From Paenibacillus azoreducens (GTDB taxonomy: Bacteria > Bacillota > Bacilli > Paenibacillales > Paenibacillaceae): DNA of 64,000 bases. The stretch covers positions 2,075,501 to 2,139,500 of the forward strand of contig NZ_AP025343.1 of assembly GCF_021654775.1 (NCBI RefSeq). The letters run 5' to 3'. Below the pieces are notes generated by a model, which was not told the origin of the DNA, did no database searches, and was given only the letters and a program-made list of their open reading frames with translations. Numbering within the stretch: position 1 is the stretch's first letter; the number at the start of each line of letters is the position of its first letter. The position numbers and the translations under genes are program-made. Positions 1-64,000 of the stretch are shown here, one piece after another.

Positions 1-701
<701 letters not shown>

Positions 702-772
702 GCCAGGGATCTTTTTTGCAAGTCCCAAAACAGCATTACAGGGTTAGTCCATGAAAGGGGGGAAAAGAGAAC

Positions 773-1108
773 ATGTTTAATATGTTTGAAAGCTTTGAAT
801 TGGCTGCGGATGCGACTCCAGCTGGGGGCGGCGGTCTTGTAGGTTTGATTCTGCCGCTTGTTTTGATGTTTGCGATCTTCTATTTCCTGCTGATTCGTCC
901 GCAACAAAAGAAACAAAAAAGCCGCAATTTGATGCTGGGCGCATTGAAAAAAGGCGATAAAGTGGTGACGATCGGCGGTCTTCACGGAACCATCATGGAA
1001 ATTACGGATGACGTCGTTGTGCTGCGGGTGAATGATGTAACCAAGCTGACATTTGACCGCAGTTCGATCAGTCATGCCAAAAGCAGTCCGGCTGAAAGCG
1101 AAAGCTAA
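773..1108 (+). CDS. yajC: Preprotein translocase accessory subunit YajC
   Basis: This 111-residue protein has one N-terminal membrane helix (about residues 20-42, LVGLILPLVLMFAIFYFLLI) followed by the family signature RPQQKKQK and a small cytosolic domain with KKGDKVVTIGG. YajC associates with SecDF and the SecYEG translocon; secD and secF lie about 4.6 kb downstream. The ATG at 773 is preceded by a purine-rich ribosome site (AAAGGGGGG). The C-terminal end is short and acidic. A strong bidirectional terminator follows at 1156. Confidence 0.95.
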   Translation: MFNMFESFELAADATPAGGGGLVGLILPLVLMFAIFYFLLIRPQQKKQKSRNLMLGALKKGDKVVTIGGLHGTIMEITDDVVVLRVNDVTKLTFDRSSISHAKSSPAESES

Positions 1109-1155
1109 ACCGAAGCTACATAAGTTGGCTTTGATTCTAACTATAGGTAATGATC

Positions 1156-1190
1156 AAAAAGGCAGCTTCCCCTGGGGAAGCTGCCTTTTT
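1156..1190. terminator. Bidirectional Rho-independent terminator
   Basis: Two perfectly complementary 17-base arms (A5-GGCAGCTTCCCC and its complement ending in T5) flank a single T. It lies between yajC on the plus strand and the PAP2 gene on the minus strand, and has a U-tract in both orientations. Confidence 0.85.
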
Positions 1191-1208
1191 GGCAATAAGA
1201 TGTTCTGA

Positions 1209-2051
1209 TTAAAAGCTATCAAACATTCTGCCGGACTGGCGAATCATATAACGATCCTTTTCTTTCAGAGAGAGCTTGGCAAACAAGATGCCGAGATTCG
1301 AAGCCAGAAGCCCCAGAATCGTACCTGCGACCATGTCCGTCAACCAGTGGATGCCCAAATAAAAGATGCTGAAGATAATAATAATGGCGCTGATCGTCGT
1401 GATGATCCCAAATCGGCGGTTACCCGACCGCAAACCTAAAACCATCAGGGTAACGGAAATGGATGTATGAAGACTTGGGAAGCAGTTGTCCAGACCGGAT
1501 AAAGGCCTGTACTCCTTTTCGAAATTCGAAAATACATCAAGCATCAAGAAGGAGACCCCCGAAGGCGGGTACGACCAAACTTCGTTGACCGGAAAAAAGA
1601 GATAAAACGGTATAGCAATAGTGTAGTTAATTATGATTGCAATACAGGTCGCGAGAACAAATACTTTATTTTGCTCGGAAATATATACGCCAATCGAAGC
1701 GACGAGCAGTGATTGAAACACGACGACATAGAAGAAAACAGAGACAGGCGTAATATAGCTGCTGTGGAAAAAGTCTTGCAAATTTTTTACAAAATGACCT
1801 TCAAGACCGAAAACCCAAGGCGTAAAGTCATAATGCAAATCGAGCATTTTCTCTACCTGCAATTCGTAACTATTGACCAGGAGAATACCTACCATAATGG
1901 CAAAGAACAGCAAAAATTTACGAGAGACAAGCAATTCCTTAATAAAAAGATAAGCTGCTTTTAACGGATTGCGGAGCGTACCCAGCCAAATCAATAAGAG
2001 AATCGTTATTCCTGAGGCAATGGATATGCTCAGCATGGATTGATATAGCAA
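1209..2051 (-). CDS. PAP2-superfamily membrane phosphatase
   Basis: This 280-residue protein has about six hydrophobic helices and the phosphatidic-acid-phosphatase type 2 motifs: CFPSLHTS near residues 187-194 (PSGH-type motif) and GIHWLTDMVAG near residues 240-250 (the SRxxxxxHxxxD-type motif, here with HxxxD). Such enzymes dephosphorylate lipid phosphates or, in the inositol-phosphotransferase-like branch, transfer head groups at the outer face of the membrane. The TTG start at 2051 is supported by AGAGGAGG about nine bases upstream. It faces yajC across a shared terminator. The substrate cannot be read from sequence. Confidence 0.85.
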   Translation of the reverse strand: MLYQSMLSISIASGITILLLIWLGTLRNPLKAAYLFIKELLVSRKFLLFFAIMVGILLVNSYELQVEKMLDLHYDFTPWVFGLEGHFVKNLQDFFHSSYITPVSVFFYVVVFQSLLVASIGVYISEQNKVFVLATCIAIIINYTIAIPFYLFFPVNEVWSYPPSGVSFLMLDVFSNFEKEYRPLSGLDNCFPSLHTSISVTLMVLGLRSGNRRFGIITTISAIIIIFSIFYLGIHWLTDMVAGTILGLLASNLGILFAKLSLKEKDRYMIRQSGRMFDSF

Positions 2052-2122
2052 ATTTGAAGAAGCCTCCTCTTGTAAGAATCAACTGGAATTAGTTTACCAC
2101 ATTTCAAGAGAAGAGACCTCTA

Positions 2123-2515
2123 TTAATTATTTTTCAGGTTTACACCGAACATGCCGCCAAGGGCTGCCGAAGCAAACACGGTACTAACAAGTACCAGGTC
2201 TCCGACGCGAAGATGGCTGTCCAGTGCGAGAAATCCGATCAGCATAATCATCAGACCGTATAAAATGCCGGTAACCCCGCCATTGTACCAGCCCCTTTTT
2301 CCCGATCGCTTGCCGGCAATCAGTCCGCCGAGGGCGGCTGCGATGGCATGAACTACATAAACGTAGCGGGAGAGGTTTTCCTCATTCATTCCGCTGGACC
2401 AGAGCAAAAGCGAGAGGACAAGCGCGCCGATCATCATCCAGAGGAAAGAATAATACAGTCCCGACAGGATCGGGTTGGTGATACGGAAAGAAAATACGCG
2501 CCGGATCATGTGCAT
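2123..2515 (-). CDS. TIGR04086-family four-helix membrane protein (YrzE-like)
   Basis: This 130-residue, very hydrophobic protein has four predicted membrane helices and a Gly-rich central segment (AAALGGLIAGKRSGKRGWYNGG), which I recognise as the TIGR04086 family (YrzE in B. subtilis). The family is of unknown function and is usually found beside yajC/secDF in Bacillota, as here. The ATG at 2515 has AAGGGGGT upstream. It is on the minus strand with the PAP2 gene but separated by 71 bp. Confidence 0.85.
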   Translation of the reverse strand: MHMIRRVFSFRITNPILSGLYYSFLWMMIGALVLSLLLWSSGMNEENLSRYVYVVHAIAAALGGLIAGKRSGKRGWYNGGVTGILYGLMIMLIGFLALDSHLRVGDLVLVSTVFASAALGGMFGVNLKNN

Positions 2516-2701
2516 AACTAGAACCCCCTTAATATAATCCTTATTCCTTAAGTTATTGTAAATCTATGTCCAAGCCTTACCGGGTAGTACAAGTAATTTT
2601 CTAATCGCTATACCGCTGCGGAAGTGCATGGGAAAATTGGAAAACGGCCAAAATATCAGCATAAGTTTCCGCGAAAGAAGACGAGAAAGGAAGTTGGCCA
2701 T

Positions 2702-3457
2702 ATGACGTCGCATGTACTGATCATCGTTTTTCGTACCGTACTCATGTATTTCGTCATTTATTTAACGCTTAGGATTATGGGTAAGAGGGAAATCGGCAAA
2801 TTATCCATTTTCGATCTCGTCATATCCATCATGATTGCAGAGATTGGCGTATTCGTGTTGGAGGATATCATGCGCCCGATCTCTGACGGCATTGTTCCAA
2901 TGGTCACACTCGTCATCATCCAACTCTCCATCGCTTATATCAGCTTAAAGAGCAGAAAAATTCGCTTGTTATTTGAGGGAAAGCCGAGCATTCTGGTATC
3001 GGACGGCAAATTGCATCGGGGTGAAATGAAAAAACAGCGCTATAATCTGGATGATCTGCTGCAGCAGCTGCGCGGGCAAAACATTAAAAATATTGCCGAT
3101 GTGGAATTTGCCATCCTGGAGAATTCTGGACAGCTTACAGTCATTCCTAAATCCAAATCCGAAACGAATCGGAACCCTTCCGCACGCCTGCATCCTGAAG
3201 TAGAGTTAGGATATAAAGCGCAATTCAAGCCCAAATCGAGAAAAAAAGTGCTCGTTCCGGCCGGATCGTTCAGCTACAGCACGCTTCCTATTCCGCTGAT
3301 TATGGATGGGATTGTGCAGGATGACAACTTGCGCCTTCTGAAAAAAAACCGCTTCTGGCTAAAAAACCAAATTCAAAAACGGGGCGCCGCCGAGTTTAAG
3401 GATGTTTTTTTATGCTCCATTGATCATCAGGGCAGGGTGTATGTCGACCGGAAATAA
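2702..3457 (+). CDS. DUF421 (YetF-like) membrane protein
   Basis: This 251-residue protein of the DUF421/YetF family has three N-terminal membrane helices (about residues 3-23, 37-55, 62-82) with the linker RIMGKREIGKLSIFD typical of the family, then a soluble alpha/beta domain (MKKQRYNLDDLLQQLRGQNI). A longer frame opens at 2624, but the ATG at 2702 is chosen because GAAAGGAAG lies just upstream and the extra 26 residues are basic and unlike the family. Molecular role unknown; related proteins are sporulation-linked in Bacillus. It converges on spoVB with only 10 bp between stop codons. Confidence 0.85.
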   Translation: MTSHVLIIVFRTVLMYFVIYLTLRIMGKREIGKLSIFDLVISIMIAEIGVFVLEDIMRPISDGIVPMVTLVIIQLSIAYISLKSRKIRLLFEGKPSILVSDGKLHRGEMKKQRYNLDDLLQQLRGQNIKNIADVEFAILENSGQLTVIPKSKSETNRNPSARLHPEVELGYKAQFKPKSRKKVLVPAGSFSYSTLPIPLIMDGIVQDDNLRLLKKNRFWLKNQIQKRGAAEFKDVFLCSIDHQGRVYVDRK

Positions 3458-3467
3458 TCAGTGATTT

Positions 3468-5072
3468 TCATGCCGCTGGATTTCGGGGTTCGTCGGATGG
3501 GCCAAACCATCTGCCGATCACGGGCACTCTTCTGAGGTCGCGCGGCGAAACCAGCTTGATCGCAAAGACACTAATCAAAAAACCAACGACACCGGCCAGA
3601 AGTGCCGCGAAGAATTGAAACCAGCTGACATTGTTAAAAGGCAAATAACGGTAGGCATAGGTTGTTATCGCTGCCATGATGATCATGGCGCACGCAAGCT
3701 TCAGCATGTCAATCAGCTTGAAGCGGTACGCAAGCAGGCGGCTGACGCTGTAGCCGTGCATAACGGTGACGATAATACTGTTAGCGATAATGGCGATGAC
3801 GGCGCCGTAAATCCCGTATTGAGGCTGCGAGGATAGGTACCAGATCAGAAAAAGTTTGGTCGATGCGCCAACCAGCATGTTAAACAGTGCTCTACCCGGC
3901 CGATCCAATGCCTGCAGCGCTGCCTGCAGCGGAGCCTGTACATATAGAAAAAGCGCAAACGGGGCGAGCATGCGCAGCATTCCCGAGATTTCCGTATTGT
4001 TGTACAGCAGCCCGCACAGCGGTTCGGCCAGCACATACATAACGACGGCAAAAGGTGCGCCGGTAACCAGGGCCAGACGGATGGTTTGATTCATCCGCTT
4101 GTGAATGGTGATCCGGTCTTTGCGGGCGGCCGCTTCGGACAATGACGGAACCAGGGAGACTGCCAGGGATGAGGTCAACGCCCCGGGCAAAAGCAAAACG
4201 GGAATGATCATGCCCTGCAGGGCGCCGTACTGCGCCGTGGCTACGGATGTCGCGATCCCGGCGATCGCAAGGCTTTGGGCGGTAATGATGGATTCAAACA
4301 GATAGGAGAAAGAACCGACGAGTTTGCCTGCCGTGACGGGGACGGTAATGTTCATCAGACGGTAAAACAGACCGCGTTTTTCCAGGGCGCTGCGTTTTGC
4401 TTGATCCGCCGCCTCGGAAGGCAAATGCCGTTCTTTACGGAATTGCCACAGCAGGGCAAGCAGTCCGAAAAACTCGCCTGCCGTTACCCCAAGCATGGCC
4501 CCGGCTGCGGCAAAAGCAAGTCCCTTTGGCAGCAGCAAATACGAAAACCATAACATGCATACGATTCTGGCCAGGGTTTCGATGATAGAAGAAGAGGCGG
4601 AAGGAATCATATTTTGTTTGCCCTGAAAGTACCCCCTGTACACGGATGATACCGCTACGATGACAAGCATCGGACTCATGCTGATAAAGGTGTAATATAC
4701 GCGCGAATCCGTCAAAATATTTTGCGTGACCCATGGGGATAGCCAAATGGAGAGCATCATAAACAGAATTCCCAAGCCGACCGTCAGGATAAGGCTGACC
4801 CGGAGGACGAAAGCCGAATTTTGCGGCTTGTTCTCCGTCTCGGCTTCGGATACCAGCTTGGCCACCGCAAGCGGAATGCCACCTGTGATTACGGTGACCA
4901 GCACCAGAAAAAAGGGATAACCCAGCTGGTAAATGCCGACACCTTCGGCTCCGATGATCCGGGGCAGGGCGATCCGCGGAATAAAACCCAGGATCCGGTT
5001 AACGATTCCGGCTGCAAGCAAAATCATCGTGCCTTGAATAAACGTCTGTTTTTTAGGCGTTAGCTTGTTCAA
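3468..5072 (-). CDS. spoVB: Stage V sporulation protein B, MOP-superfamily lipid flippase
   Basis: This protein of about 534 residues has 13-14 hydrophobic helices and belongs to the polysaccharide-biosynthesis/MurJ-type (MOP) exporters. The N-terminus KKQTFIQGTMILLAAGIVNRILGF closely resembles B. subtilis SpoVB (518 aa), which moves lipid-linked peptidoglycan precursors for spore cortex synthesis. The open frame reaches 5165, but the TTG at 5072 has an AGAGGGAG ribosome site about nine bases upstream and matches the family N-terminus. Neighbouring comN and secDF match the Bacillus order. It implies a spore former. YkvU-like paralogues are the main alternative. Confidence 0.87.
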   Translation of the reverse strand: MNKLTPKKQTFIQGTMILLAAGIVNRILGFIPRIALPRIIGAEGVGIYQLGYPFFLVLVTVITGGIPLAVAKLVSEAETENKPQNSAFVLRVSLILTVGLGILFMMLSIWLSPWVTQNILTDSRVYYTFISMSPMLVIVAVSSVYRGYFQGKQNMIPSASSSIIETLARIVCMLWFSYLLLPKGLAFAAAGAMLGVTAGEFFGLLALLWQFRKERHLPSEAADQAKRSALEKRGLFYRLMNITVPVTAGKLVGSFSYLFESIITAQSLAIAGIATSVATAQYGALQGMIIPVLLLPGALTSSLAVSLVPSLSEAAARKDRITIHKRMNQTIRLALVTGAPFAVVMYVLAEPLCGLLYNNTEISGMLRMLAPFALFLYVQAPLQAALQALDRPGRALFNMLVGASTKLFLIWYLSSQPQYGIYGAVIAIIANSIIVTVMHGYSVSRLLAYRFKLIDMLKLACAMIIMAAITTYAYRYLPFNNVSWFQFFAALLAGVVGFLISVFAIKLVSPRDLRRVPVIGRWFGPSDEPRNPAA

Positions 5073-5284
5073 TTGTCCACTCCCTCTTCCATGTCGAAGC
5101 TCTGCTGCAACAGCAATTGTGACAGACCTTTTGTATATATGGATATGCTCTACTCGTCCATTCATACCACGGACTTTTTACAGCAGAACATTTGTGGGAA
5201 AAGAAGGAATAGGGGCCGTGAAGGGCGAATGTAGATTATACTAGACTTGAGAGTGACATCAGGCAAGCAGAGAGGAGGCTACAC

Positions 5285-5545
5285 ATGGTGGGCCCGGAGC
5301 AGATGAGTGAAAGCGAAATTGACGCCGTGATCGAGGCTTTATGCCAAAGCAAGGCGGAGGAATTCAGACTTGTCGGATATGAGTATGTCACCAGCAAAGA
5401 CGTTTGGAAATGCATCAGCAGCAAATACGAAAAGGAAGGAATTCCTCCACTCTACAAACTGGTTAACGATATTCTCTCGCTTAAGGCGTTGACGTTTATG
5501 AACTATATGACAATATCTGCATATAAAGGTTCCTCTTTCGATTAA
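5285..5545 (+). CDS. comN: Post-transcriptional regulator ComN
   Basis: This 86-residue protein matches the ComN (YrzD) family; the body KSKAEEFRLVGYEYVTSKDVWKCI and the ending with LVNDILSLKALTFMNYMT are characteristic. In B. subtilis ComN promotes comE mRNA accumulation and binds the DivIVA pole protein. It lies between spoVB and secD as in Bacillus. The ATG is preceded by AGAGAGGAGG. A terminator hairpin begins inside the last codons. Whether it controls competence here is inference. Confidence 0.88.
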   Translation: MVGPEQMSESEIDAVIEALCQSKAEEFRLVGYEYVTSKDVWKCISSKYEKEGIPPLYKLVNDILSLKALTFMNYMTISAYKGSSFD

Positions 5546-5562
5546 GGAAGAGGAACCTTTTC
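5525..5562 (+). terminator. Terminator overlapping the comN stop codon
   Basis: The inverted repeat AAAGGTTCCTCTT / AAGAGGAACCTTT with a short loop is followed by TTTTC. The left arm lies within the last comN codons. It separates comN from the secD promoter. Confidence 0.8.
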
Positions 5563-5622
5563 TGGTCGGCCTATGCAGGAGGAAAAGACAGGGAAATCAA
5601 AAAACCGACAAATATTGATAAA

Positions 5623-5651
5623 TTGACTGCCTTTTGACGCATGGCTATAAT
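5623..5651 (+). promoter_or_regulatory. SigA-type promoter of secDF
   Basis: TTGACT (5623-5628), a 17-base spacer and a perfect TATAAT (5646-5651) lie 37 bases before the secD ATG. The upstream TTG at 5634, which opens the longest frame, falls inside this promoter and so cannot be the start. Confidence 0.85.
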
Positions 5652-5687
5652 AGGAATATTGAGAACGAAAGGGGAACTAGGAACGGC

Positions 5688-6959
5688 ATGAAAAGAATCG
5701 CTACTTTCATTATCGTCGTGCTCGTTGCGACGGGGATCATGGCTTGGTCCACGCCGGGATTACTCGACAGTGTCCGGTTAGGCCTTGATCTTAAGGGAGG
5801 CTTCGAGATTTTATATGAGGCGACTCCGCTTGAACCGGGACAAAGTGTTACAAAGCAGTCCCTTACGCGTACGGCGGAAAGTTTGGAAAAAAGAGCGAAT
5901 GCGCTCGGCACCAGCGAACCTGAAGTCACCACAGAAGGCACCAACCGGATTCGCCTTAAACTCGCAGGTGTAACAAACGAAGCCGAAGTCAGAAAAAAAA
6001 TGAAGGAACCGGCAGTGTTGACTTTCCGCAGCGCAGACGGCTGTAAGGTGCCTGAAAAGAACGCTACGGAAAAAGATATATATTGCAAGGTGGAACTTGT
6101 CGGAAGCGACTTTGTCGAGAACGGGGCCGCTGTTGGTTACGACCAGTTGAACCGTCCTGTTATCGATATTAAAGTCAAGGACAAAAAGAAATTCGCCGAT
6201 GTCACCAAACGTTTGGTTGGACAAAACCTCGCGATTTTCCTCGATGAAACGATGCTTTCGGATCCGCGAGTCCAACAAGAGCTGACAGACGGAAAAGCGC
6301 AGATTACAGGCAGCTACACCTTAGATGAGGCCAAGCAGATCCGCGATACGATCAATCTCGGCGCTTTGCCTTTGAAACTGACGGAAAAATACTCGCAAAG
6401 CGTAGGCGCGACACTTGGTAAACAGTCGCTTGAGAAAACGATCGAAGCCGGGATTATCGGCTCCATCGTCATTTTAGTGTTTATGATCGGGATGTACCGT
6501 TTGCCTGGCATAATTGCAAGCTTTGGTCTGATCGTTCATACATGGCTGCTTATTCTCGTATTTGTATGGGCCGACTTTACGCTGACGCTGCCAGGGATAG
6601 CCGCGTTTATTCTCGGGGTCGGGATGGCAGTCGATGCGAACATCATTACCAATGAACGGATCAGGGAGGAATTCCGCAACGGCAAAAGCGTTATGTCGTC
6701 GGTTAAAGCGGGCAACAAATCTTCCTTGCGCACGATTCTCGATTCGAATATTACGACGATTATCGTCGGTGCGGTCATGTTCGCTTTCGGAACAGGCGCT
6801 GTCAAAGGTTTCGCGCTCGTGCTGATCGTCGAAATCCTGTTGAGTATCTTGACCAACGTGTATTTCACCCACTTCCTGCTAGGTCTGTTGGTTAAGGCAG
6901 GACTGCTTAAAAAACCGAAGCAGTTCGGGGTAAAGGAGAGTGAAATCAATGCACTTTAA
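5688..6959 (+). CDS. secD: Protein translocase subunit SecD
   Basis: SecD is part of the proton-driven SecDF motor that helps pull proteins across the membrane after SecA/SecYEG. The 423-residue protein has an N-terminal helix, the signature GLDLKGGFE near residue 33, an external P1-like domain, and a C-terminal RND-type five-helix bundle including GIAAFILGVGMAVDANIITNERIREE. ATG 5688 was chosen because a promoter sits upstream and GAAAGGGGA precedes it. secD and secF are separate genes here (fused in B. subtilis) and overlap by 11 bp, suggesting translational coupling. Confidence 0.96.
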   Translation: MKRIATFIIVVLVATGIMAWSTPGLLDSVRLGLDLKGGFEILYEATPLEPGQSVTKQSLTRTAESLEKRANALGTSEPEVTTEGTNRIRLKLAGVTNEAEVRKKMKEPAVLTFRSADGCKVPEKNATEKDIYCKVELVGSDFVENGAAVGYDQLNRPVIDIKVKDKKKFADVTKRLVGQNLAIFLDETMLSDPRVQQELTDGKAQITGSYTLDEAKQIRDTINLGALPLKLTEKYSQSVGATLGKQSLEKTIEAGIIGSIVILVFMIGMYRLPGIIASFGLIVHTWLLILVFVWADFTLTLPGIAAFILGVGMAVDANIITNERIREEFRNGKSVMSSVKAGNKSSLRTILDSNITTIIVGAVMFAFGTGAVKGFALVLIVEILLSILTNVYFTHFLLGLLVKAGLLKKPKQFGVKESEINAL

Positions 6960-7854
6960 AAAGGAATTTGACTTTGTAAAGCTGAGCAAATATGCGTATA
7001 TCTTCTCGATCGCACTTACGATTGCGGGGATTATCGCCCTTGCCGCTTTCGGTTTGAACTACGGCGTTGATTTCCAGGCAGGCTCGAACGTGGACGTGAA
7101 GCTTTCCAAAACCCTGACGAAAGCCGATATAGAACCGGTGCTTGACAAGATTGGAATTGCCAAAGATGCAACGATCTCCCCAGGGGAGAATCGGATGGGT
7201 ATCCGCTTCACGAAAGTATTAACCGAGGACCAGGATGAACAGCTCAAAGCCGCTCTGCTTAAATTGGATGGCAAGTCTTCCATGGAAGTGAACACTGTCG
7301 ATCCGGAAATGGCGAAGGAACTCGGGCGAAACGCTATCTATTCCGTTCTCATATCCTGTATCGGGATTATCATATACGTAAGTATCCGGTTTGAATGGCG
7401 TTTTGCCGTGGCCGCCATCATCGCGCTGCTGCATGACGCGTTTATGGTTGTAGCCGTCTTCTCCATCTTCCGGTTGGAGGTCAGCCTGACTTTCATTGTC
7501 GCTGTGCTGACGATCATCGGTTACTCGATCAACGATACGATCGTTATCTTCGACCGTATTCGCGAGAACTTGCGTTTCGGCAAGCAAAAAACACGTGAGG
7601 ACCTGACGAACCTGCTCAACCACAGTGTCAATCAGATGCTGATGCGTTCCTTGTATACGGCATTTACCGTATTCATTGCAGCCTTCTTTCTGTTCCTTTT
7701 CGGGGGAGAATCGATCAAAATGTTCTCGCTCGCCATGGTTATCGGCCTGATCTTCGGGGCTTACTCCTCGATCTTCATCGCCAGCCCGCTGTGGTTGTTC
7801 TTTAAACACAAGCAAAAACCTAACCGGAAAGCGGTCAAGCCTTCCAAAGCGTAA
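6949..7854 (+). CDS. secF: Protein translocase subunit SecF
   Basis: This 301-residue partner of SecD has the motif GVDFQAGSN near residue 35, an external domain and a C-terminal helix bundle with TIIGYSINDTIVIFDRIRENLR. The ATG at 6949 is preferred over GTG 6940 because AAAGGAG (6932-6938) is then about ten bases away. The gene starts inside the secD end. A GC-rich hairpin follows at 7874. Confidence 0.96.
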   Translation: MHFKKEFDFVKLSKYAYIFSIALTIAGIIALAAFGLNYGVDFQAGSNVDVKLSKTLTKADIEPVLDKIGIAKDATISPGENRMGIRFTKVLTEDQDEQLKAALLKLDGKSSMEVNTVDPEMAKELGRNAIYSVLISCIGIIIYVSIRFEWRFAVAAIIALLHDAFMVVAVFSIFRLEVSLTFIVAVLTIIGYSINDTIVIFDRIRENLRFGKQKTREDLTNLLNHSVNQMLMRSLYTAFTVFIAAFFLFLFGGESIKMFSLAMVIGLIFGAYSSIFIASPLWLFFKHKQKPNRKAVKPSKA

Positions 7855-7873
7855 GGCAAGCTGTACTACGGGT

Positions 7874-7903
7874 GAAAGCCGCGTCTTCTGCGACGCGGCT
7901 TTC
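7874..7903 (+). terminator. Probable terminator of secDF
   Basis: GAAAGCCGCGTC and GACGCGGCTTTC form a 12-bp stem with a six-base loop, 20 bases after secF. The U-tract is poor (TTTCAATCT), so termination may be partial. Confidence 0.55.
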
Positions 7904-8046
7904 AATCTGATCAAGAACTTTTCATGTGAATCTCATCCACAGCTCACTCATCTCGAAAACACGGATGTAAGGGATCGAAAGGCGGCAGTTGCATCCATTT
8001 CAAAGAATAGAATCGGCATGCTGGGCCTGCCGGAGAGGAGGCAAAC

Positions 8047-9003
8047 ATGAGCAATCAACGTTCACATTCTTCCGATACCGTCACCTGGACGGGGATGATC
8101 GGCGACTTGTCGCTTGCTGTTTTTAAAGGCGGGGTAGGATATTTCACTGGCAGCAAGGCTTTGCTGGGCGACGCCTTGCATTCTGCCTCCGATGCTGTGT
8201 CCGCTTTGAACCGGCTTATCCCTAGGCGCTCGTCTTTGAAAGGGAAAGGGAAAAGCAAACGTCCAACCCGGCCGTACAAGACAGAACCTGTGTTTGCAAT
8301 TATTTTTGCGGTGCTAGTTCTGATGGGAGGGCTGCAAATCGCAGTCGCTTCAATCAGGGATATCGCTTCAGGGAACATTCGCATACCAAGGCAATTTGCT
8401 CTGATTGCTATTTTTATGTCTTTGGCTGTCAAAGAAGCCATTTTCCAGTTTCAATATCATTATTCGAAAAAGCAGGGGGATGGGCGGCATACGGCTTACG
8501 CTGAAGAGCATCGTTTCAGCTTGTATTCCTCATTGATCGTATGCATCGGCGTATTTCTGTCCGTGGCCGGAGATACCTTTGGGTGGAAAGCAATGACCTA
8601 TATGGATCCGGTTGCTGCTTTGGTCGTAGCGGGTTTGGTGCTCCGGAAAGGGTATCTATTGATCATGAATTCGTTATACGGCTCGCTTGCTTCCGAAACG
8701 GAGCAGGAGGATGCCATCAGCTTTATCGAGACGGTTCAGCGGGTGCACGGGATTATTACCGTTGATGACCTGAAGACCAGGGAGCAGGGGCATTATATCA
8801 CAGTGGACCTCAAGATTAGCGTAAATCCACGGATTACTGTTCTTGAAGCGAATGAGATCGCCGAACGGGCTAAAAAATTGCTGATGAACCGCTTTGTGCA
8901 TGTTAGTGACGTGAAAATTCAAGTCGTTCCTTATGATCCCGGTTATCCGTACAAAACCAATCATCAGCTTGCGGATAACGATATGCCGACACTGATTCAA
9001 TAG
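8047..9003 (+). CDS. Cation diffusion facilitator (CDF) metal transporter
   Basis: This 318-residue protein has the CDF architecture: six helices and a C-terminal metallo-chaperone-like domain (residues about 215-300, with VHGIITVDDLKTREQGHYITVDLKI). The helix II metal motif is KALLGDALHSASDA, typical of Zn/Mn/Fe-exporting CDFs. A basic loop (RRSSLKGKGKSKRPTRPYK) lies between helices II and III. ATG 8047 has GGAGAGGAGG upstream. It would act in the plasma membrane as a proton-coupled divalent cation exporter; the metal is not determinable. In B. subtilis a CDF gene (yrvC/yrvD vicinity) is recalled near secDF, but this is not certain. Confidence 0.88.
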   Translation: MSNQRSHSSDTVTWTGMIGDLSLAVFKGGVGYFTGSKALLGDALHSASDAVSALNRLIPRRSSLKGKGKSKRPTRPYKTEPVFAIIFAVLVLMGGLQIAVASIRDIASGNIRIPRQFALIAIFMSLAVKEAIFQFQYHYSKKQGDGRHTAYAEEHRFSLYSSLIVCIGVFLSVAGDTFGWKAMTYMDPVAALVVAGLVLRKGYLLIMNSLYGSLASETEQEDAISFIETVQRVHGIITVDDLKTREQGHYITVDLKISVNPRITVLEANEIAERAKKLLMNRFVHVSDVKIQVVPYDPGYPYKTNHQLADNDMPTLIQ

Positions 9004-9024
9004 TTTTTTAGGGAATGCAAGTTT

Positions 9025-9131
9025 GTCAGCGCGATCAAAAAATAATAGACCATTCGATTTCCGAAAGTAGCCGTAATGACGGGCATTTTCCGTGCGAATC
9101 TGATTCACGATTTTTTTTGATCGCGCCTGAC
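9025..9131 (+). repeat. Long imperfect inverted repeat upstream of recJ
   Basis: The arm at 9025-9043 (GTCAGCGCGATC followed by six A and a T) is complementary, with one bulge, to 9110-9131 (A, eight T, GATCGCGCCTGAC). The arms enclose about 66 bases. The right arm ends 26 bases before the recJ start. It fills the 154-bp gap between the CDF gene and recJ and could terminate the former or structure the recJ leader. Confidence 0.6.
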
Positions 9132-9157
9132 GGGCAGGGAAAGAAAGGTGAAGACGA

Positions 9158-11560
9158 TTGTTAGAATCAAAATATTCCTGGCGGACTCCGGCCGGCAGCA
9201 GGGAGAAGGCGCGAAGTTTGGCAGAGGCTCTCTCGGTATCTCCGTTAACGGCTTCGCTTCTTGCTTCAAGGGGGATTGACAGCGCTGAAGCAGCGGCAAA
9301 TTTTTTGAACGGAAATTTGGATGCACTGCATGATCCTTATTTGCTGCTAGGCATGGAGAAGGCCGTGCCAAGAATCCAACAGGCGATTGATCATGGGGAA
9401 CATATTTTGATTTATGGGGATTACGATGCGGATGGCGTTTCCAGCACTTCATTAATGATTTATTTCATGCGGCATATGGGGGCTTCCTACGATATTTATA
9501 TTCCGCATCGCTCCAACGAAGGATATGGACTACATAATCATGCGCTGGATTGGGCCCATCAGCAGGGAGTAAGCCTCGTGATTACAGTGGATACCGGAAT
9601 CAGTGCGGTGGAGCAAATCGCGTATGCCAACGCTTTGGGGATCGATGTCATTGTAACGGATCATCATGAACCTCCGGAAGTGCTTCCCGAGGCTTATGCG
9701 TTGATCAATCCTAAGCAGCCGGGATGTCCGTATCCTTTCAAAGGCCTCGCGGGCGTGGGTGTAGCATATAAGTTAGCTCAGGCAGTACTGAAACAGCCGC
9801 CGGTCGAATGGACGGAAATCGTAGCCATCGGAACGATCGCCGACCTGATGCCATTAACCGGTGAGAACCGCATCTTGGTCAGCCGCGGCCTGGAATCCAT
9901 GCGCCGCACCTCCTTTCCCGGCATTCGGGCTCTGATGGAAGTAAGCGGGATTGCTCCGGGAGCTGTCACATCCACCAATGTGGCATTCGGGATGGCGCCG
10001 CGGATCAATGCCAGCGGACGCCTCGATCATGCCGGTTCGGCGGTGGCCTTGCTGACGACGGAAGATGCCGAAGAAGCGCAGCGGCTGTCTCATGCACTGG
10101 ATGAACTCAACAAAGAAAGACAACAGGTCGTGGAAACGATCGTGCAGGAAGCGCTTCTTCAATTGCAAGCTAAAATGAAGGATAACAACGTTCCGGATGT
10201 GATTGTTCTGGCAGGGGAAGGTTGGAACGTGGGTGTCGTAGGAATCGTCGCCTCCAAAATTCTCGAGCGGTATTACCGCCCCGTCATTATTTTGGGCATA
10301 GATCCGGAGACCGGAATGTGCAAAGGTTCAGCCAGATCCATCCCGGGGCTTGATATTTACGAAGCGCTTACTTCCTGTAAAGATCTTATGGATCATTATG
10401 GCGGCCATCCGTCCGCAGCCGGAATGAGTCTGAATCGGGAGCAGCTTGAGGCGTTTGAACAGGCCTTGAACCTCTATGCCGGACAGGTATTAACGGAAGC
10501 GGACTTTGTGCCTGTCATGCCAACGGATGGAGAATGGACACTGTCGGATATTCCGCTCTCTGTCGTTGACGAAATCGAAATGCTGGAACCCTTTGGTATG
10601 GCCAATCCGATGCCAAAGCTGATTTTTCGGGGAACGCAGCTGGCAGAGATACGGAAAATAGGCAAGGACGGCAAGCACTTGAAGCTTGTTGTCCGGCAAG
10701 GCGGAACGCGCATCGAAGCTGTAGCTTTCGGCAGGGGAGATCTGGCGGAGCTGCTTGAGGAAGGGATGACGCTCGATATTCTTGGGGAGGTTTCCATTAA
10801 TGAATGGAACGGGTCAAGAAAACCCCAGCTTATGCTGCAGGACTTGAATATACCGGGTCCACAGGTATTCGACTTCCGTGATTCCAAGCAGCCTTGGGCT
10901 GACATGCAGCGGGTATACAACGCGGTTTCTGCGCATTTGCGGCTGGATTATCGGCATATCGCTGCCGTGTTTAATCCTCGTCTCGAAAGTTCCCCCAAAT
11001 TGGAATTGAATGATTGTACCCTTTGGGTATATGATAAGAATGCTGGAATTTCGGCATTTAACGATGCGGCGAATATTTACGGTACGGATCATGTTACAAC
11101 ACTGTTTATGATTCATGCGCCTGATTCCGCAGATCAGTTGGATACGCTGCTTGCCTCGTTCAAGAATCTATCCAACTTATTTCTTCTTCATTCCGGACGA
11201 AGCAAGGCAGAGCGGATCACAATTCCGGATCGTGAACAGTTTAAACTGCTGTATGTACTATTGATGCGTATGGCGGCAGAACCGATCAGGGAGCAGGAAG
11301 CGCTTGTGCGTCTTAGTAAGCAGTCTTCCTCGACCCTTCGCATGGTTACGATGATGATGGACGTATTCGAGGAGCTTTCGTTTATACAGCGGCGCGACGG
11401 CTATATAACGATCATTCCGAAGCCGCCAAAGCGGGAGCTCAGCAGTTCCATGCATTTTTCCGCATTGGGCAGCTTGGCCGAAATGGAGCAGCATTTGCTG
11501 TATGCAAGCACCTCACAGTGCACCAGCTGGATGATATCCCGCCTGGAAGGCGTCAGCTAA
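9158..11560 (+). CDS. recJ: Single-stranded-DNA-specific 5'-3' exonuclease RecJ
   Basis: RecJ degrades single-stranded DNA during recombination and repair. The 800-residue product has the DHH-phosphoesterase motifs IYGDYDADGVSS (about residues 84-95) and VTDHHEPPE (about 166-174), a DHHA1 domain with GGHPSAAGMS near residue 412, an OB-fold segment (about 455-560) and the long C-terminal extension usual in Bacillota. TTG 9158 is preceded by AAAGGTGA. apt follows after 39 bp, as in B. subtilis recJ-apt-relA. Confidence 0.95.
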   Translation: MLESKYSWRTPAGSREKARSLAEALSVSPLTASLLASRGIDSAEAAANFLNGNLDALHDPYLLLGMEKAVPRIQQAIDHGEHILIYGDYDADGVSSTSLMIYFMRHMGASYDIYIPHRSNEGYGLHNHALDWAHQQGVSLVITVDTGISAVEQIAYANALGIDVIVTDHHEPPEVLPEAYALINPKQPGCPYPFKGLAGVGVAYKLAQAVLKQPPVEWTEIVAIGTIADLMPLTGENRILVSRGLESMRRTSFPGIRALMEVSGIAPGAVTSTNVAFGMAPRINASGRLDHAGSAVALLTTEDAEEAQRLSHALDELNKERQQVVETIVQEALLQLQAKMKDNNVPDVIVLAGEGWNVGVVGIVASKILERYYRPVIILGIDPETGMCKGSARSIPGLDIYEALTSCKDLMDHYGGHPSAAGMSLNREQLEAFEQALNLYAGQVLTEADFVPVMPTDGEWTLSDIPLSVVDEIEMLEPFGMANPMPKLIFRGTQLAEIRKIGKDGKHLKLVVRQGGTRIEAVAFGRGDLAELLEEGMTLDILGEVSINEWNGSRKPQLMLQDLNIPGPQVFDFRDSKQPWADMQRVYNAVSAHLRLDYRHIAAVFNPRLESSPKLELNDCTLWVYDKNAGISAFNDAANIYGTDHVTTLFMIHAPDSADQLDTLLASFKNLSNLFLLHSGRSKAERITIPDREQFKLLYVLLMRMAAEPIREQEALVRLSKQSSSTLRMVTMMMDVFEELSFIQRRDGYITIIPKPPKRELSSSMHFSALGSLAEMEQHLLYASTSQCTSWMISRLEGVS

Positions 11561-11599
11561 ACGCATGACCTTTTGTATATTACTTAGGAGGAGATTAGA

Positions 11600-12118
11600 T
11601 TGAACTATAAAGATTATATTCGGGTGATTCCCGATTTCCCGCAGCCAGGGATCAGCTTTAAGGATATTACGACATTGCTTCAGAACGGAGAGATCTACAA
11701 AAAAGCCATCAACGACATGAAAGAGATGGTATCCGCCCTGAAAATCGATGTTATTGCCGGTCCTGAGGCGCGTGGATTTGTTGTAGGAGCTCCTCTGGCT
11801 TATGCGCTTGGCGTCGGCTTTGCTCCGATTCGTAAAAGCGGAAAACTTCCATACGAAACCATTGAGATCGGATATGACTTGGAATACGGCAAGGATCGTC
11901 TGGCGATGCATACGGACGCTGTCCGCAAAGGACAGAATGTATTGATTGCAGACGATTTGCTTGCAACCGGAGGTACGATTTCTACATCCGTCAATCTGGT
12001 GAAGCAGCTTGGAGGCAATGTCGTAGGGGCTGCATTCCTGATTGAGCTGGCGGCTCTGAACGGCCGCAATAAGCTGCCAGGGGTGGAAGTATTCTCCTTG
12101 ATGACCTATGAAGACTAA
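11600..12118 (+). CDS. apt: Adenine phosphoribosyltransferase
   Basis: Apt salvages adenine to AMP using PRPP. The 172-residue length is standard. The PRPP-binding loop VLIADDLLATGGT is at about residues 114-126, and GPEARGF and the N-terminal IRVIPDFPQPGISFKDIT are diagnostic. TTG 11600 follows AGGAGGAG. In B. subtilis apt is followed directly by relA; here a terminator and a 6.5-kb block intervene. Confidence 0.96.
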   Translation: MNYKDYIRVIPDFPQPGISFKDITTLLQNGEIYKKAINDMKEMVSALKIDVIAGPEARGFVVGAPLAYALGVGFAPIRKSGKLPYETIEIGYDLEYGKDRLAMHTDAVRKGQNVLIADDLLATGGTISTSVNLVKQLGGNVVGAAFLIELAALNGRNKLPGVEVFSLMTYED

Positions 12119-12165
12119 ACTGAAATGAATAAATGCTGATCCGGAAGAGACGTTTCCCGGGAAAT

Positions 12166-12202
12166 AATACCTTTGGCTGATTACGGCCGAGGGTATTTTT
12201 TT
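12166..12202 (+). terminator. Terminator after apt
   Basis: AATACCTTTGGC pairs with GCCGAGGGTATT (two G-U pairs) around a six-base loop, followed by seven T. Confidence 0.8.
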
Positions 12203-12324
12203 GCTCTTTTTCCCCATTCCCTAATAAAACTTCAGTTGGCATATATCCGCTTGGTTCCTAAGGGGCCACAACTAATTCAACCGGAATAAAACTCCTATTT
12301 TTCATAATAAACAGAAAAAATTCT

Positions 12325-12352
12325 TTTTCAGGCGCTATAATTTTGTTATAAT
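12325..12352 (+). promoter_or_regulatory. Candidate promoter of the sugar ABC operon
   Basis: TTTTCA (12325-12330), a 16-base spacer and TATAAT (12347-12352); a second TATAAT lies at 12336-12341. The start codon is 140 bases downstream, leaving a long leader. Confidence 0.5.
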
Positions 12353-12357
12353 TTCCA

Positions 12358-12372
12358 TTGAAAGCGGTTTAA
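12358..12372 (+). promoter_or_regulatory. Candidate cre (catabolite-responsive) operator
   Basis: TTGAAAGCGGTTTAA matches the CcpA/LacI-type consensus WTGNAARCGNWWWCA at all but one position. It lies five bases after the -10 box, where a bound repressor would block initiation. A local LacI-family regulator could use the same kind of site. Confidence 0.5.
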
Positions 12373-12491
12373 TATCTGTTTTTGTTGAAAAAACACCGCT
12401 GGAATCGGTCAGTCTTCTTTGGGATGACATCTTTAGACTTTTTATGTCTGAAAAATCTTGTGCATCACTATTACGCAAAGGGGCCGAGAAC

Positions 12492-13772
12492 ATGAAAAAG
12501 AGTAAAAAAAGAACTGTCAGCGTTTTATTGTCTGTGTTGCTGCTATCGTTTTTGTTGAGCGCTTGCGGAGGAGGAAAGTCAGGCGGGGAAGAAGGCGGTA
12601 AAAGCGCCGGTCCCGTTAAGCTGGAGTTTTGGACGATTTCGCTGCAGCCGACTTTTACCGATTATTTCAACAAACTGATTGCCGATTATCAAAAATCGCA
12701 TGAGGGCGTGACCATTGAGTGGAAAGATTATCCGTACGATGCAGTCACCAATAAACTTCTGACCAGCATTGCCAGCGGCAGCAGTCCGGATGTGGTGAAC
12801 CTGAATACCGAGTTTGCCAGTCAAATGGGATCCAAAGGCGCAGTGGTTGATTTGAATTCTTTCCTGACCGATGAGCAGAAACAATCTTATTTTGAAGGGA
12901 TTTACAACTCGACGGTAATTGATGGCAAAGCCTATGCGCTTCCTTGGTATACGGGTACGGAGGTTTTGTTCATGAACACCAAAATCGTCAAAGATGCCGG
13001 GCTTGATCCGGCCAATCCGCCGAAGACTCAGGATGAGCTGGCCGCATGGGCCAAACAGATCAAAGAAAAGACGGGCAAATCGGGTTACGCGAGACAATGG
13101 GTATCCAACCTGTTCCCGAGGGAAGGCATTAAACTCCTGAACGATGACAAGTCGGCCGCGGCCTTTAATACGCCGGAAACGAAAACGATTCTGGAAGACA
13201 TCAAGCAGAAAATCGCGGACGGCATCATTGTGAAGGAGGACGTACCTTTTACAAAGCAGATCCAGTATTACTCCAGCGAGCAGGTGGCCTTTGAAATGTC
13301 TGGGCCGACATTCATCAACTTTTTGAAAACTTCCGCACCGGACGTATACAAAAACACCATCGCCGTGCCGCTGCCTACCGGCCGTTCTGGCGTACGCCTG
13401 TCCAACAGCATGAATCTTGTCGTGCCGGCCAAATCGAAACATCAAAAAGAAGCCGTGGAGTTTGCGGCCTTTGTCACGAACGCAGAAAATCAAACTTCCT
13501 TTGCCAAAGCGGCTAATACGCTGCCGTCAACCAAAGAATCGATCAAAGATCCGTTTTTTACCGAATCGGACAATTCACTTGAGTCCCAAGCCAAAATTAC
13601 CTCCGCCAACAGCTTGGATAAAGCGATTGATTATATGGTCGGCGTACCGAATGCAACGGATATCAACGCGGCCATAGCCAGAGGTTTGCAGAAGATCATG
13701 CTTAACGATGCGGATATCAATGCCACGCTGGATGCGATGGAGCAAGAGGTTAATCAGGTATTAAAAAAGTAG
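12492..13772 (+). CDS. ABC transporter substrate-binding lipoprotein (sugar type)
   Basis: This 426-residue extracellular solute-binding protein (family 1) begins with a basic stretch, a hydrophobic helix and the lipobox LSAC, so it is a lipoprotein anchored at Cys about residue 26. The mature part has LEFWTISLQPTFTDYFNKL and DVVNLNTEF, typical of MalE/UgpB-like binders of sugars or polyols. The start is ATG 12492 with AAAGGGG upstream; an earlier in-frame ATG at 12444 lacks a ribosome site. Two permease genes and a DUF4127 gene follow in the same direction. Ligand unknown. Confidence 0.9.
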   Translation: MKKSKKRTVSVLLSVLLLSFLLSACGGGKSGGEEGGKSAGPVKLEFWTISLQPTFTDYFNKLIADYQKSHEGVTIEWKDYPYDAVTNKLLTSIASGSSPDVVNLNTEFASQMGSKGAVVDLNSFLTDEQKQSYFEGIYNSTVIDGKAYALPWYTGTEVLFMNTKIVKDAGLDPANPPKTQDELAAWAKQIKEKTGKSGYARQWVSNLFPREGIKLLNDDKSAAAFNTPETKTILEDIKQKIADGIIVKEDVPFTKQIQYYSSEQVAFEMSGPTFINFLKTSAPDVYKNTIAVPLPTGRSGVRLSNSMNLVVPAKSKHQKEAVEFAAFVTNAENQTSFAKAANTLPSTKESIKDPFFTESDNSLESQAKITSANSLDKAIDYMVGVPNATDINAAIARGLQKIMLNDADINATLDAMEQEVNQVLKK

Positions 13773-13856
13773 CCGGGCAAAAATGATCCGCTTATTGAAT
13801 CCATGACTGACTATGGATTTTGGCAAATTGCTCGGGTGAGGACGGTGATACAAGGC

Positions 13857-14738
13857 ATGAAAAAATGGGTTCATTCCGAATCCTTTACAGCATGGACGTT
13901 TATGGCGCCCGGACTGATTCTCGTTGCCGTATTTGTATTTTGGCCAATCATTTATGGAATTCCGCTATCTTTTACCGATTATTCCGTCATTTCCGAAACG
14001 CATTACGTCGGCTTTGATAACTTTGTCACGGCCTTTCATGATTCCAATTTTCTCACATCTTTATGGAATTCGCTGCTGTACGTCATCATCGTTCCAGTGA
14101 TTCAGATCCTGTCGATTTTGATGGCTATTTTGGTCAATGGTAAAATCCCCGGCGTGAAAATTTTCCGTACCGCTTATTACATCCCTGTCGTCACTTCGAT
14201 GGTCGCCGTGGCTTTGATCTGGAGCTGGCTGCTCAGCAATAACGGCGTGGTCAATTTTATTTTGCTTAAGCTGGGGTTGATCCATGATCAAGTCGCGTGG
14301 CTGTCGACAAGCAGTACGGCATTGTTTGTGCTGATGTTCATCACGATGTGGAAAGGGCTCGGGTATTATATGATGCTGTATCTGGCCGGGCTGCAGGGCA
14401 TCCCTTCGGATTTGTATGAAGCCGCGCGGGTAGACGGCGCGAGCCGCTGGCATGTCATATGGAGCATTACGATCCCGCTGCTGCGTCCGCATATTCTGTT
14501 CTGCTCTTTAATTTCATTAATGGCAGCGATCCGCGTCTTTGACGAGGTCTACATTTTGACGAAAGGCGGACCAGGTACTTCGACCCTCACTTCCAGCGTG
14601 TATATTTTCCAAAAGGGCCTGGAGCAGTTTAATTTCGGTTATGCCTCGGCACTCGGACTGATTGTGAGCGTTTTGATCGGCGGGCTTAGCGTGCTGGTGT
14701 TCCGTTTTAATCAGAAAGGCGGTGTCAATCCATATTGA
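13857..14738 (+). CDS. Sugar ABC transporter permease (MalF/UgpA type)
   Basis: This permease of about 293 residues has six helices and the EAA loop YEAARVDGASRWHVIWSITIPLLRP, which contacts the ATPase. The start is uncertain: ATG 13857 gives the usual N-terminus just before helix I, GTG 13842 and ATG 13803 are in frame, and none has an ideal ribosome site. It overlaps the next permease by 4 bp. No ATPase gene is in the cluster, so a shared MsmX-like ATPase elsewhere is likely. Confidence 0.88.
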   Translation: MKKWVHSESFTAWTFMAPGLILVAVFVFWPIIYGIPLSFTDYSVISETHYVGFDNFVTAFHDSNFLTSLWNSLLYVIIVPVIQILSILMAILVNGKIPGVKIFRTAYYIPVVTSMVAVALIWSWLLSNNGVVNFILLKLGLIHDQVAWLSTSSTALFVLMFITMWKGLGYYMMLYLAGLQGIPSDLYEAARVDGASRWHVIWSITIPLLRPHILFCSLISLMAAIRVFDEVYILTKGGPGTSTLTSSVYIFQKGLEQFNFGYASALGLIVSVLIGGLSVLVFRFNQKGGVNPY

Positions 14739-15580
14739 TAATCGCGATTTCAAAAAACAAATGGCTTACTATAATCAGATTATTGATTGTTTACGTACTG
14801 TTGCTGGCGCTGGCCGTATTTATGATGGGACCGTTTTTATGGCTGCTCAGCGTGTCGCTCATGCCAGGCAAAAATGTGTTTTCCAATCCGCCGGCCATTT
14901 TGCCGACCTTTATCGATTTTGATAACTACGTTAAGGTTTGGCAGTTTATGAACTTTCCGAAATACATCTATAACACGGTGGTGATTACGGCCTTAGGCGT
15001 TGTATTTAACGTCATATTGGCCGCATTGACGGCCTACCCGCTTGCCACTTTTCGTTTCAAAGGCCGAAACCTGATCTTTGGATTGCTTATTGCCACCATG
15101 ATCATTCCTTCATCAACCGCGATGATTGTTCATTATTTGACGATCCAGTGGCTGCATTTGGCGGATTCATTTCTGGGCGTCGTGCTGCCGTCCGCCGTTT
15201 CGGTGTTTAATATTTTTCTAATGCGCCAGACTTTTCTGGGCATTCCGCCGGATATCCGTGATTCGGGCAAAATGGATGGCGCATCCGAATTCCGGATTTG
15301 GTGGCAGCTGGTGCTGCCGCTGGTCAAACCGGCTATTGCCGTCATTTCGCTGCTGGAGATGATGGCGTTCTGGAACAATTTCCTATGGCCGATCGTCGTG
15401 CTCGATGATCCACAAAAGTATCCGCTGGCTGCGGCGCTTACCTATTTAAACGGACAGTTCTCTTATAATTTCGGCTGGATTGCGGCGGGGACGATGATTT
15501 CCGTGCTGCCGATCATTATCGTGTTCCTGTTCACCCAGCGCTACTATATGGAAGGGATTGCGGGTGCGATCAAAGGATAG
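14735..15580 (+). CDS. Carbohydrate ABC transporter permease (MalG/UgpE type)
   Basis: This 281-residue second permease has six helices, the N-terminal GPFLWLLSVSLMP typical of MalG-like proteins and the EAA loop RDSGKMDGASEFRIWWQLVLPLVKP. That loop has Ser-Gly-Lys in place of the commoner Glu-Ala-Ala/Arg. TTG 14735 overlaps the stop of the preceding gene and has AAAGGCGGTG upstream, so translation is probably coupled. It forms the membrane channel with the preceding permease. Confidence 0.9.
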   Translation: MIIAISKNKWLTIIRLLIVYVLLLALAVFMMGPFLWLLSVSLMPGKNVFSNPPAILPTFIDFDNYVKVWQFMNFPKYIYNTVVITALGVVFNVILAALTAYPLATFRFKGRNLIFGLLIATMIIPSSTAMIVHYLTIQWLHLADSFLGVVLPSAVSVFNIFLMRQTFLGIPPDIRDSGKMDGASEFRIWWQLVLPLVKPAIAVISLLEMMAFWNNFLWPIVVLDDPQKYPLAAALTYLNGQFSYNFGWIAAGTMISVLPIIIVFLFTQRYYMEGIAGAIKG

Positions 15581-15626
15581 CAGCCAATACACTGAATTTC
15601 ATGAGTAAAAGGGAGCTGGCACAGTC

Positions 15627-17162
15627 ATGACTAAACGAAACAAAATCGTATTTATCCCGCTGGACGAACGGCCTTGCAACTATGAATTCCCGTATCTGCT
15701 TGCACAGGGGACCGGGGTGCATATGGCGCGTCCGCCTATGGAGATGATGGGCCTCAAAAAGAGACCGGGAGACACAAAGCGGCTGTGGGGTTGGCTGGAG
15801 GAACAGTCTGCAGATGCGGACGGGGCCATCATTGCTCTGGATACGCTTTTGTATGGCGGCATCGTTCCTTCCCGGCTGCATGATATGGACCATCCGCAGG
15901 TGGCTGAACGCTTGCAAAGGCTGCGGGAACTCAAGCGGTGGAATCCGGATTTGAAAATATTCGCTTTCCAGCTTATCATGCGCTGTCCGCAATATTCGCT
16001 GTCGGATGAAGAGCCTGATTATTACGCGGATTGGGGCCGGGAGATTTTCCGGAAAGGATATATCGGCCATCGTTCGCAGCTCGGGATTGCAACGACAGAG
16101 GAGCTCGCGGAACTGGAGGATATCAATCGCCGCCTTCCGGCCGAGGTTCTTGAGGATTATATGGGCCGCAGAGCCGTTAATACAAGTGTTATCCTCGATG
16201 TCCTGGACTTGATTGCTGAGGGGACAATTGATTTTATGATTATCCCTCAGGATGACTCGGCGCCATACGGACATACGGCTAAAGATCAGCAAAAGGTAAG
16301 GGCGAAGATTTCAGAGCTTGATCTGGAACTGAAAACGTATATGTATCCGGGAGCGGATGAAGTCGGCTGCACGCTTCTCGCCAGAATGCTGAATGGTAAC
16401 CTGAACAAAATTCCACTCATCTATCCGCGAATGGCTTCGGTGAAGGGGCCTTTTGTGACGCCGCTGCTCGAAGACCGTTCATTCTATGAAAGCTTGAAAT
16501 ATCACATCATGGCCGCAGGGGGCTTGATCGCATCTTCGGCGGCTGAAGCGGACTTGATTCTGCTTGTAAATACGCCGGGAGAAACGATGGTGGAAGCGAC
16601 CTCGCAAGAGCAAGCGAATTTCAGTTACGACGTGTACCGGAACATTGTCGAATTGGTGGAGTACGGGGATTATATGCTCCGCAATCAGGGAAAACCCGTG
16701 GCCGTTGCCGATATCGGATATATGAACGGGGCAGACCGGAAGCTGGTGAAGCTGCTGAAGCAAAAAGAAATGCTGTTTGAGCTGGCCGGATTTGCCGGCT
16801 GGAACACAAGTTCCAATACACTTGGAACGGTTATTGCCCAATCGATGATCTACCTGCATGATGGCCCTACGCAGCAGCATCTGGATTTCCTGGCGCTTCG
16901 CTACGCGGAAGACTTATGTTATTGTTCCATCGTCAGAACGGCTTTAAATCAAGGCGAAGTCGAAGCGATGGGGCTGAGCAGGTTCGAGCTGGACGGACAA
17001 CGCGGGAGGGTAGCGCAGCTGGTGAAGCAGCGGCTGGCGGATGCGCTTGAGGAGCGGGTGAACGGTAATGCAGGCCGGGTAGAAATTTTGGACTGCTGCA
17101 TGCCATGGAACCGGACCTTTGAAGTGGGGCTTAGCGCGCGTTATCTTTTATCGGAATCATAA
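15627..17162 (+). CDS. DUF4127 family protein
   Basis: This 511-residue cytosolic protein belongs to DUF4127, recognised by the opening KIVFIPLDERPCNYEFP and by DTLLYGGIVPSR, IPQDDSAPYGHTAKDQQ and YPGADEVGC. No catalytic function is established as far as I know. Clusters of conserved Asp, His and Glu (LDERP, QDDS, GADE) suggest a metal-dependent or hydrolytic active site, but that is inference. It starts 46 bp after the permease gene with AAAGGGAG upstream of ATG 15627, so it is probably the last gene of the importer operon and may act on the imported compound. Confidence 0.85.
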   Translation: MTKRNKIVFIPLDERPCNYEFPYLLAQGTGVHMARPPMEMMGLKKRPGDTKRLWGWLEEQSADADGAIIALDTLLYGGIVPSRLHDMDHPQVAERLQRLRELKRWNPDLKIFAFQLIMRCPQYSLSDEEPDYYADWGREIFRKGYIGHRSQLGIATTEELAELEDINRRLPAEVLEDYMGRRAVNTSVILDVLDLIAEGTIDFMIIPQDDSAPYGHTAKDQQKVRAKISELDLELKTYMYPGADEVGCTLLARMLNGNLNKIPLIYPRMASVKGPFVTPLLEDRSFYESLKYHIMAAGGLIASSAAEADLILLVNTPGETMVEATSQEQANFSYDVYRNIVELVEYGDYMLRNQGKPVAVADIGYMNGADRKLVKLLKQKEMLFELAGFAGWNTSSNTLGTVIAQSMIYLHDGPTQQHLDFLALRYAEDLCYCSIVRTALNQGEVEAMGLSRFELDGQRGRVAQLVKQRLADALEERVNGNAGRVEILDCCMPWNRTFEVGLSARYLLSES

Positions 17163-17237
17163 TCAATTAGAAAATCGTTTATCGACGTACATTCTAAGAA
17201 GCCAGATCGCATTTAGCGGATGTTTTTCATTCAAGCA

Positions 17238-17277
17238 AAGAGCCGGCAGCTCCCGTCAAGGGGCTTGTCCGGCTCTT
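17238..17277. terminator. Hairpin between convergent genes
   Basis: AAGAGCCGG (17238-) pairs with CCGGCTCTT, with a partly paired interior. It lies between the DUF4127 gene and the minus-strand uracil permease gene. Neither side has a long U-tract, so it is called with moderate confidence. Confidence 0.5.
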
Positions 17278-17294
17278 ACGCTTTCTATCGATCA

Positions 17295-18599
17295 TCAGTC
17301 AGGATTTTTTTCGACCAACTCATCATTTTTTTCATTGGAAAGTCCAAGCACCTCGATGAGTTTGAAGAACAGGCTGAGCGCGATGCCGACGATGGTAGCC
17401 AGCGCCATGCCTTTCAGATGAACTTTGCCGAGATCCAGTTGCACGCCGCTGATACCGACCACCAGCACAAGCGTGGCCAGAATCATGTTGGTAGGCTTGG
17501 AGAAATCGACCTTTTGCTCTACGAAAATGCGCAGACCCGAAGCGGCGATGACCCCGAACAGCAGCAGCGAGACGCCGCCCATGACGGGCACCGGAATATT
17601 GGCAATCACCGAGGAGAAGGTTCCCGAGAAGGAAAGGATGATCGCAAAGATCGCCGCGCCGGCAATAACGAAGATGGAGTACACTTTGGTTAATGCCATA
17701 ACTCCGATATTTTCCCCATAGGTTGTGTTCGGCGTGGAACCGACGAAACCGGAAAGGATGGTAGAAATACCGTTGCCGAGCAGAGAGCGGTTAAGCCCGG
17801 GGTCTTTGGACAAGTCCTTACCGACAATGTTGCTGGTCACCAGCAGATGTCCGATATGTTCGACGATAACGACAAGCGATACGGGAATGATGGTAAGTAT
17901 GGCATTCATATCAAATTTAGGAGTTGTAATCGTTGGCATTGTGAAGAGATGCGCATTTGCGATGGCTTCCTTATTAATCATGCCAGGCATAAAATAGGCG
18001 ATGGCATATCCGGTAACGATCCCGATCAGAATATGAATGATTTTGGGAAAACCGCGGAACAGGACGGCGCCGATGACGGTAACGCCAAGCGTGGTCATCG
18101 AAAGGATCACGGCATTCGGATTAAACCAGTCGGCCGATGCGCCGGCCTGAGGGACAATGCCTGCCATACCGGCCGCGACGGGCACGAGCTCCAGACCGAT
18201 CGTGGCGACGATGGCACCCATGGCTGCAGGAGGGAAAACGATGTCAATCCATTTGGTTCCGGTATACTGCACAATCAATCCGACAGCAATGAATATGAAG
18301 CCGGTAACTATAAATGCTCCGAGGGCAAGCGGGTAATTGTCCGTGTTACCCATCAGGACGAATTGCACCGGGGAAATAAAGGCGAAGCTTGATCCGAGGT
18401 AGGCGGGGATTTTGCCTTTACAGATCAAAATGTAGAGCAAGGTTCCGATTCCGTTCATCAGCAAAATCATGCCGGGGTCGACGCCGAAAAGGTTTGGTAC
18501 AAGCACGGTGCTGCCGAACATGGCGAACAGATGCTGCAGGCTCAGCAGTATGCCCGGCCCCCAAGGAAGCTTTTCATTGACTTGAATTTCGCGTTGCAA
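17295..18599 (-). CDS. uraA: Uracil permease (NCS2/UraA family)
   Basis: This proton-uracil symporter of the NCS2 family has about 14 helices. Signature segments are SLQHLFAMFGSTVLVP, ICKGKIPAYLGSSFAFISPV, VEHIGHLLV (Glu and His of the UraA substrate site) and GFVGSTPNTTYGENIGVM (second essential Glu), all very like E. coli UraA and B. subtilis PyrP. The frame is open to 18647; TTG 18599 is preferred because GGGAGTG lies six bases upstream, with GTG 18608 as alternative. It is divergent from relA and not beside pyr genes; no PyrR site was seen. Confidence 0.9.
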   Translation of the reverse strand: MQREIQVNEKLPWGPGILLSLQHLFAMFGSTVLVPNLFGVDPGMILLMNGIGTLLYILICKGKIPAYLGSSFAFISPVQFVLMGNTDNYPLALGAFIVTGFIFIAVGLIVQYTGTKWIDIVFPPAAMGAIVATIGLELVPVAAGMAGIVPQAGASADWFNPNAVILSMTTLGVTVIGAVLFRGFPKIIHILIGIVTGYAIAYFMPGMINKEAIANAHLFTMPTITTPKFDMNAILTIIPVSLVVIVEHIGHLLVTSNIVGKDLSKDPGLNRSLLGNGISTILSGFVGSTPNTTYGENIGVMALTKVYSIFVIAGAAIFAIILSFSGTFSSVIANIPVPVMGGVSLLLFGVIAASGLRIFVEQKVDFSKPTNMILATLVLVVGISGVQLDLGKVHLKGMALATIVGIALSLFFKLIEVLGLSNEKNDELVEKNPD

Positions 18600-18769
18600 A
18601 TGGCTCACTCCCAAATTTCGAATTGTTTTTCGTTTCACGAATTGCATTCAATGAACTAGATTATCCAAGAAAACGACTTTTTTCAATCATTTTTTTTGCG
18701 ATCGCAGCAAGAATTGCAAAAAAAGAGAAGATTGTTGCCGTGATTGCTTCTTGTTCCTCGCAAGAAATA

Positions 18770-18798
18770 TTGACGTAGAGCCTTTCAAGCGTCATAAT
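18770..18798 (+). promoter_or_regulatory. Promoter of relA
   Basis: TTGACG (18770-18775), a 17-base spacer and CATAAT (18793-18798), about 90 bases before relA. An AT-rich inverted repeat, T7GC ... GCA7, lies upstream at 18691-18724 between the divergent genes. Confidence 0.65.
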
Positions 18799-18887
18799 TA
18801 TAGGAAATCTTGTTTGACCAGGGAACCTGCTTAGGATAAACGTCTGCGGGTTCTATTTCATATAGAAGGGAAACGGAAACGACTAGA

Positions 18888-21065
18888 ATGGGCATTATGC
18901 GATTACTTGAAAAGGCTGAAGCCTATATAAAAGAGCCAGATTTGGAACGCATCCGGGAAGCCTATGATTTCGCGGATCAAGCCCACCACGGCCAGGTTCG
19001 CAAATCCGGCGAACCCTATATTCTGCACCCGCTCGCGGTTGCAGATATTGTCGTGAACTTGATGATGGATGCGACCTCCATCGTCGCCGCGCTGCTGCAT
19101 GATGTCGTTGAGGATACCACCGTTTCACTGGAGGACATCAAAGCCAAGTTCGGCAATACCTGTGCGATGCTGGTTGACGGGCTGACCAAACTGGAGCGGA
19201 TCCAGTTCCGTTCCAAGGAAGAGCAGCAAAACGAAAACTACCGTAAAATGTTCATCGCCATGGCGCAGGATATCCGCGTTATCGTCATCAAGCTGGCGGA
19301 CCGGCTCCATAACATGCGTACACTGAAATACCAATCGGAAGAGAGCCAACGGCGGATTGCTTATGAAACGCTGGAAATTTTCTGTCCGATTGCGGATCGT
19401 CTTGGTATCTCGGCCATCAAAAGCGAAATGGAGGATCTGTCGCTCCGGTACTTGAATCCGCAGCAGTATTACCGCATCGCCAACTTGATTCATAAGAAAC
19501 GCGCGGAACGCGAGCAATTTGTGGAGAACGTTATTTCACGGATCAGCGAAAAGCTGGACGAAATGGGTATCGAAGGAGATTTGTCGGGCCGACCGAAGCA
19601 TATTTATAGCGTTTTTAACAAGATGACGACAAAAAACAAACAGTTCAATGAAATTTATGATCTGATTGCCATTCGCATTATTGTGGACAATATCAAGGAC
19701 TGCTATGCTACGCTTGGAATCATCCATACTTTGTGGAAGCCGATGCCCGGACGCTTCAAAGATTACATCGCGATGCCGAAAGCGAACATGTACCAATCGC
19801 TGCATACGACGGTTGTAGGACCGAACGGGGAACCTACGGAGGTACAGATCCGCACCTGGGAAATGCACCGCACGGCTGAATACGGGATCGCGGCACACTG
19901 GGCATACAAAGAAGGTACCACGCCTGGGGGCAATTTTGAAAATAAAATGACGTTTTTCAGGGAGATTCTGGAACTGCAGCATGAAGCCAAGGATGCATCG
20001 GAATTCGTGGAATCTCTGAAAATGGATTTCTTCTCGGACCTTGTCTTCGTCTTTACGCCGAAGGGCGAGGTTATTGAGCTGCCTGTAGGCTCGGTGCCGC
20101 TGGACTTCGCTTACCGCATTCATACAGAGGTCGGAAACCGGACGATCGGCGCCAAGGTGAACGGGCGAATCGTACCGCTTGACCATCGTCTGAAAACAGG
20201 CGACATCGTGGAAATCCTCACCTCCAAACATTCCTACGGACCAAGTGCGGACTGGTTGAAAATTGCCCAATCTTCCCATGCGAGAAGCAAAATCAAGCAG
20301 TGGTTCAAAAAAGAAAAACGCGAAGAAAATGTGGAAAAAGGCCGCGATATGATCGAACGCGAGCTGAAAAACCGCGGTCTGGATCCGGCAGAGTGGACGA
20401 CGGACGAAAAGCTGCTGGATGTGGCCAAAAAATTCGCCTTCAACGATGTGGATGATATGCTCTCAGGCATCGGTTTTGGCGGCATTACGGCATCCCAGAT
20501 CTGTACTCGTTTAACGGAACGCCTGCGTAAAGAACAGGAAGAAGCAAGCCTGCTTGAGCTGACCGCAGAGAAAAAGGAAATCAAGGCGCCGCCTGAAAAA
20601 AGAACGCGACCGACTAACGGCGTGCGCGTCAAAGGCATCGACAATCTGCTTGTCCGCTTTGCCCGCTGCTGTAATCCGGTTCCGGGCGACGATATTGTCG
20701 GTTACGTCACGCGCGGACGGGGCGTTTCCGTTCACCGTACCGATTGTCCGAACATTGCGGTATCATCCGACGGCGAAGAAGCAGAACGTGTGATCGAGGT
20801 GGAATGGGAAGACGAAATCGAAGCGAATTACAGCGTGGACATCGAGATTACGGGCCATGACCGCAACGGACTGCTGAACGAGGTACTGCAGGCGGTTTCC
20901 GAGAGCAAAACGAATATTTCCGCCGTTTCCGGACGTTCGGATAAAAATAAAATGGCGCTGATCCACATGACGATTCTGATCCGCAACACCGATCATTTGC
21001 ATTCGGTTGTCGAACGGATTAAGCGCGTGAAAGATGTTTATACCGTGCATCGGATTATTCAGTAA
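18888..21065 (+). CDS. relA: Bifunctional (p)ppGpp synthetase/hydrolase (Rel)
   Basis: Rel makes and degrades the stringent-response alarmone (p)ppGpp. The 725 residues contain the HD hydrolase (AALLHDVVEDT near residue 70, KLADRLHNMRTLK near 135), the synthetase domain (GRPKHIYSVFNKM near 237 and NMYQSLHTTVVGP near 300), a TGS domain (FVFTPKGEVIELPVGSVPLDFAY near 387), the RCCNPVPGD zinc-finger/helical region near 590 and a C-terminal ACT domain. The intact hydrolase motifs indicate a long bifunctional Rel. The start is ATG 18888 or 18897, both with a weak ribosome site. dtd follows after 54 bp. Confidence 0.96.
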   Translation: MGIMRLLEKAEAYIKEPDLERIREAYDFADQAHHGQVRKSGEPYILHPLAVADIVVNLMMDATSIVAALLHDVVEDTTVSLEDIKAKFGNTCAMLVDGLTKLERIQFRSKEEQQNENYRKMFIAMAQDIRVIVIKLADRLHNMRTLKYQSEESQRRIAYETLEIFCPIADRLGISAIKSEMEDLSLRYLNPQQYYRIANLIHKKRAEREQFVENVISRISEKLDEMGIEGDLSGRPKHIYSVFNKMTTKNKQFNEIYDLIAIRIIVDNIKDCYATLGIIHTLWKPMPGRFKDYIAMPKANMYQSLHTTVVGPNGEPTEVQIRTWEMHRTAEYGIAAHWAYKEGTTPGGNFENKMTFFREILELQHEAKDASEFVESLKMDFFSDLVFVFTPKGEVIELPVGSVPLDFAYRIHTEVGNRTIGAKVNGRIVPLDHRLKTGDIVEILTSKHSYGPSADWLKIAQSSHARSKIKQWFKKEKREENVEKGRDMIERELKNRGLDPAEWTTDEKLLDVAKKFAFNDVDDMLSGIGFGGITASQICTRLTERLRKEQEEASLLELTAEKKEIKAPPEKRTRPTNGVRVKGIDNLLVRFARCCNPVPGDDIVGYVTRGRGVSVHRTDCPNIAVSSDGEEAERVIEVEWEDEIEANYSVDIEITGHDRNGLLNEVLQAVSESKTNISAVSGRSDKNKMALIHMTILIRNTDHLHSVVERIKRVKDVYTVHRIIQ

Positions 21066-21119
21066 CAGTCAAACTCCATCATTCGTGGAGTAATGCGAAA
21101 AGGAGCGTAATAAACCATC

Positions 21120-21569
21120 ATGAGAGTTGTAGTACAACGGTGCAAAGAAGCGAAAGTGACGGTTGACGGGGAGACCGCGGGTCAAATCAATCAGGGATTG
21201 ATGGTGCTAGTGGGCGTAACCCATGAAGACACGGAAAAAGATGCGCAATATTTGGCTGACAAGGTGGCCGGTTTGCGGATTTTCGAAGACGAAGAAGGTA
21301 AAATGAATTTCAGTGTCGCCGATGCCGGCGGCGAAATTTTATCCGTTTCGCAGTTTACGTTGTACGGCGACTGCCGTAAGGGCAGACGTCCGAACTTTAT
21401 GGCGGCGGCTAAACCCGATGCGGCGCTTGCGCTTTACGACTGCTTTAATCGCGAGCTTGCGGCCAAAGGTTTGAAGGTTGAGACCGGACGTTTCGGCGCA
21501 TTGATGGACGTGGAGTTTACCAATTGGGGGCCGGTCACGCTAATCATTGACAGTAAGGCGACGGCATAG
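21120..21569 (+). CDS. dtd: D-aminoacyl-tRNA deacylase
   Basis: Dtd removes D-amino acids (and glycine from tRNA-Ala) misloaded onto tRNA. The 149-residue protein has the family motif SQFTLYGD near residue 78 and the cross-subunit GPVT motif (NWGPVTLII) near the end, giving a dimer with active sites at the interface. It follows relA as in many Bacillota. ATG 21120 has AAAGGAG about 13 bases upstream. Confidence 0.96.
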
Positions 21570-21589
21570 GAACTCATCCGTTCGGGAAT

Positions 21590-21619
21590 GCTGATAAAAT
21601 AACCCCAGAATCAGCTTTT
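21590..21619 (+). terminator. Weak terminator after dtd
   Basis: GCTGAT (21590-21595) pairs with ATCAGC (21610-21615), followed by TTTT. The stem is only six pairs and may allow read-through into the small gene at 21640. Confidence 0.35.
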
Positions 21620-21639
21620 GCCGAAGGAGCTGTCATTTT

Positions 21640-21801
21640 ATGCGTCAATCTTCCCAGGGAACTGCATTAAAAGAGCTGCCGCTCATTCCGCTCGAATCCG
21701 TAAAGGAAGCGGTAAAGCTGGAGCGGACAGGCAAAATTCCTTTTCCTTTATGGCATGGTTACAACAAAGGAACAGGATCGTCTCCATTCCGGCTGCGTTA
21801 A
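21640..21801 (+). CDS. Small uncharacterised protein, 53 residues
   Basis: An ATG at 21640 preceded by AAGGAG (10-base spacing) opens a 53-residue frame ending with TAA at 21799-21801; a good terminator follows 22 bases later. The product has a charged middle (ESVKEAVKLERTGKIP) and an aromatic, Gly-rich end (FPLWHGYNKGTG), with no signal peptide or membrane helix. I do not recognise a family. Ribosome site, stop and terminator together make it a credible gene; a larger overlapping frame at 21618 has no ribosome site. Function unknown. Confidence 0.55.
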   Translation: MRQSSQGTALKELPLIPLESVKEAVKLERTGKIPFPLWHGYNKGTGSSPFRLR

Positions 21802-21823
21802 TAAAAGAAAAAACGGCAAAAAA

Positions 21824-21858
21824 GCAGGTTTCTCATTGATTGAGATCCTGTTTTTTTT
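21824..21858 (+). terminator. Terminator of the 53-codon gene
   Basis: GCAGGTTTCTCA pairs with TGAGATCCTG around a five-base loop (one bulge) and is followed by eight T. Confidence 0.75.
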
Positions 21859-21965
21859 GAAAACCGATTCAAATTTCAGATTTAAGCCTGTTAGACATGC
21901 TTTCAATAGGGTAATTACAAAGTGTGCATGTCAATCCAATTCGTTCATGAAGGAGGCTAATGATC

Positions 21966-22430
21966 ATGACAAAGCAAATTCAGGCTTATTTTAAAACTGA
22001 AGACGATGCGGAAAAAGCGAAAGCCCATCTGATCGGGGAAAATATCGAACATTTGGAAGTCGGGCGAATGTCAGCAGCGCCAAGCGGCCGCAGAAGAATC
22101 CTGCTGCCGTTAGTGCCTGCAGGTATGGCGGCCAACCCGAATCCGAGCGGAGCCTCCGGGATGGCCTGGGCGCCAGGAGCGGCTGGCATCCCGGCTGTTC
22201 CGGTGGTCGAAGAGGGAAGCGGTCTTCACCTTCAGCATGAAGGCATTCCGCCGGAATATAGTGGTGAAGAACATGAAGAAATTGAGGATGTTCCCGAATG
22301 GGCCGATTTGGATGCGGATGACTACCGCAACCTGGAATATATTTTGTCCTGTAAAGTAAAAGATAAAGACCATGCTGACATTGTTGATACTCTCCGGCAT
22401 CATGGGGGGTATGTCGAAATTTTTGATTAG
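21966..22430 (+). CDS. Uncharacterised soluble protein with split alpha/beta halves
   Basis: This 154-residue protein starts at ATG 21966 (AGGAGG nine bases upstream; ATG 21960 is too close). Residues 1-35 (QIQAYFKTEDDAEKAKAHLIGE) and the C-terminal 35 (LEYILSCKVKDKDHADIVDTLRHHGGYVEIFD) look like two half-domains, each pairing a strand with a helix. They flank a low-complexity Gly/Ala/Pro-rich middle and an acidic linker. The arrangement recalls the general-stress protein 17M/YflT group, but the similarity is weak and I do not assign it. It is monocistronic. Confidence 0.75.
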   Translation: MTKQIQAYFKTEDDAEKAKAHLIGENIEHLEVGRMSAAPSGRRRILLPLVPAGMAANPNPSGASGMAWAPGAAGIPAVPVVEEGSGLHLQHEGIPPEYSGEEHEEIEDVPEWADLDADDYRNLEYILSCKVKDKDHADIVDTLRHHGGYVEIFD

Positions 22431-22588
22431 CACCGCCTGAAAAGTAAAAGACAAAAGCTAAGCGGATATACAGATCTTTTAAAACGCTTTCCTGTTTGTA
22501 ATATAACTGTAATATTAGCTTCATCATCCTTTAATATAGCCTGTTTATAATAACTGCATGACCCCCTTTTTTAATATATAACCTTTGG

Positions 22589-22619
22589 ACCTACAATACG
22601 GATTGTAGGTTTTTCTTTT
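22589..22619 (+). terminator. Terminator upstream of the hisS leader
   Basis: ACCTACAAT and ATTGTAGGT enclose ACGG and are followed by TTTTCTTTT. It is about 160 bases after the gene ending at 22430 and just before the hisS promoter, so it insulates the T-box operon. I see no other feature in 22431-22588. Confidence 0.8.
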
Positions 22620-22629
22620 GTTTCCCCCC

Positions 22630-22658
22630 TTGACTTTACTGAAGCGGTTCATTACAAT
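22630..22658 (+). promoter_or_regulatory. Promoter of the hisS-aspS-tcdA operon
   Basis: TTGACT (22630-22635), exactly 17 bases, then TACAAT (22653-22658). The transcript would begin near 22665 and carry the T-box leader. Confidence 0.8.
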
Positions 22659-22663
22659 CAAAA

Positions 22664-22990
22664 AATAATCTAAAAATCGATTCAATGACGGGACCAAGTA
22701 GTTCGTGACCCACCATCTCAGAGAGGAATCCCTAAGGCTGGAAGGATTCCATGGATGACCGGATGAATGACTTCCCAGAGAACAGGCGGCGAAAGCAAAA
22801 AAGCAGGCTCCTCGAGCGGGCAAGCTTGTGTTAGTAGACGTGCTGCGCGTAGCGGGCGTTAATCGTATGAAGCGGATGCATCGTAATGGTCAAGAAGCAT
22901 CCGGAATGTGGGTGGCACCACGGGTGGTTGATTAAATCCAATCCCTCGTCCCTGTTTGCTTATGAGAGCGGCAGGGCGAGGGGTTTTTTG
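22664..22990 (+). promoter_or_regulatory. T-box riboswitch leader of hisS-aspS
   Basis: T-box leaders sense uncharged tRNA and let transcription pass a terminator. Visible parts: an AGTA element at 22707-22710 and AGAGAGG further on in Stem I; a candidate specifier GAC (Asp) at 22769-22771 in the context GAAT-GAC-TTCC; the T-box core GGTGGCACCACGG with the acceptor-pairing TGGC at 22913-22916; and a terminator hairpin at 22943-22989 ending in six T. TGGC pairs with an acceptor end GCCA, i.e. discriminator G73. This fits tRNA-Asp rather than bacterial tRNA-His (C73). The leader therefore probably reads tRNA-Asp and controls both synthetases. Confidence 0.9.
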
Positions 22991-23068
22991 GTATATCCTC
23001 ATCTTGCAAACCTGATCTTTATCTTGGAAAGCTTTGATTAAAAATATGATTCGAATGGAGGTAGACCG

Positions 23069-24331
23069 ATGGCTTACCAAAAACCGACAGGCACTCAGGA
23101 TTTTTTGCCGGGTATGGTGGAAAAGTGGCAATTTGTCGAGGAAAAAGCCAGGGACTTATGCCGGCGTTTCAACTACCGGGAAATCCGTACGCCGATGTTT
23201 GAGCAAACCGAGTTGTTTGAACGGGGCGTAGGGGAAACGACGGACATTGTCGAAAAGGAAATGTATACATTTAAGGACAAGGGCGACCGCAGCATGACGC
23301 TGCGCCCGGAAGGAACCGCAGGAGTTGTCCGCTCCTATGTAGAGAATAAGCTGTATGGGGAACCTGATGTCAGCAAGCTCTATTATATCGGGCCGATGTT
23401 CCGCTATGAAAGACCACAGGCGGGACGATACCGCCAGTTTCACCAGTTTGGCGTCGAAGCCTTCGGTGCTGTCGATCCGGCAATCGATGCCGAAGTGGTA
23501 TCTCTGGGCTACCAATTCTGCAAGGAGCTTGGGCTGCAAGGGGTGAAAGTAGAGATCAACTCTGTCGGCAATCCGGCCAGCCGCGCGGCATACCGCGAGA
23601 AGTTGCTGGAATTCCTCACTCCGATGAAGGACAACCTCTGCAAGGACTGCCAATCCCGCATGGAGCGCAATCCGATGCGCGTCCTCGATTGCAAAGTGGA
23701 TCAGGATAAGTTCGTGAATGCGCCTTCGATTCTGGACAGTCTCGATGAGGAATGCACGACCCACTTCGAGCAGGTGAAGCAGTATTTGACGGATATGGGC
23801 GTGGACTTCTACGTGAATCATCGTTTGGTTCGCGGGCTCGACTATTATACGCATACTGCGTTTGAATATAAGGCGCAGGGCATCGGCGCGATCGATACGA
23901 TCGGCGGCGGAGGGCGGTACAACGGTCTGGTCAGCGAAATCGGCGGACCGGATCAGCCGGGGATCGGGCTTGGCCTCGGCCTGGAACGGATCTTGCTTAT
24001 TCTTGACAAGCAGGAAATCGAGCTGAATGCGGTAAAACCGCTGGATGTTTATTTTGTGGCGCTGGGCGAAGCCGCGGACCGCGAAATCACGAAACAGCTG
24101 TATCAGGCGCGCAAGGAAGGCTTGTCGGCCGAACGCGATTACTTGGGCCGAAAAATGAAAGCCCAATTCAAATCGGCGGACCGCATGAATGCCAAAATCA
24201 CGGCCATTCTCGGCGACGATGAGTTGGAGCGGGGCGAGATCGCGCTCAAATTGATGGCTACCGGCGAACAGCAAACGGTCAATCTGAACGAATTGGTTGA
24301 AAAGTTAAAGGAATTTGCCGAAAAGGCTTAA
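23069..24331 (+). CDS. hisS: Histidyl-tRNA synthetase
   Basis: This class II synthetase charges tRNA-His. Its 420 residues include motif 2 (MFRYERPQAGRYRQFHQFGVE, near 112), the two histidine-specific segments (LVRGLDYYTHTAFEY near 258 and GGGGRYNGLV near 282), motif 3 (GLGLGLERIL) and a C-terminal anticodon-binding domain. ATG 23069 follows GGAGGT. It is the first gene after the T-box leader; aspS follows after 66 bp. Confidence 0.97.
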   Translation: MAYQKPTGTQDFLPGMVEKWQFVEEKARDLCRRFNYREIRTPMFEQTELFERGVGETTDIVEKEMYTFKDKGDRSMTLRPEGTAGVVRSYVENKLYGEPDVSKLYYIGPMFRYERPQAGRYRQFHQFGVEAFGAVDPAIDAEVVSLGYQFCKELGLQGVKVEINSVGNPASRAAYREKLLEFLTPMKDNLCKDCQSRMERNPMRVLDCKVDQDKFVNAPSILDSLDEECTTHFEQVKQYLTDMGVDFYVNHRLVRGLDYYTHTAFEYKAQGIGAIDTIGGGGRYNGLVSEIGGPDQPGIGLGLGLERILLILDKQEIELNAVKPLDVYFVALGEAADREITKQLYQARKEGLSAERDYLGRKMKAQFKSADRMNAKITAILGDDELERGEIALKLMATGEQQTVNLNELVEKLKEFAEKA

Positions 24332-24397
24332 AGTTCGTGATCAAAAGCGGACTTTTTGAACAACCTCTTAAAACATAATAAAGGAGTATGAGAAAGC

Positions 24398-26182
24398 ATG
24401 CTTAGGACTCATGACTGCGGAAGCCTGACTACAGGCCATATTGGGGAAACCGTAACACTGAATGGCTGGGTGCAAACCCGCCGCGACCTTGGCGGGGTAT
24501 TGTTTATCGACCTGCGTGACCGCAGCGGTATCGTACAGATTGTATTCAACCCTGCATATTCCGGCGATGCGCTGGCGATCGCCGACAAGGTCCGCAGCGA
24601 ATATGTGCTGTCGGTGACCGGTAAAGTCGTAAAACGCGACGAAGAAACAATCAATCCAAACCTCGCGACTGGCGAGATCGAAGTTCATATTACCGAAATT
24701 GAAGTATTGAATACGGCCAAAACGCCTCCGTTTTTCGTTGAAGACGGCATAGAAGTGGACGAATCGCTTCGTTTGAAATACAGATATCTGGACCTGCGTC
24801 GTCCGGAAATGCAAAAAACGCTGATGCTGCGCTCGAAAGCATCAAAAATATTCCGTGATTTCCTGGACGAGAACGGATTTGTCGATGTGGAGACACCGAT
24901 TCTGACCAAGAGCTCGCCGGAGGGCGCCCGCGATTACCTGGTGCCTAGCCGCGTGCATTCCGGTGAATTTTTCGCCCTGCCGCAATCTCCGCAGCTGTAC
25001 AAGCAGCTGCTGATGGTAAGCGGTCTGGAACGTTACTACCAAATCGCCCGCTGTTTCCGTGACGAGGACCTCCGTGCGGACCGTCAGCCTGAGTTTACGC
25101 AGGTCGACATCGAGACTTCCTTCCTCGACCGCGATACGCTTCTGAACATGATGGAGCAGCTGATGGTGAAATTGTTCAAGGAAACGATCGGCGTTGAGCT
25201 CGAAACTCCGTTCCAGCGCATCACGTACCAAGAAGCTATGGGCAAATACGGCTCCGACAAGCCGGATCTTCGTTTTGGCCTTGAGCTTGTCGAAATGAAT
25301 GACATCGTGGCGAGCAGCGGCGTTAAAGTATTCGCATCCGTTATCGAAAAAGGCGGCGAAGTCAAATGTTTGAATGCTAAAGGCTGCGGTACTTGGAGCC
25401 GCAAGGACATCGACGACCTCGGTCCTTATGCCGCACGCTACGGCGCGAAAGGCTTGGCATGGATTCAAGTGAAAGACGGCGAATTCAAAGGGCCGATCGT
25501 GAAGTTCTTCACTGAGCAGGAAATCGAAGCGGTTAGAGAACGTACGGGAGCCGAAGACGGAGACCTGCTGCTGTTCTCCGCCGACAATAAAAAGGTCGTT
25601 GCCGACGTGCTAGGCGCGCTGCGTCTCAAAATCGGACGCGATCTTGGCCTGATCGACGACAATGTGTTCAAATTCGCGTGGGTTACGGACTTCCCGCTGC
25701 TGAGCTATGACGAAGAAGCCAAACGCTACGTAGCGGAACACCATCCATTCACCCGTCCAAACGACGAGGATTTGGAGCTGTTCGACACCGATCCGCTTAA
25801 AATGCGCGCACAAGCATACGACATTGTACTGAACGGCTATGAAGTGGGCGGCGGTTCGATGCGTATTTATAAACGCGAGGTTCAGGAGAAGATGTTTGAT
25901 GCTCTTGGCATGACTCCGGAACTCGCGCGCGAGAAATTCGGCTACCTGCTGGACGCTTTCGAATACGGCACGCCTCCGCATGGCGGCATCGCTTTTGGAC
26001 TCGACCGCCTCGTCATGCTTTTGGCCGGACGCAGCAATTTGCGCGAAACCATTGCATTCCCGAAAACGGCAAGCGCCACGGACTTGCTGATGGACGCGCC
26101 GTCTCCGGTCGATCCATCGCAGCTTGACCAGCTTCATATCAAACTGGCCAAAAAACCTGAAGATAACAAGGTCAAAGCCTAA
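24398..26182 (+). CDS. aspS: Aspartyl-tRNA synthetase
   Basis: This class IIb synthetase of 594 residues (bacterial type) has an N-terminal OB anticodon-binding fold ([21 protein letters not shown]), motif 2 ([20 protein letters not shown] near 217-236), the bacterial insertion (GAD-like) domain about 290-420 and motif 3 ([13 protein letters not shown] near 530). ATG 24398 has AAAGGAG upstream. Whether it also charges tRNA-Asn (non-discriminating type) cannot be decided here. It shares the T-box-controlled transcript with hisS. Confidence 0.97.
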
Positions 26183-26208
26183 GTAATAGAGGGAGGGCTC
26201 CATACACG

Positions 26209-26964
26209 ATGCTCAACCAATTTTCCCGGACGGAACTTGCCATAGGGCCGGAAGGTCTGGAAGCGATGAAAAACAGCACGGTGGCCGTACTCGGCATCGG
26301 CGGAGTGGGCTCCATTGCAGTGGAGGCCCTCGCCCGCACGGGCGTCGGCAAGCTGATCCTGATCGACAAGGATGTCGTGGATATTACCAATATTAACCGG
26401 CAAATCCATGCGCTCACGACGACCGTCGGACAGAAAAAAGCCGACCTGATGGTCGAGCGGATTAAGCTGATCAACCCCGAATGCGAAGCGATCGCGCTGA
26501 ATATGTTTTATACGGAAGAAACCTACGAAGAATTGTTTAAGTTTGACCTGGATTATGTATTGGACGCGTCCGACACCGTCTCTTACAAAATCCATCTGAT
26601 CAAGGAATGTCTCAAACGCAAAATCCCGATCATCTCCAGCATGGGCGCGGCCAATAAAATGGATCCAAGCCGCTTCCAGGTGGCGGATATCTCCAAAACG
26701 ACGGTCGATCCGATCGCGCGCGTCATCCGTACCAAACTCCGCAAGGAGGGCATCAAAAAAGGCGTGAAGGTCGTATTTTCGACCGAAGAGCCGATGAAGC
26801 CGCGGGTAGACGTAACGGAGAAAATCGTACCGGAAAATGCCCCTGCCATCCGCAAAGCGAAACAGCCGCCTGCCAGCAATGCATTCGTTCCGCCGGTGGC
26901 GGGTTTGATCATGGTTAGTGTGGCCGTCAAAGATCTGCTGAAGAAAGCCGGAATCGAAGTATAA
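26209..26964 (+). CDS. tcdA: tRNA threonylcarbamoyladenosine dehydratase
   Basis: TcdA (CsdL/YrvM) is an E1-like enzyme that cyclises t6A-37 of tRNA to ct6A using ATP. The 251-residue protein has the nucleotide-binding VLGIGGVGSIAVEALARTGVG near residue 25 and DKDVVDITNINRQ, plus the ThiF-family DASDTVSYK. It starts 26 bp after aspS (AGAGGGAGGG upstream of ATG 26209) and ends at a terminator, so it is the third gene of the T-box operon, linking tRNA charging and modification. Confidence 0.93.
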   Translation: MLNQFSRTELAIGPEGLEAMKNSTVAVLGIGGVGSIAVEALARTGVGKLILIDKDVVDITNINRQIHALTTTVGQKKADLMVERIKLINPECEAIALNMFYTEETYEELFKFDLDYVLDASDTVSYKIHLIKECLKRKIPIISSMGAANKMDPSRFQVADISKTTVDPIARVIRTKLRKEGIKKGVKVVFSTEEPMKPRVDVTEKIVPENAPAIRKAKQPPASNAFVPPVAGLIMVSVAVKDLLKKAGIEV

Positions 26965-26994
26965 AGAAAACCCGGTGCAGCATAACAGTCATAT

Positions 26995-27034
26995 GGCGTG
27001 AATGTCCGTATATAACGGCGGTCACGCCTTTTTT
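26995..27034 (+). terminator. Terminator of hisS-aspS-tcdA
   Basis: GGCGTGA and TCACGCC enclose a partly paired loop and are followed by six T. Confidence 0.75.
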
Positions 27035-27055
27035 AAATATAAGAGTTTATAATGT

Positions 27056-27117
27056 TCCGGGGGCCCCCGCAAAGTAATCGGAATAAGCTTCGAAGGCCGC
27101 ACGTCACTTTGTGGGGT
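27056..27117 (+). repeat. Dispersed palindromic repeat, copy 1
   Basis: A unit of about 60 bases, opening with CCCCGCAAAGTAATCGGAAT and closing with CACTTTGTGGGG, can fold on its ends (CCCCGCAAAG with CTTTGTGGGG). Near-identical copies occur at 56733 and 56800. It lies between the tcdA terminator and the NCS2 permease start and inflates the permease open frame back to 27052. Confidence 0.85.
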
Positions 27118-27192
27118 GATGTTATTTCGGATTCGGGTACAATTAGAACGTTTGTTAGATCTTTGGCGGTATCAGAAAGAGGAGGATTTCCT

Positions 27193-28491
27193 TTGAAATC
27201 AGGGTTTTGGCAAAATAGTCTCGGTCTCAGACCGGGCGACAGCTGGAAAAAAGAGCTCATTGCCGGAGTGGTTTCGTATTTTTCAGTTGTATACATTGTT
27301 ATGGTAAACGCTAATATTTTGCATGATGCGGGCATGCCGCTGAAAGCGGCGATGATCGGCACCATCTTGACCTCGATCACCGGCTGTCTTTTGATGGCCT
27401 TTGGCGGCAAATCTCCGATCGTGGTCGTGCCAGGGATGGGGATCAACGCTTTTTTCACTTATACATTGGTCCATTCCATGAAACTGAGCTGGCAGGAAGC
27501 GCTGCTGGTGGTGTCGATAACGGGCGTTCTGTTTACGATTGTGGCCTTTACGTCCTTGTATCGGAAAATCAGCGAGTCCATACCGCATAATCTGCAGCAC
27601 GGAATTACCGTCGGCATCGGACTGTTCATGACCTTCATCGGCCTGCAAAAAAGCGGTATCGTCATTGCGCATCAAACGACGTTTGTCGCCATCGGCCACT
27701 TTAGCGAACCGGCGGTGATCGTAGCCTGCATTACGCTGCTGCTGGCGCTCATTTTATTCATCCGGGGCGTTCAGGGCGGCCTGCTAATCAGCATTTTGGC
27801 GGGAACGGGACTGGCTTATTTGCTTGGTGCCATCAAGCCGCAGCAGCAAATGGAATCCGGTCATATTTTCAAGGAATACGGCACATTATTCGGACAGCTG
27901 TCATGGTCGGGAACCTTCAGTCTGGTCTTCTGGATCGCTGTTTTTCTGCTGTTATTGATCGTCGTTTTTGAAAATATCGGCCTCATCGCTTCTCAAACGC
28001 AGATGATTGATCGTCCCGAACGCTTCAAGGGAAGCTTGCGGGCGCTGTCGCTTACGAATATTTTCGCGGGAATTTTCGGCAGCAGCCCGGTTGTGGCGGC
28101 GGCGGAGACAACCGCAGGCATTGCGGCCGGGGGCCGGACCGGCATGACCTCTCTGGTGACCGCCGTGTGCTTCAGCGCCACGTTCTTTTTTATTCCGCTG
28201 CTTGCCTTTATTCCTGACAGCGCAATTGCTCCGATTCTGATCGTGATCGGCGGACTGATGGTGCAGAACGTCAAGGAGATGGATTTTGGCGATCTGACGG
28301 AAGCATTCCCGGGGTTTCTGATCATGGTCATGATTCCTTTCACATACAGTATTGTGGATGGCATGGCTTTCGGGTTCATCGCCTATCCGATCGTCAAACT
28401 GGCCCTAGGCAAGGGCAAAGAAGTTTCTCCGGTGCTTTATGTTATAGCCGCTTTGTTTGTCGCAAACTTTGTGCTGCATGCCTTGCTATAG
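27193..28491 (+). CDS. NCS2/AzgA-family purine permease (PbuG/PbuO-like)
   Basis: This protein of about 432 residues has 12-14 helices, of the AzgA-like branch of NCS2 that imports hypoxanthine/guanine/adenine by proton symport. Typical segments are GMGINAFFTYTLV and SSPVVAAAETTAGIAAGGRTG. The open frame begins at 27052, but those codons are a repeat element. TTG 27193 has AGAGGAGGA seven bases upstream and gives the family N-terminus (SFW/QNSLGLRPGDSWKKEL-like). No purine riboswitch was seen in 27034-27193. A hairpin (28519-28538) followed by a detached T-run lies after the stop. Confidence 0.87.
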   Translation: MKSGFWQNSLGLRPGDSWKKELIAGVVSYFSVVYIVMVNANILHDAGMPLKAAMIGTILTSITGCLLMAFGGKSPIVVVPGMGINAFFTYTLVHSMKLSWQEALLVVSITGVLFTIVAFTSLYRKISESIPHNLQHGITVGIGLFMTFIGLQKSGIVIAHQTTFVAIGHFSEPAVIVACITLLLALILFIRGVQGGLLISILAGTGLAYLLGAIKPQQQMESGHIFKEYGTLFGQLSWSGTFSLVFWIAVFLLLLIVVFENIGLIASQTQMIDRPERFKGSLRALSLTNIFAGIFGSSPVVAAAETTAGIAAGGRTGMTSLVTAVCFSATFFFIPLLAFIPDSAIAPILIVIGGLMVQNVKEMDFGDLTEAFPGFLIMVMIPFTYSIVDGMAFGFIAYPIVKLALGKGKEVSPVLYVIAALFVANFVLHALL

Positions 28492-28587
28492 ACAGCATGA
28501 GGGAAAGGGGAACAGGACCGCTTGCCTTCCGGCAAGCGAGCTTGTGTTTTTCTAAGAGTGTTCACGAGAGTCGGGAGGAGGAATGAC

Positions 28588-29547
28588 ATGACACTCATAC
28601 AATCATTCACAGAAGGACAAGAGATTACAGGGTTTTATCTATTGAAATCATCCACAATCAAACAAACGAATGCTACGCCGCCCAAGGATTATCTGGATAT
28701 CATCCTATCGGATACGAGCGGGGAAATCTCGGCCAAATACTGGGATGCTTCCGCTGCAGACAAGGAGACCTTTTTTGCGCCGATGCTGGTAAAGGTCCGC
28801 GGCGTGGTCCAGCTGTACCGGGAACGCTTGCAGTTTAAAGTGAATAAAATCCGTCCGGCTGCCGAAGAGGACGGCTATCATATTACGGATTTTGTGCGCT
28901 CGGCGCCGGTCCCGCCCAATGATCTCGTATATGCCATCAAAACGGCAGCTTCGACGATTCAGGACACCGATATGCAAGTCATTATCGACCACTGCTTCGG
29001 CAAGGTCGGGGATAAACTGCTGCATTACCCTGCGGCTAAAGGCATGCATCATGCCTTTTATGCCGGTCTCGCCTATCATATGACGCGCATGCTGGAGCTG
29101 GCCGAATTCGTATGCATGCAGCGTCCTTTCCTGAACAGGGATTTGCTTGTGGCGGGCATCATTTTGCATGATATCGCCAAAACGGAAGAGCTGACGGCAG
29201 AGCTGGGCATCGTAAGCGAATACAGCTTTACCGGGAAGCTGCTTGGACATATTCCGCTTGCGGCTAGCTGGGTTACCGAGGCCGCAACCCAATATGGCAT
29301 GGATTTGAACTCGGAAAAAATCGTGCTGCTGCAGCATATGATTTTGGCTCATCATAATTTGCCGGAATGGGGAAGTACCGTTCAGCCGCAAATTCCTGAG
29401 GCCCTTGCCCTTCATCTAATAGACCAGATGGATGCCAAGCTGCAGGCTGCGGAAGACGCGCTTGCCACCATGCCGGCGAATGAGGATTGGACGGCGCCGG
29501 TACGAGCGCTGGAGAACAAGTCGTTTTACCGGGCTAAAGGAAACTGA
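28588..29547 (+). CDS. yhaM: 3'-5' exoribonuclease YhaM
   Basis: This 319-residue enzyme degrades single-stranded RNA (and DNA) from the 3' end with Mn2+/Co2+. It has an N-terminal OB fold (GQEITGFYLLKSSTIKQ ... DIILSDTSGEISAKYWDA) and a C-terminal HD phosphohydrolase domain: HHAFYAGLAYHM near 157, ILHDIAKTEE near 192 and HMILAHHNLPEWGS near 249. ATG 28588 follows GGAGGAGG; the frame upstream to 28522 is non-coding leader. In B. subtilis yhaM is elsewhere, so its place here is a lineage arrangement. Confidence 0.93.
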   Translation: MTLIQSFTEGQEITGFYLLKSSTIKQTNATPPKDYLDIILSDTSGEISAKYWDASAADKETFFAPMLVKVRGVVQLYRERLQFKVNKIRPAAEEDGYHITDFVRSAPVPPNDLVYAIKTAASTIQDTDMQVIIDHCFGKVGDKLLHYPAAKGMHHAFYAGLAYHMTRMLELAEFVCMQRPFLNRDLLVAGIILHDIAKTEELTAELGIVSEYSFTGKLLGHIPLAASWVTEAATQYGMDLNSEKIVLLQHMILAHHNLPEWGSTVQPQIPEALALHLIDQMDAKLQAAEDALATMPANEDWTAPVRALENKSFYRAKGN

Positions 29548-29620
29548 GACGCGGCAGGCGAGGCTTAAATACGTATTACAAAATCCCCGCAGGGCGTTTT
29601 AAAGGAGATTCATCATTCGA

Positions 29621-30526
29621 ATGGTAAAACTACGTTCCGGGTTTGTCGCCGCTGCTGCGGTTCTTTGGATATTCGCGATGGTTGTGGCAGCCCATGCCGA
29701 CTCATTGCGCAAGGGGGTTGTTCAGGTGCAGGAAAGGGAATCGCATAATGAAACCAAAAAAGAAGCTGGCGTAACGGAGAAAGCGGGCAAAAAGAACACG
29801 ATCCGGGTACTGACCTACAATATTCACCATGGGGCGGGGATGGACCATGTCGTGAATTTGCAACGGATTGCCGATGTCATCCGGTCTACCAATCCCGATC
29901 TGGTTGCGCTGCAGGAAGTGGACCGTTATTTGATCCGAAGCGGGATGGCAAATCAAGCTGCTGTACTAGGCAGATTAACGGGCATGCATCATGAATTCGC
30001 CAAAGCGCTTGCTTTGGAAGGCGGCGAATATGGAATCGCCATTCTTTCCAGGCTTCCGATGGAATCGGTGCATACGATCATGCTGCCGAACGAAGCAGGC
30101 GGAGAACCCCGTGTAATGCTTACTGCAAAGCTGCTTCCGGGGCAAGGGCTGCCGGCGTTTGTGTTTGCAAATACCCATTTGGAATGGCAGGAAAACGCGG
30201 AGCTGGCTGAAAAAATCCGGAATGATCAGGCGAAAAAAATCCGGCAGTATCTGAAGGGGAAAACGCCGTATATACTGGCTGGCGACATGAACGCGCTCCC
30301 GGATTCGAAGCCGATGCATGTCCTGACGAAAGACGCGGAGGATGCAACGGTTTCAATTGGACCGACCCATGAGGAAGACGGGAAAATCGATTATATTTTA
30401 TTCGACAAAAAAAGCGGGTGGAAGCTGGCTCTTACGGAGCGGATTCAAGAGAACACGGCGTCGGATCATTATCCCGTGTTCTCGATTTTTGAGTGGAGCC
30501 CACAGGGGAACATGACAAAGAATTAG
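29621..30526 (+). CDS. Secreted endonuclease/exonuclease/phosphatase-family hydrolase
   Basis: This 301-residue protein has an N-terminal signal peptide (hydrophobic about residues 6-25, cleavage likely after AHA at 26-28) and an EEP-fold catalytic domain. Metal/catalytic motifs are TYNIHHGAG, LQEVDR (metal Glu), NTHLEW, AGDMNALPDS (Asp/Asn) and the terminal SDHYPV (Asp-His). Members hydrolyse phosphodiesters in nucleic acids or lipids such as sphingomyelin; the substrate here is unknown. ATG 29621 has AAAGGAG upstream. It ends at a terminator. Confidence 0.85.
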   Translation: MVKLRSGFVAAAAVLWIFAMVVAAHADSLRKGVVQVQERESHNETKKEAGVTEKAGKKNTIRVLTYNIHHGAGMDHVVNLQRIADVIRSTNPDLVALQEVDRYLIRSGMANQAAVLGRLTGMHHEFAKALALEGGEYGIAILSRLPMESVHTIMLPNEAGGEPRVMLTAKLLPGQGLPAFVFANTHLEWQENAELAEKIRNDQAKKIRQYLKGKTPYILAGDMNALPDSKPMHVLTKDAEDATVSIGPTHEEDGKIDYILFDKKSGWKLALTERIQENTASDHYPVFSIFEWSPQGNMTKN

Positions 30527-30572
30527 CTGAAAAAGCCTATGTATAAGGGTTTTGTACATTCTTTATCCAAGG

Positions 30573-30606
30573 CGGACTCTGCTTGCACGGGATCAGGGTC
30601 CGTTTT
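30573..30606 (+). terminator. Terminator of the EEP hydrolase gene
   Basis: CGGACTCTG pairs with CAGGGTCCG (one G-U) and is followed by TTTT. A second hairpin at 30636-30675 (AAACCG ... CGGTTT) has its U-tract only on the minus strand. The 366-bp gap to the next gene also holds the sigma-gene promoter. Confidence 0.65.
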
Positions 30607-30718
30607 AATTCTGCTAAAGGGAAAATACAGCAAAAAAACCGAAAAGACGCTCTATATAAGAGATCTTCCCGGTTTATGTAAAAAAAATATAAAAATTCGC
30701 GTTATTTTGTGAAACATA

Positions 30719-30747
30719 TTGAAAGTAACATACGTATATGATACTAT
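30719..30747 (+). promoter_or_regulatory. Candidate promoter of the SigA-like sigma gene
   Basis: TTGAAA (30719-30724), 17 bases, TACTAT (30742-30747). The start codon is about 145 bases further on, leaving an AT-rich leader. Confidence 0.5.
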
Positions 30748-30892
30748 AAAATGTGCCCCAAAAATTATTATTAAATGATAATCAATTCCATAATAACATA
30801 ATTTTCAATATAGGTCAATGGATTTTTTGAGGGGCAGGAGCGAAAGAGAATGGTCATCACGTAGAGATGATCTTTAGGGGGAGGGCGTACAC

Positions 30893-31825
30893 GTGGCAAA
30901 CGAGGAACACAATCATTTGGAAAAGGATGAAGCCGGTACGAACGATCATGAGCAAGCAGAATCTTATGCCGATGTAGAGCTTCTGCCGACAGGCATAAAA
31001 AATGACGACTCCGTGCGCATGTATCTGAAGGGAATCGGCCGCGTCGGCTTGCTGAGCGCGGAGGATGAAATTAATTTGGCCAAGCGGGTTGCCGAAGGGG
31101 ATCAAGAGGCAAAAAAAATAATGGTGGAGGCCAACCTGCGCCTGGTTGTCAGCATTGCCAGACGTTATGCGGGACGGGGAATGCAGCTTCTCGATTTGAT
31201 TCAGGAAGGGAATATGGGTCTGATCAAGGCTGTCGATAAGTTTGATTATACAAAAGGTTTCAAATTCAGTACTTATGCGACATGGTGGATCAGACAGGCG
31301 ATCACGCGGGCGATTGCCGATCAAGGCAGAACGATCCGTATCCCTGTCCATATGATCGAAACGATCAACAAGCTCACTCGCGTCTCCAGACAACTGGTAC
31401 AGGAATTGGGACGCGAACCCGAAGTAGAGGAGATTGCGCGTGAAATGGAGATGAGCGTGGAGAAGGTTCGGGAAATCATGAAGATTTCACAGGAGCCGGT
31501 CTCGCTTGAAACGCCGATCGGGGATGAAAATGATTCCAAGTTGGGCGATTTTATCGAAGATCATGACGCGCTTGCTCCCGTAGACTCCGCTGCTTATAAA
31601 TTTTTGAAAGAGCAGCTCGGCGACGTGCTGGATACGCTAACGGAGCGGGAAGAAAACGTGCTTCGTCTTCGTTTTGGGCTGGAGGATGGCCGTACGCGGA
31701 CGCTTGAAGAAGTAGGCCAGGTGTTTGGCGTAACGCGGGAACGGATTCGCCAGATTGAAGCCAAGGCTTTGCGCAAATTGAGACATCCCAGCCGAAGCAA
31801 AAGGTTGAAAGATTACATCGAATAA
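30893..31825 (+). CDS. SigA-like (group 2) RNA polymerase sigma factor
   Basis: This 310-residue sigma-70 protein has region 1.2 ([22 protein letters not shown], about 38-60), regions 2.1-2.4 ([26 protein letters not shown] through [24 protein letters not shown]), region 3 and region 4.2 with [22 protein letters not shown]. Promoter-reading helices look like those of housekeeping SigA/RpoD. The family's primary factors are about 370 residues with an acidic region 1.1; here only about 40 N-terminal residues precede region 1.2, and dnaG is not adjacent. I infer a second, non-essential primary-like sigma. GTG 30893 has AGGGGGAGGG upstream. It is monocistronic. Confidence 0.88.
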
Positions 31826-31870
31826 ATGGGCTGTGGAAAGACGATGCTAAGGGCCAAGAGATTACAACTA

Positions 31871-31900
31871 TTGACAACAATGGTTGTGCTCCTCTATACT
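31871..31900 (+). promoter_or_regulatory. Strong promoter of the ABC-F leader transcript
   Basis: Perfect TTGACA (31871-31876), 18 bases, TATACT (31895-31900). It lies 46 bases after the sigma gene, so transcription of the leader and ABC-F gene can be independent. Confidence 0.75.
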
Positions 31901-32012
31901 GTGGCTTAGTTGCGAGTTTTTTCTTGCACCCGGGCATATGTATCCGTCACTGCAGATTAAGCTTTCGCATATCATGTTTTATGTAAATTAACTGATATGA
32001 GGTGGAAAGGAA

Positions 32013-32054
32013 ATGGAAAAAGTATCAACTGTTCTTGTAAGAGTATTGGCTTAA
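32013..32054 (+). CDS. Leader peptide of 13 residues
   Basis: ATG at 32013, seven bases after GAGGTGG, encodes MEKVSTVLVRVLA and stops with TAA. It is Val/Leu-rich and sits in the 5' part of the attenuator; its codons overlap the left arm of the 32028/32091 inverted repeat. It is probably a regulatory uORF whose translation speed matters more than its product. Confidence 0.6.
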   Translation: MEKVSTVLVRVLA

Positions 32055-32135
32055 GACGGGAGAAGTCTGCCCTTTTTTAACAAGCCATCTCGAGAACAGT
32101 CGATATGATCCGAATCCTTTCTTACTCTGAAATAA

Positions 32136-32186
32136 AAAGTGGGTAAAGTGGGTAAGGTGAGTTCGCCTTACCCACTTTTTGTTTTC
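32136..32186 (+). terminator. Attenuator terminator before the ABC-F gene
   Basis: AAAGTGGGTAAGG (32145-32157) pairs perfectly with CCTTACCCACTTT (32166-32178) and is followed by TT-G-TTTT. The left arm is tandemly duplicated (AAAGTGGGT twice), allowing two registers. The ABC-F start is 109 bases downstream. Confidence 0.85.
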
Positions 32187-32294
32187 TGCTAACAGAAAAA
32201 GAAAAAAAGCATATTCATTCAATTTCATAACGTCTGTTTCTCCGGATGGCTTTCGTTTGTGAAGCAAATCGAAACCAAAAGGAGAGAAAAAAAG

Positions 32295-33842
32295 ATGAGT
32301 ATTTTAAACGTTACAGATTTGACGCATATGTATGGCGACCAGATGACATTCCAACGCTTGAATTTCCGGTTGCTCCCTGGAGAGCATGCCGGCCTGGTCG
32401 GCGTTAACGGCGCTGGCAAGTCGACCTTATTCCGTCTGCTTACAGGCAGCCTGCTGCCGGATGCGGGCTGCATCGAATGGTCGCCGCAGGCAAAGGTTGG
32501 ATTTTTGGAGCAGCATATCAGCCTGCAGGCGGGAATGACCATCAGAGAGTATTTGGAGCAGGCGTTTTCGCATTTGTTTGCGATGGAAGCGGAAATGAAC
32601 CGTTTAGCTGCACAACTTGCAGAGCCTGGGGATCAGCTTGAAATCCTTTTGCGCAAATACGGAGAACTGCAGGCTGCGCTGGAACATCATGAGTTTTACC
32701 GGATTTCCTCCAAAATCGAAGACATCGCTTCCGGTCTGGGCATCACCGACCTGGGGCTCGACAAAGACGTAAGCAAGCTGAGCGGCGGGCAAAAAACCAA
32801 ACTTCTGCTGGCTAAGCTGCTGCTGGAAGAGCCGCAGGTGCTTTTGTTGGACGAACCGACCAACTACTTGGATAAGGTGCATATCGAATGGCTCACCGGT
32901 TATTTGAAACGTTACCAGCATGCTTATATCGTCGTTTCCCATGACGAGCATTTCCTGAACGAAATTACGACCGTGATCTTTCACTTAGCGCATCAAAATA
33001 TCAAACGTTATCCCGGCAATTACCGGCAGTTTCAAAAGGAACTGGCGTTGGGGCAGGTCCAGCAGCAGACGGCGTACGAGAAGCAAACCAAGGAGATTCA
33101 AAAACTGGAAGACTTTATTGATAAAAATCGGATCCGCAAAGCCAAGCAGGCGAAAAGCCGCGAGAAAATGCTCAGCAGAATGGTCCGGGTGGAGAAACCA
33201 ACGCATGGCCCTTCTCCGCGTTTTATGTTCGAGCTGCCGGGAGCTTCGGCTGGAGCGGCGGTTTTCGAAACGAAACAACTGCAGGTAGGTTATGACCGCC
33301 CCCTGTTCAAACCATTGTCGCTGAGGGTACGAAGAGGCGACAAGATCGCGATTGTCGGCGAAAACGGCGCCGGCAAGTCAACGCTGGTGAACACGCTGCT
33401 TGGCCATCTCAAACCGCTGGGCGGGGACTTACTCGTTCCAGAGCTGCTCCAAACGGCTTATTACCGCCAAGAGGACATCGCGCCGGCAGAGACGCCGCTT
33501 GTAAAGGTGCATTCGCTGCGGCCGGATCTGACGCACAAGGATATCCGTAAAGTGCTGGCGATGTCCGGACTTACGGCAGAACATATCATCAGGCCGATCC
33601 GGGCGCTCAGCGGCGGCGAGCAGGCCAAAGTGCGTTTGTCGGAACTGATGCTGACGCCAAGCCATCTGCTGGTTCTGGATGAACCGACGAATCATCTGGA
33701 CACGAGGGCTAAGGAAGCGCTGAAAAAAGGGTTGATGGAATTTCCGGGTACGGTTCTTCTGGTCTCCCACGAGCCCGCCTTTTATGAGGGTTGGATTACG
33801 GATGTTTGGAAAGTGGGGGAGTGGAGAAACGCCCGCGAATAA
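32295..33842 (+). CDS. ABC-F family ATPase (YfmM/VgaL-like ribosome factor)
   Basis: This 515-residue soluble protein has two ABC domains and no membrane segments: Walker A GVNGAGKST (37-45), LSGGQ (162-166) and LLLDEPTNYLD (184-194) in the first; GENGAGKST (355-363), LSGGE (438-442) and LVLDEPTNHLD in the second. The inter-domain linker (about 240-320, KLEDFIDKNRIRKAKQAKSREKMLSRM) is where ABC-F proteins reach the ribosomal P-site/peptidyl-transferase region. The sequence resembles B. subtilis YfmM. The attenuator upstream suggests inducible ribosome protection against PTC-binding antibiotics, but the antibiotic is unknown. ATG 32295 follows AAAGGAGAG. Confidence 0.88.
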   Translation: MSILNVTDLTHMYGDQMTFQRLNFRLLPGEHAGLVGVNGAGKSTLFRLLTGSLLPDAGCIEWSPQAKVGFLEQHISLQAGMTIREYLEQAFSHLFAMEAEMNRLAAQLAEPGDQLEILLRKYGELQAALEHHEFYRISSKIEDIASGLGITDLGLDKDVSKLSGGQKTKLLLAKLLLEEPQVLLLDEPTNYLDKVHIEWLTGYLKRYQHAYIVVSHDEHFLNEITTVIFHLAHQNIKRYPGNYRQFQKELALGQVQQQTAYEKQTKEIQKLEDFIDKNRIRKAKQAKSREKMLSRMVRVEKPTHGPSPRFMFELPGASAGAAVFETKQLQVGYDRPLFKPLSLRVRRGDKIAIVGENGAGKSTLVNTLLGHLKPLGGDLLVPELLQTAYYRQEDIAPAETPLVKVHSLRPDLTHKDIRKVLAMSGLTAEHIIRPIRALSGGEQAKVRLSELMLTPSHLLVLDEPTNHLDTRAKEALKKGLMEFPGTVLLVSHEPAFYEGWITDVWKVGEWRNARE

Positions 33843-33897
33843 TTTTGAAGGGAAATCACGGCCCGCACTCGGCAGGCCGGCGGTAATCAAGAAGCTA

Positions 33898-33926
33898 TGG
33901 AGAATATGCCTTCCATGTGATATACT
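33898..33926 (+). promoter_or_regulatory. Candidate promoter of helD
   Basis: TGGAGA (33898-33903), 17 bases, TATACT (33921-33926). The implied 160-base leader contains a possible uORF and a hairpin (CTCCCGAAGCC with GGCTTACGGAG, 34053-34079) just before the helD ribosome site. Confidence 0.4.
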
Positions 33927-33993
33927 GTAAATCCTTTCTAAGCGGGCTTACAGCTCACGACTAAGCACCAGCTTATCAGGACAGGGACGTTCT

Positions 33994-34089
33994 GTGGCAG
34001 CTTTGGACACGAAATATTTTGCAGATGAATGTCATAGAAACAGTCCTCCCGAAGCCTTTACGGCTTACGGAGAATCTTTTAGGAGGTAA
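33994..34089 (+). CDS. Possible 31-codon upstream ORF of helD
   Basis: GTG 33994, after AGGGA, opens a 31-codon frame whose stop TAA (34087-34089) lies in the helD ribosome-binding site AGGAGGTAA, six bases before the helD TTG. The product would start MAALDTKYFADECHR. Such an arrangement could couple translation. It could also be chance, since no family is recognised. Confidence 0.35.
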   Translation: MAALDTKYFADECHRNSPPEAFTAYGESFRR

Positions 34090-34095
34090 CTGAAA

Positions 34096-36261
34096 TTGGA
34101 GCAAACTTTTCAAAGTGCCTATCAAGAGGAAAAACGAAGGCTGGATGCAACGATCGCGGAAATTGACAGACAGCTGCAGCGGCTGCGCAGCATTGAGGTT
34201 TATACCGGACATGATTTTACAGAGCAAGTGCTGGAGGCAGGACGCGAGGAGAAAAGACAAGCGTTGGCGAAAAGCCTGCCGGCCCCCTATTTCGGACGGC
34301 TGGATTTTCAGGGGGGGAAGGATTTGGAGCCAAGGCCGCTTTATATCGGCAAAATTGGCGTCGATCATGCTGAAATCGGCGAACAGCCGATGGTCATCGA
34401 CTGGCGTGCGCCGATCGCCAGCGTATTTTATTCCTTCACAGGCGGGGACGAGCCGGCAGCCTACGAGGCGCCGGAGGGCATCATCGAAGGGATGGTGTAT
34501 TTGAAGCGCAACTTGGTGATCCGTCAGCAGATTTTGGAACGGGTATCCGATACCTTCGACCGGAGCAGCGATCAGCCGGCCGTATCGGATGAGTTCCTCG
34601 TCTACCGGCTCGGCGAAAATAAAGACAACAAGCTGCGCGACATCGTCTCGACCATCCAGGCGGAACAGGACAAAATCATCCGTGCGGCCAAAAATACTGC
34701 CTTGATTATCCAGGGGGTTGCGGGAAGCGGAAAAACGACGGTGGCGCTTCATCGTCTTGCCTACTTGCTTTATCAATACAAGGAACAGATTACGGCTGAA
34801 AAAATGATTATTTTTGCGCCGAACCATATGTTCCTCGATTATATTTCCAATGTGCTGCCCGAACTTGGCGTGGCCGATATCCAGCAAAGCACCTTTGCGG
34901 ATTGGGCCTTGCAGCTGCTCGGAATCGAACTTCCGGTTGCGGACGCATCGGAAACGCTCGCTTACTGGTTCGAATCGGCAGGGGGCATGCCTGAAGTGAC
35001 AGACGAGGCTCCCGGCCGCTTCAAAGGCTCCATCGCGTTTATGAACATGGTTCGCGCCTGCGTGGAGTCCATGGAGAACGCTTCGGTGCCCGAAGCGGAT
35101 TTCATACCATGGGAAGGAGCGGTCCTTTCGCGCGATACGATCCTCCACTGGTTCCATGAGGAATATAAACCTTATCCTTTGGCCAAACGCAAGGAGCGGG
35201 TTATGGCAAGAATTCACCGCTGGATCGAGATGGAGCTGAAAAAGTCGCCATCGGCCACCGTGCTGAAGGAACGGAAGAAAAAAGCTTCCCAGCGCGAAAA
35301 ATCCTACGCATCCAAATGGCCGAAATATGAGCCGCTCATGCTTTATAAGATGATGTTCAAAGCAGCGAAAATGCAGGCAGGCTGGCCTGAAGAAGTGCTA
35401 AAGCCTATCCCTGGCGGCATCATGAAATCCACGCAAAAGGATTTGAAGCAAAACATCATTCGTGAAGAGGATCTGCCGGCGCTTCTGTATATGCATTATC
35501 TGCTGAACGATATTACGGGGGAACAGCGCTTCGACCATATCGTCATCGACGAAGCCCAGGATTTTTCCCCGTTCCAGGTTGCGGTGCTGGATCTGTTTGT
35601 CAAAGGCCATTCCTTTACCATTCTCGGTGATCTCTCCCAAGGCATTCATGCATACCGCGGCGTTCACGTCTGGGAGGAAATGAGTTCGCTCTATGCCCCC
35701 GACCAGACGGCCTATTTTGCGCTGACGCGCAGCTACCGGTCAACGATGGAGATCATCGAATTCGCCAACCGGATCTTGGAGAAGGGCGTGAAAAGCGATC
35801 TGCTGGCGGTGCCTGTATTCCGGAGCGGCAATCCTGTGCGATTGATTGCTTATGGAAACAAAGGGCAGCAGCGGGCCCAGGAGCTTCGCAAAGGGATGCA
35901 AAAGCTGTCCGCCGGCGAATACCGCACGGTCGCCATTTTGACCCGGACGCTCCAGGATGCGCAAGCGCTGTATGAGCGGCTACGGCCGGACATGCCGGAA
36001 CTGCATTTGATCGATGGCGCCAAAAAGGTGTACGAGGGCGGCCTCTCTATCCTGCCTGTATACCTGTCAAAAGGTCTGGAGTTCGATGCGGTCATCGTTG
36101 CGGATGCGGATGAGCAGCATTACGGCGCTTCGGCCTGGGATGCCAAGCTGCTGTATGTCGGCTGCACGCGCGCGCTGCATGAGCTGTGGCTCATGCATGA
36201 AGGTCCTTTGCCGGATTTTTTGCAAAATATGAATGAAGATATCGCGGTTGCAGGCTGGTAA
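34096..36261 (+). CDS. helD: RNA polymerase recycling motor HelD
   Basis: HelD is a UvrD-like superfamily 1 ATPase that removes stalled RNA polymerase from DNA or protects it from rifamycins. The 721-residue protein opens with the antiparallel coiled coil typical of HelD (QEEKRRLDATIAEIDRQLQRLRS), which enters the polymerase secondary channel. It continues with IGKIGVDHAEIGEQPMVIDWRAPIASVFY, Walker A GVAGSGKTT (207-215), HIVIDEAQDFSP (Walker B), TRSYRST and LSKGLEFDAVIV (motif V). TTG 34096 has AGGAGG upstream. It sits directly after the ABC-F gene in the same direction. Confidence 0.93.
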   Translation: MEQTFQSAYQEEKRRLDATIAEIDRQLQRLRSIEVYTGHDFTEQVLEAGREEKRQALAKSLPAPYFGRLDFQGGKDLEPRPLYIGKIGVDHAEIGEQPMVIDWRAPIASVFYSFTGGDEPAAYEAPEGIIEGMVYLKRNLVIRQQILERVSDTFDRSSDQPAVSDEFLVYRLGENKDNKLRDIVSTIQAEQDKIIRAAKNTALIIQGVAGSGKTTVALHRLAYLLYQYKEQITAEKMIIFAPNHMFLDYISNVLPELGVADIQQSTFADWALQLLGIELPVADASETLAYWFESAGGMPEVTDEAPGRFKGSIAFMNMVRACVESMENASVPEADFIPWEGAVLSRDTILHWFHEEYKPYPLAKRKERVMARIHRWIEMELKKSPSATVLKERKKKASQREKSYASKWPKYEPLMLYKMMFKAAKMQAGWPEEVLKPIPGGIMKSTQKDLKQNIIREEDLPALLYMHYLLNDITGEQRFDHIVIDEAQDFSPFQVAVLDLFVKGHSFTILGDLSQGIHAYRGVHVWEEMSSLYAPDQTAYFALTRSYRSTMEIIEFANRILEKGVKSDLLAVPVFRSGNPVRLIAYGNKGQQRAQELRKGMQKLSAGEYRTVAILTRTLQDAQALYERLRPDMPELHLIDGAKKVYEGGLSILPVYLSKGLEFDAVIVADADEQHYGASAWDAKLLYVGCTRALHELWLMHEGPLPDFLQNMNEDIAVAGW

Positions 36262-36527
36262 CATGGTCAAACCAAAATGATCAAAAAAATCAGGTAAAGA
36301 ATATATATACTTGTTCTTTCGCTTGAAGCGAAGCTCTAAATATGAGTTAATAAAGGTGTCGGACGGCCGACTACTTTCTACAGAAAGGAGCTGATGCAAT
36401 TTTGATCACAAATTACGAGGTGGTTTCCGCCTAAAGCGGAAATCGCAATGTGCAGGGAGACCGGTACAGGTCTCCCTAATTACCTTTTAAAAATATACGT
36501 ACATAACAGAAAGGAGGGAACGATAAA
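36262..36527 (+). other. Structured leader between helD and the CD3324-family gene
   Basis: Two perfect hairpins stand out: TTTCCGC-CTAAA-GCGGAAA (36424-36442) and GGGAGACC-GGTACA-GGTCTCCC (36455-36476). Neither has a U-tract. A ten-codon frame TTG 36402 to TAA 36434, 11 bases after AAAGGAG, ends inside the first hairpin. This may be a second leader peptide. No known riboswitch pattern is recognised. Confidence 0.45.
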
Positions 36528-36623
36528 ATGTTCAAAACCAAAACAGTTAAATCGAACCAACATATGTTTAAGGAGGACGTTTATCGTGAATTACAGAAAT
36601 GGGAGGGATGTGCTTCCCCCTAG
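36528..36623 (+). CDS. Small ORF (31 codons) overlapping the CD3324-family gene
   Basis: ATG 36528 is preceded by an excellent AAAGGAGGG (nine-base spacing) and reads 31 codons (MFKTKTVKSNQHMFKEDVYR ...) to TAG at 36621-36623, overlapping the next gene's start (GTG 36586) in another frame. The ribosome site of the next gene lies within this ORF. It is likely a translated leader affecting the downstream start; no family recognised. Confidence 0.5.
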   Translation: MFKTKTVKSNQHMFKEDVYRELQKWEGCASP

Positions 36624-36900
36624 TTTGCTGAAGGAGCTTCAGAAGTATATTGAGGGTGAATTGATTTACATCCCGAAAAAAAGCAGTGAGCGTGTCGGCT
36701 GGGGAGTCAATAGCGGCACCCGGCAGATGATCGAACGCAGAAATAATGAAATATACGACCTTCATTGCAACGGTCATTCAGTGGAAGCCTTAACCAAAAC
36801 CTATCATTTATCCGTGGAAAGCATCCGGAAGGTGATCTTCAAAAAGCGGGCGGAACGGGAAGCGGACGCAGTAAATCAAAATATGTCCGCGCGCCGCTAA
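36586..36900 (+). CDS. CD3324-family (Mor-like) DNA-binding protein
   Basis: This 104-residue protein matches the CD3324 family, related to the Mor/C activators: VLPPSLLKELQKYIEGELIYIPKK near the N-terminus, then GWGVNSGTRQMIERRNNEIYDLHCNGHSVEAL and a helix-turn-helix (TKTYHLSVESIRKVIFKKRAE). It probably binds DNA as a dimer; targets are unknown. The open frame extends back to 36448, but GTG 36586 has AAGGAGGA upstream and gives the family N-terminus. A terminator follows at 37008. Confidence 0.85.
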   Translation: MNYRNGRDVLPPSLLKELQKYIEGELIYIPKKSSERVGWGVNSGTRQMIERRNNEIYDLHCNGHSVEALTKTYHLSVESIRKVIFKKRAEREADAVNQNMSARR

Positions 36901-37007
36901 GATCACATGCGAGCCATGGATAAAGAAATGCTTTTATACAAGCCATTTGCCTTGATAACCAGGGATTTTATAGCAATTATAAAAATAAATATTGATCCCT
37001 GCCCGAG

Positions 37008-37048
37008 GGCATCCCTAAAAGTTAAAAGAACTTAGGGATGCCTTTTTT
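37008..37048 (+). terminator. Terminator after the CD3324-family gene
   Basis: GGCATCCCTAA(AAGTT) pairs with AACTTAGGGATGCC around a short A-rich loop and is followed by six T. Confidence 0.85.
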
Positions 37049-37153
37049 CGCTTGCGGACTTGTCATGAACAAATCATGAATAACGGCAGATTACCTGTCC
37101 CATTCGTCTCGTATGGACGAAAAAAAACAGTCTCATAAAAAAGGGAGATCATC

Positions 37154-37711
37154 ATGCGGCATCAAGTGACTGAAGAGTGGAATGAGGAGATGTGGCTTCA
37201 GGCTGAACCCATCTATCAGGAAGGTTTTCCGGAGCATGGGCGAAAAAACCGAAAACTGATTAAACGGATGTTTGAAAGAGGGCTGTGCGCGCTGCATCTC
37301 TGGCAGGTGCAAGGCGTTCCAACGGCCATGGCGCTGACGGGAATGGACCGGAAGGAAAATCTGCTGGTCATCGATTACATCGCAGTACGGGGCAGCGTTC
37401 GCGGCAAAGGTTTAGGTCTAGGTTGTCTGCAAGATCTAAAAACATGGGCGCAGGCCAAAAGCTGCAGAGGCATCGTCATCGAAGCGGAAGCGGATCCGTC
37501 CCCGGAAAACGAAAGGAGAATCGCTTTTTGGGTAAAAGCGGGGTTTACGTTAACGGATTACGTGCATGCGTATATCTGGGTGCCTGAAACATATAGAGCG
37601 ATGTATCTGAGCTTGGATACGGAGAATCCCGTAAAATCACTAGAACAGGGCAAAAACTTGTTCAAAGCCATTCTTCGTTACCATGAAAAAGCTTACCGCG
37701 GCAGTAAATAA
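37154..37711 (+). CDS. GNAT-family N-acetyltransferase
   Basis: This 185-residue protein has a GCN5-related acetyl-CoA-binding core: strand/turn IDYIAVRGSVRGKGLGLGCLQDL near residues 73-95 (the R/Q-x-x-G-x-G/A motif as RGKGLG) and IEAEADPSPENERRIAFWVKAGF near 115-137. Substrate unknown. ATG 37154 follows AAAGGGAG. It is monocistronic with its own terminator at 37822. Confidence 0.8.
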   Translation: MRHQVTEEWNEEMWLQAEPIYQEGFPEHGRKNRKLIKRMFERGLCALHLWQVQGVPTAMALTGMDRKENLLVIDYIAVRGSVRGKGLGLGCLQDLKTWAQAKSCRGIVIEAEADPSPENERRIAFWVKAGFTLTDYVHAYIWVPETYRAMYLSLDTENPVKSLEQGKNLFKAILRYHEKAYRGSK

Positions 37712-37821
37712 TTTTTAATGTGCATATAGGATTGGGACAGCCACCTCGCCCGATTCGAGGGACTCCGGCTGGACGAGTATCCGGCGATATACCAAAAGCG
37801 CTGAAAAAATAGGAAATGGCA

Positions 37822-37858
37822 AGGATACCTGCAGCAGCCGGCAGGTATCCTGTTTTTC
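37822..37858 (+). terminator. Terminator after the GNAT gene
   Basis: AGGATACCTGC and GCAGGTATCCT form an 11-bp stem followed by G-TTTTT. Confidence 0.85.
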
Positions 37859-37910
37859 TGGGAGAATGTTATAAGAGACAACATACACACCCAATGGGAG
37901 GACTCAAGCG

Positions 37911-39329
37911 ATGAATGAAAAGATTCAATATGCCGCACAGGTGAAGCCTACGGAAAGGCAGCTGTCCGTTCAGGAGATGGAATTTTATTCGTTTATTCAT
38001 TTTACGGTTAATACATATACCGATGCCGAGTGGGGGACAGGAGAGGAAGATGCGTCGATATTTAATCCGACTGAACTTGATGCGGACCAATGGGTTGCAG
38101 CGGTGAAATCCGCCGGGATGAAGGGATTGATTTTGACATGCAAGCATCATGATGGATTTTGCTTATGGCCGAGCCGGTATACAGAGCATTCCGTCAAGAA
38201 CAGTCCATGGAAAGGTGGACAAGGGGATGTGGTCCGGGAGGTATCCGAGGCCTGCCGCCGGGGAGGAATCAAATTCGGCATTTACCTTTCTCCTTGGGAT
38301 CGGCATGAGCCGTCTTATGGCGATTCTGAGGTTTATAACGAATATTTCAAAAATCAGCTGCGGGAGCTTCTTACCGGATACGGCGACATCTTCTGCGTCT
38401 GGTTCGACGGCGCTTGCGGCGAAGGACCGAACGGAAAGCGGCAGGTGTACGATTGGGATGCTTATTATTCACTGATTCGGGAATTGCAGCCGGGAGCGGC
38501 CATTTCCGTATGCGGTCCGGATATCCGTTGGTGCGGGAATGAAGCGGGACATTGCCGCGAATCGGAGTGGAGCGTCGTGCCGGCATTTCTTCGCGACAAT
38601 GAAAAAATCCAGGAAAATTCCCAGCAGGAGGATGACCGTGAATTTGCCCGCAAATACAGCTCGGAGGATGAGGACTTGGGGAGCAGGCAGGTGATCGAGC
38701 AGGCGGATGAGTTGATCTGGTATCCTGCCGAGGTGAATACGTCGATCCGTCCGGGATGGTTCTATCATGCGGCGGAGGATGAGCAGGTGAAGCCGCTGGA
38801 AGAACTCATCGACGTCTATTACGGGGCTGTTGGCGGCAATGCCACGTTTTTGCTGAATCTTCCGCCTGACCGCCGTGGACTCATCCATGAAAATGACGTG
38901 CAGCGCCTGAAGGAGCTTGGGGAATGGATGAAGAAGACTTTCCATGCCAATCTGGCATCGGGAGCCTCCGCGCTAGGATCGGAGACGTCGGACGGCCATG
39001 ATGCCGCATCGGTGCTTGACGGCAGCCGGGATACATTTTGGGCGCCGCATGAAGGGACGGAGCAGGCTTCGGTGACTTTGGACCTGCAGAAAACAGTGAA
39101 GTTTGACCATGTCGTGCTGCAGGAATACCGGTACACCCAGCGGATCGAACGCTTCCAACTGGAATATATGGAAGAAGGCGAATGGCATACGTTCTTTAAG
39201 GGAACGGTCATCGGATACAAACGCATCTGCCGTTTTCCGGCCGTGACAAGCCGTTATATCCGGCTTACGATTACCGAGTCCAGATGGTGTCCGAATGTTT
39301 CCGCATTTGAAGTGTACTACGGCGGTTAA
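37911..39329 (+). CDS. Alpha-L-fucosidase (GH29) with C-terminal F5/8-type domain
   Basis: This 472-residue retaining glycosidase hydrolyses terminal alpha-L-fucose. GH29 hallmarks are EFYSFIHFTVNTYTDAEWGTG near the start, LTCKHHDGFCLWPSRYT near residue 80 (HHDGF), GIYLSPWDRHEPSYG near 125 and the nucleophile Asp in VWFDGACGEG near 166. Residues about 345-470 form a discoidin-like (CBM32/F5-8C) domain (DGSRDTFWAPHEGTEQASVTLDL ... YIRLTITES). There is no signal peptide, so it likely acts on imported oligosaccharides. No sugar transporter is adjacent. ATG 37911 follows GGGAGGA. Confidence 0.92.
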   Translation: MNEKIQYAAQVKPTERQLSVQEMEFYSFIHFTVNTYTDAEWGTGEEDASIFNPTELDADQWVAAVKSAGMKGLILTCKHHDGFCLWPSRYTEHSVKNSPWKGGQGDVVREVSEACRRGGIKFGIYLSPWDRHEPSYGDSEVYNEYFKNQLRELLTGYGDIFCVWFDGACGEGPNGKRQVYDWDAYYSLIRELQPGAAISVCGPDIRWCGNEAGHCRESEWSVVPAFLRDNEKIQENSQQEDDREFARKYSSEDEDLGSRQVIEQADELIWYPAEVNTSIRPGWFYHAAEDEQVKPLEELIDVYYGAVGGNATFLLNLPPDRRGLIHENDVQRLKELGEWMKKTFHANLASGASALGSETSDGHDAASVLDGSRDTFWAPHEGTEQASVTLDLQKTVKFDHVVLQEYRYTQRIERFQLEYMEEGEWHTFFKGTVIGYKRICRFPAVTSRYIRLTITESRWCPNVSAFEVYYGG

Positions 39330-39355
39330 AGCGAATGATCTGCCCGGCCCGGGTA

Positions 39356-39364
39356 TGGTATGAT
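39356..39364 (+). promoter_or_regulatory. Extended -10 promoter of the structured RNA
   Basis: TG-G-TATGAT is an extended -10 element; no good -35 is visible. It lies immediately before the G-run that opens the RNA. Confidence 0.5.
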
Positions 39365-39365
39365 A

Positions 39366-39569
39366 GGGGGGACAGCTTCAGTTACTATTGCACATGCATG
39401 ACCGCTGCGGCTACGGATCGTTCTTACGATCGCTGTTGCCTCCAGATTTCTTGAATCTATCCTATTAAGGATAAAAATCCGGAGACAGCTTATGCTTTCG
39501 ATGCTAGTTTTCCTTCGGAAAGCTTTTAGGCGAACGCTAACGCTTCTTCAGAACGATTCCGTCCCCTCC
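39366..39569 (+). ncRNA. ssrS: Structured RNA, probable 6S RNA (ssrS)
   Basis: About 204 bases without a credible ORF fold between G-rich 39366-39373 (GGGGGGAC) and 39561-39569 (GTCCCCTCC). Inside are GATCG/CGATC, a compound helix GCTGT-CCTCC (39432-39443) with GGAG-ACAGC (39481-39489), and hairpins AGATT/AATCT, TATCC/GGATA and TTTTCC/GGAAAG. Position supports 6S RNA: in Bacillus it is encoded near tcdA/rarA (from memory), and rarA starts 71 bases downstream. Length also fits. The multi-hairpin fold is less rod-like than classical 6S, so another stable RNA or a rarA leader is possible. Confidence 0.45.
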
Positions 39570-39640
39570 GCTACTACGTCTGTAAATATACGTAACTGAA
39601 ACTTAATGATGTTGATTTTAGCTCAAGGACGTGAGTACAG

Positions 39641-40966
39641 ATGGACTTATTTTCTTTCCAGCAGGAGGAAGAGCGTGACGGGAGATTGCTGGCCGACCGG
39701 ATGCGCCCGACCACGCTGGATGAATATATCGGGCAGGAACATATTATCGGACCCGGCAAGCTGCTGCGCCGGGCGATCGAAGCGGACCAGGTAACTTCCA
39801 TCCTTTTATACGGCCCGCCGGGCTGCGGGAAAACGACGCTGGCCCACATCATCTCGCAAAAAACGCAGGCCGATTTTGTACGCTTGAATGCGGTGGATGC
39901 ATCCGTCAAGGACGTGCGCGAAGTCATCGACCGCGCGCAAAACAATAAAGCGATGTATGGAACAAAAACGATTCTGTTTCTGGATGAAGTGCATCGCTTC
40001 AACAGCTCGCGGCAGGATGCGCTGCTGCCGGCGGTGGAGAAAGGAACGATTATTTTCATTGGGGCGACGACGGAGAACCCGTTTCATTATGTCAACGGGG
40101 CTTTGATGAGCCGCTCCACCCTGTTTCAACTGCAGCCTTTAACGAGAGAACATTCCATGAAAGCGATGAAGCGGGCGCTTGCCGACGAGGGCAAAGGGCT
40201 CGGATTCATGAAGCTGCGGGTTGATGAAGAGGCGTTGGATCATATCGCGACGATGGCAAACGGAGACATCCGCCGGGCGTTAACCGCGCTTGATCTTGCG
40301 GCCATGACGACGCCGCCCGAAGACGACGGCACCGTTCACGTTACGCTCGAAGTGGCGGAAGAATCGATCCGCCGACCGACGGTACGTGCGGATGAATCGA
40401 CGCAATACGACGTGCTGTCGGCTTTTCACAAGAGCATCCGCGGCTCCAGCGACGCCGCCTTGTTCTGGTTCCTCTACGCGGTGGAGAAGCTCGGCATGGA
40501 CCCGATGGTGTTCATCCGCCGCCTGATTGCCGCCAGCAGCGAGGATATCGGCCTTGCCAACCCGCAGGCCATGGTGCAGGCCGTCAGTGCTTTGGAGGCA
40601 TACCGGAACAACGGCTGGCCGGAAGCGAAGCTGAATATCGCGCAGGCGATCCTGTTTGCGGTCGAAAGTCCGAAATCCAACGCTGTTTATACGGCGATTT
40701 CGCGGGCGATGACGGCGATTGATGAGCTGAAATCGGCAGAGGTGCCCCTGCATCTGCGCGATACGCATTATAAAGGAGCCGTGAAGCTTGGACATGAAGG
40801 ATATAAGTATCCCCATGATTACCCCGGACATTATGTCAAACAGGATTATTTGCCTAAGGCGATTTCGCGCCGCGTGTTTTACCAGGCTACGGAGCAGGGG
40901 AACGAAGCCAAAATTCAGATCAACCAGGAGCGCAGACGCAATCAGTTTCTTTCCAGAGATGAATAA
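39641..40966 (+). CDS. rarA: Replication-associated recombination protein A (RarA/MgsA)
   Basis: This 441-residue AAA+ clamp-loader-like ATPase acts at stalled replication forks. Key motifs are LADRMRPTTLDEYIGQEHI, Walker A YGPPGCGKTTLAH (near 64-76), Walker B ILFLDEVHRFN (near 112), sensor GATTENPFHYVNGALMSR and the C-terminal tetramerisation part (YKYPHDYPGHYVKQDYLP). ATG 39641 follows AAGGACG. In B. subtilis it lies next to tcdA; here 12.7 kb of other genes separate them. Confidence 0.95.
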   Translation: MDLFSFQQEEERDGRLLADRMRPTTLDEYIGQEHIIGPGKLLRRAIEADQVTSILLYGPPGCGKTTLAHIISQKTQADFVRLNAVDASVKDVREVIDRAQNNKAMYGTKTILFLDEVHRFNSSRQDALLPAVEKGTIIFIGATTENPFHYVNGALMSRSTLFQLQPLTREHSMKAMKRALADEGKGLGFMKLRVDEEALDHIATMANGDIRRALTALDLAAMTTPPEDDGTVHVTLEVAEESIRRPTVRADESTQYDVLSAFHKSIRGSSDAALFWFLYAVEKLGMDPMVFIRRLIAASSEDIGLANPQAMVQAVSALEAYRNNGWPEAKLNIAQAILFAVESPKSNAVYTAISRAMTAIDELKSAEVPLHLRDTHYKGAVKLGHEGYKYPHDYPGHYVKQDYLPKAISRRVFYQATEQGNEAKIQINQERRRNQFLSRDE

Positions 40967-41038
40967 TCGTATTACAGGGAAATATTCAAACAACGAGCAG
41001 GATTCCATATATGGGATATAGAATGTTTTGCACAGACA

Positions 41039-41078
41039 AGAAAAAAGCCGCTGTCCGGATTGACCGGACAATGGCTTA
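41039..41078 (-). terminator. Terminator of mnmA (minus strand)
   Basis: AAGCC-GCT-GTCCGG pairs with CCGGAC-AAT-GGCTT. Read on the minus strand the stem is followed by six T. It is 12 bases past the mnmA stop. Confidence 0.8.
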
Positions 41079-41089
41079 AGGTCTGTGCA

Positions 41090-42232
<1,143 letters not shown>

Positions 42233-42268
42233 TCACCATTTCTATTTTGAAATTGTGCCCATGAACGT

Positions 42269-42277
42269 ATTGTAACA
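42269..42277 (-). promoter_or_regulatory. Candidate extended -10 promoter of mnmA
   Basis: On the minus strand TG-T-TACAAT lies about 43 bases before the mnmA TTG; the -35 region is weak. The rest of the 263-bp divergent gap shows no clear CymR box. Confidence 0.4.
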
Positions 42278-42489
42278 TAACCTGTCATGATTCACATCAG
42301 AAAAGCTTTTGTCCATAAGTGAAGAACATTTTAGAGTTTTGTCATTGTTTATTTACCAAAAAGCTGCCGGATATGTTAACATAAGCAAAGGGTTATGATC
42401 GGAATACGCAGATTTGCCTCAGGGCTTTTAGGTCTGACGGAGTCCGGACAAATTAACGAAACATGAATTTTTTGAAAGAGGTGCCATCT

Positions 42490-42909
42490 TTGAAGATATC
42501 GACAAAAGGGCGTTATGGCTTGACGATCATGATGGAGCTTGCGGCGAAATACGGCGAAGGCCCCATCTCTTTGAAAAGCATTGCTGAGAAAAACCAGCTT
42601 TCCGAGCATTATTTGGAGCAGCTGATCGCTCCGCTGCGGAATGCGGGGCTTGTCAAAAGCATCCGCGGGGCATACGGCGGTTATGTTCTTTCCCGCGAAG
42701 CGTCCGAAATTACAGCCGGAGACGTTATCCGTGTTCTGGAGGGGCCGATTTCCCCGGTGGATTTTACCGAAGAAGACGATCCGGCCAAGCGGAATCTGTG
42801 GCTTCGTATCCGTGATGGCATTGCCAATGTGCTGGACTCGACCACGTTGTTTGATTTGATATCCTATCAGGAGCAGGATACCGCCGATAACTACATGTTT
42901 TACATTTAA
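42490..42909 (+). CDS. cymR: Rrf2-family regulator CymR
   Basis: CymR is the master repressor of cysteine metabolism in Bacillus and works with the cysteine synthase CysK. The 139-residue protein begins LKISTKGRYGLTIMMELA and has the winged helix (SLKSIAEKNQLSEHYLEQLIAPLRNAGLVKSIRGAYGGYVL), nearly the B. subtilis sequence. It lacks the three-Cys Fe-S cluster site of IscR, which supports CymR over IscR. The frame is open from 42463, but TTG 42490 has AAAGAGGTG upstream and matches the family start. iscS follows after 17 bp. Confidence 0.9.
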   Translation: MKISTKGRYGLTIMMELAAKYGEGPISLKSIAEKNQLSEHYLEQLIAPLRNAGLVKSIRGAYGGYVLSREASEITAGDVIRVLEGPISPVDFTEEDDPAKRNLWLRIRDGIANVLDSTTLFDLISYQEQDTADNYMFYI

Positions 42910-42926
42910 AAAAGGAGATGCTTCAG

Positions 42927-44078
42927 ATGAATTCCATTTATTTGGATCATGCGGCATCCACACCCGTACATCCAGAAGTTGCGCAAGAAATGCTGAAAGT
43001 GATGACAGGCCAATACGGCAATGCATCCAGCGTCCATGCTTTCGGCCGCTTAGCCAAACGCACGGTGAGCGGCGCCCGGGACCGGATTGCCAAGGCCCTT
43101 TCCTGCCATCCGGATGAACTCGTATTTACCGCTGGCGGAACGGAAAGCGACAATCTCGCTATTTTCGGCGTCCTTTCCGCCACCGCTAATACCGGTAAGC
43201 ATATTATAACTTCAGCTATCGAGCATCATGCGGTTTTGCATGCTTGCGAAGAGCTGGAGAAGACGGGATATCGCGTCACCTACCTGCCGGTTGATTCTAC
43301 AGGAAGGGTTCGTGTAGAGGATGTTAAGAGCGCATTGACAGAAGAAACGGTGCTGATCACCGTCATGTACGCCAATAATGAAGTCGGCACGGTGCAGCCG
43401 GTCAGGGAAATCGGCGAGCTTGCGCGCAGCCGCGGCGTTCTTTTCCATGTGGATGCCGTTCAGGCTTTGGGCGCTGTACCGATATCTTGCCATGATCTGC
43501 CGGTGGATTTAATGAGCTTTTCCGCTCATAAAATCAACGGGCCCCAAGGAGTTGGCGCCCTTTATGTCCGCCGAGGGGTGCATCTTGGGCCGCGTTTGCA
43601 TGGAGGGCTTCAGGAGAAAAAACGCCGCGCCGGAACCGAAAATATCGCGGGAATCGCCGGCTTCGCCAAGGCGGTGGAGATTGTAACGGCCCAATTGGAG
43701 AAGCGCAGAGATCATGATTTTGAGCTCCGGCAAACATTTATCCGCTTGCTGGAACAGAAACTTGGAGAAGACTCGTTTATTATCAATGGACATCCCTCTG
43801 AATTTTTACCTCACATTTTGAATATCAGCTTCCCGGAAACAGATACGGAGACGTTTCTGATGAACCTGGATATGGAAGGCGTTGCGGCAGCCAGCGGCTC
43901 GGCATGCACTTCGGGTTCAATTGAACTGTCCCATGTACTTCAGGCTATGAAACTTCCACAAAATGTTTTGCGTTCCGCGATTCGTTTTAGCTTTGGTTTG
44001 GGTAATACTACTGAAGATATGGAATACGCCACTGAAAAAATTGCAACCATTCTTCGTCGTTTACGTAATAGAAGTTAG
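42927..44078 (+). CDS. iscS: Cysteine desulfurase IscS (YrvO-like)
   Basis: This PLP enzyme takes sulfur from cysteine for tRNA thiolation and Fe-S assembly. The 383-residue protein has IYLDHAASTPVHP at the start, the PLP Lys at about residue 202 in SFSAHKINGPQG and the catalytic Cys about 327 in SGSACTSGS. ATG 42927 is ten bases after AAAGGAG, whereas ATG 42918 would touch it. It is in an operon with cymR and near mnmA, so MnmA is its likely partner. Confidence 0.94.
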   Translation: MNSIYLDHAASTPVHPEVAQEMLKVMTGQYGNASSVHAFGRLAKRTVSGARDRIAKALSCHPDELVFTAGGTESDNLAIFGVLSATANTGKHIITSAIEHHAVLHACEELEKTGYRVTYLPVDSTGRVRVEDVKSALTEETVLITVMYANNEVGTVQPVREIGELARSRGVLFHVDAVQALGAVPISCHDLPVDLMSFSAHKINGPQGVGALYVRRGVHLGPRLHGGLQEKKRRAGTENIAGIAGFAKAVEIVTAQLEKRRDHDFELRQTFIRLLEQKLGEDSFIINGHPSEFLPHILNISFPETDTETFLMNLDMEGVAAASGSACTSGSIELSHVLQAMKLPQNVLRSAIRFSFGLGNTTEDMEYATEKIATILRRLRNRS

Positions 44079-44221
44079 GGATTCTCTATGTATGGACAAG
44101 GAGGGATATGTATTCCATACCACCCGGAAACCGGAAAAGGACGGATGCCCTGGGCATCGGTCCCGCCCATAGCGGGACTCCTTCGGGTTTCAATTTCAGT
44201 TGGATAGGTGGGATCCTGACC

Positions 44222-44743
44222 GTGAAGTTCCAAGAATTGATCGGGCTTGCCGTTTTTGATGTGGAAAAAGGCAAGGCGATCGGCAAGATCAACGATGTTC
44301 ATATTAGCGAAGACTGGAAGATTCAAGCGATGGAGCTTGAAGGCAAAGGTCTCTTTTCCAGCTCGGCCAAGTCAGTATCCTGGGAGGATATTCTGGCCTA
44401 TGGCGAAGACGCTGTGATGATTCGTAATCAACAGGCTGTTCGAAAGACGGAAGCCGACGATATACAATTCACTTACCTTCTGGGTAAAAACAAATTAAAA
44501 GATTTAAGCGTCCTTACGGAGGACGGCGTTCTTCTCGGTAAGGTATCGGACGTTTATTTTGACCAGGAAATGGGAAATACAATACTAGGTCTGGAAATCA
44601 GCGACGGTTTCGTCTCGGATTTGATGGAAGGCCGGAAATGGTTGCCGCTCGCGCAGGACATGTCCATCGGGAAAAATGCGATCATGGTTCCTTCAAGAAG
44701 CGAGGAACGCCTGGAGAAAACCATTCATTCTGTTAACGGATAG
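44222..44743 (+). CDS. PRC-barrel protein (YrrD-like)
   Basis: This protein of about 173 residues is made of two PRC-barrel domains (roughly 3-75, ELIGLAVFDVEKGKAIGKINDV, and 85-160, LSVLTEDGVLLGKVSDVYFD), which mediate protein or RNA contacts; the role is unknown. GTG 44222 follows AGGTGGG with good spacing and gives the B. subtilis YrrD length. A longer frame from ATG 44108 would run through two strong hairpins (GATGCCC-T-GGGCATC at 44144-44158 and GTCCCGC-CCATA-GCGGGAC at 44160-44178), more likely leader structure. Confidence 0.82.
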   Translation: MKFQELIGLAVFDVEKGKAIGKINDVHISEDWKIQAMELEGKGLFSSSAKSVSWEDILAYGEDAVMIRNQQAVRKTEADDIQFTYLLGKNKLKDLSVLTEDGVLLGKVSDVYFDQEMGNTILGLEISDGFVSDLMEGRKWLPLAQDMSIGKNAIMVPSRSEERLEKTIHSVNG

Positions 44744-44750
44744 GTGATAT

Positions 44751-44969
44751 ATGAATATGAGTATGAGATGTCCTAACTGCAATTCCAAAGATATCGGTAA
44801 AATCGGCTCCCATCAGTTTTATTGCTGGGGCTGCTTTATTGAACTTACGGTCAACGGGGAGAAAATGTCCGTTTATCAAGTAGAGGAAGATGGAACGCTC
44901 AGTTCGCTGGATGATCTGTTTTTCGAGGAAATTCCCCAGGAATTCCCGCACATTCATGCATCGAATTAA
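44751..44969 (+). CDS. Small zinc-ribbon protein
   Basis: This 72-residue protein has two CxxC knuckles, CPNC (7-10) and CWGC (26-29), forming a probable zinc ribbon, followed by an acidic tail (VEEDGTLSSLDDLFFEEIPQEF). ATG 44751 is seven bases after the PRC-barrel stop with GGTGAT upstream, so the two genes are probably coupled. Function unknown. Confidence 0.75.
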   Translation: MNMSMRCPNCNSKDIGKIGSHQFYCWGCFIELTVNGEKMSVYQVEEDGTLSSLDDLFFEEIPQEFPHIHASN

Positions 44970-44997
44970 AGGGCTTATAAACCTGAATCTTCTTTAG

Positions 44998-45058
44998 AAA
45001 AGAAGCCTATCACTAGCGCTCGCTTGCTGGCGCACGTTAGTGAGGGGCTTCTTTTTTA
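44998..45058 (+). terminator. Terminator after the zinc-ribbon gene
   Basis: AAAAGAAGCC pairs with GGCTTCTTTT, extended inside by CACTA/TAGTG, and is followed by a T-run. Confidence 0.8.
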
Positions 45059-45219
45059 TATAAGTTGAACAAGTGGTTGTCTTTTTTTGATCGTATGCCG
45101 ATATGTTTTTTTACTATTTCAGTGCGGTTATGGCCTCGAACGCAAGGGAACCAAAGGTTAATTTCTCGCTTTCGTACATATAATAACGTGTACAGCAAGT
45201 CCGAAAGGAGGATAGCCGC

Positions 45220-46287
45220 TTGGAGAAGCTGACCGCAAACAAATGGTTCCGTCTTTTGATCTGGTTCATTCTCGCCCTGATCGCGCTTTATTTCATATGG
45301 CAGCTGCGCCCCATGTTCACGAACGTCTACCGGTTTCTTAAAGCCGTATTTGCGCCCTTTATCGTCGCGATGATCATCTCTTACGTATTAAACCCCGTCG
45401 TTTGCCTGCTAGCCGACCGGAAAATGCCGCGAAGCATTGCGGTACTGCTGATCTACGCGGTGTTTCTTACCAGTTTGGCGGTCATTCTTATCAACTTGAT
45501 TCCGATGCTGCTGGAGCAGATTGAAGAGCTGAATGAGCATTTGCCGGAAATGACCATGCATGCCCAGAGCCTGATGACGCGTCTGGATCAGAAACTATTG
45601 CCCGGGGGAGTCACGGCTGGCGTAAACCAATGGTTTCTGCGCTGGGAGGATCGGATTGCGGCGGGGATTTCCGACTTTATCGACAATATCGGCACAACGA
45701 TCAATCTGGTGCTAAACATATTCATCATCCCGTTTCTCATCTTTTATATCCTTAAGGACTTCGACGTGTTCGAACGGGCAATCGTTTCGTACCTGCCCCG
45801 TTCCCGGAGAAAGGCGACGGTCAGCCTGCTTAAGGAAATCGATCTGGCGCTGGGCAATTACGTGCGGGGGCAATTTCTCGTCTGCTTGATCATCGGCGTG
45901 CTTGCTTACATCGGATATATGCTCGTCGGCATGCCTTATGCGTTATTGATGGCGAGCATCGTGGCCGTTTTTAATATCGTTCCTTATCTGGGCCCTTTTC
46001 TGGGAGCGGCTCCGGCGGTGGTGATGGCATCGACCATCTCATGGAGAATGGTGCTGCTTGTCATCGTCGTCAACTGGATATGCCAGCTTTTGGAGAGCAA
46101 TGTCATTTCGCCGCAGGTGGTGGGCAAAACGCTTCATTTGCATCCTATGACGATTATTTTTGCGCTGCTGGTTGGAGGGGAGATTGCGGGCGTTATGGGG
46201 CTGATTCTGGCCGTTCCGTTTTTTGCGGTGCTTAAGGTGCTTCTTCAGCATTTTTTTGCTTATTACATCAAGCGAAAAACGACATAA
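45220..46287 (+). CDS. AI-2E family transporter (YrrI-like)
   Basis: This 355-residue membrane protein has about eight helices, of the AI-2 exporter/TqsA (UPF0118) family. Characteristic segments are FIVAMIISYVLNPVV, ILKDFDVFERAIVSYLPRSRR, ALGNYVRGQFLVCLIIG and PYLGPFLGAAPAVVMA. Family members have been linked to autoinducer-2 export or Na+/H+ antiport; the substrate is unknown. TTG 45220 follows AAAGGAGG. It precedes alaS as B. subtilis yrrI does. Confidence 0.87.
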   Translation: MEKLTANKWFRLLIWFILALIALYFIWQLRPMFTNVYRFLKAVFAPFIVAMIISYVLNPVVCLLADRKMPRSIAVLLIYAVFLTSLAVILINLIPMLLEQIEELNEHLPEMTMHAQSLMTRLDQKLLPGGVTAGVNQWFLRWEDRIAAGISDFIDNIGTTINLVLNIFIIPFLIFYILKDFDVFERAIVSYLPRSRRKATVSLLKEIDLALGNYVRGQFLVCLIIGVLAYIGYMLVGMPYALLMASIVAVFNIVPYLGPFLGAAPAVVMASTISWRMVLLVIVVNWICQLLESNVISPQVVGKTLHLHPMTIIFALLVGGEIAGVMGLILAVPFFAVLKVLLQHFFAYYIKRKTT

Positions 46288-46297
46288 AGCCGCCTCA

Positions 46298-46326
46298 TTG
46301 ACATTCAAATCATCCGCCGATATACT
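46298..46326 (+). promoter_or_regulatory. Promoter of alaS
   Basis: Consensus TTGACA (46298-46303), exactly 17 bases, TATACT (46321-46326), directly before the T-box leader. Confidence 0.88.
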
Positions 46327-46332
46327 TGTTAA

Positions 46333-46640
46333 CATATGAGCAAAATAGACAAAACGGCGATGAAATAAAGTACGGCGGGAGCACTCCATGGACAGAGAAC
46401 GGATTCCTTCATGCGTTACAGCGTGTCGGCTGCAAGAATCCGCATGCGGGTACCGGCCGGAAAGCTGATTTCGGAGTGCGGGCAAAACCCGCCGGTTGGC
46501 CCCGTTATAGGCTGATACGAGGAGATCGTTCCCCTTGAGGCGGTGCGCGCGAAAACGCTGCGGACAGGCAAGAGCGATAACCAGGGTGGTACCGCGATAT
46601 GATCGTCCCTGAATAATATTTCAGGGGCGTTTTTATGTTG
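46333..46640 (+). promoter_or_regulatory. T-box riboswitch leader of alaS
   Basis: Stem I is closed by GCACTCC (46379-46386 region) with GGAGTGC (about 46472-46479) and carries a candidate specifier GCT (Ala) at 46464-46466 in the context GGAAA-GCT-GATTTC. The T-box core AGGGTGGTACCGCG is at 46583-46596; TGGT (46587-46590) pairs with ACCA, matching discriminator A73 of tRNA-Ala. The terminator CGTCCCTGA/TCAGGGGCG-TTTTT is at 46604-46636. Specifier, discriminator and downstream gene all agree. Confidence 0.93.
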
Positions 46641-46684
46641 TTTTTTGAACCTGAAATAAACAATATCAAATCTGGAGGCTGTAC

Positions 46685-49309
46685 ATGATGAAAGCAAGTG
46701 AAATTCGTTCAAAATGGCTGGAGTTTTTTGCTAGTAAAGGACATAAAATCGAACCAAGCGCACCGCTTGTTCCGCACAACGACCCGTCGCTGCTGTGGAT
46801 CAATGCCGGCATGGCTCCGCTCAAACCTTATTTTGACGGCCGGGTCAGCCCGGAAAATCCGCGTCTGACCAACTCGCAAAAATGCATTCGCACCAACGAC
46901 ATTGAAAATGTAGGCAAGACCCGCCGCCACCATACGTTCTTCGAAATGCTCGGCAACTTCTCGATCGGAGATTACTTCAAAGAAGAAGCCATTACTTGGG
47001 CTTGGGAGTTTCTGACCGGAAAAGAATGGATCGGATTTGATCCGGAACGTCTGTCGGTAACGGTATATCCGGAGGATGAGGAAGCTTTCAAGCTTTGGAA
47101 TGAGAAAATCGGGCTGCCTGCAGAACGCATCGTGAAGCTGGAAGACAACTTCTGGGATATCGGCGAAGGTCCTTGCGGCCCATGTACCGAAATTTTCTAT
47201 GACCGCGGCGACGCTTACGGCGACCTGTCCGATCCGGAAATGTATCCGGGCGGCGAAAACGAGCGTTTCCTGGAAGTATGGAACCTCGTATTCTCTCAAT
47301 TCAACCATAACAAGGACGGCTCCTATACGCCGCTTCCAAATAAAAATATCGATACGGGCGCAGGCTTGGAACGTTTCGCATCGATTCTGCAAAATGTGGA
47401 CTCGAACTTCGACACCGATTTGTTCCAGCCGATCATTCAGCAAACGGCTAAGCTTGCCGGCGTGAAATATAACGACAGCACGGAAAAAGACGTGGCGCTT
47501 AAAGTCATTGCCGACCATATCCGCACGGTTGCTTTTGCCGTCGCCGACGGCGTGCTTCCTTCCAATGAAGGCCGCGGTTATGTCATCCGCCGTTTGCTCC
47601 GCCGCGCCGTTCGTTACGGCAAGGTGCTGGGTCTGGACCGTCCATTCCTCTATACGCTGACCGAAACCGTTGGCGACATTATGGGCGTATACTATCCGGA
47701 AGTTGTTGAAAAACGTGAATTTATCGAAAAGGTGATTCGCACCGAGGAGGAACGTTTCCACGAAACACTGTCCGAAGGCCTTGCCATTTTGGAAGAGATC
47801 AGCAAAAAAGCGCTGGAAAGCGGCAGCAAAATGATCAGCGGTCCCGATGCTTTCAAACTGTACGATACTTACGGATTCCCGTTTGATTTGACCGAGGACT
47901 TTGCTGCAGAGCATGGGCTTACGGTGGATCGCGAAGGTTTCGATGCTTCCATGCAGGAACAGCGTGACCGCGCGCGTGCGGCCCGTCATGAAAGCGGCGG
48001 GATGAAGGTGCAGGGCGGCGTACTTTCCGACTATACGGTTAAAAGCGAATTTGTTGGATATAATGACACGGTAAAAGAGTCGAAAATTTTGGCCATCATT
48101 GTGGATGATGCCATGGTGGATATGGCCGGGGAAGGACAATCTTGCCAGGTTGTTCTCGATGCGACTCCTTTCTATGCCGAAAGCGGCGGCCAGGTCAGCG
48201 ATGAAGGGCTTCTGCGCGGCGGCACCGTAACCGCGAAAGTGGAAGGACTCTTTAAGGCGCCCCATGGGCAGCATGTGCATATCGTAACGGTGGAAGCCGG
48301 AGACCTGAAGGTCGGCGAGACGGTAAAAGCGGAAGTGGATCAAAGCAAACGCCGCGATATCGTGAAAAACCATACGGCGACTCATTTGCTGCACAAAGCG
48401 CTTAAAGAAGTGCTTGGCGACCATGTCAATCAGGCAGGATCTTTGGTCGAACCGCAGCGTCTTCGTTTTGACTTCTCCCATTTCGGGAGCATCGCGCCGG
48501 AAGAGCTGGCCGACATCGAGCGCCGCGTGAATGAGCAGATTTGGAACGGCATCGATGTGAACATCGAATACAAACCGATCGACGAGGCGAAAGCGATGGG
48601 CGCCATGGCCCTCTTCGGCGAAAAATACGGCGATATCGTGCGCGTCGTACAGGTTGGCGATTACAGCCTTGAGCTTTGCGGCGGATGCCATGTCCGCAAT
48701 ACGTCGGAAATCGGTATTTTCAAGCTTGTGAGCGAAAGCGGGATCGGTTCCGGGGTACGCCGGATCGAAGCGGTAACTGGACGCTCCGCGTATCAGTTTA
48801 TCGAAGGCCAGCTGGATTTGCTGAAGCAATCTGCCGAGCTGCTGAAATCCAATCTGCAGGATGTGCCGAAGCGGATCGAATCCGTACATGCCCAAGTGAA
48901 GGAACTCAGCCGTGAGAACGAATCGCTGCAAAGCAAGCTGAGCATGATTGAAGCAGGTCAATTGACCGAACAGGTCAAATCAGTAGGCGGCAAGGAACTG
49001 CTTGCGGTCCGCGTCAACGTCGGCAGCATGGATGCGCTCCGGAATCTTGCGGACGAGCTGAAAAATAAGCTTCCTTCCGCTGTGCTGGTTCTAGGCGCGG
49101 CAATCGAAGATAAGGTCAACTTCGTCGTATCGGTGCCGCAGGAGCTGACCAAGTCCGGTCTGCATGCAGGCAAGCTCGTGAAGGAAATTGCGACGGTTTG
49201 CGGCGGCGGAGGCGGCGGCCGTCCGGATATGGCGCAGGCAGGCGCCAAAGATGCAAGCAAGCTGGATGAGGCGCTTAAGCTGGCTGAAGAACTGGTAGCC
49301 AAAGCATAA
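46685..49309 (+). CDS. alaS: Alanyl-tRNA synthetase
   Basis: This class II synthetase is 874 residues long. It has the catalytic domain ([30 protein letters not shown] and [34 protein letters not shown]), the editing domain with zinc-binding NHTATHLLH near 560 and CGGCHV near 662, a coiled coil and a C-terminal C-Ala domain with a Gly-rich [14 protein letters not shown]. The start is ATG 46685 or 46688 after GGAGG. Expression is set by the T-box leader. Confidence 0.97.
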
Positions 49310-49317
49310 AATATGTT

Positions 49318-49363
49318 AAAGGAGGATTTTGCAGACCTGAACTAAGGTTGTGCAAAATCCTTT
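49318..49363 (+). terminator. Hairpin after alaS
   Basis: AAAGGA-GG-ATTTTGCA pairs with TGCAAAATCCTTT, but there is no U-tract afterwards. It may be a processing or stability element. The rest of 49364-49533 is AT-rich, with a weak promoter candidate (TTACTT, 18 bases, TATATT at 49448). Confidence 0.4.
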
Positions 49364-49533
49364 GATTAAAATATATGATATGACATATAATTCGAATAAA
49401 TTTCGTATTATTTGTCCTGGAGTTTACTTACATCGGGATGATTATGTTATATTAGAAGAGGAAATGAAGCCTTAGGGATCAATTCGTCTGAGCATGCCGC
49501 CAAGCATGCTTTTGAAGAAGCGAGGTGTTTCGA

Positions 49534-49794
49534 ATGGACTCCATGGATAAGACGATGAAGTTTAATGTGAAGGGCGATGAGAAGGAAGCATCCGCCAAGG
49601 ATATCCTTCTTACGGTGTATGATTCATTGGTTGAGAAGGAATATAATCCGATCAACCAGATTGTCGGCTATCTTCTCTCGGGAGATCCGGCGTACATCCC
49701 TCGCCATAACAATGCCAGAAGTTTGGTAAGGAAAAAAGAGCGTGATGAGTTGATTGAAGAGCTGGTCCGGTTCTATTTAGCCAATCACCGATAG
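49534..49794 (+). CDS. IreB-family regulatory phosphoprotein (YrzL, UPF0297)
   Basis: This 86-residue protein of the IreB family has [52 protein letters not shown], which is diagnostic. In Enterococcus IreB is phosphorylated by the PASTA kinase IreK and modulates cephalosporin resistance. ATG 49534 follows GAGGTG by seven bases; an upstream TTG-type start at 49525 overlaps that site. It is the first gene of the conserved ireB-ruvX-DUF1292 set. Confidence 0.92.
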
Positions 49795-49806
49795 GAGAGT
49801 TGTAAC

Positions 49807-50223
49807 TTGAGAATCATGGGATTGGACTACGGCGACCGCAAAATTGGTGTTGCCGTCAGTGATTTACTCGGATGGACCGCGCAGGGGGTTGAAGTGGTGG
49901 AACGCCGCCGCGACGGCTCTGAAATGCAGCGTATCGCGGAATTGACCCGCGAGTACGAAGTGGAGGAAATCGTCGTCGGTTTGCCTAAAAATATGAATGG
50001 CAGCATCGGCCCCCGCGGAGAAATCTGTATTGATTTCGCTGACAAGCTTAAAGACATGCTGAAATTACCCGTCCACCTGTGGGATGAGAGGCTGACAACG
50101 GTGTCTGCCGAGCGGACACTGATTGAAGCCGATGTCAGCCGAAAGAAGCGTAAGCAAGTTGTGGATAAAATGGCTGCAAGCTTGATTTTACAAAATTATT
50201 TGGACTCAAAGACTAAAGGGTGA
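49807..50223 (+). CDS. ruvX: Holliday junction resolvase-like nuclease RuvX/YqgF
   Basis: This 138-residue RNase H-fold protein has MGLDYGDRKIGVAVSD (first catalytic Asp), EEIVVGLPKNMNGS and LWDERLTTVSAE (Glu/Asp), the standard YqgF motifs. It is implicated in 16S rRNA 5'-end processing and possibly recombination. TTG 49807 follows AGGAGAG, 12 bp after ireB; the DUF1292 gene follows 12 bp later. Confidence 0.94.
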   Translation: MRIMGLDYGDRKIGVAVSDLLGWTAQGVEVVERRRDGSEMQRIAELTREYEVEEIVVGLPKNMNGSIGPRGEICIDFADKLKDMLKLPVHLWDERLTTVSAERTLIEADVSRKKRKQVVDKMAASLILQNYLDSKTKG

Positions 50224-50235
50224 GGGTGATAACAG

Positions 50236-50544
50236 ATGACTAATGAGCGTAACTATTTTGAGGAAGAACCGGATATTATTTATATTCCCGACGACGAAGG
50301 CAATGAAGAAGAATTCGAAGTCATCATGAAATTCGAAGTTGACGGATCGGATTCCAAGTACATGATGGTTGTTCCGCTGGAAGCGTCAGACGATGACACG
50401 GATGAAGTGTATGCCTTCCGCTATGAGGAAGACGGGGACGACCTTAAGCTTTACATGATCGAAGACGATGATGAGTGGGAGATTGTGGAGGAAACTTTCA
50501 ATACACTCGTCGCTGAGCTTGATGGAGGTAATGAGCATGAATGA
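50236..50544 (+). CDS. DUF1292 protein, first copy (YrzB-like)
   Basis: This 102-residue, strongly acidic protein has the DUF1292 core (PDDEGNEEEFEVIMKFEVDGSDSKYMMVVP ... EVYAFRYEEDG ... DDEWEIVEETFNTL). Function unknown. It is normally the single gene after ruvX; here a second DUF1292 gene overlaps its 3' end by eight bases. The start is ATG 50236, with a GGGTGAGGGTGA ribosome region. Confidence 0.9.
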   Translation: MTNERNYFEEEPDIIYIPDDEGNEEEFEVIMKFEVDGSDSKYMMVVPLEASDDDTDEVYAFRYEEDGDDLKLYMIEDDDEWEIVEETFNTLVAELDGGNEHE

Positions 50545-50848
50545 TTTCTCTGCAGACCAGGCCGTATGGACTTCCGTTTTGAAGGAAACATTCGGTCCGA
50601 CTGTGGAGCTGGAAGACGAAGACGGTTCCACCGAAGTCTACGATCTTGCAGCGGAATTTGAAGTATGCGGTCAAACCTATGCGGTTCTGCAAAGTCCTGG
50701 GAACAAAGACGGTGAATACAACATTTTGAAAGTAGTCAAGTCGCCGGAAGGTAATATGGAGCTTGTGACCATCGATGACGATGATGAATGGGAAAATATT
50801 ACCGAGCTTTACGACGAAATGACCTTTCCTGAGGATCGCGAGGATTGA
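50537..50848 (+). CDS. DUF1292 protein, second copy
   Basis: This 103-residue acidic DUF1292 paralogue (PTVELEDEDGSTEVYDLAAEFEVCGQTYAVL ... YNILKVVKSPEGNMELVTIDDDDEWENITELYDEM) shares the DDEWE...I...Y/F pattern with its neighbour. ATG 50537 has GGAGG upstream and overlaps the first copy by eight bases, so translation is probably coupled. The open frame to 50468 overlaps coding sequence and is not used. Role unknown. Confidence 0.87.
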   Translation: MNDFSADQAVWTSVLKETFGPTVELEDEDGSTEVYDLAAEFEVCGQTYAVLQSPGNKDGEYNILKVVKSPEGNMELVTIDDDDEWENITELYDEMTFPEDRED

Positions 50849-50907
50849 TTGTGCGCACTTTGCGGCTGCTTGGTGAAGGCTGAATTCAAACATGAATAAC
50901 CTGAAGA

Positions 50908-50930
50908 GGGCGGTGCAGACCGTCCTTTTT
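50908..50930 (+). terminator. Compact terminator before mltG
   Basis: GGGCGGT and ACCGTCC enclose GCAG and are followed by five T. It lies 60 bases after the second DUF1292 gene and 23 bases before the mltG start, so it may attenuate read-through into mltG. Confidence 0.6.
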
Positions 50931-50952
50931 GGCTGTGAAGGGTTGGATTTTT

Positions 50953-51990
50953 TTGAAAGCTGTCAAAGTTGTGATTGTGATTCTGGTCATCCTGCTGCTT
51001 GGAGCAGGCGGGGGCGCCTATTATATATGGAACGGTCTGCAGCCCGTCAAAGCTTCGGATCAAGCTGTACAATTTACCATCGAACCCGGAAGCGGCACGT
51101 CCCAAATCGCACAGGTTTTGCATAAAAACGGCTTAATCAAAAATGAAACGATATTTAAAGGGTATCTGAAGTGGAAGAAAGAAGGGACGCATTTTAAGGC
51201 TGGTGTTTACGAGGCCAAGCCGGGGATCACGTTGGACGAGCTGATTGCCAAATTGAACAGCGGGGATGTCATGAAAGAATCGATGAACCGGATCACGATT
51301 CCCGAAGGGTATACCATTGAGCAAATAGCGCAAAAGGTAAGCGAGGCAACCGGGACGCCAGCGGATGCTTTTTTGCAGGTGGCTGATCATCCGGGGAATG
51401 AGGCGACCGTTGCTTTTAGTGAGGCTGCGAAGATCGGGAATCTAAAACACGCGGCAGAAGGATATTTGTTCCCGGAAACCTATGAGTTTAAAAAGGACGC
51501 CGGCGTCAATGACATTTTTCATAGAATGATGGAACAAATGCAAAGTAAGATTGACAACATTCCCGACCTGCAGCAGAGATTAAAAGATCGAGGCATCACG
51601 CTGCATGAGATGCTGACGATTGCGTCGCTTGTTGAACGCGAGGTTGTCGTGGATAAGGAGCGTCCGCTTGTGGCCGGAGTCATTTATAATCGTATTGATA
51701 AAAAAATGAAGCTGGAAATCGATGCTACCGTACAGTATGCGCTCCCTGAGCCGAAGGAAAGGCTGCTATATAAAGATTTGAAAGTGGAGAGTCCTTATAA
51801 TACCTATTTGCATGAAGGCCTTCCGCCAGGACCAATCTGCAGTCCAAGCCTTGCGTCTATTGAAGCCGCATTAAGTCCGGAAGCATCCGATTATTTATAT
51901 TACGTCACCAAGAAGGACGGTTCGCATGAGCATTTATTTGCCAAGACGTATCAAGAGCATTTAAACAATATCAAAAAGAGTAAAAGCTAA
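50953..51990 (+). CDS. mltG: Endolytic murein transglycosylase MltG
   Basis: MltG cuts nascent peptidoglycan strands next to the membrane. The protein of about 345 residues has one N-terminal helix (about 5-25, VVIVILVILLLGAGGGAYYIW), a LysM-like part (VQFTIEPGSGTSQIAQVLHKNGLI) and the YceG catalytic domain with Glu at about residue 228 in ASLVEREVV and YNTYLHEGLPPGPICSPS. The start is uncertain: TTG 50953 has AAGGG upstream; GTG 50935 and TTG 50929 are in frame but sit by the terminator. Confidence 0.93.
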   Translation: MKAVKVVIVILVILLLGAGGGAYYIWNGLQPVKASDQAVQFTIEPGSGTSQIAQVLHKNGLIKNETIFKGYLKWKKEGTHFKAGVYEAKPGITLDELIAKLNSGDVMKESMNRITIPEGYTIEQIAQKVSEATGTPADAFLQVADHPGNEATVAFSEAAKIGNLKHAAEGYLFPETYEFKKDAGVNDIFHRMMEQMQSKIDNIPDLQQRLKDRGITLHEMLTIASLVEREVVVDKERPLVAGVIYNRIDKKMKLEIDATVQYALPEPKERLLYKDLKVESPYNTYLHEGLPPGPICSPSLASIEAALSPEASDYLYYVTKKDGSHEHLFAKTYQEHLNNIKKSKS

Positions 51991-52012
51991 GCCGAAATAA
52001 AAGAGGTGCGGT

Positions 52013-52945
52013 ATGACGAAACAACATAAGCTAATGATTACAGCCGGATCATTGGAGGAATGTTCAGCATATATCGATGCGGGCGCAACGGAGCTGCTGA
52101 TCGGCGATAGACGGTATGGGATCCGGATGCCGGGGTATTTCCTGGAAAACGATATTCGAGAAGCAGTGCGTCTGGGACAAGCACGCGGCGTCGATGTCAT
52201 CGTAAACATGACCAACGTCATGACCAATGATATGCTGGAAATGCTGCCGGATTACGCAGCATTTTTGCAGGATGCCGGGGTATATGCGGTTGAATTCAGC
52301 GACCCCGCGATTATGGCTGCGGTCAAAAAATATGCGCCATCGCTTAAGCTTCATTGGAATGCGGAAATGATGTCCACCAATTATGCGACAGCCAATTACT
52401 GGGGACGCAAAGGGGCGTCGCGTATTGCCGCGGCCAAGGAACTCAATATGGATGAGATTTTGGAGCTGAAGCAGCATCTGGACATTGAAGCGCAAGTTCA
52501 GGTTCACGGCATGACGAATATTTACCACTCCAAACGGAGGCTGGTGGAAAGCTATATGATTCGTCAGGGGCGTCCTGTTGACGGCGGGAGCCTGAATATA
52601 GACCGCGGCCTTTTCCTGACCGAGGATGAGCGCCCGGGGGAAAAGTATCCAATCTATGAAGACGAGAGCGGAACGCATATTATGAGCTCCGATGACATTT
52701 GCATCCTGGAGGATTTGCATCTGCTGCTGCAGGCCGGAATCGAAAGCCTGAAAATTGAAGGGCTTTTGAAACCGATCGCTTATAATACGGCCGTCATTAA
52801 GGCTTATCGCAAGGCCATCGACGCATATGCGGCAGACCCTGGCAGCTATCGTTTCCAGGAAGAATGGCTGGATCCGATTCGCGAGCTGCAGGATCCGGAG
52901 CGCGAACTGACCTTCGGATTTTTTTACAAGGAACAAGTTTATTAA
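52013..52945 (+). CDS. trhP1: U32-family tRNA hydroxylation protein P1 (YrrN-like)
   Basis: This 310-residue protein is of the peptidase-U32 family, without evident protease activity. In B. subtilis TrhP1 (YrrN) and TrhP2 (YrrO) are needed to form 5-hydroxyuridine at tRNA position 34. The sequence has the (beta-alpha)-barrel opening LMITAGSLEECSAYIDAGATELLIGDRRYGIR and the segment LLQAGIESLKIEGLLKP. ATG 52013 follows AAGAGGTG, 22 bp after mltG. trhP2 follows after 20 bp. No O-methyltransferase gene (TrmR/YrrM) lies between mltG and this gene. Confidence 0.87.
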   Translation: MTKQHKLMITAGSLEECSAYIDAGATELLIGDRRYGIRMPGYFLENDIREAVRLGQARGVDVIVNMTNVMTNDMLEMLPDYAAFLQDAGVYAVEFSDPAIMAAVKKYAPSLKLHWNAEMMSTNYATANYWGRKGASRIAAAKELNMDEILELKQHLDIEAQVQVHGMTNIYHSKRRLVESYMIRQGRPVDGGSLNIDRGLFLTEDERPGEKYPIYEDESGTHIMSSDDICILEDLHLLLQAGIESLKIEGLLKPIAYNTAVIKAYRKAIDAYAADPGSYRFQEEWLDPIRELQDPERELTFGFFYKEQVY

Positions 52946-52965
52946 GCAAGAGGGGGACCATTACC

Positions 52966-54285
52966 GTGGAAAGTACATTATACAAACCGAAATATCGTGG
53001 GGAGCGGGTCCGCCTTGCGAAGCCGGAGCTTTTGGCGCCGGCCGGGAATTTGGAGAAACTGAAATTCGCTGTCCATTATGGAGCGGACGCAGTATACATT
53101 GGCGGACAAAAATACGGGCTCAGATCCAATGCGGACAATTTTTCATTCGAGGAAATGCGCGAAGGGGTCGAGTTTGCCAAGCAGTACGGGGCAAAAGTAT
53201 TCGTAGCAACCAACATCTATGCCCATAATGAAGATCTCGACGGAATCGAGGAATATTTGCTGGGTCTGCGTGACGCAGGAATTGCGGCGATTATCGTCGC
53301 GGATCCGGCCATTATCGAAGTGGCACAGCGCGTAGCACCGGAGATTGAGGTTCATCTCAGCACCCAGCAATCCACCCTGAATTGGCAGGCGGTGCAATTC
53401 TGGAAAGAGGAAGGCTTGCCGCGCGTCGTGTTGGGCCGGGAAGCAAGCCTGGAAGAAATATGCGAAATCAAAAAACATGTCGACGTTGAAATCGAAGCAT
53501 TTATTCATGGGGCCATGTGTTCATCGGTTTCGGGACGCTGCGTATTGTCCAACCACTTTACGGACCGGGACTCCAACCGCGGAGGCTGCTGTCAGTCCTG
53601 CCGCTGGAAATACGACCTGTATGCAGACGGCGGGAATATGGCGGAAGGTTTCGCCGAAGCGGCTGCCCCGGCAACGATGGAACCGGGCGTTACGCGGATA
53701 CCTCTCTTTGGCGAAGAGGATATTGCGTTTACGATGGGATCGAAGGACCTCTGTATGCTGGAGCATATTCCGGACTTGATTGAAGTCGGCATCGACAGCT
53801 TCAAAATCGAAGGACGGATGAAATCCATCCATTACGTAGCTACGGTCGTGAACGTGTATCGCCAGGCCATCGATGCTTATTTCGCCGATCCTGAACATTA
53901 TATGCTTAAGCCGGAATGGCTGGAAGAGCTCAATAAAGCGGCGAACCGCCCGCTGAACACCGGATTTTTCTATGATACGCCGGATCATGAGGATCATATC
54001 TACGAACCTGAGGATAAAGCGGCGCCGTTTGACTTTGCGGGGCTTGTGCTCGAATATGACGAAGCGACTCAAACAGCCCTTATACAGCAACGGAACTTCT
54101 TCAAAAAAGGCCAGGAAATCGAATTTTTTGGCCCGAAAGGCACCTTTTTTAAACAAACGGTAGGCGAAATATGGGATGAAGAGGGACAACTTCTGGATGT
54201 AGCACGCCACCCTTTGCAGCGCATTCGCATGAAGGTGGATCATCCGGTCGCATATTTTGACATGATGCGGAGAAAGCATTCTTAG
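52966..54285 (+). CDS. trhP2: U32-family tRNA hydroxylation protein P2 (YrrO-like)
   Basis: This 439-residue U32 protein has KPELLAPAGNLEKLKFAVHYGADAVYIGGQKYGLR near 20, HLSTQQS and a Cys cluster (about residues 185-220: MCSSVSGRC, GGCCQSCRW) that binds an Fe-S cluster in family members such as TrhP/RlhA. It ends with the U32 collagenase-like C-terminal domain. With TrhP1 it makes ho5U34 in tRNA from prephenate. GTG 52966 has GAGGGGG upstream; the frame open to 52864 overlaps trhP1 and is rejected. A terminator follows. Confidence 0.9.
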   Translation: MESTLYKPKYRGERVRLAKPELLAPAGNLEKLKFAVHYGADAVYIGGQKYGLRSNADNFSFEEMREGVEFAKQYGAKVFVATNIYAHNEDLDGIEEYLLGLRDAGIAAIIVADPAIIEVAQRVAPEIEVHLSTQQSTLNWQAVQFWKEEGLPRVVLGREASLEEICEIKKHVDVEIEAFIHGAMCSSVSGRCVLSNHFTDRDSNRGGCCQSCRWKYDLYADGGNMAEGFAEAAAPATMEPGVTRIPLFGEEDIAFTMGSKDLCMLEHIPDLIEVGIDSFKIEGRMKSIHYVATVVNVYRQAIDAYFADPEHYMLKPEWLEELNKAANRPLNTGFFYDTPDHEDHIYEPEDKAAPFDFAGLVLEYDEATQTALIQQRNFFKKGQEIEFFGPKGTFFKQTVGEIWDEEGQLLDVARHPLQRIRMKVDHPVAYFDMMRRKHS

Positions 54286-54313
54286 GTCGTTTTTCACAAA
54301 AAATTCACAGAGC

Positions 54314-54348
54314 AAGCTGCTGGACACTATTGTTCAGCGGCTTTTTTT
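54314..54348 (+). terminator. Terminator after trhP2
   Basis: AAGCTGCTG pairs with CAGCGGCTT (one G-U) and is followed by six T. Confidence 0.8.
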
Positions 54349-54470
54349 GTATAGGGACGTAAGAAGCATGCATATTAGGAAAATAGTTGTAAAGAATTTT
54401 GCGAAAAACCAAAGGATAATGGTGGAAAATGTCGAAGAATAAGATATAAGGTTAGAAATTTAAGCGGTAG

Positions 54471-56654
54471 GTGAGGAAATTGGGAGAGGTTCAAAAGAAA
54501 GAACAGGAAGAAGGTAAGAAAAAACGCTGGGGGAAACAGCAGCATAAAGGAGAACAGGAGGTGGCGGCAATTCCCAAGAAAGATGATGCGGGTAAGATGA
54601 AATTCAGCATACGCGGCGCTGGAGCACAGCTCAGCAGGATGAATCCTTCCAAATCCGTCGGCGTGAAGCTGTTTTTGATCTTTTTTGTGGCCATCGTATT
54701 TTTTGTGCTGATTTTAGGTCTTACGTCGTATAGCAAGGCCAAGAGCACTATTCAGCAAAATGCGGCAACTGCGAATAAACAGACCATTATACAAACATCC
54801 CAAAAGCTTGACATCATTTTGAAGCAATATGAGGATACTGCGCTGCTGATTTTCTTTGATCCCGAAATGCAAAGCTTGATTAACGACTTATCGTCTACAC
54901 AGACAAGCGCGTACGATATGTTTGTCTTGAACGATAAAATAGGCAAAAAGCTGAGTAATCAGATCAACAGCGGTAGCATCAAATCCATTTATTTGGTGCC
55001 TTCGAAGGAAGATCAAAATCCGATCGTTGCCGGAAGCGCAGGCATCGATATGTCGGAAGTACGCAATGAGGCTTGGTACAAGGAAGCTAAAGGCAAAAAT
55101 AAAGCCTTCTGGATTCCGACCGAAAAGGGAAAAGACGGGACAAATAGTTTCAGGCTCGTCCGTCCTCTGCAAAGTTTGTCCAATAGCGGGCAAACCTATA
55201 TGATAGTCTTCGAGTTGAAAGCATCGACCATTGAAGATCAATTAAAAAATATCGATTTGGGCGAAGGCAGCAAACTGCAGCTGGTCTCGGCCGACAACAA
55301 GGTAGTCGCTTCCAGCGATGACGGGGAGGCGGGGAAAGAATCGGTATTTACCTTCATGCAGGGTCAGAAGGATGCCGCAAGCAGTCTGGAAACCAAAGAC
55401 GACAAGGGCAACGGCGTATTGGCCGGTTATGACACTTTGCATGTTAACGGCTGGCGACTGGTAGGCACGATTCCTACCAAGCTGCTCGTCAAAGATGCGC
55501 AGGGCATTATGATATTGACGCTCGGATTTATGGTTGGCGTCGTTATTATTGCGATTCTGATCGGCTGGTGGATGGTTCACATGATCGCAAAACCTTTAAG
55601 TCGGTTGAAGGATCTGATGATCGAAGGTTCCAAAGGAAATCTGAAAGTGCGGACAGACTATAAATCTTCGGACGAAATCGGCGAGCTGGCTGCAAGTTTC
55701 AATATGATGATGGATCAAATTACGCAGCTTGTTGAGCAGACGAACACGACGGCGCGTGCTGTCCTTGAGACCGCTGCCGAATTGACAGATGCGTCGAAGA
55801 AAACGGCCGTTTCGGCGAGGGAAATCGCCATTGCGACCGAGGAAATCGCCAATGGTGCGAGCAGCTTGGCGACTGAAGCCGAGCGCGGCAATGAATTGAC
55901 CGAAAACATTTCGAGCCAAATGCAGATCGTTGTATCGGCCAATGAAGAAATGAGCAGCTCTGCTCGCCATGTCGAGCAGTCCAGTCAGCGCGGAACGAAA
56001 CATTTGAACGAACTGATGGACAAGACGCATCAAACGGAAGAGATGACCCAATCCTTGATGCATAAGGTTGACAACCTGAAGCAAACGACCAATTCGGTTA
56101 ATAAAGTGCTTGATGTGCTGCAAAATATTACGAAGCAAACGAATATTTTATCGCTTAACGCGACCATTGAAGCTGCGCGTGCAGGCGCCGCCGGTCAAGG
56201 TTTTATGGTTGTAGCCGACGAAATCCGCCAACTGGCCGATCAATCCAGACAATCCATCGATATGGTAGGCCAGATTGTAGAGAAAATCATGGCTGAAATG
56301 AATGAAACGGTGCTGGCTTTGCAGGAAGCGAATCCTTTATTCCGGCAGCAGATGGATTTTGTGAAGGAAACCAACGATATTTTCGTTTCCGTACAGGAGC
56401 AGATGGGGGATTTCACGAAGCGGCTCGATTCAGTAACCGAATCGATTGGCACGTTAAACCAGTCGCAGGTGATTCTGTCCGAAGCGATGAGCAACGTCAG
56501 CGCGGTGGCCGAAGAGTCTTCCGCTACTTCGGAAGAGGTCGCCTCGCTCAGCAATGAGCAGCAGAACATCGGCGAACAACTGGTACAGCTTTCGGGCAAA
56601 CTCGAAAATGTATCCAATGAACTGAAGGAAACCTTGTCGTTGTTTACGCTGTAA
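54471..56654 (+). CDS. Methyl-accepting chemotaxis protein (dCache-type)
   Basis: This transmembrane chemoreceptor of about 727 residues has a basic cytosolic start, helix I (about 63-85), an extracellular sensor (about 86-340, dCache-like, with [16 protein letters not shown]), helix II (about 345-367), HAMP ([39 protein letters not shown]) and a signalling coiled coil with tip [38 protein letters not shown]. It would signal to CheA/CheW; the ligand is unknown. The GTG 54471 start is uncertain: GTG 54561, eight bases after AAAGGAG, is an alternative that trims 30 charged residues. Confidence 0.9.
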
Positions 56655-56666
56655 GATTCATATATC

Positions 56667-56708
56667 AATGCCGCCCCTAAGGCAAAGCCGATAGGGGCGG
56701 CATTTTTT
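56667..56708 (+). terminator. Terminator after the chemoreceptor gene
   Basis: AATGCCGCCCCTA and TAGGGGCGGCATT form a 13-bp stem followed by a T-run. Confidence 0.9.
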
Positions 56709-56732
56709 TGACATATCAGAAAGTATAACCTC

Positions 56733-56791
56733 CCGGGGTCCCCGCAAAGTAATCGGAATAGGTTTCGAAAGTCACGCGTCACTTTGTGGGG
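56733..56791 (+). repeat. Dispersed palindromic repeat, copy 2
   Basis: CCGGGGTCCCCGCAAAGTAA through CACTTTGTGGGG, nearly identical to the copy at 27056-27117 with a diverged middle. It is followed nine bases later by copy 3. Confidence 0.87.
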
Positions 56792-56799
56792 TTGAATTT

Positions 56800-56922
56800 C
56801 CGGGGTCCCCGCAAAGTAATCGGAATAAGCTTCAAAGGCTACACGTCACTCCGTACTTTTGCTCCGCAAAAGCGCCCCTCTTCGAGAGGCGCCCTTACTT
56901 CTTTCCGATAATCTTTGCGGGG
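56800..56922 (+). repeat. Dispersed palindromic repeat, copy 3 (extended form)
   Basis: This copy starts like the others (CCCCGCAAAGTAATCGGAAT) but its right end is replaced by a longer segment. Its terminal arm TCCGATAATCTTTGCGGGG (56904-56922) is complementary to the opening 19 bases. An internal hairpin, GCGCCCCTCT/AGAGGCGC, sits in the middle. The whole 123 bases could fold as one cruciform or RNA hairpin. It fills the gap before the PBP gene. Confidence 0.8.
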
Positions 56923-56994
56923 TTATTTTGCGCCGATTGGGGGCTTTCCAAATAGGGCATAATGGAAAAAAAGTCGTAAAAGGATCGGTGCGGT

Positions 56995-58773
56995 ATGATG
57001 TTCAAGCATAAACAGCGTATTTTTTACGGATTGATTATTTTAACGGGGATACTGGTTGTACTTATCCTTAGATTGGCGTATATCCAGCTGGTACTCCGGG
57101 TTTCCAGCCTGCCGGAGAGCGTGTACACGCTGCAGGAGATGTCGGTTTTGCAGCGTGAGCGTGGAGTCGTGCTGGATTCCGGAAGAGGGAATATATATGA
57201 CCGGAGGGGCGTGCCGATAACCGGAGAAACCGTTTCGGCGGCGGTGTTGTTCCCGATCGACAAGAAAACGCTGGCCAATGAAGACGGCAGCCTTGATCCG
57301 GTAGCGAAGGTCTTAGGCGTCGATACATCCAGTTTGATAAAGATGTGGAATGGCCTAAGCGTCCCGGTTTTTTGGCAGGGCGATTCCCGCAGCGCGCCGC
57401 TTGCATTGACGCCGCAGCAGGCAAAGCGGATATCGGAGCTGAATTTCAGCGGCATCGAAGTTCTGCCATATACCCAGAGATACTTAAACAAACCAAGCGG
57501 AATGCAGTGGCTCGGTTTCCTGTCGGAACTTTCAGGGCAAAAACATATGCCCCATACGGGATATGCATTTCGTGAGGGAGCGGCAGGACTGGAAAAGACG
57601 CTGGAAACGCTCCTTCGCGGCGCCGGGCCCACAACGGCGTATTATTCCGTCGATGGAGCCAACCGTGCTATACCGGGAACGGGCATTCAGCTCAAATCGC
57701 CGAATAATCCTTATTATCCGCTGCGGATCAACACAACGATCGATTTATCGCTGCAGCGCCAGATCGAAGAGCTTACGCAAAAGGCCGGCATGAAGGAAGG
57801 TGCCGTCGTTTTGCTTGACGCCAGCAATGCGGATGTGATTGCGATGGTGTCGCGGCCATTTTATAATCCGCTGGACATCCATCCCGAGCAGCGGGAATGG
57901 AATAACCGCGCGGTGCAAGCCGCCGTTCCCGGCTCGATTTTCAAAATGGTGGTGGCGGCGGCAGCGCTGGAGACAGGTGCAGCATCTGGGAGCGAAGTAT
58001 TCTATTGCCCCGGTAAATACGGCAAGTATGGCTTGTCCTGCTGGAAAACATCCGGACATGGTTCGCTTACGCTGGAGCAAGCATTAGCCAAATCCTGCAA
58101 CGTCGTGTTTGCGGAGTTGGCCGAACGGATGACGGGGGGAGATTTGGAAGCCGCTGCAAGCAGACTGGGCCTCGCGCGAACTGTAGGATGGGAGGCCAAA
58201 AACAAGCTCGGCATGCCTGTGCTGAGGCCTTTTGATCATGAAGAAACCGGTAGCGTATTTATAAGTGAGACTGCAGCTTTGGATGGCGGGGTACGGGCCC
58301 AGTCGGGAATCGGGCAGAGGGATGTACGGGTGACGCCGCTGCAGGCCGCCAATTTGGTGGTGACCCTTTTGCATAGGGGGCAAGTCCGGGCGCCGCGCAT
58401 TCTTGAGAGCATATCTTATGCAAACGGTCAAATCCTGCAGCGGTTCAATCCCCATCTTGCGCCTGCAAATACGGGGAGCATCCGGCCTGAAACGGCGCAT
58501 TTATTGACCGAATGGATGCGGACGGTTGTGACGGAAGGAACCGGAACTTCACTTTTGAAGGCGAAATGGCCGCTTGCAGGCAAATCAGGAACCGGGCAGG
58601 TGCTAACAGCGGGAGGGCAGCGCAACAACCAATGGTTCATCGGTTATGGACCTGCCGACCAGCCGAAATATGCCGCAGCCGTTTTGTTTCAAAATATGCC
58701 TTCAGGCGGCAGCAACCAAGCCACCGCTTTATTCGGAGAGATCATGAATCTGCTTGCTTCCCGGAAGCCGTAG
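56995..58773 (+). CDS. Class B penicillin-binding protein (DD-transpeptidase)
   Basis: This 592-residue membrane-anchored transpeptidase cross-links peptidoglycan. It has an N-terminal helix (about 9-30), a PBP dimerisation-type domain (residues about 45-230, with RGNIYDRRGVPITG) and a transpeptidase domain with SxxK at Ser 314 (PGSIFKMV), SxN at about 367 (SCN) and KSG at about 530 (KSGTGQV). Absence of PASTA domains argues against SpoVD/PBP2x; a PbpA/PBP2-like or sporulation PBP is possible. ATG 56995 has a modest ribosome site. Its last 32 bp overlap the convergent AI-2E gene. Confidence 0.88.
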   Translation: MMFKHKQRIFYGLIILTGILVVLILRLAYIQLVLRVSSLPESVYTLQEMSVLQRERGVVLDSGRGNIYDRRGVPITGETVSAAVLFPIDKKTLANEDGSLDPVAKVLGVDTSSLIKMWNGLSVPVFWQGDSRSAPLALTPQQAKRISELNFSGIEVLPYTQRYLNKPSGMQWLGFLSELSGQKHMPHTGYAFREGAAGLEKTLETLLRGAGPTTAYYSVDGANRAIPGTGIQLKSPNNPYYPLRINTTIDLSLQRQIEELTQKAGMKEGAVVLLDASNADVIAMVSRPFYNPLDIHPEQREWNNRAVQAAVPGSIFKMVVAAAALETGAASGSEVFYCPGKYGKYGLSCWKTSGHGSLTLEQALAKSCNVVFAELAERMTGGDLEAAASRLGLARTVGWEAKNKLGMPVLRPFDHEETGSVFISETAALDGGVRAQSGIGQRDVRVTPLQAANLVVTLLHRGQVRAPRILESISYANGQILQRFNPHLAPANTGSIRPETAHLLTEWMRTVVTEGTGTSLLKAKWPLAGKSGTGQVLTAGGQRNNQWFIGYGPADQPKYAAAVLFQNMPSGGSNQATALFGEIMNLLASRKP

Positions 58774-59896
58774 GCTCCGGCGATTTGGCGTTCAAGTCAA
58801 ACGGGGAGACATCAAATTCGTCCTCAGGCAAATGGATCCACTTTTGGAGATATCCCTGCTGCATCAACTCTTTCAACAAAATCAGCAGCACCGGCGAAAG
58901 CACAAGGCCCGCAATGCCGAACACGGAGAGCGAGATAATCATGAAGGACAACATGAGAAAAGCGGATGAGATCCCGATGGATTTGCCGGAAATTCTCGGT
59001 TCCAGAAGCTGACGCGTCAGCAAAACGACGGCGAGCAAAATACATAGACCGACGGCCAAGCTGGTATTGCCGACGATAAAGAGATAGACGATCCATGGAA
59101 TCAGGACAACCGGCACGCCCACCAAAGGCAAAATGTCAAACACGGCGCAGACGAGTGCCAATGACAGCTCATTTCCTGTTTGCAAGATCAGGAGGCCGAC
59201 ATATACCAGCACCATGGTGATTATGACCATAATCAATTGCGCCTTGATGTAGGAACCTATCGCTTTTAAAACATATGTGGTCAGGAAAGCGTGGGCATTT
59301 TTCAATGTTTTTGGGGACTTGTCCCGCATAATTTTGCGCCATCCGCCAATTTCGGCGCTAAGGAAAAAGGCAAGAATGATCGCGACGCCAAAATTGGCCA
59401 TAAAAGTTGAGAACGAGCTGAAGAATGATACCATATACTTTAAGAAACCGGTCATCCAGACGGTGGCATAATCGGTGAAGTTTTTGAAGTTTTCATTCAT
59501 CTTTTCCGTGATGCTTGCCGGCAGAGCTTCGATTTTATGCTGGAGAAAAGCTGTAGTTTGGGTGAAGGCCGTTTGAATCATATGCGTATATTGGGGCAAA
59601 TTATCCTGAACCTGGGCAATTTGGGATACAACAATCAATCCAAGGCCAAATAAAATGCCAAGAATGACAAGAACGAACAATATAACGGAAATGGCTGCTG
59701 CCAGCGTTTTAGGCAAACCTCTGCGGTTCAAAAATTTAGCCATGGGTTCGATCATAAAAAAGACGAGAAAGGATAAAAATACGGGGGCTGCGATCTGGTA
59801 TAACCTGCTGAAGGCGTACATAATCAATAGCACGGTCAGCACAATCATCCCGATGTCCAGAAAGGTCCTCCAATATTTTTTGTAAAGGGGAAGCAT
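58742..59896 (-). CDS. AI-2E family transporter (YtvI-like)
   Basis: This 384-residue membrane protein of the same UPF0118 family as the gene at 45220 has about eight helices and segments PVFLSFLVFFMIEPMAKFLNRRGLP, ALVCAVFDILPLVGVPVVLIPW and TRQLLEPRISGKSIGISSAFLMLS. It most resembles B. subtilis YtvI. The tail (LPEDEFDVSPFDLNAKSPEPTASGKQADS) is hydrophilic and is encoded by the stretch overlapping the PBP gene. ATG 59896 follows TAGGAGTG. Substrate unknown. Confidence 0.87.
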   Translation of the reverse strand: MLPLYKKYWRTFLDIGMIVLTVLLIMYAFSRLYQIAAPVFLSFLVFFMIEPMAKFLNRRGLPKTLAAAISVILFVLVILGILFGLGLIVVSQIAQVQDNLPQYTHMIQTAFTQTTAFLQHKIEALPASITEKMNENFKNFTDYATVWMTGFLKYMVSFFSSFSTFMANFGVAIILAFFLSAEIGGWRKIMRDKSPKTLKNAHAFLTTYVLKAIGSYIKAQLIMVIITMVLVYVGLLILQTGNELSLALVCAVFDILPLVGVPVVLIPWIVYLFIVGNTSLAVGLCILLAVVLLTRQLLEPRISGKSIGISSAFLMLSFMIISLSVFGIAGLVLSPVLLILLKELMQQGYLQKWIHLPEDEFDVSPFDLNAKSPEPTASGKQADS

Positions 59897-60187
59897 AATC
59901 GATTATCACTCCTAAGTGTTTGGGTGGGGTCCTTGCGATTGTTACGAAAATTTATAAAATTATGCCTATTTTTCGAAGGGCTGTGATAAAATAAAAGGTA
60001 GCGTCTTTATAATTTTCAGAAAAAGGTACAGCTCCGAATACCTTCATTTTTGCTCTAATGCAAAAAAATTGCATGATAGAGCTGATTTGCCAGTTTTGGC
60101 GCTGTATGCCACTTCTAGATTTCATTCTATAGGGATACCTGCCTTTCGGCAAGTCAAAGTCAATCAGAGAAAAGTGGGGATTATGAC

Positions 60188-61603
60188 ATGGAGACTTTGC
60201 TGCTTTGGTTGTTCTACATTTCAACTTTTTATGCGTTTATTCCCGGACTTATCACCCGTATTTTCGGTTTCCGCGTTTTCCGAAGGGGCAGCAGCGAAAA
60301 TGAATTTGCGCTGACCTTTGACGACGGCCCAGATCCGCAGTATACGCCCCAACTCCTGGATTTATTGAAGAAGTATGACGCCAAGGCCACCTTTTTCGTG
60401 GTCGGCTCCCATGCCGAACAAAATCCGGAACTGGTGAAACGCATGTATGATGAAGGCCATCTGATCGGCATTCATAATTACGTGCACAAGTCCAACTGGC
60501 TCATGCGGCCGGCGACCGTAACGAAGCAGATCATGAAGACGGATAAAATCATCCATTCGATTACGGGCGAGCGCTCCGGTTATTATCGTCCTCCATGGGG
60601 AATCGTCAATCTCTTCGATTTGAAGAAAAAACGACGCCGCAGATTCAAAATCGTACTCTGGTCCGCCATGTTTGGCGACTGGAGGGAAAATGTCGGCGCC
60701 GATCGCTTGACGGAAAGGATTCTAAGCAAGCTTCAGCCGGGAGAAGTAATGCTGCTGCATGACTGCGGCACGACCGCCGGAGCAAACCCTAACGCTCCGC
60801 AGCAAATGCTCATTGCTTTGGAAAGGGTGCTGAAAGAAGCGGAGCAGCGCGGTTTGAAGAGCATCCGGATCGACGATATGGTCAAGGCCAAGGAGAATGC
60901 GCCTGAAAGGAAAGTGCCGCGCTTCAAGCTGGTAGTCGTCAAACTGTGGTTGTTGTGGGAAGCTATCTTCCACAAAATGTTCCGGCTCAAAACAGTCAAT
61001 CCGTCTGACCCGCTCCTGCACTACAGAGTGCGAAAATACAGCGGAAAGTCCATCGAGATGGAAGATAAGACGCTGCTCCAAAAAGGAGATCAAGTCGTCG
61101 AGCTTCATCTCGATAATGAAAAGATGTTTCAAATGGGAATCAGGTCGCGATCTTCCGTTCATTTGGCTATTCAGATGATCCGATCCATGGAGAAGGAATT
61201 TCCGAGGTTGGCCCAGCTGTTGGCTCAGGATTCGGCGGCAATGGACGCCAAGGCGCTTTATGGCGTGTCGATGGTCAACCGCGGACCCGAACAGTTCGGG
61301 TTCCAGATTGTAGATTTGAAGGACGGGCTTTTTTCTACTTCAAGCCGGCTTTATTTGAAATTTCTGTTAAGCGTTATTCATCCGTCCGGACAATCACGGT
61401 TAAAGGAACATGCCCAGCGGTTGGTTCCGAAAATGCTGCTTATGCCGATCGGCGAGTTTATGGAGCGGTATGCTGAAAGCGGCTCCCACCGCCGCCATCA
61501 AGAGCCCAACCGGAGGGGCACTGAGCCGGCGGAGGGGACAGAGCATCATGAGCGGAATCTGGGAACAGCGCAAGGATTGGAAGGTTCTACTTCTGCTATT
61601 TGA
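60188..61603 (+). CDS. Membrane-anchored polysaccharide deacetylase
   Basis: This 471-residue protein has an N-terminal helix (about 3-22) and an NodB deacetylase domain (about 38-235): motif 1 LTFDDGPDPQYT, motif 2 IHNYVHKSN (HxxxH), motif 3 YYRPPWG, motif 5 LLHDCG. These bind a divalent metal and remove acetyl groups from peptidoglycan or chitin-type sugars. A further domain (about 245-435, HYRVRKYSGKSIEMED...) may be YkoP-like, but I am unsure. The last 35 residues are polar low complexity. ATG 60188 follows GTGGGGA. A hydrolase role at the cell envelope is inferred. Confidence 0.87.
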   Translation: METLLLWLFYISTFYAFIPGLITRIFGFRVFRRGSSENEFALTFDDGPDPQYTPQLLDLLKKYDAKATFFVVGSHAEQNPELVKRMYDEGHLIGIHNYVHKSNWLMRPATVTKQIMKTDKIIHSITGERSGYYRPPWGIVNLFDLKKKRRRRFKIVLWSAMFGDWRENVGADRLTERILSKLQPGEVMLLHDCGTTAGANPNAPQQMLIALERVLKEAEQRGLKSIRIDDMVKAKENAPERKVPRFKLVVVKLWLLWEAIFHKMFRLKTVNPSDPLLHYRVRKYSGKSIEMEDKTLLQKGDQVVELHLDNEKMFQMGIRSRSSVHLAIQMIRSMEKEFPRLAQLLAQDSAAMDAKALYGVSMVNRGPEQFGFQIVDLKDGLFSTSSRLYLKFLLSVIHPSGQSRLKEHAQRLVPKMLLMPIGEFMERYAESGSHRRHQEPNRRGTEPAEGTEHHERNLGTAQGLEGSTSAI

Positions 61604-61624
61604 AATCTGTTGATCAACCGCAAA

Positions 61625-61674
61625 AAAAGAGGCGGTACCATCGGCATCAAGCCTTTCGGTACTGCCTCTTTTTG
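61625..61674. terminator. Bidirectional terminator between the deacetylase and ilvD genes
   Basis: AAAGAGGCGGTACC pairs with GGTACTGCCTCTTT (one mismatch) with A- and T-runs on the two flanks, serving both convergent genes. Confidence 0.85.
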
Positions 61675-61688
61675 AAATGAGGAATCAG

Positions 61689-63374
61689 TTAGATCTTCAT
61701 GACGCCGCCTTGGCTGGCATTGGTTACAAGCTTGGAGTAACGGGCGAGATAACCGGTTTTCACTTTTGGTTCGAAGCCTTTCCATTCGGAACGGCGGGCA
61801 GCCATTTCCTCTTCGCTGACATGAAGCTCGATTTTACGGTTATTAAGGTCGAGTTCAATGATATCCCCGTCTTTGACAAATGCGATCGGTCCGCCTTCTG
61901 CGGCTTCCGGTGAAATATGGCCGATGCTGATGCCGCGGGATGCGCCGGAGAAGCGGCCGTCGGTAATCAGGCCGACTTTGGCGCCAAGCCCCATACCGGC
62001 GATTTGGGAAGTCGGAGCAAGCATTTCAGGCATCCCGGGTCCGCCCTTAGGCCCTTCATAACGAATGACAACTACCATGCCTTCCTTCACTTTGCCGCCT
62101 GCGATACCTTCAAGCGCTTCATCCTGAGAATCGAAGCAGATGGCAGGTCCTTTATGGTAACCGCCGACCGAAGGATCAACCGCACCGACTTTAATGATCG
62201 AACCTTCCGGGGCCAGGTTGCCGTACAATACGGCCAGACCTCCGCGTTCGGAATAAGGCTGGTCGATCGGGTGGATGACGTTTTTATCGAGAATTTCGCA
62301 GCCGGCTACGTTTTCCGCAAGCGTTTTGCCGGTTACGGTGATACGGTCGCCGTACAGGGCGCCAGGTTTTTTCAAAAGTTCATGCAATACGGCGCTTACG
62401 CCGCCGGCGGCATGGACATCTTCGATAAAGTAATCGGATGCTGGAGCCAGCTTGGAGATATGAGGCACGCGGTTCGCGACTTCATTGATTCGCTCCAGCG
62501 GGTAATCAATGCCTGCTTCTTGGGCAAGAGCCAAGGTGTGAAGCACAGTATTGGTGGAGCCGCCCATCGCCATGTCCAGCGCAAAAGCATTGTCGATGGA
62601 TTCCTTTGTAACGATATCGCGCGGTTTCAGATCCATTTTGACAAGCTCCATCAGCTGCCGTGCCGATTGCTTGACGAATTCCTTGCGCTCCTCTGCGACC
62701 GCCAGGATCGTTCCGTTGCCCGGCATGGCCAGACCCAGCGCTTCAGCCAAGCAGTTCATGGAGTTGGCGGTAAACATGCCGGAACAGGAACCGCAGGTTG
62801 GGCAGCCGTATTGCTCAAGTTCCAGCAGATCCGAATCGGAAATTTTACCGATTTGGTGGGCGCCGACGCCTTCGAACACGGACGTCAAGGAAAGTTTGCG
62901 GCCTTTGCTGTCCACGCCGGCTTTCATCGGTCCGCCGCTGACGAAGATGGTCGGGATATTCACGCGAAGCGCGCCCATCAGCATGCCTGGCGTAATTTTA
63001 TCGCAGTTCGGAATGCAGACCATGCCGTCGAACCAGTGTGCCGAAACGACGGTTTCCAAGGAATCGGCGATAATTTCGCGGCTTGGCAGCGAATAGCGCA
63101 TGCCGATATGGCCCATCGCGATTCCGTCATCGACGCCGATGGTGTTAAATTCGAAAGGAACGCCGCCTGCTTCGCGGATGGCTTCTTTTACAAGCTTGCC
63201 GAATTCCTGAAGATGGACATGCCCCGGAACAATGTCGATGTAAGAATTACATACTGCAATAAACGGTTTGCCGAAATCTTCATCTTTTACGCCGGCTGCA
63301 CGCAGCAGACTGCGGTGCGGAGCGCGGTCAAAGCCCTTTTTGATCATGTCTGAACGCATTTTGTTAGCTGCCAT
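61689..63374 (-). CDS. ilvD: Dihydroxy-acid dehydratase
   Basis: IlvD makes the 2-oxoacid precursors of valine, isoleucine and pantothenate. The 561-residue protein has Fe-S ligand regions [12 protein letters not shown] and [19 protein letters not shown], and the C-terminal [24 protein letters not shown]. The frame is open to 63527, but ATG 63374 has AGGGGGAAG upstream and starts [14 protein letters not shown] as in the family. It is solitary here, away from other ilv/leu genes; no T-box is seen upstream. Confidence 0.96.
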
Positions 63375-63471
63375 GATGTCTCTTCCCCCTAATTTAAAAT
63401 GAATGTGTAAGTATCTCGCTTTACCGCGGTTACTGAAAAAAGTGCCCGAATAAACGATTTTAAATGAGTCT

Positions 63472-63499
63472 ATCATAAAATGAGAGGTTTTTCTAGCAA
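63472..63499 (-). promoter_or_regulatory. Promoter of ilvD
   Basis: On the minus strand TTGCTA (63499-63494), 16 bases, TATGAT (63477-63472), about 100 bases before the ATG. No CodY box or T-box was recognised in the leader. Confidence 0.55.
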
Positions 63500-63537
63500 T
63501 GATCGTAAAGCTGCTGGGAGGAAACATGCGCCGACAC

Positions 63538-63580
63538 GAAAAAAGGCAGCCCCCTCCCGGTGAAGGAAAGAGCTGCCTTG
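63538..63580 (-). terminator. Terminator of the KGG-repeat gene
   Basis: AAGGCAGC (63543-63550) pairs with GCTGCCTT (63572-63579); on the minus strand a run of six T follows. Confidence 0.75.
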
Positions 63581-63614
63581 ATTAGCTTTTATTTTGATCG
63601 TTTATCCAGACGGA

Positions 63615-63920
63615 TCAGTTTTTTCCGCCCTTGCGTCCGATCTCTTGATAAAACTCCTTGTCATGGTTTTCGGAGGTGGCTTCGCCGCCCTTGCGTCCGA
63701 TTTCCTGATAAAAGTCCTTGTCATGGTTTTCGGAGGTGGCTTCGCCGCCCTTGCGTCCGATTTCCTGATAAAAGTCCTTGTCATGAGTCTTCGCGGTCGT
63801 CTGGCCGCCTTTGTGTCCGATCTCCTGGTAGAATTCCTTGTCATGGTTTTTGGAAGTGGCTTCGCCGCCCATACGTCCTGCTTCTTCTCTGCTCATTTTG
63901 GTTTCATTATTACGTGCCAT
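63615..63920 (-). CDS. GsiB-like KGG-repeat stress protein
   Basis: This 101-residue, highly hydrophilic protein is built from a 20-residue motif (consensus GGEATSENHDKDFYQEIGRK) repeated about four times after a short MARNNETKMSREEAGRM start. It is homologous to B. subtilis general stress protein GsiB and plant LEA group 1 (Em) proteins, thought to protect against desiccation. ATG 63920 follows AAGGAGTG. A possible SigB-like promoter lies upstream (GTTTCA, 13 bases, GTGGTA at 63997-63973), only partly matching. Tandem units differ mostly at silent or conservative sites, and two are identical. Confidence 0.9.
   Translation of the reverse strand: MARNNETKMSREEAGRMGGEATSKNHDKEFYQEIGHKGGQTTAKTHDKDFYQEIGRKGGEATSENHDKDFYQEIGRKGGEATSENHDKEFYQEIGRKGGKN
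63661..63780 (-). repeat. Exact 60-bp tandem duplication inside the KGG gene
   Basis: Bases 63661-63720 and 63721-63780 are identical over all 60 positions, equal to one 20-codon protein repeat. Flanking units (63601-, 63781-) are diverged copies. This points to recent unequal recombination or slippage. Confidence 0.95.
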
Positions 63921-64000
63921 TACAAATCACTCCTTGGTGGATGTTTTTTGTTAGCTGCGCGCATTTTTTACTTACCACATATTCGTCGGAGTGAAACACA

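Follow-up and report, generated by a model that had tools for sequence, protein, structure and literature searches.

The locus at 31871-33842 of the DNA analysed here (the window, a stretch of 64,000 nucleotides of Paenibacillus azoreducens) raises the question of how an ABC-F gene lying behind a promoter, a short ORF and a terminator would be switched on, and by which drug. Our main reading, to which we give a probability of about 0.82, is that the leader would be a drug-responsive, ribosome-mediated attenuator with two outputs. Stalling on the upstream ORF (uORF) would free strand B both for an antiterminator and for a helix B:C, a 15-nt element would hold the RNA polymerase, and a peptidyl-transferase drug of the phenicol kind would be the most likely inducer; stalling, switch dynamics, pausing and drug relief by the ABC-F protein are the steps that we infer.

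Layout of the locus

The features of the transcription unit are as follows.

31871-31900, + strand: promoter TTGACA-18 nt-TATACT, 11 of 12 consensus positions
32000-32011, + strand: ribosome-binding region of the uORF, AGGTGGAAAGGA, doubling as outer 5' strand of helix A:B
32013-32054, + strand: leader uORF MEKVSTVLVRVLA (ATG 32013, TAA 32052-32054), inner 5' strand (A) of the anti-antiterminator
32058-32072, + strand: conserved 15-nt element GGGAGAAGTCTGCCC, putative sequence-specific RNA-polymerase pause
32073-32078, + strand: TTTTTT directly 3' of the 15-nt element, matching TTNTTT
32082-32127, + strand: strand B, partner of A (off) or of the terminator left arm and C (on)
32121-32127, + strand: CUUACUC, 5' side of the antiterminator predicted by the folding test
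32136-32153, + strand: tandem AAAGTGGGT, two copies (32136-32144 and 32145-32153)
32145-32178, + strand: terminator hairpin of 15 pairs, then the T-rich tail TTTTTGTTTT
32234-32252, + strand: strand C, partner of B (on) or of the ABC-F ribosome-binding region (off)
32264-32287, + strand: strand D, including the ABC-F ribosome-binding site AAAGGAGAG; 3' arm of the SD-sequestering hairpin, more weakly supported
32295-33842, + strand: ABC-F ATPase coding sequence, 515 aa, YfmM-subfamily paralogue (ATG 32295, TAA at 33842)

Most of what the preliminary description had noted here was recovered: the near-consensus promoter, the 13-codon leader ORF with a good ribosome site (AGGTGGAAAGG, immediately upstream of the ATG), the strong terminator, which is conserved in related leaders, and the two-domain ABC-F gene, whose product contains two ABC_tran stretches and ABC_tran_Xtn. 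The inverted repeat between 32028-32037 and 32091-32100 (10 pairs, one of them G-U) proved to be the centre of the longer helix A:B. The tandem left arm, described as an unusual detail, is a real duplication and is not a conserved one. Its second AAAGTGGGT copy was absent from all 17 other leaders in alignment A1, and the tandem is therefore a local duplication, giving the antiterminator an extra register (two registers) in this strain only.

Promoter-like sites in the region (4, vs 2.1 in shuffles) and terminator-like sites (3, vs 3.7) were not above chance, so that such scans alone prove nothing and conservation carries the proof. Promoter-like elements were seen by eye upstream of most relatives' leaders, and the leader at 31907-32190 folded better than 200 of 200 shuffles (z -6.3). 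No Rfam family reached its gathering score in the window; in the leader, 16 matches below threshold (best E 0.033) were chance-like, and Rfam membership was rejected. A mobile origin was also rejected, the window leader having no plasmid match by blastn and the pattern CGGGAGAAGTCTGCCCNTTT no match in viral contigs. The unit is flanked by a sigma-70-type gene (30893-31825) and, directly downstream of the ABC-F gene, by a UvrD-like helicase gene (34096-36261), which we take to be possibly HelD-like.

Conservation and exclusivity of the pairings

The pairings were derived from 18 orthologous leaders, with shuffles and slid partners as controls. With strand A taken as 31999-32052 and B, the terminator, C and D as listed above, helix A:B comprises 39 pairs with interruptions (31999-32052 with 32082-32127). 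Its duplex energy was equalled by none of 100 shuffles in 18 of 18 leaders and 87.7% of its cells were paired, against 37-52% with slid partners; its both-sided changes (9 pairs, 13 cells) were equalled by a slide of -1 (9, 14). For B:C, no shuffle out of 100 was as good in 16 of 18 leaders (4 of 100 were in L010 and L053) and 87.5% of cells were paired, against 34-55%; its further pair types were not above control, being reached by 404 of 500 shuffles. The terminator had 89.9% of cells paired, against 39-55%, and both-sided changes were counted in 19 of its cells (5.3 in shuffles). The weak one was C:D, since only 4 of 18 leaders beat all 100 shuffles and its count of both-sided changes was reached by 135 of 500 shuffles.

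In a held-out set of 41 leaders (2 not placed; none used to find the pairings; L088, a repeat of the training leader L010, and several near copies included), A:B beat 60 of 60 shuffles in 39 of 39 and B:C in 34 of 39. When strand A was removed, pairing of the terminator left arm with B rose in 18 of 18 leaders (in the window from 0.11 to 0.61), and in this folding test, which is thermodynamic and not kinetic, the antiterminator was exclusive with A:B and with the terminator in all 18. A telling case is L135, in which the uORF has GCU for ACU (Ala for Thr) and the partner strand is changed to GAACAGC.

The comparison of leaders that had been suggested found the uORF, A:B, the terminator and B:C conserved in the 18 leaders, and the uORF, A:B and B:C in further leaders as well; on sequence comparison, the element too is to be counted among the conserved parts. 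The covariation and the 39 further leaders argue for an attenuator of the vmlR kind that reads a ribosome on the uORF, as had been proposed. The preliminary description had not mentioned the B:C helix, the 15-nt element found in other leaders too, or the occurrence of this leader in front of CatB-like genes.

The uORF core [S/T][T/A/V]V was present in 64 of 64 loci examined, its translation being predicted; the conserved frame of L053 requires an ATG further upstream, which lacks a clear SD. Among 45 distinct uORFs (codons 6-7 were fixed by the search pattern and hence not counted), codon 5 was Ser in 42 and Thr in 3, codon 8 was Leu in 40 (through five codons), Arg in 3 and Gln in 2, codon 9 varied among 8 residues, and codon 10 was Arg in 44 (AGA 16, CGG 27, CGA 1) and Ser in 1. 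The AGA of Arg10 in the window pairs with strand B, and in L012-type leaders CGG was seen by eye opposite CCG. Arg10 being kept through both codons, peptide and pairing are both constrained.

Occurrence of the leader

The homologue search of genome contigs gave 30 loci, and the genus search covered 100 genomes. All 100 had ABC-F matches at about 46-50% identity, and 14 also had an ABC-F at 55-100%. A covariance model (R1), built from 18 leaders, found the leader in 15 of the 100, namely the same 14 with an ABC-F of at least 55% identity and G019, which has a frame-broken gene copy. It found the leader also in 26 of 295 family genomes (this ABC-F follows in 23, a CatB-like gene in 2, and 1 has no gene assignment) and in 10 of 299 class genomes, 2 of them already among the genus or family matches, every one before this kind of ABC-F. 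The same leader precedes the ABC-F gene in Bacillus paralicheniformis (L011). The paralogues L014-L016, L032-L036 and L054-L069 had no such leader in 315 nt of upstream text or by motif scan of the loci.

L108 was rejected, being a covariance-model match without a uORF, and at L190 the leader is present and no ABC-F reading frame was picked. In two assemblies the leader is kept before an apparently frame-broken gene, an ABC-F in G019 (L083) and an Erm-like one in G600 (L158); the latter scored 159 against a cut-off of 212 and has its N-terminal part in another frame.

Identity of the ABC-F protein

The gene had been called YfmM/VgaL-like. The resemblance to VgaL was not upheld (254 bits against the Vga model, cut-off 725), and the protein groups with YfmM-like paralogues. 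The YfmM-like group (A in the tree, with L054, L055, L060, L032 and L014) had 100/100 support, apart from VmlR-like and other ABC-Fs. The tree rows intended as B. subtilis-group YfmM were another ABC-F, and YfmM itself was compared by identity: it is 49% identical to the window protein and 59-60% to L055. The leader-bearing group had 2 changes in the tree, which does not support its monophyly.

Scores place the protein in none of the named resistance families: Vga, Lsa, Sal, Msr, OptrA and CplR gave 199-269 bits against cut-offs of 680-1450, whereas the broad model for ribosomal protection-like ABC-F (NF000355) gave 394 bits against 380. The closest solved relatives are PoxtA, YheS and EttA. 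Sequence scores were 300 bits for YheS, 253 for EttA and 245 for PoxtA, and the predicted structure (AlphaFold pLDDT 85, pTM 0.58) had PoxtA 7p7q as its best Foldseek match (E 4e-43, 31% identity). Aligned with YheS, the protein has a linker 2 residues shorter, so that a resistance domain reaching the peptidyl-transferase centre is unlikely. Against the main reading, B. subtilis YfmM is described as housekeeping in the available part of PMC11381351.

The 15-nt element

The element starts 3 nt after the stop of the window uORF, and the leaders of several other genes (CatB-like, Erm, Cfr, Mph-like and VmlR-like ones, and other ABC-Fs) share it in a relaxed form (GGGANNAGTCTGYCY). Searches used exact or near-exact patterns, with the reversed pattern as control. 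At order level the element was found in 27 of 246 genomes (control 0), at class level in 11 of 329 (control 1) and at family level in 38 of 167 (control 0); another search found it in 6 of 39 genomes (control 0). The 27 order loci comprised 22 YfmM-like leaders (at L109 the contig ends before the gene), 1 CatB-like and 4 that were not leaders, and the 12 class matches 8 YfmM-like, 2 Erm-like and 2 not leaders. The 39-genome search gave 9 loci, i.e., 3 YfmM-like, 5 of a third ABC-F type and 1 Erm. The family search gave 39 matches, from which 30 loci were retrieved and 29 read: 23 of a second ABC-F type, 3 YfmM-like, 1 Erm-like by eye (L185) and 2 without clear type. The matches read as not such leaders were L127, L128, L130 and L131 (order), L152 and L163 (class) and L195 (family); L128, L152 and L163 share flanking text ending AAACGGGAGAAGTCTGCCC and resemble copies of a coding repeat.

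With 3 mismatches allowed, four Bacillus genomes yielded 33 matches and the reversed control 31, so that most 3-mismatch matches are chance; the vmlR-like and Mph-like leaders come from this class. Matches with at most 2 mismatches numbered 6, 5 in leaders and 1 in a coding region, and include YfmM-like (L215), Cfr (L217), MFS (L221), Erm (L223) and another ABC-F gene (L219).

Three CatB-like genes (L106, L107 and L111) carry the same kind of leader, with the uORFs MSTVRASR, MPKTTTVRTRRFA and MLVLSTVRSRYLA, respectively. L111 has the same B:C helix; L106 and L107 are more diverged, and B:C of L106 was reached by 6 of 60 shuffles. The 296 order genomes contain 5 CatB-like genes, 3 with the leader; L137 and L140 had none in 430 nt of upstream text. 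The best family of these proteins is NF000490, at 310.5, 288.9 and 301.8 bits below the cut-off of 350, hence "CatB-like". In the genome of Bacillus sp. ISL-51 (G800), the element lies inside the uORF both of a Cfr gene (L217; 635 bits, cut-off 468; uORF MITVFR...) and of an MFS transporter gene (L221; uORF MEAVFRR...). The B. paralicheniformis gene L223 is an Erm (275 bits vs 212) and carries the element. Other genes with it are VmlR-like ones behind ATG-ATT-AAC-TAA (MIN; L214 and L240), a macrolide phosphotransferase-like gene (L231), the ABC-F gene L219 and an ABC exporter gene with the 9-codon uORF MYRRTIASN (L174, in G183). In the second ABC-F type (L201, L188, L184 and similar), found in many genus genomes, a long uORF runs in frame through the element (..GRSLSI..).

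The TTTTTT that follows the element is not conserved: among 145 element matches in the collected loci, 61 had CCCATTT and 24 TCCATTT. The window fits the NusG motif TTNTTT at 32073-32078, as not all relatives do, CCCATTT being commoner. The 15-mer was not found as a string in the main texts of the literature searched, and the search found no paper on such a shared element.

As to its function, the element has no fixed pairing partner across leaders. In Erm leaders the partner is the uORF and in the vmlR-like leader the SD region of the uORF, which could suggest that the element is conserved through pairing only and not as a pause signal. However, it folds on itself in L217, L219 and L221, and a strand kept for pairing alone should drift while this sequence stays constant; we consider pairing alone an unlikely explanation and take the sequence itself to matter. 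The element would then be a sequence-specific RNA-polymerase pause. AGUCU|G is its only Y-G step with a G ten bases back, as in the elemental pause consensus G-10, Y-1 G+1 given in the available text of PMC12288461, a fit that is weak alone, the consensus being loose; in L052 and L084 the presumed +1 base is A and not G. The vmlR account (PMC9226507), in its available part, maps NusG-independent pauses near the bottom of SL-1; in L214 the element forms the 3' side of the first hairpin at its base. Three other roles were rejected. A NusG pause hairpin (SL-2 of vmlR) does not agree with L214, where the element is at the first-hairpin base, away from the TTATTT motif; the AGAC of an AGAC/GUCU pairing is not kept (by eye); and a coded peptide does not agree with an element that follows the uORF stop in YfmM-like leaders and lies inside long uORFs in L181, L201, L217, L219 and L221.

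A wider proposal, which we put forward tentatively and at somewhat less than even odds, is that GGGANNAGUCUGYCY may be a portable, sequence-specific pause signal (G -10, U -1, G +1) that many unrelated genes for resistance to ribosome drugs have acquired in their leaders across Bacilli. The adjacent uORF would determine the drug, with STVL/TVFR/AVFR-like cores answering to phenicol-type drugs, RLR/RFR to macrolides and tripeptides to the lincosamide type, and the window gene would be an inducible, resistance-adapted branch of a housekeeping ABC-F subfamily.

Possible mechanism and inducer

In the off state, a ribosome would complete the uORF and depart, A (uORF and SD) would pair with B, and the terminator would form; in transcripts that read through, C:D would conceal the ABC-F ribosome site. 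In the on state, a drug-stalled ribosome would occupy A, leaving B free for the terminator 5' arm (the antiterminator) and for C, so that transcription would continue past the terminator and the ABC-F ribosome site would be exposed. The element would stall the polymerase just past the uORF, allowing the ribosome to arrive in time. Induction, its inducer, pausing and resistance by the ABC-F protein are presumed here.

A phenicol-type inducer is favoured over a lincosamide or pleuromutilin because of the YfmM-like grouping, PoxtA as best fold match, and the CatB-like and Cfr leaders, i.e., the same leader before CatB-like genes and TVFR in the uORF of L217. Ser/Thr at position 5 of the uORF, a possible penultimate position, fits the rule for chloramphenicol and linezolid (Ala > Ser/Thr as penultimate residue) found in the available part of PMC8987054. 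Against this, the conserved Arg10 is given no role, Ala, the best phenicol context, is rare in the uORF (1 of 45 at position 6 and none at position 5), and the CatB-like proteins are below the curated CatB cut-off (289-311 vs 350 bits). Arg10 would have a role if a macrolide-type tunnel drug worked the same switch by stalling the ribosome when Arg10 occupies the A site, the way tylosin acts on RYR of tlrB (PMC6851288, as far as the account goes). Arg10 in 44 of 45 distinct uORFs, the L096 uORF, which ends straight after it (MFFLSTVLKR), and R-x-R in the CatB-like leaders L107 and L111 are in line with this. On the other hand, R/K-X-R/K is missing from the window uORF and from most relatives, position 10 is Q, V or M in the distant families f46 and f40 (MFMSVVFQQVLA, MLKSVVLQQVLS, MRLSTVLQMVFG and MFTTVVLAVDLA), and the element-bearing Erm leaders carry RLR uORFs of their own, so that macrolide sensing takes another form; a macrolide inducer seems improbable.

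The lincosamide, pleuromutilin and streptogramin inducers first proposed are doubtful. Lincosamides, pleuromutilins or streptogramin A could stall initiating ribosomes, and a ribosome waiting at the start of the uORF would likewise keep the SD strand of A:B from pairing; the vmlR-like leader L214, with its uORF MIN, has the same element. However, the leaders for these drugs in the available part of PMC10201436 have uORFs of 3-4 codons (MIN, MRI, MK[L/Q] and MAGN), whereas codons 4-10, unneeded for initiation stalling, are conserved here, and we regard such an inducer as unlikely. A general translation-stress or amino-acid sensor (of charged Arg, Leu or Val tRNA) would suit a uORF rich in Val, Leu and Arg, and vmlR is also induced by general translation defects, as stated in the accessible text of PMC9226507. 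Yet no single regulatory codon is repeated in a row, the gene product is an ABC-F, and CatB-like, Erm and Cfr genes have the same leader or element upstream; a sensor other than a drug sensor is very improbable.

Comparison with known systems

By analogy, the window leader probably works like the dual attenuator of B. subtilis vmlR (Takada 2022, PMC9226507, in the part available), which shares a uORF in the anti-antiterminator, an antiterminator, an intrinsic terminator and an SD-sequestering hairpin opened by the switch, a hairpin that is putative in the window leader; the NusG-independent pauses of vmlR lie near the SL-1 base, where L214 carries the element. In contrast, the vmlR uORF has 3 codons (MIN) instead of 13 with a conserved inner motif, its NusG TTATTT motif sits elsewhere, and VmlR is an ARE2 protein instead of a YfmM-like one. 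For the others, the likenesses are likewise those of the available accounts. In the cplR leader of C. difficile (PMC10201436), uORF stalling couples transcription and translation attenuation before an ABC-F, as it would here, but the uORF is MR[I/M] and the terminator stem itself conceals the SD. The tlrB leader of B. subtilis (PMC6851288) shares a leader peptide, a terminator and, as putative features of the window leader, polymerase pausing between uORF and gene and an SD-sequestering hairpin; it differs in its 9-residue MIIQFIRYR, in tylosin and in its rRNA methyltransferase. The ermK/ermD leaders (PMC5418344, PMC8298421) would share transcription attenuation through a stalled leader ribosome, and the Erm leader L223 carries the element as the window leader does; they differ in their uORF MTHSMRLRFPTLNQ, in responding to macrolides and in the pairing of the element with the uORF. 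PoxtA (7p7q; PMC8987054) is alike in fold and short linker, but it is of a different family and is outscored by YheS and EttA in sequence.

This type of attenuator is already known; what would be new is its reach. A 15-nt sequence marking such leaders would make hidden inducible resistance genes findable by pattern alone, and makes the synchrony of polymerase pausing and leader translation testable. An ABC-F subfamily so far called housekeeping would come under apparent drug control, and a definite candidate for the drug is put forward. In the window's own genome, the element also stands before a second ABC-F gene of another type (L034, G000:C1:2183463-2185019), whose leader has GGGATCAGTCTGTCCATTT and a long GTG-started uORF.
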